From: Pimelobacter sp.
GTDB taxonomy: Bacteria; Actinomycetota; Actinomycetes; Propionibacteriales; Nocardioidaceae
Length of the DNA: 32,321 bases
Reading direction: 5' to 3'
NCBI GenBank assembly: GCA_002698575.1
Contig: NZZG01000147.1
Coordinates: 1 to 32,321 of the forward strand
Shown here in pieces: positions 1 to 32,321 of this stretch (positions are counted from its first letter, which is position 1; every line of letters starts with the position of its first letter). A model generated the notes under the pieces. That model was not told where the DNA came from, made no database searches, and worked only from the letters and a program-made list of their open reading frames with translations. Both the position numbers and the translations under genes were made by a program.

Positions 1-9
1 CCTACCGGG

Positions 10-78
10 TCCCGCAGTCAAGGACGGCCGCAGGCCGCCGCGAAGCGGGCGAGCGAAGCTCGATCCTTGACGGCGGGA
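10..78. repeat. Multi-hairpin palindrome downstream of livF
   Basis: An outer stem is formed by 10-24 and 64-78, which are reverse complements at 14 of 15 positions. It encloses three small perfect hairpins laid end to end: CGGCC-GCA-GGCCG at 25-37, CCGC-GAA-GCGG at 38-48 and CGAGC-GAA-GCTCG at 50-62. Nearly every base is paired and each inner loop has three bases. It lies 74 bases past the livF stop, so it could end or stabilise the liv transcript, but there is no T-run on either side. It could equally be a copy of a dispersed palindromic (REP-like) repeat. Structure is read directly from the sequence; function is inferred. The rest of 1-151 shows no gene. Confidence 0.6.
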
Positions 79-151
79 GCAGGTCGGCTACGCGCGCGGT
101 CCCGCTACCTCCACCACCGCAACCACCAGGACCAACCCCAGGAACCCGCGC

Positions 152-907
152 CTACTCGGCGCCGACCTCCTTGGCCAGCGTCCCGAGGTACAGCTCGATG
201 ACCTTCGGGTCGTTGGCCAGCTCGCGTCCGGTGCCGGTGTAGGCGTCGCGACCCTGGTCGAGCACGTACCCGCGGTCGCAGACCTGCAGGCAGCGGCGGG
301 CGTTCTGCTCGACCATCACGACGCAGACCCCCGTCTTGTTGATCCGGCGGGTGCGGATGAAGGTCTCGTCCTGGCGGACCGGCGACAACCCGGCCGACGG
401 CTCGTCGAGGAGCAGCACGGAGGGCTCCATCATCAGGGCGCGCGCCATGGCCAGCGACTGCCGCTCACCACCGGAGAGCGCTCCGGCACTGCGGTCCTTG
501 CGCTCGTGCAGGTTGGGGAAGAGGTCCCAGGTCGCCGCGAGCCGCTCCTTGAGCTTCTTGGGGCGCAGGAAGAGCCCCATCCGCAGGTTCTCCTCGATGG
601 TGAGCGAGGGGAAGACGTTGTTGTTCTGCGGAACGAAGCCGACGCCCATCTGCACGAGCTGGTTGGCCTTCATGTTGGTGATGTCGCGCTCCCCCAGCCG
701 CACCTCACCGGAGTGGATCTTGACCAGGCCGAACATCGCCTTGAGCAGGGTCGACTTGCCGGCACCGTTGGGACCGATGATGCCGATCATCTCGCCCGGG
801 TAGGCCGTCAGGCTGCACCCGTTGAGGATGTTGACGCCGGGGAGGTAGCCGGCGACGAGGTCCTTGGCCTCGACGACCGGCTGCTGGCCCGTGGGTGAGC
901 TGCTCAT
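152..907 (-). CDS. livF: Branched-chain amino-acid ABC transporter ATP-binding protein LivF
   Basis: This is one of the two cytoplasmic ATPase subunits that drive uptake of branched-chain amino acids or related substrates through the LivH/LivM channel. The 251-residue protein has Walker A GPNGAGKS (about 45-52), the Q-loop FVPQ (91-94), the signature LSGGE (144-148) and Walker B VLLLDEP (164-170). After these come the EQN in place of the usual EH(D) and the GYVLDQGR stretch typical of LivF. The ATG start overlaps the livG stop as ATGA (904-907), so translation is coupled. It is the last gene of the liv operon seen here. The substrate could differ from leucine, isoleucine and valine, because the binding protein that sets specificity is not in the window. 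Confidence 0.95.
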   Translation of the reverse strand: MSSSPTGQQPVVEAKDLVAGYLPGVNILNGCSLTAYPGEMIGIIGPNGAGKSTLLKAMFGLVKIHSGEVRLGERDITNMKANQLVQMGVGFVPQNNNVFPSLTIEENLRMGLFLRPKKLKERLAATWDLFPNLHERKDRSAGALSGGERQSLAMARALMMEPSVLLLDEPSAGLSPVRQDETFIRTRRINKTGVCVVMVEQNARRCLQVCDRGYVLDQGRDAYTGTGRELANDPKVIELYLGTLAKEVGAE

Positions 908-1884
908 GCGTGCTTCCCTTCGTCGGTGCTCTCCTGGGACGGCGCGCCTGCCTCGGCGGCGGTCTCGGACATGGGTCCGAGGTCGGCGCTCTCGTCGAGC
1001 AGGTCGTCATCGCCCAGGTCGGTGTCGTGGTGGGCGCCGAGGTAGGCGTCGATCACGGCGGGGTTGGCCATCACGGTGTCGGCCGGGCCCTCGGCGACGA
1101 CCTGGCCCTCGGCCATGACCACGACCCAGTCGGAGATGTGCTGGACGACGTGCATGTCGTGCTCGACGAACAGCACGGTGGTGCCCTCGTCGCGCAGTGC
1201 CTGGATGTGACCCAGCAGGGACTGGGTCAGCGCCGGGTTCACCCCGGCCATCGGCTCGTCGAGCATGATCATCTTCGGGTCGCTCATCAGCGCTCGCGCC
1301 ATCTCGAGCAGCTTGCGCTGACCACCCGACAGGCTTCCGGCGTAGTCGTCCTTCTTCTCGAGCAGCTTGAACCGCTCCAGCAGACCCGCGGCCTTCTCCT
1401 CGACCTCGCGCTCCTGCGAGGACCAGATCGGTCGGAACATGCAGCGCAGCAGGCTCTCGCCGCGCTGGTCCTTGGCCCCGAGGAGCATGTTGTCCATGAC
1501 CGTCATCCGGCTCAGTGCCTTGGTGAGCTGGAAGGTGCGCACCATCCCCGACTTGGCCACCGCGGAGGCGCCCGTCTTGTCGAGCGTGGCACCGTCGAAG
1601 GACCAGTGGGCCCCCTTGCCGGCGCTGCTCGGCTTGTCGAAGCCCGTGATCAGGTTGAAGAACGTGGTCTTCCCGGCACCGTTCGGTCCGATCAGGGCGG
1701 TGATCATGCCGCGCTGGACCTCGAGGTGGTTGACGTCGACCGCAGTGATGCCGCCGAAGCGGCGGGTGATGTTGTCGACCTGGAGGATCGGGTCCGGCTT
1801 GGCGGAGCCGGGCTCCTGGGCCACGTCGGCCATGAGCCGACGGCGTACGGCGGGGTCGGCCATGCCGACGGTTGTCTCAGACAT
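904..1884 (-). CDS. livG: Branched-chain amino-acid ABC transporter ATP-binding protein LivG
   Basis: This is the second ATPase of the Liv importer and pairs with LivF on the cytoplasmic face of the permeases. The 326-residue protein carries Walker A GPNGAGKT (66-73), the Q-loop VRTFQL (115-120), signature LSGGQ (185-189), Walker B MIMLDEP (205-211) and the FVEHDM H-loop. LivG proteins are usually near 250-290 residues. The extra length is a 30-residue N-terminal lead-in and an acidic, low-complexity C-terminal tail from about residue 285 (HHDTDLGDDDLLDESADLG). The start ATG overlaps the livM stop by eight bases (ATGTCTGA, 1877-1884). Family assignment is firm; the role of the acidic tail is unknown. 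Confidence 0.95.
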   Translation of the reverse strand: MSETTVGMADPAVRRRLMADVAQEPGSAKPDPILQVDNITRRFGGITAVDVNHLEVQRGMITALIGPNGAGKTTFFNLITGFDKPSSAGKGAHWSFDGATLDKTGASAVAKSGMVRTFQLTKALSRMTVMDNMLLGAKDQRGESLLRCMFRPIWSSQEREVEEKAAGLLERFKLLEKKDDYAGSLSGGQRKLLEMARALMSDPKMIMLDEPMAGVNPALTQSLLGHIQALRDEGTTVLFVEHDMHVVQHISDWVVVMAEGQVVAEGPADTVMANPAVIDAYLGAHHDTDLGDDDLLDESADLGPMSETAAEAGAPSQESTDEGKHA

Positions 1885-3271
1885 TGAACCGGAGCTCCCT
1901 CTTGTTGCCCAATATCCCTTGTGGTCGGAAGATCACCAGCAGCATCAGGCCGACGCCCACCACCACGTAGGAGAACTGCTCGGTCTGCGAGTTGGTCATG
2001 ATCGCGTCCGGGATGTAGGCGCCGGACGCCTCGCGGATCAGGATGCGGGCCGAGAAGAAGATGATCGTGCCGAGCACCGGACCGAAGATGGTCGCCGCAC
2101 CGCCGAGCAGCAGCGCGGTGTAGGCGAAGAACGTCAGCGAGCGACCCATGGAGTCGGCCTGCACCGTGCCGGTCAGGACGTAGACCATGCCGCCCAGCGA
2201 GCCGAACATGCCGCCGATGATGAGCGCCTGCATCTTGATCGCGAAGACGTTCTTTCCGAGGCTGCGCATCGCGTCCTCGTCCTCACGCACCCCGCGCAGG
2301 AGCCGGCCCCAGGGGCTGCGCACCAGCAGGAAGACCACCGCGCACGACAGTCCGACGATGAACCAGGCGATCATCCGCACCCACCAGCCGTCGACACCGG
2401 TGCGGTCGTAGGTCTTGGGGAAGGTGAAGAAGATGCCGAGCACGGCCACCAGGATCAGCACGCCGGCCAGCACGGCCTTGCGACCCTTGGACGTCTTCCA
2501 GGCGGCGTAGGCGGCCTGGCCGCCGAACAGCACCGCGAGCATCAGGCTCGAGAAGATCACGAACGCCACCACGCGACTGAAGATGTCCGTGGCGGTGTCC
2601 CGGTCGGCGTACGCCGGCACCACCACGGTCAGGATCGCCCCCAGCACCAGGGCGACCGCGACCAGGGCGCGGCGCAGCGTCGACGACGTCGGGGCCAGCA
2701 CGGCTCCCCCGGCGGCCTTCAGGCTCCGGAGCAGCACCACCGCGCCCACGATGGCGCCGATCAGCACGACCAGGCCGAGGACCTGGACCCACCGCGCACC
2801 GTCGGCGACGTCGGTGTAGTTGAACTCCAGCAGGGTCAGGCGACCCGAGCCGAGGAACGACAGCGAGATGAACGGCCCTTGGTAGTCCTTGCCGAAGATG
2901 CCCTGGGAGCCTCCGGTGAAGTCCTCGAAGGCCGCTAGTCGTCCGGAGTACCGGACGATCTCGGCGGCCGAGATCGTCACGATCGCCAGGTAGTCGCCTC
3001 GCAGCTTGAGCGTCGGTAACCCGAGGATCAGCGAGAAGACGAAGCTCACCACGAAGCCGATCAGCACCGCGAACAGCAGCGGGATGTCGTAGGTGATCGA
3101 GATCGCCATGCCGTAGGCGCCCAGCAGCATGTAGCCGGCCTGACCGATGTTGAGCAGGCCGGTGAAGCCGAAGTGGATGTTCAGGCCGATGACCGCGATC
3201 GCGACCGCGGCGGTGTTGGGCGCGATCGCCTCGCGCATCGTGGCGTTGAGGATGCTCAGAATGGTGTCCAT
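1877..3271 (-). CDS. livM: Branched-chain amino-acid ABC transporter permease LivM, enlarged
   Basis: This is an inner-membrane channel subunit of the Liv importer. The 464-residue chain opens with the LivM core (GLNIHFGFTGLLNIGQAGYM at 29-48; GLPTLKLRGDYLAIVTI at 84-100). It ends with the ATPase-contacting loop (SPWGRLLRGVREDEDAMRSL, 319-338) and the terminal FRPQGILG motif. LivM is usually about 300-360 residues. Here roughly residues 160-295 form an added block with about four hydrophobic segments between the two canonical halves. The start is ATG with AAGGAG five bases upstream, the Shine-Dalgarno overlapping the livH stop; the gap to livH is 10 bases. The reading frame is intact throughout, so the insert looks like real protein. 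Confidence 0.93.
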   Translation of the reverse strand: MDTILSILNATMREAIAPNTAAVAIAVIGLNIHFGFTGLLNIGQAGYMLLGAYGMAISITYDIPLLFAVLIGFVVSFVFSLILGLPTLKLRGDYLAIVTISAAEIVRYSGRLAAFEDFTGGSQGIFGKDYQGPFISLSFLGSGRLTLLEFNYTDVADGARWVQVLGLVVLIGAIVGAVVLLRSLKAAGGAVLAPTSSTLRRALVAVALVLGAILTVVVPAYADRDTATDIFSRVVAFVIFSSLMLAVLFGGQAAYAAWKTSKGRKAVLAGVLILVAVLGIFFTFPKTYDRTGVDGWWVRMIAWFIVGLSCAVVFLLVRSPWGRLLRGVREDEDAMRSLGKNVFAIKMQALIIGGMFGSLGGMVYVLTGTVQADSMGRSLTFFAYTALLLGGAATIFGPVLGTIIFFSARILIREASGAYIPDAIMTNSQTEQFSYVVVGVGLMLLVIFRPQGILGNKRELRFNV

Positions 3272-3281
3272 GTGGGCTCCT

Positions 3282-4631
3282 TCAGCCGACCCGTGCTGCT
3301 CGACCGAGCAGGCCCTGGGGCCTGACCATCAGCAGGACGATGAGGATGACGAGGGCGACGGCGTACTTGAGGTCGCCCGGGGCGCCGAGCGGTCCGGCCA
3401 GCTCGACCACCAGCCCGATGATGATGGCCCCGACGAAGGCGCCAAAGGCGGTGCCGAGCCCCCCGAGGGTCACTGCGGCGAAGAGCAGCAGCAGGATCTG
3501 CATGCCGGTGTCCCACCGGATGCCGTTGCTGACCACGAGTGCGTAGAAGACACCACCGAGCCCGGCGAGGCCCGCGGCCACGATCCAGACCATCCGGATG
3601 ATCTTGTCGACGTCGATGCCGGACGCGGCGGCGAGGGCCGGGTTGTCCGACACGGCCCGGGTGGCCTGCCCCACCCTCGTGTAGAGCAGGACGTAGCCGA
3701 CGATGCCGATCGCCACCAGGGCGACGCCCATGGCCACGAAGGACATCCCGGTCAGCCGGATCGGGCCGAGCTCGACGACGTCGAAGTTGCGGACCACGAC
3801 CTTCTGCTGGGAGGCACCGACGAAGTACTGGAACGCGTACTGCGCGGCCAGCGACAGCCCGATCGTCACGATCATCATCTGGGTGAGCCCGAGGCCCCGT
3901 TTCCGCAACGGCTTCCACATCACGAAGTCCTGAAGGAAGCCGCTGAACCCACAGATCAACGTGGTGAGCACGATGCCCACCCACAGGTTGATGCCGGCGA
4001 CGTTGCACAGCCCGTAGGCGACCATGCCGCCGAGGGTCACCTGCTCGGCGTGGGCGAAGTTGGACAGCCCCGTGGTGCCGTAGATCAGGGACAGACCGAC
4101 CGAGGCCAGGGCCAGCAGCAGCCCGAGACGCAGGCCCTGGGCGATGCTCTGGATGATCTGGTCCCCGAAGCTGTCACCCCCGGCGTCGAAGTCGACAGAT
4201 CGTACGTTGAGGTCCGGACTCACCGAGCCTCCGAGCGCGACGGTGACCTTGATCGAGCCGTCCGGGCCCTGGAAGCGCTCGGCGGGCGGGCGCACCTCCA
4301 GCCCGTCGGGGAGCTCCCCGACGCTCACGAGGTAGTCACCGGCCTCGGTGACCTGGAAGCTGAACTTGCCGTCGGCCTCGGTGGTCAGCGAGTCGACCTC
4401 GACCCCGTCGGCATCGAGCAGCGTGACCTCGACCCCTTCGACGGGGTTGGCGCGGTTGCCCACCGTGCCCGTGACGCAGCCGGTCTGGTCGGCCTGGGCC
4501 AGGCAGAGCACCACCGCGTTGGCAGGCGGGGCGCCCATCAGCAGCGCCAGGGGCGCGAGCAGCATGCCCAGCAAGGCACCCACAACAGTCGTTCGTCTAC
4601 GAATACCGGGTGGCCTCGTGCATGGCTTCAC
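3282..4631 (-). CDS. livH: LivH-type permease with secreted N-terminal beta-sandwich domain
   Basis: The C-terminal portion (about 158-449) is a LivH permease: GLSLIYGTTGLSNFAHAEQV (179-198), the ATPase-contact loop around TRVGQATRAVSDNPALAAASG, and the final VRPQGLLGR. Ahead of it sits material that LivH normally lacks. There is a classical signal peptide (basic RRR at 11-13, hydrophobic core 16-34, likely cleavage after PPANA at 39), two cysteines (43 and 52), and a domain at about 53-145. The motif GTVGNRANPVEGVEVTLLD followed by TEADGKFSF resembles the carboxypeptidase-regulatory/prealbumin-like beta-sandwich. The GTG start has a strong GGAGGAGGAG six bases upstream (4638-4647). It is the first gene of the liv operon. 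The permease call is firm, the extra domain is a fold-level judgement, and its function is unknown. Confidence 0.92.
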   Translation of the reverse strand: MKPCTRPPGIRRRTTVVGALLGMLLAPLALLMGAPPANAVVLCLAQADQTGCVTGTVGNRANPVEGVEVTLLDADGVEVDSLTTEADGKFSFQVTEAGDYLVSVGELPDGLEVRPPAERFQGPDGSIKVTVALGGSVSPDLNVRSVDFDAGGDSFGDQIIQSIAQGLRLGLLLALASVGLSLIYGTTGLSNFAHAEQVTLGGMVAYGLCNVAGINLWVGIVLTTLICGFSGFLQDFVMWKPLRKRGLGLTQMMIVTIGLSLAAQYAFQYFVGASQQKVVVRNFDVVELGPIRLTGMSFVAMGVALVAIGIVGYVLLYTRVGQATRAVSDNPALAAASGIDVDKIIRMVWIVAAGLAGLGGVFYALVVSNGIRWDTGMQILLLLFAAVTLGGLGTAFGAFVGAIIIGLVVELAGPLGAPGDLKYAVALVILIVLLMVRPQGLLGRAARVG

Positions 4632-4672
4632 GTGGTTCTCCTCCTCCGCGCCCGGCTGGGCGGCGACTCAGC

Positions 4673-4678
4673 AGTCTA
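4673..4678 (-). promoter_or_regulatory. Candidate -10 box for the liv operon
   Basis: TAGACT on the minus strand lies 41 bases before the livH GTG, leaving a short leader that contains the strong Shine-Dalgarno. No convincing -35 is seen 16-18 bases further up. Six-base inverted arms CTCAGC (4667-4672) and GCTGAG (4694-4699) flank the box and could be a regulator site. The rest of 4632-4800 holds no gene. A small hairpin GTCGAG/CTCGAC at 4757-4762 and 4774-4779 follows the regulator gene upstream and could end its transcript. Confidence 0.35.
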
Positions 4679-4800
4679 GGGGCACGTTCGGCCGCTGAGC
4701 AGCACATCGGCAAAGCCGGTCGGAGCGCAACGAGGGCTTAACTACCTCGTGACCGTGTCGAGACCTGCCGGACCTCGACCACGTCGTTCGCGCGCGTGGC

Positions 4801-5436
4801 TCACGATCCCCCGGCGATCTCCGGGCCGTGGGTCACCACGCCCTCGGCGACCTGGCGCATCGACAGGCGCAGGTCCATCGCGGTCTTCTGGATCCAGCGG
4901 AAGGCCTCCGGCTCGGAGAGCGACAGCTTCTCCTGCAGCACCCCCTTCGCCCGGTCGACCGACTTGCGGGTCTCGAGGCGCTCCTGGAGGTCGTGCACCT
5001 CGCTCTCAAGCTGGGCGAGCTCGGCGAAGCGCGAGACCGCCATCTCGATCGCCGGCACCAGGTCGGACTGGGTGAACGGCTTGACCAGGTAGGCCATCGC
5101 CCCCGCGTCGCGGGCCCGCTCGACGAGCTCGCGCTGCGAGAAGGCCGTCAGGATCACGACCGGCGCGATCCGCTTGGCAGCGATCGCCTCCGCGGCCGCG
5201 ATGCCGTCGAGGACCGGCATCTTGACGTCGAGGATCACCAGGTCGGGGCGGTGCTCGGTCGCCAGCTCGATCGCCCTGGCCCCGTCGCCGGCCTGACCGA
5301 CGACGTCGTACCCCTCCTCGGTGAGCATCTCGGCGAGGTCCATCCGGATCAACGTCTCGTCCTCGGCGATGACGACGGTGCGTCTCGCGGCCGTGGTCGG
5401 ACTCGGGGACGCTGCGGGGGTGGGGGTGTCGTTCAC
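4801..5436 (-). CDS. pdtaR: ANTAR-domain response regulator (PdtaR/AmiR-NasT type)
   Basis: This is a two-component regulator that acts on RNA rather than DNA: the receiver is phosphorylated by a sensor kinase and the ANTAR domain then binds twin-hairpin RNA to prevent termination or alter translation. The receiver (about 18-135) has the acidic pair E25/D26, phospho-acceptor D70 in VILDVKMP, T97 in LTAFS and K119 in YLVKPF. A coiled-coil linker (about 138-158) leads to the ANTAR domain (about 158-202, KSVDRAKGVLQEKLSLSEPEA then the LSMRQVAEGVV helix). In mycobacteria the partner is the kinase PdtaS; no kinase is encoded here. The GTG start is preceded by TACCCT and six bases, suggesting a leaderless mRNA. 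The gene symbol is by family resemblance; which transcripts it controls is unknown. Confidence 0.9.
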   Translation of the reverse strand: MNDTPTPAASPSPTTAARRTVVIAEDETLIRMDLAEMLTEEGYDVVGQAGDGARAIELATEHRPDLVILDVKMPVLDGIAAAEAIAAKRIAPVVILTAFSQRELVERARDAGAMAYLVKPFTQSDLVPAIEMAVSRFAELAQLESEVHDLQERLETRKSVDRAKGVLQEKLSLSEPEAFRWIQKTAMDLRLSMRQVAEGVVTHGPEIAGGS

Positions 5437-5442
5437 CCGCCC

Positions 5443-5448
5443 AGGGTA
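5443..5448 (-). promoter_or_regulatory. -10 box of a leaderless promoter for the ANTAR regulator
   Basis: TACCCT on the minus strand ends six bases (GGGCGG) before the GTG start at 5436. This is the spacing expected when transcription begins at the start codon. No clear -35 is visible. Confidence 0.5.
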
Positions 5449-5479
5449 GTCGGCGCCGCAGGTGAGGGTGGTGATCGGC

Positions 5480-5485
5480 TAGGGT
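5480..5485 (+). promoter_or_regulatory. -10 box for the tRNA gene
   Basis: TAGGGT lies 13 bases before the mature 5' end of the tRNA at 5499, implying a short 5' trailer removed by RNase P. It is divergent from the promoter of the ANTAR regulator, with the two -10 boxes about 31 bases apart. No good -35 is seen. Confidence 0.45.
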
Positions 5486-5498
5486 TTCGTCCGCATCA

Positions 5499-5571
5499 GC
5501 CCCGGTAGTCCAACGGCAGAGACAATGGTCTCAAACACCATCCAGTGTGGGTTCGAATCCCACCCGGGGTA
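5499..5571 (+). tRNA. tRNA with anticodon CAA (Leu by anticodon), class I shape
   Basis: A 73-base cloverleaf can be drawn. The acceptor is GCCCCGG (5499-5505) with CCGGGGT (5564-5570), including a G1-U72 wobble pair. U8 and A9 follow. The D arm is GTC/GAC with G18-G19 in the loop. The anticodon stem is ATGGT (5525-5529)/ACCAT (5537-5541) with loop CTCAAAC, so U33 is followed by CAA (5532-5534). The variable loop has five bases (5542-5546). The T arm is GTGGG-TTCGAAT-CCCAC (5547-5563), and A73 follows. CCA is not encoded. CAA reads the leucine codon UUG, but bacterial leucine tRNAs normally have a long variable arm. Discriminator A73 fits leucine. Charging identity is therefore uncertain; the tRNA fold itself is clear. 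Confidence 0.85.
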
Positions 5572-5625
5572 CTCAGCGAACGATGCTGCGAACGACGCTG
5601 CCGGGCGGTCGGAGAGCAGCGGGGA

Positions 5626-7086
5626 TCAGGGCTGACGGTAGGCCGGTGCCACGCCGTTGATCGCGTCGCCCATCTGGTGGATGCGCAGCGCGTTGGTCGA
5701 GCCGGGGATGCCCGGCGGGCTCCCGGCGACGATGACGACCAGGTCGCCCTCCTTGACCCGTCCGATCTGCAGCAGCTGCTCGTCGACCTGGCGCACCATC
5801 TGGTCGGTGTGCTCGACGGCGTAGGTGCGGAAGGTCTCGACGCCCCAGCTCAGCGACAGCTGCGAACGGACCTTGTTCTCCGGCGTGAAGGCCAGCACGG
5901 GCACCTTGCTGCGCAGGCGCGAGAGCCGCTTGGCCGAGTCACCGCTCTGGGTGAAGGCCACGATGTACTTCGCGCCCACGCGGGTGGCCACCTCCTCGGC
6001 GGCCTTGGCGATCACGCCGCCGCGCGTGTGCGGGTCCCAGTCGATCGCCTCGAACTGTCCGAGGTCGGACGGCTCGAGAGCGTGCTGCTCGGTCGCGGAG
6101 ATGATCCGAGCCATCGTCTCCACGGTGTGGATCGGGTGGTCGCCCACGCTGGTCTCGCCCGACAGCATCACCGCGTCGGCACCGTCCAGCACCGCGTTGG
6201 CGACGTCGCTGGCCTCGGCCCGCGTCGGCGCCGGGTTGGTGATCATCGACTCCAGCATCTGGGTGGCCACGATCACCGGCTTGGCGTTGAGGCGGGCCTT
6301 GTCGACGACCTTCTTCTGCAGGAACGGCACGTCCTCCAGCGGGCACTCCACGCCGAGGTCGCCGCGCGCCACCATGAAACCGTCGAAGGCGCCGACAACC
6401 TCGTCGAGGTTGTCGATCGCCTGGGGCTTCTCGATCTTGGCGATCACCGGCAGCAGGACGCCCTCCTCCCGCATGATCGCGCGCACGTCCTCGGCGTCGG
6501 CGGCGTTGCGCACGAAGCTCAGGGCGATGAAGTCGACGCTGAGGCTCAGGGCGAAGCGCAGGTCGGCGATGTCCTTGGTCGACAGCGCCGGGACCGACAC
6601 CGCCACGCCCGGGAGGTTGATGCCCTTGTTGTTGCTCACCGGGCCACCGACGAGCACCTCGGTCACGACGTCAGTGTCCTCGACCGCCACGACCCGGAGC
6701 CGGACCTTGCCGTCGTCGATGAGGATCGGGTCGCCGGGGTTCACGTCGCCGGGCAGGCCCTGGTACGTCGTGCCGGCGACCTCGCCGTCGCCGGGCACGT
6801 CGCGCGTGGTGATCGTCCACCGTTGACCGCGGCTCAGCACCGCGTGGCCCTCGGCGAAGGTCGCGAGCCTGATCTTGGGGCCCTGCAGGTCGGCGAAGAT
6901 CCCCACCCCGTGCCCGGAGGCGTCCGCCGCCTCGCGCACCAGGCGGTAGGTCTCGGCGTGGTCGGCGTGGGTGCCGTGGCTCATGTTGAGCCGGGCGACA
7001 TCCATCCCGGCGTACACGAGCTCGCGGATCCTCCGCTCGGAACTCGTCGCTGGGCCCAGGGTGCACACGATCTTTGCTCTCCGCAC
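5626..7086 (-). CDS. pyk: Pyruvate kinase
   Basis: It catalyses phosphoenolpyruvate plus ADP to pyruvate plus ATP, the last step of glycolysis, in the cytoplasm. The 486-residue protein begins MRRAKIVCTLGPATSS and has NMSHG (34-38), FADLQGPKIR, the PYK signature VIAKIEKPQAIDN with catalytic Lys217, and MVARGDLGVE (about 238-247). The B domain and an allosteric C-terminal domain are complete. A GTG nine bases upstream (7095) is in frame but overlaps the -10 box. The start at 7086 (GTG) gives the conserved MRRAKIVCTLGPA N-terminus and sits seven bases after TAGGGT, so I chose it. The neighbours, ANTAR regulator and gltBD, are separate transcripts. The family call is certain. Confidence 0.97.
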   Translation of the reverse strand: MRRAKIVCTLGPATSSERRIRELVYAGMDVARLNMSHGTHADHAETYRLVREAADASGHGVGIFADLQGPKIRLATFAEGHAVLSRGQRWTITTRDVPGDGEVAGTTYQGLPGDVNPGDPILIDDGKVRLRVVAVEDTDVVTEVLVGGPVSNNKGINLPGVAVSVPALSTKDIADLRFALSLSVDFIALSFVRNAADAEDVRAIMREEGVLLPVIAKIEKPQAIDNLDEVVGAFDGFMVARGDLGVECPLEDVPFLQKKVVDKARLNAKPVIVATQMLESMITNPAPTRAEASDVANAVLDGADAVMLSGETSVGDHPIHTVETMARIISATEQHALEPSDLGQFEAIDWDPHTRGGVIAKAAEEVATRVGAKYIVAFTQSGDSAKRLSRLRSKVPVLAFTPENKVRSQLSLSWGVETFRTYAVEHTDQMVRQVDEQLLQIGRVKEGDLVVIVAGSPPGIPGSTNALRIHQMGDAINGVAPAYRQP

Positions 7087-7093
7087 GTGCTTC

Positions 7094-7099
7094 ACCCTA
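7094..7099 (-). promoter_or_regulatory. -10 box of a leaderless pyk promoter
   Basis: TAGGGT (minus strand) is followed by seven bases (GAAGCAC) and the GTG at 7086. A weak GTTTAG -35 would lie at 7117-7122, overlapping the gltD stop codon. An imperfect 14-base palindrome (TTGGAACGTTCTAA, 7107-7120, two mismatches) covers the spacer and could be an operator; this is only a suggestion. Confidence 0.5.
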
Positions 7100-7116
7100 G
7101 CGCGGATTGGAACGTT

Positions 7117-8601
7117 CTAAACCACCAACGGCCTCGCCGTCGGCGGGATCGGCCTCGGCAGCGTGGTGGAGCCGGTGAGGTGCTGGTCGACCGCGGCGGC
7201 AGCGGCCCGACCCTCCGCGATGGCCCACACGATCAGTGACTGACCACGGCCGCAGTCGCCGGCGGAGAAGACCCCGGGGACCGAGGTCATGTAGTCCTTG
7301 TCGCGCGCGACGTTGCCGCGCTCGTCGAGGTCGACGCCGAGCTGCTCGACGATGCCGGGCTTCTCGGGCCCGACGAAGCCCATCGCGAAGAGCACCAGCT
7401 GGGCCGGGATCTCCCGCTCGGTGCCCTCGATCTCGGTGAGCTTGCCGCCCTCGAAGACGACGTCGACGAGGAGCAGCGCGCGGACGTTGCCGTCCTGGTC
7501 GCCGAGGAACTCCTTGGTGGACACGGCGTACACGCGGTCGCCGCCCTCCTCGTGGGCCGAGGAGACCCGGAACGTCATCGGGTACGTCGGCCACGGCTGC
7601 CCGGCAGGGCGGCTCTCCGGCGGCTCGGGCATGATCTCGAGCTGCGTGACCGAGCGTGCACCGTGCCGGGTGGAGGTGCCGAGGCAGTCGGCACCGGTGT
7701 CGCCGCCGCCGATGATCACGACGTCCTTGTCGGTGGCCATGATCTGCTCCTGGCCGTCGAGCTGCTCGAGACCGAGCGCGGCCCGGTTGGCCTGCGGCAG
7801 GAACTCCATCGCCTGGTGGATGCCGCCGAGCTCCCGGCCCGTGATCGGCAGGTCGCGCGCCTCGGTGGCGCCCATCGCCAGCACCACGGCGTCGTAGCGC
7901 TCGCGGAGCTTGGTGCCGCTGAGGCCGGAGGACTCTGAGCCCACGTCGATGCCGGCACGGAAGACGGTGCCCTCGCGCTTCATCTGGTCCAGGCGACGGT
8001 CGAGGTGTTTCTTCTCCATCTTGAACTCGGGGATGCCGTAGCGCATCAGCCCGCCGATCTGGTCGGCCCGCTCGTAGACGGCGACCGTGTGTCCGGCGCG
8101 GGTGAGCTGCTGGGCGGCGGCCAGTCCGGCCGGGCCGGACCCCACGACCGCGACGGTGCGACCCGAGAGCCACTCCGGCGCCTGCGGGCGCACGTAGCCC
8201 GACTCCCAGGCCTTGTCGATGATCGAGACCTCGACGTTCTTGATCGTCACCGGGTCCTGGTTGATGCCCAGCACGCACGCCGTCTCGCAGGGGGCGGGAC
8301 ACAACCGACCGGTGAACTCCGGGAAGTTGTTGGTGGCGTGCAGACGCTCGATGGCGCCTTCCCAGTCGTCGCGCCAGACCAGGTCGTTCCACTCGGGGAT
8401 GATGTTGCCCAGCGGACACCCCTGGTGGCAGAACGGGATGCCGCAGTCCATGCAGCGTCCGGCCTGCGGGGTGATGATCGGCAGCAGCGCGCGGCCGATG
8501 CCGTCGGGATAGACCTCGTTCCAGTCGTGGATCCGCTCCTCGACCGGTCGACGGGTCGCGACCTCGCGCCCTTCCTTCAGGAATCCCTTGGGGTCAGCCA
8601 T
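7117..8601 (-). CDS. gltD: Glutamate synthase (NADPH) small subunit
   Basis: The beta subunit of GOGAT takes electrons from NADPH through FAD and iron-sulfur clusters to the large subunit, which makes two glutamates from glutamine and 2-oxoglutarate. The 494-residue protein has the N-terminal cysteine sets C50, C53, C58, C62 and C101, C105, C109, the FAD-binding [12 protein letters not shown] (154-165), the NADPH-binding [13 protein letters not shown], and the late FAD contact [19 protein letters not shown]. Its ATG start overlaps the gltB stop by eight bases (ATGGCTGA, 8594-8601), consistent with 1:1 coupled synthesis. Its last bases overlap the probable pyk promoter region. Length is as expected and the chain is intact. 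Confidence 0.97.
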
Positions 8602-11600
8602 GGAGCGCCTCCATCATCGCGTGAGCGGTCTCGTTCTCGTCCAGTCCCTCGGACTCGGCCTTGGCCTTGGCCTCCAGCACGATCCGGTAGTCGCGGGGCA
8701 TCACCTCGGTGAAGCGTCCCAGCGACGACTCCCAGTCGGCCAACAGCTCCTCGGCCACCTGGGACCCGGTCTCCTCGAGGTGCTCGCGCACCATCAGCTG
8801 CAGCTCGTCGGCCGCATCGCCGTGGACCGGGCCGAGCTCGACGAGCTCCTTGTTGACCCGGAACTCCTTCAGGTCCAGGACCCAGGCGACACCGCCGGAC
8901 ATGCCGGCTCCGAAGTTGCGCCCGGTCTTGCCGAGGACGACGACGCGCCCGCCCGTCATGTACTCGCAGCCGTGGTCGCCCACGCCCTCGGTGACGACCC
9001 AGGCCCCCGAGTTGCGGACCGCGAAGCGCTCGCCGACCCCGCCCCGGAGGAAGATCTGGCCGGCGGTCGCACCGTAGGCGATCGTGTTGCCGGCGATGAT
9101 CTGCTGGTTGCTCTCGAACGTCGCGGCCCGGTCGGGTCGTACGACGATGCGCCCGCCGGAGAGACCCTTGCCGACGTAGTCGTTGGCGTCGCCCTCCAGG
9201 CGCAGGGTGATCCCCCGGGGCAGGAACGCCCCGAACGACTGCCCGGCCGAGCCGGTCAACGTGATGTCGATCGTGTTGTCGGGCAGTCCCTCCCCGCCGT
9301 ACTTCTTGGTGAGCTCGTGGCCGAGGATCGTGCCGACCGTGCGGTTGACGTTGCGCACCTTCACCTCGGCGCGCACCTTCTCGCCACGCTCGAGCGCGGG
9401 CTCGGCCAGCGGCACCAGCTCGGTGACGTCCAGGGACCGCTCGAGGCCGTGGTCCTGGCCCTTGGTGTTGCGGCGGTCCTGGTCGGGGAAGGCGTCGGTG
9501 TCGACCTGGTGCAGGATCGGGCTCAGGTCGAGGCCCGAGGCCTTCCAGTGCTTGACCGCGGTGCCCATGTCGAGGCTCGCGACATCGCCGACCGCCTCCT
9601 CGATCGAGCGGTAGCCCAGCTCCGCCAGGATCTCGCGGACCTCCTGGGCGATGTACTCGAAGAAGGTCACGACGTACTCGGCCTTGCCGCTGTAGCGCTC
9701 GCGCAGCACGGGGTTCTGCGTGGCGACGCCCACCGGGCAGGTGTCGAGGTGGCAGACCCGCATCAGGATGCAGCCGGACACGACCAGCGGGGCGGTCGCG
9801 AAGCCGAACTCCTCGGCACCCAGCAGCGCCGCGATGACGACGTCGCGGCCGGTCTTGAGCTGACCGTCGGCCTGTACGACGATCCGGTCGCGCAGCCCGT
9901 TGAGGAGCAGCGTCTGCTGCGTCTCGGCCAGACCGAGCTCCCAGGGGCCTCCGGCGTGCTTGAGCGAGGTCAGCGGCGAGGCGCCCGTGCCGCCGTCGTG
10001 GCCCGAGATGAGCACCACGTCGGCGTGCGCCTTCGAGACGCCGGTCGCGACGGTGCCGACGCCGACCTCGGAGACGAGCTTGACGTGGACGCGCGCCGAC
10101 GGGTTGGCGTTCTTGAGGTCGTGGATCAGCTGCGCGAGGTCCTCGATCGAGTAGATGTCGTGGTGCGGCGGCGGGCTGATCAAGCCCACGCCCGGCGTGG
10201 AGTGCCGGGTCTTGGCCACCCACGGGTAGACCTTGTTGCCGGGCAGCTGGCCACCCTCGCCGGGCTTCGCGCCCTGCGCCATCTTGATCTGGATGTCGTC
10301 GGCGTTGGTGAGGTACTCCGACGTCACCCCGAAACGACCCGAGGCCACCTGCTTGATCGAGCTGCGCCGCTCGGGGTCGTAGAGCCGCTCGGGGTCCTCG
10401 CCGCCCTCACCGGTGTTGGACTTCGCACCGAGCCGGTTCATCGCGATCGCGAGCGTCTCGTGCGCCTCCTTCGAGATGGAGCCGTAGGACATCGCACCGG
10501 TGGAGAAGCGCTTGACGATCTCCGAGACCGGCTCGACCTCCTCGATCGCGATCGGGTCGCGGCCGGTGAGCTCGGCGCCCTTGAAGCGGAACATCCCGCG
10601 CAGCGTCATCAGCGCCGACGACTGGTCGTCGACCGCGGAGGTGTACTGCTTGAAGATGTCGTAGCGCTGGGCGCGCGTGGAGTGCTGGAGGCGGAAGACG
10701 GTCTCGGGGTTGAACAGGTGCGGCTCGCCGTCGCGGCGCCACTGGTACTCCCCGCCGATCTCGAGCTCGCGGTGGGTGGGCAGCACGCCACCACGGGGGT
10801 ACGCCGTGGCGTGGCGCCGGGCGACCTCCTCGGCGATGGTGTCGAGGTCGATCCCGCCCAGCTTGGACGTCGTGCCGGTGAAGTAGGCGTCGACGACCTC
10901 CTGGGAGAGGCCGACGGCCTCGAAGATCTGGGCACCGGTGTAGGAGGCCACGGTGGAGACGCCCATCTTGGACATCACCTTGAGCACCCCCTTGCCCAGT
11001 GCCTTGATCAGGTTCGCGACGGCCGCCTCGGGCTCTGCCTTGACGTAGTAGCCCTCGCGAGCCAGGTCCTCGACCGACTCCATCGCCAGGTACGGGTTGA
11101 CCGCGGCCGCGCCGAAGCCGACCAGCAGGGCCACGTGGTGCACCTCGCGGACGTCGCCGGCCTCGATGAGCAGCCCCACCTGGGTGCGGGTCTTCTCGCG
11201 CACGAGGTGGTGGTGGACCGCCGCGGTCATCAGCAGCGACGGGATCGGTGCCAGGTCGGCGTCGGCGTGCCGGTCGGAGAGCACGATCACGCGCGCACCC
11301 TCGGCGATCGCGGCGCTGACCTCCTCGCAGATCTCGGTGATCCGACTCGCCAGGGCGGCGCCGCCGCCCGAGACGTCGTACAGGCCGCGGGAGACGTGGG
11401 TGATGAACCCGGGCATGTCGCCGTCACGGTTGATGTGGCGGATCTTGGCCAGGTCGTCGTTGGAGATGACCGGGAACGGCAGCACGACCTGGCGGCACGA
11501 CGCCGGCGTGGGCTCCAGGAGGTTGGCCTCCGGCCCGATCGTGCCGTTGAGCGAGGTGACGAGCTCCTCGCGGATCGCGTCCAGCGGCGGGTTGGTCACC

Positions 11601-13153
11601 TGGGCGAAGAGCTGGGTGAAGTAGTCGAACAGCAGCCGGGGCTTGTCGCTGAGCGCGGCGATGGGGGTGTCGGTGCCCATCGAGCCGAGCGGCTCCCCCG
11701 CGGTGTTGGCCATCGGGGTGAGCAGGACCCGCAGCTCTTCCTCGGTGTAGCCGAAGATCTGCTGGCGCCGCGTCACCGAGGCGTGGGTGTGCACGATGTG
11801 CTCGCGGTCGGTGATGTCGTTGAGGTGGATCAGCCCGGCGTGCAGCCACTCGCCGTAGGGGTGCTCCTCGGCGAGCTCGGACTTGACCTCCTCGTCCTCG
11901 ATGATCCGGTGCTCCTCGGTGTCGACGAGGAACATCCGGCCCGGCTGCAGCCGGCCCTTGCGGACGATCGAGGCCGGGTCGAGGTCGAGGACGCCGACCT
12001 CGGAGGCCAGCACGACCAGGCCGTCGTCGGTGACCCAGTAGCGCGAGGGCCGCAGGCCGTTGCGGTCGAGCACCGCACCGATCTGGGAGCCGTCGGTGAA
12101 GACCACGCAGGCGGGTCCGTCCCACGGCTCCATCATCGCGGAGTGGAAGGAGTAGAAGTCGCGGCGCTGCTGGTCCATCTCGGTGTGGTTCTCCCACGCC
12201 TCCGGGATCATCATCAGCACGGCGTGGGGCAGGCTGCGCCCGCCCATGTGCAGCAGCTCGAGCACCTCGTCGAAGGATGCGGAGTCGGAGGCACCCTCGG
12301 TGCAGATCGGGTAGAGACGCTCCAGCTCGCCGGGGATGAGGTCGGAGTCGAGCAGCGCCTCACGAGCCCGCATCCAGTTGCGGTTGCCCTTGACCGTGTT
12401 GATCTCACCGTTGTGGGCGATGAACCGGAACGGGTGGGACAGCGGCCAGCTCGGGAACGTGTTGGTCGAGAAGCGCGAGTGCACCACGGCCATCGCCGAG
12501 GCGACCCGCTCGTCGACGAGGTCGGGAAAGAAGTTGTCGAGCTGGTCGGTGGTGAGCATGCCCTTGTAGGCGAGCGTGCGCGAGGACAGCGACGGGAAGT
12601 ACACGTCGGTCTCGCGCTCGGCGCGCTTGCGCAGGCAGAACGCCAGACGCTCCAGGCCCATCCCGGTCAGCCGCTGGCCGGAGGAGGCGACGAAGAGCTG
12701 GCTGAAGACCGGCATCACCGAGCGCGCGGCCGCTCCGAGGATCTCGGGATCGGTGGGGACCTCGCGCCAGCCGACGACGCTGAGGCCCTCCTCCGCGGCG
12801 ATCTCCTCGACCCGCGCGCGGGTCGCGGCGACGTGGTCGGCGTCACCGGGCAGGAAGGCCATCCCGACGGCGTACGACGCGGGGGCGGGCAGCTCGAAGC
12901 CGGCATCGGCCGCGACGTCGCGCAGGAACGCGTCGGGGACCTGCATGAGGATTCCCGCTCCGTCACCGGAGTTGGGCTCGGCGCCCGCAGCACCACGGTG
13001 GTCGAGGTTGCGCAGCGCCGTGAGGGCCTTGGCCACGATGTCGTGGGAGGCCTCTCCGGTCAGCGTGGCGACGAAGGCGACACCGCAGGCATCGTGCTCG
13101 TTGGCCGGGTCATAGAGCCCTTGGACTGGCGGGAACGCGTGCGGATACGGCAC
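8594..13153 (-). CDS. gltB: Glutamate synthase large subunit
   Basis: The alpha subunit of GOGAT hydrolyses glutamine in an N-terminal Ntn-type amidotransferase domain and channels ammonia to the FMN/3Fe-4S synthase domain, where 2-oxoglutarate becomes glutamate. I start at the GTG at 13153: GGGAG lies seven bases upstream (13161-13165), and this gives [19 protein letters not shown], placing nucleophile Cys23 ([10 protein letters not shown]) behind a typical short propeptide. A longer frame to 13216 has no such support. The 1519-residue chain also shows [13 protein letters not shown], the FMN barrel with [17 protein letters not shown], the cluster region [19 protein letters not shown], and the C-terminal beta-helix. 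It heads the gltB-gltD operon. Cys23 must be unmasked by autocleavage, as known for the family. Confidence 0.97.
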
Positions 13154-13261
13154 TGGTGTTCTCCCGTCGGCGTCGGTTGCGGCCGTGCTGCCCCTGATGG
13201 GGCGGACCGGCGGCAACGGTGGGTCGCAGGGGACAACGTTGGCCCACGCGGCGGAAGCCCG

Positions 13262-13304
13262 AGATTACCACCGGGTTACTTCGGGCGTGGCCCCGAACCC
13301 CGGT
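13262..13304 (-). promoter_or_regulatory. Candidate gltB promoter with hairpin over the -35 region
   Basis: The gap 13154-13328 between lgt and gltB holds a good -10, TAATCT (13262-13267, minus strand), about 108 bases before the gltB start. Immediately upstream a two-part stem covers the -35 position: ACCGGG (13270-13275) pairs with CCCGGT (13299-13304), and TTCGGG (13280-13285) with CCCGAA (13292-13297), with a six-base loop. On the minus strand GTAAC-n6-GTAAT overlaps the -10, partly like a GlnR half-site pair. No TTGACA-like -35 is present, so an activator is plausible. The hairpin might instead end the lgt transcript. Confidence 0.4.
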
Positions 13305-13328
13305 GATGGACACCTCGCCGGTCCTGCG

Positions 13329-14399
13329 TCAGGTGCGCTCGGGCTCCACGTCCGAGTCGACGCCGGAGCCCGCGGGTGGGTCGCCCTGCGCCGAGACCCG
13401 GGTCTCGTCGTCCTCGGCGTCCTCGGCGTCCGCGGCGTCCACCTCGGTGGCGTCCACCTCGGCGGCGACCTCATCGCCGGTCGGCTCGGCGTCGGGACCG
13501 AAACCGGGCCGGAAGACGTCGTCCTCGCGCCCGGGGTGGCGCTTGCTGCTCCACACGAAGTAGGCCGCTGCCGAAACGAAGAGCACGATCGAGGTCCACA
13601 CGTTGAAGCGCAGGCCCCCGACGTCGCTGAGCTCGACGGAGTCGATGCGCAGGTCCTCGATCCAGCCGCGACCCAGGGTGTAGCCCATGACGTAGAGCGC
13701 CATCACCCGGCCGAACCCGAGCTTGAAGCGCCGGTCGGCCCAGACCAGGATCGCGAAGACGCCCAGGCTCCACAGGAACTCGTACAGGAAGGTCGGGTGG
13801 AACGTCGTGCCCGCTGGGAAGTCGAGACCGCCGGGATAGTTCTCCGGGTCGATCTCGAGGCCCCAGGGGAGGTCGGTCGGCTTGCCGTAGAGCTCCTGGT
13901 TGAACCAGTTGCCCCAGCGGCCGATCGCCTGGGCGACGATCACGCCCGGGGCCAGGGAGTCCAGCATCGGCAGCAGCTTGATCCCCTTGCGTCGAGCACC
14001 GACGTAGATGCCGACGGCGCCCAGGGCGACGGCACCCCAGATGCCCAGCCCGCCCTGCCAGACGTAGAGCGCCTCGATCGGGGACTTGCCCTCGCCGAAG
14101 TACAGGCCCGAGTCGGTGGCCACGTGGTAGAGCCGGGCACCGACGAGGCCGAACGGGATCGCCCACACCGCGAGGTCCTGCACGTCTCCGGCACGCCCAC
14201 CGCGGGCGATCCAGCGTCGCTCGCCGATGTAGATGGCGACGATGATGCCCAGGATGATCGACAAGGCGTAGCCGCGGATCGGGATGCTGCCCAGGTACCA
14301 GACTCCCGAGGAGGGGCTGGGGATCGACAGCGCGGTCAGTCCCGGCAGGGCGGAGAGTCCGGAGAGCCCGGTGAGGCCGGAGAGGCTGGTCAGGGTCAC
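13329..14399 (-). CDS. lgt: Prolipoprotein diacylglyceryl transferase
   Basis: It transfers diacylglycerol from phosphatidylglycerol to the lipobox cysteine of prolipoproteins in the cytoplasmic membrane. The 356-residue protein has SIPSPSSGVWYLGSIPIRGYA near the N-terminus (25-45, with the essential arginine of the IRGYA segment), YHV (91-93), the Lgt signature GRWGNWFNQELYG (160-172), HPTFLYE (201-207) and about seven membrane segments. Start: the GTG at 14399 lies one base after the stop of the SCO1-like gene; the longer upstream frame is rejected. Residues 4-24 form an odd Leu-Ser-Gly repeat before the conserved core. The last ~60 residues are an acidic, low-complexity cytoplasmic tail, common in actinobacterial Lgt. 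The preceding gene encodes a predicted substrate. Confidence 0.95.
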   Translation of the reverse strand: MTLTSLSGLTGLSGLSALPGLTALSIPSPSSGVWYLGSIPIRGYALSIILGIIVAIYIGERRWIARGGRAGDVQDLAVWAIPFGLVGARLYHVATDSGLYFGEGKSPIEALYVWQGGLGIWGAVALGAVGIYVGARRKGIKLLPMLDSLAPGVIVAQAIGRWGNWFNQELYGKPTDLPWGLEIDPENYPGGLDFPAGTTFHPTFLYEFLWSLGVFAILVWADRRFKLGFGRVMALYVMGYTLGRGWIEDLRIDSVELSDVGGLRFNVWTSIVLFVSAAAYFVWSSKRHPGREDDVFRPGFGPDAEPTGDEVAAEVDATEVDAADAEDAEDDETRVSAQGDPPAGSGVDSDVEPERT

Positions 14400-14400
14400 G

Positions 14401-15018
14401 TCAGGAGTCCTCGAGGAGCGTGTGGATGTCGGAGGCGAACTGGGCCGGAGTGGTGTCCTGACTCCAGTAGATCGGGGCCTCGTCGGCGGTGTCGACCCCG
14501 AGGACCTGGGTCGTGTGTCCACCAGGGTCGTCGCGGTCGATCCCCACCGCGAGGGAGCGGCCCACCTCGACGATCGTGTCGAAGTCGGAGGTGGCGCCGA
14601 TGAAGGAGCGGTCGAAGGTGTCCAGGTAGTCGCGGATGACCTGCGGCGTGTCGTGGTCGGGGTCGCTGGTGACCATCACGACGTCGACCTGGGAGCGGTC
14701 GTCGTCGTCGAGGCGCGTCAGGGCCGAGGCGAGGTGGCTCAGCACCGCCGGGCAGACGTCCTCGCACCGGGTGTAGCCGAAGAAGACCATGGTCAGCCGC
14801 TTGTCGGTGTCGGCAGCGAGCGAGAAGGCGTCACCGTCGGTGTCGACCAGGTCGACGTCGGGCACGGTGTACGGGGAGTCGAGGGGACGCCCGGAGAACG
14901 GAACGTCGGCCTCGCCGCCGCACGCCGTCAGCGCCAGCAGCAGGGTCGCCGCGGCGACGACCAGCCTCCGCCTCCCGGGGAGCCCGGGGCGTCCTGAGCG
15001 GGCCCGGGGGTCACGCAC
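14401..15018 (-). CDS. SCO1/SenC/PrrC family lipoprotein
   Basis: This is a thioredoxin-fold protein of the family that delivers copper to cytochrome c oxidase or acts as a thiol oxidoreductase outside the membrane. The 205-residue chain has a basic N-terminus, a hydrophobic segment and a lipobox ending LTAC (Cys33), so it should be anchored to the outer face of the membrane. The metal/thiol motif CEDVC is at 85-89 (RCEDVCP) and the distal histidine is H168 (GGHTTQV), matching the CxxxC...H pattern of SCO1. Its GTG start overlaps the trpA stop by eight bases (15011-15018). lgt follows after a single base. No oxidase genes are nearby, so the copper role is inferred from the motif. Confidence 0.88.
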   Translation of the reverse strand: MRDPRARSGRPGLPGRRRLVVAAATLLLALTACGGEADVPFSGRPLDSPYTVPDVDLVDTDGDAFSLAADTDKRLTMVFFGYTRCEDVCPAVLSHLASALTRLDDDDRSQVDVVMVTSDPDHDTPQVIRDYLDTFDRSFIGATSDFDTIVEVGRSLAVGIDRDDPGGHTTQVLGVDTADEAPIYWSQDTTPAQFASDIHTLLEDS

Positions 15019-15820
15019 CGCGACGCACTCCCTCGGCCAGGTCCTCGGTCAGCGCCGACAGCGCCCGCAGCCCGGCGGCCCGGTCGTCGGGGTGGTCTAG
15101 GAGCGTGCGGACGAAGGCGGAGCCGACGATGGCGGCATCGGCGTACGAGGCGACCTCGGCGGCCTGGTCCCCGTTGCTGATCCCGAGGCCGACCCCGACG
15201 GGCAGGTCGGTCACCGCCTTGGTGCGCGCGACGAGCGGGCCGGCGAGCTCGCTGCTGCTCGCTCGGGCACCGGTGACCCCCATGACGGCCGTGGCGTAGA
15301 CGAACCCGCGACACTGGGCGACGGTCATCGCGAGGCGTTCCTCGGTCGACGACGGGGCGACGAGGAAGACCTTGTCCAGGTCGTGCGCATCGGCTGCGGC
15401 GATCCACTCGGGAGCGAAGTCGGGGGTGAGGTCGGGAGTGATCAGCCCCGCTCCCCCGGCACCGGCGAGGTCGGCGGCGAAGCGCTCCACGCCGTACCGC
15501 TCGACGGGGTTCCAGTAGGTCATCACCAGCGTCGGGGTGCCGGTGGCGGCCACGGCCTCGACCGTGCGCAGGACGTCGGTGGTGCGGAACCCGGCCTCGA
15601 GCGCCTGCTGAGCCGCGGCCTGGACCGTCGGTCCGTCCATCACGGGGTCGCTGTAGGGAAGCCCCACCTCGATGACGTCGCACCCGGCCGCGACCATGGC
15701 CTGCAGGGCCTCGATGCCGCCCGCGACGTCCGGGAACCCGGCCGGCAGGTACCCCACCAGCGCGGCACGGCCGTCGGCGCGCGCCTTCTCGAAGGCGTTC
15801 GCCACGCTGTGGCTGCTCAC
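15011..15820 (-). CDS. trpA: Tryptophan synthase alpha chain
   Basis: It cleaves indole-3-glycerol phosphate to indole and glyceraldehyde 3-phosphate and passes indole to TrpB. The 269-residue TIM barrel has the catalytic pair E51 ([11 protein letters not shown]) and D62 (MDGPTVQ), and the phosphate-binding region [11 protein letters not shown]. Start: GTG at 15820 overlaps the trpB stop as GTGA (15817-15820) and yields [20 protein letters not shown]; the frame extending to 15940 runs inside trpB and is rejected. The trpB-trpA overlap fits the tight complex of the two chains. Downstream it overlaps the SCO1-like gene by eight bases, so an unrelated lipoprotein gene is translated in the same chain of coupled genes. 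Confidence 0.97.
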
Positions 15821-17082
15821 GAGGCCGGCCCGCCCGTCTCTCCCTGGGGCTGCCCCAGGGAGAACCACTCCAGGGCGGTCTCCATGTCCTTGTCGCCGCG
15901 ACCGGAGAGGTTGATCAGGATGGTGGCGTCGGGACCGCATTCGGCGAGGAGCCGCGGCGCGTCACGCAGGGCACCCGCGATCGCGTGGGCACTCTCGATC
16001 GCGGGGATGATGCCCTCGGTGCGACTGAGCAGGGCCATGGCCTCCATCGCCTCGGTGTCGGTGACCGGCGTGTACGACGCCCGCCCCACCCGGGCCAGGT
16101 GGGCGTGCTGCGGCCCGACACCGGGGTAGTCCAGCCCGGCCGAGATGGAGTGCGACTCGACGGTCTGACCGTCCTCGTCCTGCAGCACGAAGGTGCGGGC
16201 CCCGTGGAGCACGCCGCTGTCGCCGGCGTGGATGGTCGCGGCGTGGCGACCCGTCTCGACGCCGTCCCCGCCCGGCTCGTAGCCCCAGACCCGCACGTCC
16301 GGGTCCGCGAGGAAGGCCTGGAAGAGCCCGATCGCGTTGGACCCCCCGCCCACGCACGCCGCGATGGCATCGGGCAGCCGGCCGATCTGCGCCAGGCACT
16401 GGGCCCGGGCCTCGTCCCCGATCCCCCGCGCGAAGTCGCGCACCATGCTGGGGAACGGGTGCGGACCAGCGGCGGTGCCGAACAGGTAGGCGGTGTGGTC
16501 GACGCTGGCGACCCAGTCGCGCAGCGCCTCGTTGATCGCGTCCTTGAGCGTGGCGCTGCCGGAGTCGACGGTGACCACCGTGGCGCCCAGCAGCTGCATG
16601 CGGGCGACGTTGAGGGCCTGACGCTTCGCGTCGACGGCGCCCATGTAGACGGTGCAGTCGAGCCCGAAGTACGCGGCCGCGGTCGCGCTGGCGACACCGT
16701 GCTGGCCGGCGCCGGTCTCGGCGATCACGCGCTGCTTGCCCATCCGCTTGGTCAGCAGCGCCTGGCCCAGGACGTTGCGGATCTTGTGGGCGCCGGTGTG
16801 GTTGAGGTCCTCCCGCTTCAGCAGCACCCGGACCCCGACCTGCTCGCTGAGGCGCTCGGCGAGGTAGAGCGGGCTGGGCAGGTTGGCGTAGTCGCGCAGG
16901 ATGGCGTCGAACTCGGCGCCGAAGGCCGGGTCCGCGGCAGCGTCGTGCCAGGCGTCGGTGAGCTCGTCGAGGGCGGCGATCAGCGCCTCGGGCATGAACC
17001 GCCCGCCGAAGTCGCCGAACCAGCCCCTCTCGTCCGCCCCGAAGGCGTCGATGGTCGTGTCCTGCACGCCGCCAGCCGTCAT
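15817..17082 (-). CDS. trpB: Tryptophan synthase beta chain
   Basis: This PLP enzyme condenses indole with L-serine to give tryptophan. The 421-residue protein has [14 protein letters not shown] near the start (21-34), the PLP lysine K100 in [20 protein letters not shown], the phosphate loop GGGSNAIG, and the C-terminal SGRGDKD. It is TrpB1 type (partnered with TrpA) in length and motifs. The ATG overlaps the trpC stop as ATGA (17079-17082), and the gene overlaps trpA by four bases, so trpC-trpB-trpA form one coupled unit. Confidence 0.97.
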
Positions 17083-17882
17083 GCCTGCGCTCCTGTCGTG
17101 AGTCCTGTCAGTCCCGTCATGCCGGCCACCGCTGCCCGCGGGGCTCCGTCCTTGACCAGGGCCTCGCCGACCAGCACCGCCCGGGCGCCCTGAGCGACGA
17201 AGCGCGCCACGTCGTCCCGGTCGGTGATGCCCGACTCGGCGACCGCGACGCGGTCGTCCGGGAGCAGGGGCACCAGGCGCCCGAAGGTGTCGTTGTCGAC
17301 GGCCAGCGTCTTGAGGTTGCGCGCGTTGACGCCGATCAGCTCGGCGCCCAGGGCGACGGCCCGCTCGGTCTCGGGCTCGTCGTGCACCTCGACGAGCACG
17401 GTCAGGCCGAGCTCACGCGCCTCGTCGTGCAGGCGGCGCAACCGGTCGTCGTCCAGGGCGGCCACGATCAGCAGGGCGAGGTCGGCTCCGGCGGCACGGG
17501 CCTCGACGAGCTGGTAGGTCTCGACGATGAAGTCCTTGCGCAGCAGGGGGACGTCGACGGCCGCACGCACGGCGTACAGGTCGGCGAGGCTGCCGCCGAA
17601 GCGGCGCTCCTCGGTCAGGACGCTGATCGCGGCGGCTCCGCCGGCGGCGTACTCGACCGCGAGGGCGGCCGGGTCGGGGATCTCGGCCAGGTCGCCCTTG
17701 CTGGGACTGCGTCGCTTGACCTCGGCGATGACGCTCGAGCCGGGTGCGCGCAGGTGTGGCATCGGGTCACGTGGGGGCGGCGCGTCGGCCAGCGCCGCGC
17801 GGACGTCGGCCAGCGGCCGGTCGGCTTCGCGTCGCGCGAGGTCGATCCGGACTCCGTCGACGATGTCGTCGAGCACGGACAC
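17079..17882 (-). CDS. trpC: Indole-3-glycerol phosphate synthase
   Basis: It closes the indole ring of 1-(2-carboxyphenylamino)-1-deoxyribulose 5-phosphate. The 267-residue barrel has [13 protein letters not shown] (51-63), [12 protein letters not shown] (86-97), LLRKDFIV with catalytic K116, VEVHDE (164-169), IGVNARNL (183-190) and AESGI (215-219). Start: GTG at 17882 has GAGGAG five bases upstream (17888-17893); a longer open frame to 18416 crosses the divergent gene and is not used. No separate trpF is present next to it; PriA, encoded further on in this window, can supply that activity. The C-terminus ends in a short [10 protein letters not shown] run. The leader carries CCAGTCCA repeats. 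Confidence 0.96.
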
Positions 17883-17909
17883 GACTGCTCCTCGCTGAGG
17901 CTGGGCGGG

Positions 17910-17945
17910 TGGACTGGACTGGTGGACTGGGCTGGTTTGGACTGG
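17910..17945. repeat. Four copies of TGGACTGG in the trpC leader
   Basis: TGGACTGG (plus strand) occurs at 17910, 17915 (overlapping), 17923 and 17938, giving a C-rich, G-poor CCAGTCCA series in the RNA leader of trpC, 17 bases before its Shine-Dalgarno. No leader peptide with tryptophan codons was found on the trpC strand. It might serve transcript-level control such as Rho loading, or be a neutral repeat. Confidence 0.6.
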
Positions 17946-18021
17946 CGCCGGATGGGCACGAACTGCGAGCGCGGTCGGAAATTCCTCCCCGCGAACTCCG
18001 CAAGTCTGGCACGCCAGGCCA

Positions 18022-18027
18022 TAGGGT
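18022..18027 (+). promoter_or_regulatory. -10 box for the DUF4190 gene
   Basis: TAGGGT lies 50 bases before the ATG at 18078. The leader holds the Shine-Dalgarno GGAAGGAAA (18062-18070) seven bases before the start. No convincing -35 is visible. Confidence 0.4.
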
Positions 18028-18077
18028 CTGAGGCGAGCCCGGGCAGACCGAGCCCACCACCGGAAGGAAAGCCGACG

Positions 18078-18392
18078 ATGAGCTACAACCAGCCCCCGCC
18101 GCCCCCCGAGTACGGCGCTCCTGGAGGCGGCTACGGCGCCGTCCCGCAGGGCACCAACCAGAAGGCCATCTGGTCGTTGGTGACCGGGATCCTGAGCCTG
18201 CTGTGCTGCGGCATCCTGTTCGGACCCGCGGCGCTCTTCCTGTCCAACACCGCCAAGAAGGAGATGGCCAACGGGCAGCCCGGCGGCGGCCTGGCGACCG
18301 CCGGCCTCGTGCTCGGGATCATCGGGACGCTCTTCGGCGTCCTGCAGATCATCCTGCTGGCGACCGGGAACTTCTACTTCGAGGTCAACTGA
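18078..18392 (+). CDS. Small DUF4190 membrane protein
   Basis: The 104-residue protein has a Pro/Gly/Tyr-rich cytoplasmic N-terminus ([20 protein letters not shown]), then two hydrophobic segments (about 32-56 and 74-97). They are joined by the [15 protein letters not shown] loop that marks the DUF4190 family. Biochemical function is unknown; such proteins are common in actinobacteria. A clear Shine-Dalgarno (GGAAGGAAA) fixes the start. It is transcribed alone, divergent from trpC and convergent with the DUF2752 gene, with a hairpin between the two ends. Confidence 0.85.
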
Positions 18393-18418
18393 CCCGCTGA
18401 CCGTCGCGGAGCGCAACG

Positions 18419-18457
18419 CCTGCCCGTCAGGGAGCCAACCAGCTCCCGGCGGGCAGG
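18419..18457. terminator. Hairpin between convergent genes
   Basis: CCTGCCCG (18419-18426) and CGGGCAGG (18450-18457) are perfect complements, and inside them GGGAG (18430-18434) pairs with CTCCC (18443-18447). It starts 27 bases past the DUF4190 stop and overlaps the last codons of the DUF2752 gene. There is no T-run, as is common in high-GC actinobacteria. It probably serves the plus-strand transcript at least. Confidence 0.5.
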
Positions 18458-18867
18458 TTGCGCAGCACGGTGAAGGCCGCCAGGGCGGTCAGCGAGAGGG
18501 TGAGGAGCACCGCGTTGACGCGGTGGTCCATCGGAGTGCGCACGCGCCCCGACCACGAGTCGAGCGCCCAGCGCCCCAGCAGGAAGATCATCACCGGCAT
18601 CGCGAGGACCAGGACCAGGTTGCTCGAGGCCGCGTCCACGACCCGCAGGTCCGTGAGGTCGTTGACGCCGCGCAGCCCGCCGCATCCCGGGCACCAGAAC
18701 CCGAGGGCTGCCGACGGGCACAGCCCCCACGACCCCGACTCGTGCGGGTCACGCAGGTGCAGGGCGAGCGTCGCGAGGCCCAGGCCACCGATCGTGGCGA
18801 GAGGCGCCAGCATCCGTCGTCCGCGCGCAGTCTCCTGCGGCGGCGCCTCGACGAGATCCTGGCTCAT
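18427..18867 (-). CDS. DUF2752 membrane protein
   Basis: The 146-residue protein has three hydrophobic segments and the DUF2752 core: [18 protein letters not shown] followed by [10 protein letters not shown] (about 58-67) and a conserved helix ending NLVLVLAMP. The CPGCG motif could bind metal or form a disulfide. Function is not known. It follows the HGxxPAAW gene by eight bases and looks co-transcribed with hisI and the tryptophan-associated membrane protein. Start ATG at 18867 ([12 protein letters not shown]). Its end overlaps the terminator-like hairpin. Confidence 0.85.
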
Positions 18868-18875
18868 CGGCTGCG

Positions 18876-19076
18876 TCAGTGACCGGTCTCGTGAAAGCCC
18901 ATCTTGGCCATCACCACGAACAGCACCCCGGCCACGCCGACCAGTGCGACACCGACCCAGAAGACCGGGTAGCTGATCGGGCTCAGCATCAGCCCGGCGC
19001 CGCCCACGGCGAACCCGAGGAGCCCGACCGCGACCGCGGTCCAGGCGGCGGGAGTGTTGCCGTGGTTGTCAGACAT
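18876..19076 (-). CDS. HGxxPAAW family small membrane protein
   Basis: This 66-residue protein contains the diagnostic HGNTPAAW (residues 5-12) followed by two membrane segments (about 12-32 and 37-56) and a His-containing tail (GFHETGH). The family is named after this motif and is found near tryptophan genes in actinobacteria; its function is unknown. Start: ATG at 19076 has GAAGGAG four bases upstream; the open frame to 19163 has no such signal. It lies between the TIGR02234-like and DUF2752 genes, 58 bases after the former. Confidence 0.9.
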   Translation of the reverse strand: MSDNHGNTPAAWTAVAVGLLGFAVGGAGLMLSPISYPVFWVGVALVGVAGVLFVVMAKMGFHETGH

Positions 19077-19134
19077 GGTGCTCCTTCGGTGACGTACGAC
19101 CTCGATGCCGCGGGTCAGTGCGGCTGGTCCAACT

Positions 19135-19752
19135 CTAGTGCCTGGCCCCGTCGGCCGGGCCATCGGTCGTGGTCGTCGGGTCCCGTCCGTCGTCGATCGC
19201 GCGCCAGAGGTCCAGGTTGGTCTGCTCCTCCAGCGGTACGACGGTCGGACTCACGGCGGCACCGTCCCCGGGCGCGTCGTAGCGACGCCCCATCTCTGGC
19301 CAGCCCGTCACGGAGCGCACGGCGAGCACCGAGGTCGCCGACGCGAGCAGCGCGGCGAGCACACCGACGTACGACCAGGCGGTGTGCGAGGCCGCCACCT
19401 CGACACTGGCCCTGACGTCGACGAGGTCCCCCGGGGTCGCGAGCCACGCCGCCACCGCGAACCCGAGGACACCGAGCGCGGCGAGCAGCCCGAGCCAGGC
19501 CACGGCGAGGCGGGCACGCCCCCGCGAGACCAGGACCACGCCCCAGGTCGCCAGCAGCACGAGGGCCAGCGCCGTCACGGGCGGAGCGGTGGCGTCGAGG
19601 GTCGAGGCGGCAGCCGAGGAGAAGGCGGTCGCTGTCGGGTCGCCACCGCGGTCGATGCTCGCCCAGTCCTGGTTGCCCGCGATCGCGGCGAGCCCACCGG
19701 AGCCGAGCCCGGCCACGACGACCGGGACGAGGCGGCCACGGGCCTCAGGCAC
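19135..19752 (-). CDS. Trp biosynthesis-associated membrane protein (TIGR02234-like)
   Basis: The 205-residue protein has four predicted membrane segments (about 7-24, 55-75, 82-102 and 124-145). A conserved extracytoplasmic stretch ([13 protein letters not shown]) follows the first segment, and a hydrophilic C-terminal tail ([14 protein letters not shown] onward) ends it. I assign it to the actinobacterial family usually found directly after trpE; its function is not established. Start: GTG at 19752 overlaps the hisI stop by eight bases (GTGCCTGA), so it is coupled to hisI. The trpE that I would expect between hisI and this gene is absent. Confidence 0.8.
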
Positions 19753-20116
19753 CCAGCAACCCGTCGTCGAAGCAGGTGCGAGCGCCGGTGTGGCAGGCCG
19801 CGCCATCCTGGTCGACCTTCACCAGCAGGGTGTCGCCGTCGCAGTCCAGGCGGACCTCCTTGACCCGCTGGACGTGGCCCGACGTGTCGCCCTTGACCCA
19901 GTACTCCTGGCGCGAGCGGCTCCAGTAGGTCGCTCGCCCGGTGGTCAAGGTGCGGTGGAGCGCCTCGTCGTCCATCCAGGCCATCATCAGCACCTCCCCG
20001 GTGTCGTGCTGCTGCGCGATGGCCGCGACCAGGCCGCGTCCCGCGCAGCCCAGGGGGTCGTCCGGGTCGGGACTGCGCTTGAGGCGTGCGGCGATGGCGG
20101 GGTCGAGGGCAGTCAC
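19745..20116 (-). CDS. hisI: Phosphoribosyl-AMP cyclohydrolase
   Basis: It opens the adenine ring of phosphoribosyl-AMP, the third step of histidine synthesis. The 123-residue monofunctional enzyme has [20 protein letters not shown] (61-80), the metal-binding D91-x-D93-x-D95 (LDCDGD) and the zinc cysteines C108 (ACHTGA) and C115 (RTCF). No HisE domain is fused. The GTG start lies six bases after CATAAT, indicating a leaderless transcript separate from the main his operon. It leads a short operon with three membrane-protein genes and is separated from hisF by the ABC pair. Confidence 0.95.
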
Positions 20117-20122
20117 GCGCCC

Positions 20123-20128
20123 ATTATG
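20123..20128 (-). promoter_or_regulatory. -10 box of a leaderless hisI promoter
   Basis: CATAAT (minus strand), five of six matches to TATAAT, ends six bases (GGGCGC) before the hisI GTG. It lies in the 24-base gap after the second ABC gene. Confidence 0.55.
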
Positions 20129-20140
20129 ACGAGGCGGCCA

Positions 20141-22015
20141 TCACGACGAGGCGGCCTGTGCCGCCCAGCTGCGGTGCAGGCCGGCGTAGACCGATCCCTG
20201 CTCGGCCACGAGCACCTGGTGGGGTCCGCGCTGGACGATCCGACCGCGGTCGACCACGACGACCTCGTCGGCGCTCTCCGCGGTCGACATCCGGTGGGCG
20301 ATGGTGACCGAGGTCCGACCGGACATCAGCCGCTCGAGGGCACGTCCGATCCGCATCTCGAGCTGGGGGTCGACCGCGCTCGTGGCCTCGTCGAGCACCA
20401 GCAGGTCGGGATCGGCCAGGTGGGCCCGCAGGAGCGCCACGAGCTGACGCTCCCCGGCCGAGAGCGACTCGCCCCGCTGGCCGACGCGCGTCTCGAGGCC
20501 GCGCGGCAGCCCGGCGAGCCAGTCGTCGAGACCGAGCTCGGCGGCGCTCGCACGGATCGCCGCCTCCGTCGCCCCCAGCCTCCCGTAGCGCACGTTGGCG
20601 GTGATCGTGTCGTCGAAGAGGAAGCCCTCCTGGGGCACCAGCACCACGCTGCTGCGCAGTGAGGTCTCACAGATGTCGCGCACGTCGATCCCGTCGAGCA
20701 GCACCGCGCCCGTCGTCGGGTCCATCAGTCGGGTCAGGAGCTTGGCGAAGGTGGACTTGCCGGAGCCGGTCTCGCCCACGATCGCGATCCGTCGACCCGC
20801 CCCGATGCTCAGGTCGACGGCGCGCAGCACCGGTGGTCCCGACGGGTAGGCGAAGCCGACGTCGTCGAAGCGAACGTCGATCGGTCCGCGCGGCAGCACG
20901 TGGCCCTCGGCGCCGGGGTCGACGAGGTCGGCCGGGGTGTCGAGGATGCCGAGGACCCGGCGCCAGCCGGCGATCGCGTTCTGCGCCTCGGTGACGATCT
21001 GCGTGCCCATCTGCACCGGCCCCACGAACAGGGTGACGAGGAACGCGAAGGCCAGCACGGTGCCGGAGGTGAGGTCACCGGCGAACCCGAGCCAGATGCC
21101 GACGATCAGGACGCCGGCGTTGGCGAGCCCGGCGGAGACCCCGCCGAGGGAGAAGGAGAACGCCGTGTAGCCCTGGGCGCGCACACTGGCCCGCTGGTGG
21201 CGGGCGACTGCCTCGTCGATCCGGGCCTGGGTGCGGGCCTCCACGGCGTAGGAACGGACCACGGCCGCGCCGACGACGGGCTCGGAGATGGCCGAGAGCA
21301 TCAGCCCGACCTGGTGGCGGACGATGCCGTAGGCCTCGGAGAGCTTGCGCTGGAAGAAGCGCAGCGATCCGAACAGCGGCGCGAAGCAGACCCACACCAC
21401 GAGGGTCAGCTGCCAGGAGTAGACGAGCATCACCACGGTGGCGATCAGGATCTGGCCGACACTGACGATGAAGAGCAGTCCGCCGAAGACGAGGAACTGG
21501 CTCACCTGGTCCACGTCGCTGGTCACCCGGGAGACCAGGGCACCGCGACGCTCGGTGTTCTGGGTGAGCAGCGGCAGGTCGTGGACGTGGCGGAACGCCT
21601 TGATCCGCAGCGTGGCCAGGCCACGCTCGGAGGTGGTGAAGAGCCGGCTCGTCATGGCGTACGACGCCCAGGTCGTGACCGCGATCGCGCCGGCGGCGAC
21701 CAGTCCCATCAGCACCGTGAAGGAGGTGTCGGGTCCCCCGTCCCCGTTCAGGCCGCGGTCGAGCGTCTGCTGCACCGCGATCGGCACGATGACCTGACCC
21801 ACCGAGGCGAGCACGGCCAGCAGGAGCGTGCCGAGGATCCCGTCCTTGAGCTCGGGCGAGTAGTGCAGGCCGCGCCGGATCGTCGCCATCGCGCCCAGGT
21901 CCTCGCCCGTGGCCAGGCTGGTGTCGTTGGTCCGGTTGCGCGCTCCCGGCCCCGAGGTCGCGGGCGGCTCGGGGGCCTGCGCACCGGGCTCGGAGGGACG
22001 CTCGACGGTCGACAT
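20141..22015 (-). CDS. ABC half-exporter, subunit with intact Walker B
   Basis: This is a membrane-spanning half-transporter (type IV exporter fold). Six hydrophobic segments lie in about 55-345 and the ATPase domain in about 378-610. Walker A is GETGSGKST (414-422), Q-loop VPQEGF, Walker B LLVLDE (538-543) with the catalytic Glu543, and the H-loop His574 (TIAHR). The signature is LSAGE (518-522) rather than LSGGQ. The partner encoded just upstream has the opposite pattern, so the two should form a heterodimer with one active and one degenerate ATP site. The ATG overlaps the partner's stop by one base (TGATG). The cargo is unknown; mycobacterial Rv1272c/Rv1273c-type pairs are a possible comparison. 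Confidence 0.92.
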   Translation of the reverse strand: MSTVERPSEPGAQAPEPPATSGPGARNRTNDTSLATGEDLGAMATIRRGLHYSPELKDGILGTLLLAVLASVGQVIVPIAVQQTLDRGLNGDGGPDTSFTVLMGLVAAGAIAVTTWASYAMTSRLFTTSERGLATLRIKAFRHVHDLPLLTQNTERRGALVSRVTSDVDQVSQFLVFGGLLFIVSVGQILIATVVMLVYSWQLTLVVWVCFAPLFGSLRFFQRKLSEAYGIVRHQVGLMLSAISEPVVGAAVVRSYAVEARTQARIDEAVARHQRASVRAQGYTAFSFSLGGVSAGLANAGVLIVGIWLGFAGDLTSGTVLAFAFLVTLFVGPVQMGTQIVTEAQNAIAGWRRVLGILDTPADLVDPGAEGHVLPRGPIDVRFDDVGFAYPSGPPVLRAVDLSIGAGRRIAIVGETGSGKSTFAKLLTRLMDPTTGAVLLDGIDVRDICETSLRSSVVLVPQEGFLFDDTITANVRYGRLGATEAAIRASAAELGLDDWLAGLPRGLETRVGQRGESLSAGERQLVALLRAHLADPDLLVLDEATSAVDPQLEMRIGRALERLMSGRTSVTIAHRMSTAESADEVVVVDRGRIVQRGPHQVLVAEQGSVYAGLHRSWAAQAASS

Positions 22016-23868
22016 CAGGTGACCTGCTCGGAGGAGTGCTCGTAGGCGTTGACGAGGCGGGCGTACGACGGGGAGCGGCGCAGCAGGTCGGCGTGCGTGC
22101 CCCGGTCGGCGATCCGGCCACCCTCGAGATGGAGCACCTCGTCGGCCAGCCCGATCGTCGCCTTGCGGTAGGCGACCACCACGAGCGTGGTCCCCCCGCC
22201 CTCGCCTGTGCCGCCGTCAGGCCGCAGGCCGGCCAGGATCCGCTGCTCCACCTCGGGGTCGACGGCCGAGGTGGCATCGTCGAGGATCAGCAGCCGGGGG
22301 CGTCGCACCAGGGCGCGCGCCAACGAGATCCGCTGCCGCTGACCGCCGGAGAGCGAGGTACCCCGCTCCCCCAGCCGGGTCGAGAGCCCGTCGGCCAGCG
22401 CCTCGACGAAGCCGTCGGCCTGGGCGACCCGGAGGGCGGCCCAGACGTCGTCGTCCGAGACGTCGGCACCGAGCGTGACGTTGCCGCGGATCGTGTCGTC
22501 GAAGAGGAACGCGGACTGCGGCACGATCGCCACCTGCTCGGCCAGCGCCCCACGCTCCAGGTCGCGCAGGTCGGCACCGTCGATCGTGATGACGCCCGTG
22601 TGCGGGTCGACGAGGCGGGTCAGCAGCGTGGTGATGGTGCTCTTGCCCGACGCCGTCGCCCCGACGAGGGCGACGGTGCGACCGGGCTCGGCCACGAACG
22701 AGAGGCCGTCGAGCAGGGGCTGGTCGGGCTCGTAGCCGTAGCCGAGGTCCTCGACGCGGAGCTCGGCTCCCCCGGTCCCCACCGGCGCCGGACGGTCGCC
22801 GTACGGCATCTCGCCGGTGGTGCGGAGCACGGCGTCGACCCGCCGGTAACCGACCACGCTGCGGGGGAACTCGCCCAGCAGCCAGCCGATGGAGCGGATC
22901 GGGAAGGAGACGATCGTCAGCAGGTAGGCGACCGTGACCACGTCTCCGGCCGCGGCCGCGCCGCTGGTCACCCGCGAGACGCCGACGGCCAGGACCACCA
23001 GGACCCCGAGGTTGGGCAGGGCGGCGAGGATCGGGTCGAAGGCAGCGCGGATCCGGCCGACGCGGATGTTGACGTCGCGCAGCTCCCGGGCCTTGGCGGC
23101 GAAGCGTTCGGTCTCCTGCGGCTCGCGTCCGAGCGTCTTGACCACCATGGCGCCGTCGAAGGACTCGTGGGCGATCTCGCTGACCTCGGCACGCAGCTCC
23201 TGAGCCCGGGTCGCCCACCCCTGCGCGAGGTGCTGGTAGATCACGTTGGTGGCGATGATCGCGGGGAAGATCAGCAGCCCGACGATCGCCAGGACGAGGT
23301 CGGCCACGAGCATCTGGCCGATGGCGATGACCATCATCGCGACGGTGCCGACCGCCATCGGCAAGGGCGCGATCGGTCCCCATGCCGCCTCGACGTCGGA
23401 GTTGGCGTTGGACAGCAGCTCCCCCGTCGGGTGCTTCTGGTGCCACTCCATGGGAAGCGCGAGGTAGCGCCGGGTGACGGCACGGCGCGTGCTGGCCTGG
23501 AGCCGGTACTGCATGATGCCGGCGCCCACGCGGCGCGCGACGATGCCGACGGCCCGCAGGATGGCCACCCCCAGGAACAGGCCCAGGATCGCCCACAGCA
23601 GCCCACCGCCGACCTCACCGTCCCGGAAGGCCGGCAGCACCACGTTGTCGGTCGACCAGCCGAGCACCCAGGCGTCCGCCACGGTCAGCGCCCCGAAGAG
23701 GACCGAGCCCGCGGTGGAGACGGCGAAGACCCCGGGCTCGCGCTTGATCGCGACCCAGAGGACGGCGAAGCCGGCCCGGGTCGAGCCGCGGCCCTTGCCG
23801 TGCTGCAGGCCGGTGTCGACAGCGGTGTCGTGCAGATCCGCGTCGGAGCGGTCGGTCGTGTTGCTCAC
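22015..23868 (-). CDS. ABC half-exporter, subunit with degenerate ATP site
   Basis: The 617-residue partner of the next gene has a hydrophilic N-terminus, six hydrophobic segments (about 45-335) and an ATPase domain (about 368-605). Walker A is GATASGKST (403-411) and the signature LSGGQ (506-510) is perfect. Walker B reads LLILDD, placing Asp531 where the catalytic glutamate should be, and the H-loop histidine is replaced by Tyr567 (VVVAYRKAT). This is the pattern of the degenerate subunit of heterodimeric exporters. Start: GTG at 23868 with GAGGAG four bases upstream; a longer frame to 24093 overlaps hisF and is rejected. It lies 79 bases after hisF, inside the his region. Confidence 0.92.
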   Translation of the reverse strand: MSNTTDRSDADLHDTAVDTGLQHGKGRGSTRAGFAVLWVAIKREPGVFAVSTAGSVLFGALTVADAWVLGWSTDNVVLPAFRDGEVGGGLLWAILGLFLGVAILRAVGIVARRVGAGIMQYRLQASTRRAVTRRYLALPMEWHQKHPTGELLSNANSDVEAAWGPIAPLPMAVGTVAMMVIAIGQMLVADLVLAIVGLLIFPAIIATNVIYQHLAQGWATRAQELRAEVSEIAHESFDGAMVVKTLGREPQETERFAAKARELRDVNIRVGRIRAAFDPILAALPNLGVLVVLAVGVSRVTSGAAAAGDVVTVAYLLTIVSFPIRSIGWLLGEFPRSVVGYRRVDAVLRTTGEMPYGDRPAPVGTGGAELRVEDLGYGYEPDQPLLDGLSFVAEPGRTVALVGATASGKSTITTLLTRLVDPHTGVITIDGADLRDLERGALAEQVAIVPQSAFLFDDTIRGNVTLGADVSDDDVWAALRVAQADGFVEALADGLSTRLGERGTSLSGGQRQRISLARALVRRPRLLILDDATSAVDPEVEQRILAGLRPDGGTGEGGGTTLVVVAYRKATIGLADEVLHLEGGRIADRGTHADLLRRSPSYARLVNAYEHSSEQVT

Positions 23869-23947
23869 AGCACTCCTCGCGTCCTGGCCCCCGGTGGCCG
23901 GAACCTCACCGTAGGCCACGTCGTCGACATCGCGGGACTCGCCGGCC

Positions 23948-24721
23948 TCAGCGCACCGGGTGCCCCGCCCTCGCCAGCGCCCCCTTGACGTCGGAGATCC
24001 GCAGCGTGCCGAAGTGGAAGACCGTCGCGGCCAGGACCGCGTCGGCGCCGGCGTCGACGGCGGGGGCGAAGTGCTCGACCGCGCCGGCACCACCCGAGGC
24101 GATCACCGGGATGGTGACCTCACGGCGTACGGCGGCGATCAGGTCGAGGTCGAAGCCGTCCTGGGTGCCGTCGGCATCCATGGCGTTGAGCAGGATCTCG
24201 CCGGCGCCCAGGTCGGCGGCGCGCCGGGCCCACTCGATCGCGTCGAGACCCGCGGACTTGCGACCACCGTGCGTGGTGACCTCCCAGCCGGAGTCGGTGC
24301 TCGCTCCGCCGGCGGTGACGCGGCGAGCGTCGACGGAGAGCACGAGGACCTGGTTGCCGAAGCGGTCGGCGATCTCGGCGACCAGCTCGGGGCGGTGGAT
24401 GGCGGCGGTGTTGACCGCGATCTTGTCGGCTCCCGCACGCAGGAGCCGGTCCACGTCGTCGACCGAGCTGATGCCGCCTCCCACGGTCAACGGGATGAAG
24501 ACCTCCTCCGCGGTGCGCGAGACGATCTCCATCGTGGTGGCGCGCCCCTCGTGGGAAGCGGAGATGTCGAGGAAGGTCAGCTCGTCGGCGCCCTCGGCGT
24601 CGTAGGTGCGCGCCAGCTCGACCGGGTCGCCGGCATCGCGCAGGTCCAGGAAGTTGATCCCCTTGACCACGCGCCCGCCGTCGACGTCGAGGCACGGGAT
24701 GACGCGTACGGCGAGGCTCAC
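23948..24721 (-). CDS. hisF: Imidazole glycerol phosphate synthase, cyclase subunit
   Basis: It uses ammonia from HisH and PRFAR to form imidazole glycerol phosphate and AICAR. The 257-residue barrel has the catalytic Asp12 (VIPCLDVD), the second acid in [15 protein letters not shown] (78-84), [13 protein letters not shown], and phosphate-binding ASGGAG. Its GTG start overlaps the hisA stop as GTGA (24718-24721). It is the last gene of the main his operon; the ABC pair follows after 79 bases. Confidence 0.97.
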
Positions 24722-25491
24722 TGCGCGCTCCCGGCCGCCCGGTTCGGGTGGTCCGCCGGGAGGGTCAGCGCCAGCGCGTCCTCGAGGGTGAAGCGACCCT
24801 CGTAGAGCGCGGTGCCGGCGATCGCACCCTCGACGCCACCCTTGCCGTCACTGCGCACCAAGGTCATCAGGGCCTCCAGGTCGGCGAGCTCGGTGACGCC
24901 GCCGGAGGCGATGATCGGGGCGTCGGTGACCGCGCAGACGTCCTGGAGCAGCTGGAGGTTCGGGCCCTGCAGCATCCCGTCCTTGTTGACGTCGGTGACC
25001 ACGTAGCGCGCACACCCCTCGGCGTCGAGCCGGGCGAGGACGTCGTAGAGGTCGCCGCCGTCGCGGGTCCAGCCGCGCGCGGCCAGGGTGCGCCCGCGCA
25101 CGTCGAGGCCGATGGCGATCCGGTCGCCATGCTCGGCGATCACCTGGGCGCACCACTCGGGCTGCTCGAGGGCGGCCGTGCCGATGTTGACGCGGCGGCA
25201 CCCGGTCGCCAGGGCGGCGGCCAGGGACTCGTCGTCGCGGATGCCGCCGCTCATCTCCACCTGGATGTCGAGCGCGCCGACGATCTCGGCCTGCAGCTCG
25301 CGGTTGGAGCCGCGGCCGAACGCGGCGTCGAGGTCGACGAGGTGGAGCCACTCGGCGCCGGCATCCAGCCAGCGTCGCGCGGCCGCGACCGGGTCGCCGT
25401 ACACGCGCTCGGAGCCGGCCACACCCTGGGCGAGCTGGACCGCACGCCCCTCGGTGATGTCGACGGCAGGCAGCAGCTGGAGGTAGGTCAC
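24718..25491 (-). CDS. priA: Phosphoribosyl isomerase A (HisA, probably dual HisA/TrpF)
   Basis: It isomerises ProFAR in histidine synthesis; in actinobacteria lacking trpF, the PriA type also isomerises phosphoribosylanthranilate for tryptophan. The 257-residue barrel has the catalytic D11 (LPAVDITEG) and D171 (VNKDGM), ELSGG-like [12 protein letters not shown] (78-89), RGWTRDGGD (139-147, the switch loop with Arg and Trp) and ASGGV. Strong similarity to my memory of mycobacterial and Streptomyces PriA supports the dual role. Position 19, Arg in those proteins, is Gln here. The start is GTG at 25491. It lies between a small membrane protein and hisF. The dual function is inferred, not shown. 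Confidence 0.93.
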
Positions 25492-25530
25492 GCCACACTC
25501 ATTTCTAGGACTTCGGGACTCGGTCGGGGA

Positions 25531-25857
25531 CTACGTCTGGGTGAGCAGCAACAGGGCGACGGGAGTCAGCAGGACGCTGAGCAGGAGCACGAGCGAACGC
25601 AGCTCCCACCCGTCCGAGGCCAGGAAGACCACGACGTTGAGCCCGAGGACCGCTGCCAGCACCATCCCGGTGCTGCGCCGACGTCGAGCCGCGAGGGTGC
25701 CGCTGGGCCCCGGGGCCGGGCGCGGGACCCACCCGAGCAGGATCTCGCGACGCCGGGCACTCCGCGCGGCCTTCTCGGCCGCGGCCACCCGCGCCGCCTC
25801 GGCGATGGCCGCCTGTCGTTCGCGTTCCTCGCGGCGTCTGGCGCGTTCCTTGCTCAC
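25531..25857 (-). CDS. Small membrane protein of unknown function in the his operon
   Basis: The 108-residue product starts with a charged, probably coiled-coil stretch ([20 protein letters not shown], 2-21, continuing to about 45). Then come a Pro-rich segment and two hydrophobic segments near the C-terminus (about 69-84 and 89-106). Its GTG start overlaps the hisH stop as GTGA (25854-25857), which makes it a real, coupled gene rather than spacer. A gap of 39 bases precedes hisA. I recall an uncharacterised gene at a similar place in Streptomyces his clusters. No enzyme motif is visible; it might be a membrane tether or an unrelated passenger. Confidence 0.75.
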
Positions 25858-26495
25858 AGGGCCGCGACCCAGTTGCGCAGCAGCGCCGCTCCCGCGTCGC
25901 CGGACTTCTCGGGATGGAACTGGGTGGCGCTGAGCGGACCGTTCTCCACGGCGGCGACGAAGCGGTCCCCGCCGTGCTCGGCCCACGTGACCAGCGGCGC
26001 ACGGGTGCGGTCGTTGGTCTCCAGCACCCACTCCCGCGCGCCGTAGGAGTGCACGAAGTAGAAGCGCTCGTGCGCGATGCCGCTGAACAACGAGGTCTCG
26101 TCGGGGACCTCGACGGTGTTCCACCCCATGTGCGGCACGACGGGCGCCTGGAGACGGGAGACGACCCCCGGCCACTCGGAGCAGCCCTCGGTGGTGACGC
26201 CGTGCTCGACGCCGGCGTCGAAGAGCACCTGCATGCCGACACAGATACCGAGCACCGGTCGGCCGCCCGCGAGCCGACGTCCGATGATCCGCTCCCCCTT
26301 GACCGCCCGCAGCCCCGCCATGCAGGCGGCGTACGCACCGACCCCGGGGACGACCAGCCCGTCGGCCTCGAGCGCGGTGTCGAAGTCGGGCGTGAGCGTG
26401 ACCCGGGCGCCGGCGCGCTCGACCGCGCGCACGACCGAGCGGACGTTGCCCGAGCCGTAGTCGAGGACGACGACCTGCGGGCGGGCAGGGCTCAA
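25854..26495 (-). CDS. hisH: Imidazole glycerol phosphate synthase, glutamine amidotransferase subunit
   Basis: It hydrolyses glutamine and feeds ammonia to HisF. The 213-residue class I amidotransferase has [11 protein letters not shown] (11-21), the nucleophile C85 in LGICVGMQ, and the partner residues H194 and E196 (TQFHPEKSG). The likely start is TTG at 26495, overlapping the hisB stop as TTGA (26492-26495); a TTG start would keep output low. It is followed by the small membrane protein rather than directly by hisA. Confidence 0.95.
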
Positions 26496-27100
26496 AGCGC
26501 ACCCTTGGTGGAGGGGATGCCCGTCTCGCGAGGGTCGATCGCGATCGCGTCGCGCAGGGCGCGGGCGAAGGCCTTGAACTGCGTCTCCACGATGTGGTGC
26601 GGCTCGCGACCGGCCAGCACGCGCACGTGCAGGGCGAGGTGTCCGTGGAAGGCGATCGACTCGAAGACGTGCTGGGTCAGCGACCCGAGGTAGGACACCC
26701 CGGACCCGCCGAGCTGCACGTAGGCCTGGCCCTCGGGCTCGCCGGTGTGCACGCAGTAGGGACGGCCGGACACATCGACGACCGCCTGCACGAGCGCCTC
26801 GTCGAGCGGCACGGTGGCGTCACCGAAGCGGCGCACCCCGGCCTTGTCACCGAGGGCCTCGCGCAGCGCCTGGCCCAGGGCGATCGCGGTGTCCTCGACG
26901 GTGTGGTGGGCGTCGATGTGCACGTCGCCCTCGGTCCGGACGGTGAGGTCCAGGAGTCCGTGCCGGGCGAGCGCGGTGAGCATGTGGTCGTAGAACCCGA
27001 CCCCGGTGGAGATGTCGTGACGCCCCGAGCCGTCGAGGTCGACCTCGACGATCACCTTCGACTCGCTGGTCTGGCGCTCGATGCGGGCGGTGCGGCTCAT
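26492..27100 (-). CDS. hisB: Imidazoleglycerol-phosphate dehydratase
   Basis: It dehydrates imidazole glycerol phosphate to imidazole acetol phosphate. The 202-residue monofunctional enzyme (no phosphatase domain) has the manganese-binding motifs [20 protein letters not shown] and the later HHIVET(Q)FK, plus DVSGRPY. Start: ATG at 27100 overlaps the hisC stop as ATGA (27097-27100). A long upstream extension of the frame lies within hisC and is rejected. Confidence 0.96.
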
Positions 27101-28236
27101 GACTGCTCCTTGCTGGAGTCCGTGCTGGAGTCCTGGGTGGCGTCCTGGATGACGGTGCTGAGGGCCTGCCGGAAGGCCGCCATCTCGTCGGCCGTGCCGA
27201 TGGAGACGCGCAGCCATCCCTCGGGGCCAGTCTCGCGGATGAGCACGCCGAGTGCGAGCAGGCCCTCCCAGACGGCCCGGCGGTCGGCGAAGGTGCCGAA
27301 GAGGACGAAGTTGGCGTCGGAGTCGGCCACGTCCAGCCCGAGGTCGCGCAGCCAGGTCACCGTGGCGTCGCGCTCGCTGCGCAGGCTGTCGACGGCGGCC
27401 AGCAGCTCGGGCGCGTGGCGCAGGGCCGCCAGCGCGACCGCCTGGGTGATCGAGGACAGGTGGTAGGGCAGCCGGACGACCCGGACGGCGTCGGCGATGG
27501 CGGGGTCCGCCGCCAGGTAGCCCAGCCGCAGTCCGGCTGCGGCGAAGGCCTTGCTCATGGTGCGGGTGACCACGAGGTTGCGGTGGAGCGGCAGCAGCTC
27601 GAGCGCCGAGGCCGAGCCGGCCCGGCGGAACTCGCCGTACGCCTCGTCGACCACGACGATCCCGCGCTCCCCCACCAGCTCGCACAGCGCGCCGATCGCC
27701 TCGGGGGCCAGGGCGGTACCGGTCGGGTTGTTGGGCGAGGGCAGGAAGACCACGTGCGGCTGCTCGGCCTCCACCAGCTCGCGCGCGGCCTCCAGGTCGA
27801 GGCCGAAGTCGTCGGCGCGCCGGCCGGCCACCCACCGGGTGTGGGTGTCACGGGCGTACTCGGGGTACATGGAGTACGTCGGCGCGAAGCTCACCGCCGT
27901 CCGCCCGGGTCCGCCGAAGGCCTGCAGCAGCTGCAGCATGACCTCGTTCGAGCCGTTGGCCGCCCACACCTGCTCCGACGTGATCCGGTGAGGCGTGTCG
28001 CGGGCGAGGTACGCCGCGAGCGCGGTGCGCAGCTCGACGTGCTCCCGGTCGGGGTAACGGTTGAGCGATGCCGCCGCGGCACCGGCCGCTGCCGCGATGT
28101 CGGCGGCGCACGCCTGGGAGGGACCGTACGGATTCTCGTTGGTGTTCAGCTGCACCGGGACCAGGTCCAGGGGGTGCTGGGGGGCGCCGTACGGCTCGAT
28201 GCCGCGCAGCTCCTCCCGCACAGGAGGGAAGACCAT
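27097..28236 (-). CDS. hisC: Histidinol-phosphate aminotransferase
   Basis: This PLP enzyme converts imidazole acetol phosphate plus glutamate to histidinol phosphate. The 379-residue fold-type I protein has [11 protein letters not shown] (30-40), NGSNEVM (94-100), PSPNNPTGT (167-174), VVDEAYGEF (195-203) and the PLP lysine K229 in [17 protein letters not shown]. Start: ATG at 28236, with GAGG overlapping the hisD stop and six bases before the ATG. The C-terminus ends in an unusual Ser/Asp/Gln-rich tail ([17 protein letters not shown]) whose codons repeat. It overlaps hisB by four bases. Confidence 0.96.
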
Positions 28237-28244
28237 GGCGTGCC

Positions 28245-29543
28245 TCAGTCCGTGAACCGGATGCTGATCGCGGCGCCGTGGCCGGGCAGGTCCTCGGCCT
28301 CGGCCAGGGTGACCACGTGGTCGGCCACCTCGGCCAGGGCGTCGCGGGAGTAGTCGACGACGTGGATCGACTTGGTGAAGGCGCGCACCGACAGCCCTGA
28401 GGAGTGGCACGCGCAGCCGCCACTGGGCAGCACGTGGTTGGACCCAGCGCAGTAGTCGCCCAGGCTCACCGGAGCGTGCGGGCCGACGAAGATCGCGCCG
28501 GCGTTGCGCACGCGCCCGGCGACGGCCGAGGCGTCGGCGGTGTGGATCTCGAGGTGCTCGGCGGCGTAGGCGTTGACGACGTCCAGGCCCTGGTCGAGGT
28601 CGTCGACCAGCACGATGCTCGACTGGGCGCCCGTCAGCGCGGTGCGGATGCGCTCGGTGTGGCGCGTGGCGTAGACCTGCTTGTCGAGCTCGACGTCCAC
28701 CTCGTCGGCGAGACGCTCCGAGGTGGTGACCAGGACGGAGGCCGCGAGCGGGTCGTGCTCCGCCTGGCTGATCAGGTCGGCCGCCACGAAGCCGGCGTCG
28801 CCGGTGTCGTCGGCCAGGATCGCGATCTCGGTCGGACCGGCCTCGCTGTCGATCCCGACCTGGCCCTTGAGGAGTCGCTTCGCGGTGACCACGTAGATGT
28901 TGCCCGGCCCGGTGACCAGGTCGACGCGGCGGCAGGGTCCGATGCCGTAGGCGAACATCGCGATCGCCTGGGCCCCGCCCACGGCGTACACCTCGTCGAC
29001 GCCCAGCAGGGCGCACGCCGCCAGGATCGTCGGGTGCGGCAGCCCGCCGAAGTCCTTCTGCGGCGGGGAGGCCAGCGCCAGGGACGGCACTCCGGCGGTC
29101 TGGGCGGGCACGACGTTCATCAGGACGCTGGAGACGAGGGGGGCCAGTCCGCCGGGCACGTAGAGCCCGACCCGGTCCACCGGCACCTTGCGGTGGGTCA
29201 CCCGGGCTCCGGGTCCCAGCTCGGTGTGGGCGTCCTGCTCGAGCTCGGCCGCGCAGGTGACACGCAGGCGTCGGATCGACTCCTCGAGGCCGGCCCGGAT
29301 GGCGGGGTCCAGGTCGTCCAGCGCGCCGGCGATGGCCGCCGCCGGGACCCGGATGTCGTCGTCGGCCGTGCCGCCGTCGAAACGCTCGTTGTAGTCGAGG
29401 ATCGCCTCGAGCCCGCGGGTGCGCACGGCCTCGCAGATGTCATGCACCGCCGGGACCGCCGCCTCGATGTCGAAGTCCGCGCGCGGCACGGCGCTGCGGT
29501 AGTCGGCGAGGGCGTTGCCCCGCAGGTCGATGCGGCGGATCAT
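28245..29543 (-). CDS. hisD: Histidinol dehydrogenase
   Basis: It oxidises histidinol to histidine in two NAD-dependent steps and needs zinc. The 432-residue protein has [14 protein letters not shown], the [16 protein letters not shown] region, SQAEHDP with the zinc-binding Gln and His, and [16 protein letters not shown] toward the end. Start: ATG at 29543 gives MIRRIDLRG, the usual N-terminus, and is seven bases after TAGACT; a 16-residue extension to 29591 would cross this promoter. It heads the operon hisD-C-B-H-orf-A-F and is divergent from the LON-domain gene. Confidence 0.97.
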
Positions 29544-29550
29544 GGGGTGC

Positions 29551-29556
29551 AGTCTA
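29551..29556 (-). promoter_or_regulatory. -10 box of a leaderless his operon promoter
   Basis: TAGACT (minus strand) ends seven bases (GCACCCC) before the hisD ATG. The 86-base divergent gap 29544-29629 therefore carries two back-to-back promoters. No T-box, histidine leader peptide or long untranslated leader fits between this box and hisD. Confidence 0.5.
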
Positions 29557-29594
29557 CGAAGTCGTGCCTCCTCCTCCGGCATCGCCGACACTGG

Positions 29595-29623
29595 CTGGAC
29601 GGAGCCGGATCGGGCAGTAGGTT
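29595..29623 (+). promoter_or_regulatory. Leaderless promoter of the LON-domain gene
   Basis: CTGGAC (29595-29600) and TAGGTT (29618-29623) are separated by 17 bases, and the -10 ends six bases (GGGCGC) before the GTG at 29630. It is the best complete -35/-10 pair in the window. Confidence 0.55.
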
Positions 29624-29629
29624 GGGCGC

Positions 29630-30295
29630 GTGACCGAGACCCTGCCGATGTTCCCGCTGAACTCGGTGCTCTTCCCCGGCCTCAGCGTGCCCCTGCACGT
29701 GTTCGAGGACCGGTACCGGGCGCTGGTCCACCACTTGCTGCGCATCGACGACCCGGCCGAGCGGGTCTTCGGCTCGGTGGCGATCCGGGAGGGCTACGAG
29801 GTCGGCGACCACGGCGCGCAGTCGTTGTTCCGGATCGGTTGCAAGGCCCAGCTGACCGAGATCGAGTCGCACGACGACGGCAGCTTCGACGTCGTCGCGG
29901 TCGGCCTGGAGCGGATCAAGCTGGATCGCCTCGACCGGGGCGACCTGTTCCCGCTCGGCCACGTGACCGAGCAGCCCGAGCAGACGCCGTCGGTGGATGA
30001 GGACGTCCTCGAGCGCGCACGGTCCACCTTCACCGCCTACCGGATGGCGCTCACCGAGATCCGGACCGACCCCTACAGCGGCACCCTGCCGCGTGACCCG
30101 ACGTACCTGTCCTGGACGCTGGCGGCCTGCGCCCCGCTCCCGCTCCAGGACCGCCAGGCCCTGCTCGAGGCGGACGACGCGACCGACCGGCTCGTGCTCG
30201 TCACCGACCTGCTGCGCTCGGAGCTGAAGGCGATGAACGTGATCCCGTCGTTGCCGGCCACCGAGGTGGCGCGCACCCGGTGGTCGCCGAACTGA
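29630..30295 (+). CDS. LON substrate-binding-domain protein
   Basis: The 221-residue protein is a stand-alone N-terminal LON domain (PF02190 type) without ATPase or protease parts. It opens with [20 protein letters not shown] (5-24) and FEDRYRALV, then [14 protein letters not shown], and ends in a helical region (about 120-205). Such proteins are widespread in actinobacteria; a role in substrate recognition or proteostasis is guessed from the domain only. The GTG start is fixed by a promoter six bases upstream. It is divergent from the his operon. Confidence 0.88.
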
Positions 30296-30310
30296 GCCCG
30301 CAGGCACACC

Positions 30311-30486
30311 GCGAGGAACGAGCGGGATGCCGTGGCGGGCGAAGATTGAGCAAGCGCCGCGAGCGAGGAACGAGCTCGCGACGCGCGCATCGAAATCCGG
30401 TGAGCCGAGCGCCGGCGGTGGGGACGATCGACGTACGTCTCACCGGGCTTCGTCGACGGCTCGTTCCTCGCCTGCTCAGGCCCGCC
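30311..30486. repeat. Degenerate inverted-repeat region
   Basis: Between the LON-domain and YbaK genes, a left arm (30334-30404) and a right arm (30439-30486) share ordered blocks in opposite orientation. These are GGCGGGC (30334/RC 30480), TGAGCA (30347/RC 30473), GCGAGGAACGAGC (30363/RC 30459) and CCGGTGAG (30397/RC 30439). The left arm carries extra bases. A third GCGAGGAACGAGC copy lies at 30311. The layout suggests a decayed palindromic element or a composite of repeats. The remainder of 30296-30509 contains no gene. Confidence 0.6.
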
Positions 30487-30509
30487 GCTGGCATGCCACC
30501 ATCAACCCC

Positions 30510-30998
30510 ATGCCCACGATGCGCCCCGGCGGCACCCCCGCCACCGTCGCCCTGACGAGGGCGGGCATCGAGTTCACGGTGCGTGGCTACGACCACGACC
30601 CGCGAGCCGCGTCGTTCGGGCTCGAGGCGGCTGCCGCCCTCGGCGTCCCTGCCGAGCGGGTCTTCAAGACGTTGCTGGTCGGCGTCGACGGTGCCCTGAC
30701 GGTGGCGATCGTGCCGGTCAGCGGGCAGCTGGACCTGAAGGCGCTCGCGCGTGCCGTCGGCGGGCGCCGGGCGGTGATGGCCGACCCTGCGACAGCCGAA
30801 CGGGCGACGGGGTACGTCGTGGGAGGGATCTCGCCGATCGGTCAACGACGGGCGCACCCCACGGTCCTCGACACCTCGGCCCTGGCTCACGCCTCGATCC
30901 TCGTCTCGGGCGGACGTCGCGGGCTGGACCTCGAGCTGGCGCCGGCCGACCTGGTTGCGATCACGGACGCGATCGTCGACCAGGTCGGCCGGGCCTGA
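30510..30998 (+). CDS. ybaK: YbaK/EbsC-type aminoacyl-tRNA deacylase
   Basis: YbaK proteins remove cysteine wrongly attached to tRNA-Pro and protect translation fidelity. The 162-residue protein has the typical start TPATVALTRAGIEFTVRGYD, the catalytic lysine in RVFKTLLVG, VPVSGQLDLKALARAVGGRR and GYVVGGISPIGQRR. Start: ATG at 30510 (a second in-frame ATG lies at 30519); the frame open from 30327 runs through the repeat region and encodes no family sequence. No Shine-Dalgarno is seen; CACCAT seven bases before the ATG hints at a leaderless start. It converges with the DUF3352-like gene with only 11 bases between stops. Confidence 0.92.
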   Translation: MPTMRPGGTPATVALTRAGIEFTVRGYDHDPRAASFGLEAAAALGVPAERVFKTLLVGVDGALTVAIVPVSGQLDLKALARAVGGRRAVMADPATAERATGYVVGGISPIGQRRAHPTVLDTSALAHASILVSGGRRGLDLELAPADLVAITDAIVDQVGRA

Positions 30999-31009
30999 GA
31001 CCAGGAGCG

Positions 31010-32321
31010 CTACTCGGTGGTCACCCGCAGCACGGCGTGGCCGACGCCGTCCTCGTTCCAGGCCGAGAAGCCCAGCGCCCGGAGCGGGACGAGGTTGTCT
31101 GCGACCTCGGACGGCAGGTCCGGCAGGCCGGTCAGCCAGGGACCGGCGTCGAAGTTCACGAAGAGCACGGCACCCGCCTCGTCCCCGTTGACGACGGCGT
31201 CCTGGTAGGCGTCGGTGTCGCCGAGGCCGCCGTCCTCGAGCACGGTGGCACGGTAGGCCGACGACGGGCCGGCCACGACGAAGTCGTCGTCGGCGTCGAA
31301 GCCGAGCAGCGTGGCGAGGGAGTCGTCTCCCGAGGTGGTCACCAGCCGGTCGACGAGGTCGCCGATCTCCTCCGCGTCCCCCTGGACCTTCAGTGCGAGC
31401 TCGAGGTCGGTGGGCGGCTCCGGCTCCTCGAAGCCGGTGAGGTCGGCGTCGCCGCCGAGCGCGAGGGCGGCCGACTCGCCCACGAGGGTCTCGAGGTCGT
31501 CGGGCAGGTCCAGGCCGGTCTCCTCCTCGGCAAGGAGGAGGAGACCGTCGAGGCCACCGTCGCCGAGCATCTCGTCGGCGGACTCGGCAATGGCGTCGAA
31601 CCACCCGTCCTCGAAGCCCAGGCCGAAGGCCACGGCGGTGTCCTCGGGAAGGGTGACGACGACGTCGTCGCCACCGTCGCCCACGCCGGAGGTTGCCTCG
31701 ACGTCGGCCGAGCCCACGGCCGACTCGAGCTCGAGACCGCCGTCGTCGAACCTGATCGTGAGCGCGGCGCCGTCGAAGTCGTCGCCGAGGGTCGCCAGCT
31801 GGTCACTCATCCCCGTGCTGGGTCCTGCGAAAGGATCGCAGTCGCCGCCGAACGGGTCGTCACCGAACGGGTCGACACCAAGCGAGTCGTCAGCGAAGGG
31901 GTCGTCACCGAGCGGTGGCAGGCACGTGGCGCCGCTGAGGGCGGACTCGAAGCCACCGAAGACCTCGGCCACGTCCGCCAGCAGGTCCCCCGCCTCCGGC
32001 GCCACGTAGGCCGTGAGGATCCCGGGATCGCCCGCCTCGCCGGTCCAGCGCTGGAAGTCGTCGTCGGCGGCCAGGGGCGCGTCGGCGGCGGCCTCGGTGA
32101 CCTCTGCCGCGATGTCGTCGGTCTCGGCGACGACCGCCCAGTCACCCGCGACCGACCAGCCGAAGGCGTCGTCCTCGCCACCGCAGGCGCGCAGCGCTGC
32201 CAACCCCTCCGCGGCTGCCTCGGCATCGTCGACCTGGACGACCCCGACGGCGTTGATCCCCAGGTCGAAGGGGCCCGAGGAACCCCCCATGTCGATCGCG
32301 GCGACGGCGAACCGGTCACCG
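31010..32321 (-). CDS. DUF3352-like protein, 5' end outside the window
   Basis: The frame is open to the right edge; an internal ATG at 32290 follows GDRFAVAAID, so the true start lies beyond the window. The visible ~437 residues are very acidic, with no membrane segment in view, and resemble DUF3352. Features are AVDx-like repeats, VQGDAEEIGDLVDRLV, TLPEDTAVAFGLGFEDGW and a C-terminal SAWNEDGVGHAVLRVT. A low-complexity insert around nt 31811-31915 repeats (G)DDPF/VDPF and contains cysteines. Family members are usually anchored by an N-terminal membrane helix, which would be off-window. Function unknown; stop TAG at 31010-31012. Confidence 0.75.
   Translation of the reverse strand, partial: GDRFAVAAIDMGGSSGPFDLGINAVGVVQVDDAEAAAEGLAALRACGGEDDAFGWSVAGDWAVVAETDDIAAEVTEAAADAPLAADDDFQRWTGEAGDPGILTAYVAPEAGDLLADVAEVFGGFESALSGATCLPPLGDDPFADDSLGVDPFGDDPFGGDCDPFAGPSTGMSDQLATLGDDFDGAALTIRFDDGGLELESAVGSADVEATSGVGDGGDDVVVTLPEDTAVAFGLGFEDGWFDAIAESADEMLGDGGLDGLLLLAEEETGLDLPDDLETLVGESAALALGGDADLTGFEEPEPPTDLELALKVQGDAEEIGDLVDRLVTTSGDDSLATLLGFDADDDFVVAGPSSAYRATVLEDGGLGDTDAYQDAVVNGDEAGAVLFVNFDAGPWLTGLPDLPSEVADNLVPLRALGFSAWNEDGVGHAVLRVTTE

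Follow-up and report, generated by a model that had tools for sequence, protein, structure and literature searches.

What might a signal peptide and a predicted external β-sandwich domain accomplish ahead of the first transmembrane helix of a LivH-type permease, and is such an arrangement a peculiarity of one protein or a feature of a whole lineage? The question is raised by a gene on the minus strand of the window, that is, of the entire 32,321-nucleotide stretch of DNA analysed, which stems from an organism with Nocardioides as nearest named relatives. The position of the gene (Table 1) had been given correctly by a previous reading of the letters alone (the sequence-only reading), and its view that one continuous protein is encoded agrees with the single open frame of 449 aa and the strong Shine-Dalgarno ahead of the GTG. 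The encoded protein, here called the extended LivH, scores 127.1 bits with PF02653 (BPD_transp_2), above the gathering score of 26.8, and its gene opens an operon of the order livHMGF, in which the genes of another permease and of two ATPases come next on the same strand, with overlaps of a few bases. LivG is the top NCBIfam match of the livG product and UrtE and LivF are those of the livF product, all under their cut-offs, and we infer an amino acid as substrate of the importer. As the start of the window is the end of contig C16, the sequence past livF is missing. That the gene encodes a LivH-type permease of a livHMGF operon equipped with a predicted signal peptide and a predicted external β-sandwich is hardly in doubt; the whole reading preferred here, in which the domain would in addition help to bring the substrate-binding lipoprotein LivK into place above the mouth of the translocation path, is given a probability of about 0.45.

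Table 1. Positions of the features discussed, in coordinates of the window
Feature	Position	Strand	Basis and remarks
Extended livH gene	3282..4631	minus	449 aa, GTG start codon at 4631; translation, Pfam, ORF list
Shine-Dalgarno GGAGGAGGAG	4638..4647	minus	sequence; 6 bases before GTG
Predicted signal peptide, residues 1-39	4515..4631	minus	AxA (ANA) before residue 40; AlphaFold helix 13-30, low pLDDT
Cys43 codon	4503..4505	minus	C in 62/63 rows of alignment A2; possible disulfide partner of Cys52
Cys52 codon	4476..4478	minus	C in 62/63 rows of alignment A2
CnaB/CarboxypepD_reg-like domain, predicted β-sandwich, residues 45-145	4197..4499	minus	Pfam, AlphaFold, Foldseek, VIA-align
Linker, residues 146-154	4170..4196	minus	AlphaFold; length differs between relatives
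LivH permease core, residues 155-449	3285..4169	minus	BPD_transp_2 at 163-434, Pfam E 9.1e-37
livM permease	1877..3271	minus	464 aa; BPD_transp_2 E 9.2e-36
livG ATPase	904..1884	minus	ABC_tran and BCA_ABC_TP_C; overlaps livM by 8 bases
livF ATPase	152..907	minus	ABC_tran E 5.3e-34; overlaps livG by 4 bases
ANTAR-domain response regulator	4801..5436	minus	Response_reg and ANTAR; upstream of livH, frequent neighbour in relatives
tRNA-Leu(CAA)	5499-5572	plus	separates the genes of the ANTAR regulator and of pyruvate kinase
Palindromic repeat	1-110		24-nt arms 1-24 and 64-87

With the LivH family as defined by PF02653 and NF008011 the protein shares the permease core, the livHMGF gene order and, in relatives, a Peripla_BP_6 protein near the operon, whereas the signal peptide and the predicted β-sandwich ahead of helix 1 set it apart; with NF008011 it reaches 67 bits, against a cut-off of 379. 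With the UrtB model TIGR03409 it scores 113 bits and stays below the equivalog cut-off of 250.3. The neighbouring LivM is long, its two conserved parts being separated by a hydrophobic stretch at approximately residues 150-290, where tblastn alignments with relatives frequently break in two.

The signal peptide and the two cysteines proposed by the sequence-only reading are both found, the former as a hydrophobic core with the AxA motif behind it, the latter as Cys43 and Cys52; an additional cysteine is located at residue 4. An AxA motif behind a hydrophobic core occurs in 58 of the 63 relatives of alignment A2, a few rows of which have uncertain starts, and cleavage of the signal peptide is therefore likely, as judged from the sequences. 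A Cys43-Cys52 disulfide is predicted. Among the best 120 of 7014 homologues, 118 possess a cysteine pair 8-9 residues apart before the permease, which is more than would be expected of a chance feature. Within a permease tree of 113 rows the pair is limited to one subclade of 50 rows, of which one member (L024) has it in a slightly different motif, and both cysteines are missing from the deep lineages of alignment A4.

The carboxypeptidase-regulatory/prealbumin-like fold suggested for the extension is likewise supported as a prediction by Pfam families and AlphaFold2 strands. Within residues 53-113, SdrD_B (34.5 bits, cut-off 29.7) and SpaA (23.9 bits, cut-off 23.1) lie above their gathering scores and CarboxypepD_reg (31.7 bits, cut-off 32.3) just below, while the structure prediction of the full chain places eight strands between residues 50 and 145 with pLDDT values of 80-97 by ten-residue blocks; the domain modelled alone reaches a mean pLDDT of 90.4. 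Conserved in the domain are G88, G98 and the aromatic residues 90 and 100, which, on the alignments, look like positions of the fold rather than a binding patch. In isopeptide-bonded CnaB domains a triad of Lys, Asn/Asp and Glu is conserved. The domain does not show this triad: a conserved strand-A Lys is absent, the top column amounting to 13% in A2 and 8% in A4; the top Glu columns reach 62% (residue 96, A2) and 36% (residue 106, A4), and position 105 is Asp in 84% (A2) and 87% (A4) of the rows, but Gly in the protein of the window. Several database records are named 'SdrD B-like domain-containing protein', and the names of some (P0021, P0025, P0039 and P0056, the last being SpaA-like in one source) are taken from the domain and not from the permease, a possibly misleading annotation.

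With surface stalk domains of Gram-positive bacteria, namely UafA, SdrD B, CnaB2 and pilins, as best fold matches in Foldseek and VIA-align, the domain could also be imagined as a spacer or anchor that keeps the importer in place within the thick envelope by contact with peptidoglycan or glycans of the wall. This is rather unlikely, though a serious rival, as each protein has a single domain, wall-binding families are absent among the Pfam matches of the extended LivH and the relatives scanned, and the linker between domain and permease is short in Nocardioides. CnaB, SdrD B and SpaA stalk domains differ from the present domain, which resides on a membrane importer and is devoid of the conserved strand-A Lys.

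The sequence-only reading had considered the arrangement unusual, a view that has to be given up, as the extension is present in many actinobacterial relatives and represents the rule in one actinobacterial clade. In the 80 named loci retained, the best of at least 561 confirmed to encode a relative, which include Nocardioides, Curtobacterium, Cryobacterium, Frigoribacterium, Subtercola, Actinotalea, Cellulomonas, Nostocoides and other genera, the match invariably starts at or before query residue 51, and livM adjoins livH. In a sample of the genus, 84 of 147 genomes, that of the window among them, encode a LivH with a match into the extension (E 1.6e-66 or better and a start at query residue 79 or earlier, thus inside or before the domain; in one of the 84, G144, the match is cut by a contig end). 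In a further 62 genomes the best match has E 3.3e-30 or weaker; among those listed, these weak matches start at residue 114 or later. One genome is without match. In the class sample this permease clade is represented in 46 of 118 genomes (E 7.8e-44 or better); CarboxypepD_reg was recognized in 37 of the 39 proteins scanned, the domain being missing in the alignment from the other two (L155 and L160), and the matches of the seven remaining proteins begin at query residues 4-52. What appears as an oddity in a single protein can thus be seen as a widespread importer architecture. Long acidic stretches of low complexity stand before the domain in L127, L149 and L150 and after it in L151-L154 and L156-L159, and L157-L159 carry an additional hydrophobic insert inside the permease.

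The domain is under purifying selection. Between its codons and those of the 98% identical relative G057, 26.5 differences are synonymous and 4.5 nonsynonymous, and dN/dS amounts to 0.046 for the domain, 0.14 for the signal peptide and 0.016 for the permease; in comparisons with five relatives at greater distance, the domain exceeds the permease in dN by a factor of 2.3 to 3.8. The remaining two of the best 120 homologues (P0031 and P0032) represent the sequence of the window itself, called as a gene of 313 aa from residue 137 onwards, as would be expected if translation started near residues 137-155 and the extension were not made. Such a late start is barely credible in view of the strong Shine-Dalgarno at the upstream GTG, the low dN/dS of the domain and its presence in nearly all class members scanned.

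Where the domain would be located depends on the orientation of the permease. The loop of residues 238-249 (four Lys/Arg, no Asp/Glu) and the C-terminal tail of residues 436-449 (three Lys/Arg, no Asp/Glu) are assigned to the cytoplasm because they are rich in Lys/Arg, and the domain is acidic with 6 Lys/Arg versus 20 Asp/Glu. Together with the helix count in the model, this charge distribution predicts that the N-terminus of the permease is outside. The N-terminus of BtuC starts inside. According to PMC3098086, the first, N-terminal helix of BtuC-type permeases is missing from UrtB, a relative, in agreement with an N-terminus of the permease on the outside. Consequently, where the sequence-only reading had made the tethering conditional on an uncleaved signal peptide, transmembrane helix 1 would hold the domain outside the cell with or without cleavage, which is favoured by the AxA motif in the relatives. 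The idea of an external module on a LivH permease is supported with its outside location as a prediction.

What might such a tethered domain do? The maltose permease subunit MalF belongs to another permease family than LivH. Its P2 region, like the present domain carried by the permease subunit of an ABC importer, lies in the periplasm and makes direct contact with the binding protein MalE, but is internal (residues 91-271) and not N-terminal (PMC3150292). By this analogy, positioning of LivK over the translocation mouth is a likely role of the domain. A LivK relative was detected by tblastn in 71 of the 80 named loci retained, and in Nocardioides livK is convergent and downstream of livF; four LivK relatives scanned are Peripla_BP_6 proteins, with a lipobox seen by eye in the three examined. 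LivK was not found in the window or in its own genome, which is 86% complete, with a query that retrieved it in three of three related genomes, G057 among them. This gap is likely due to an assembly break at a repeat: in G057 livK is situated near the end of another contig, and the palindromic repeat found at the start of the window (Table 1) flanks the livF/livK contig break on both sides. Counting the copy in the window, this repeat has 44 matches in the genome to which the window belongs, many of them at contig ends, and seems to be a REP-like dispersed element that breaks assemblies.

On the other hand, several observations count against the positioning of LivK. A covariation of evolutionary distances between domain and LivK gave no LivK-specific signal (partial correlation -0.01; 158 of 300 permutations as high), although the test proved unspecific, as LivM (0.24) and the cytoplasmic LivF (0.21) exceeded all permutations (0/300 each). 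Domain and permease core are separated by 16 to 55 residues in the 63 rows and by more in some deep lineages, which counts against a fixed docking geometry. Also unfavourable are the location of the conserved residues at fold-like positions, the existence of a conserved lineage without the domain and the failure to find LivK in the window's own genome.

The history of the extension places this lineage in context. In two trees built from permease columns only, with 113 and 84 rows, two trait changes are needed in each, and the extended proteins form one group, the clade including the domain-less L155 having support of 100/99 in the 84-row tree, where L155 groups with three extended rows (99/93). 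Rooted on 24 permease-family rows without extension, with mostly short N-termini by eye and an additional hydrophobic stretch in one (L169), the trees read as one gain followed by one later loss of the domain. Within the genus of L155, 5 of 61 genomes encode the domain-less form, with open frames of 336-347 aa and 84-97% identity to L155; a signal-peptide-like start is kept in all four N-termini examined, that of L155 included, and the operon is retained as read in L155. This suggests that the domain is dispensable in the lineage, which, with start and operon preserved, constitutes a natural deletion control for the role of the domain.

The persistence of the signal-peptide-like start in these closely similar proteins looks as if insertion with the N-terminus outside outweighs the domain and is what would be expected of a module for topogenesis or stability, whereby signal peptide and domain aid the N-out insertion of helix 1 and stabilize the permease without binding a partner; the apparent lack of a conserved binding patch points in the same direction. 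We regard this as rather unlikely but worth keeping in mind, since the outgroup permeases insert without any extension and the domain has been retained across great divergence (37/39 class members scanned).

An independent sensor for a ligand or an ion that modulates transport, akin to the additional subunits NikK and NikL in nickel importers, is far less probable. NikK and NikL face outside. Over residues 35-104 the extended LivH shows a weak profile similarity to NikL (NCBIfam NF058648, 22.2 bits against a cut-off of 100), DUF4198 is matched in 11 of 39 deep members, and PMC2667541 describes NikK and NikL, extra parts of an ABC-type nickel importer as well, as taking part in nickel uptake where NikN is absent. 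They are, however, separate subunits of another importer type, and the domain is without a conserved His (top column 28% in A4, 3% in A2).

Long UrtB proteins offer a precedent for the layout. Among four plasmid UrtB genes opened, two encode long proteins of 533 and 543 aa and two encode short ones, of 297 and 301 aa according to their coordinates. The long forms, from Shinella and Hydrogenophilus plasmids, share the permease family, a hydrophobic signal-like N-terminus and an extra N-terminal part of approximately 200 residues, but this part matches HEAT_2 (31.1 bits in Hydrogenophilus, above the cut-off of 27.7; 20.6 in Shinella, below it) instead of a β-sandwich family. Permeases of this kind with a secreted domain at the N-terminus are thus already known, though with another fold, and for the β-sandwich version no publication was found in a literature search at the level of listings. 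It might be speculated, though with more doubt than confidence, that N-out importers of the LIV family gained a secreted N-terminal docking domain at least twice, a CnaB-like sandwich once in the actinobacterial LivH clade and a HEAT-like domain in UrtB, the former being a new part for positioning the binding protein. If true, Gram-positive bacteria would possess an equivalent of MalF-P2 that uses the stalk fold of adhesins.

An ANTAR response regulator adjoins livH in Nocardioides loci, and the same holds for some deep lineages (L156-L159). In L151 and in Actinotalea and Cellulomonas loci it occupies another place nearby, and it was not found in Curtobacterium loci. Where the contig allows, Nocardioides loci share the order gltD, pyk, ANTAR response regulator and livHMGF, with gltD to the regulator at 4801-8601 of the window.
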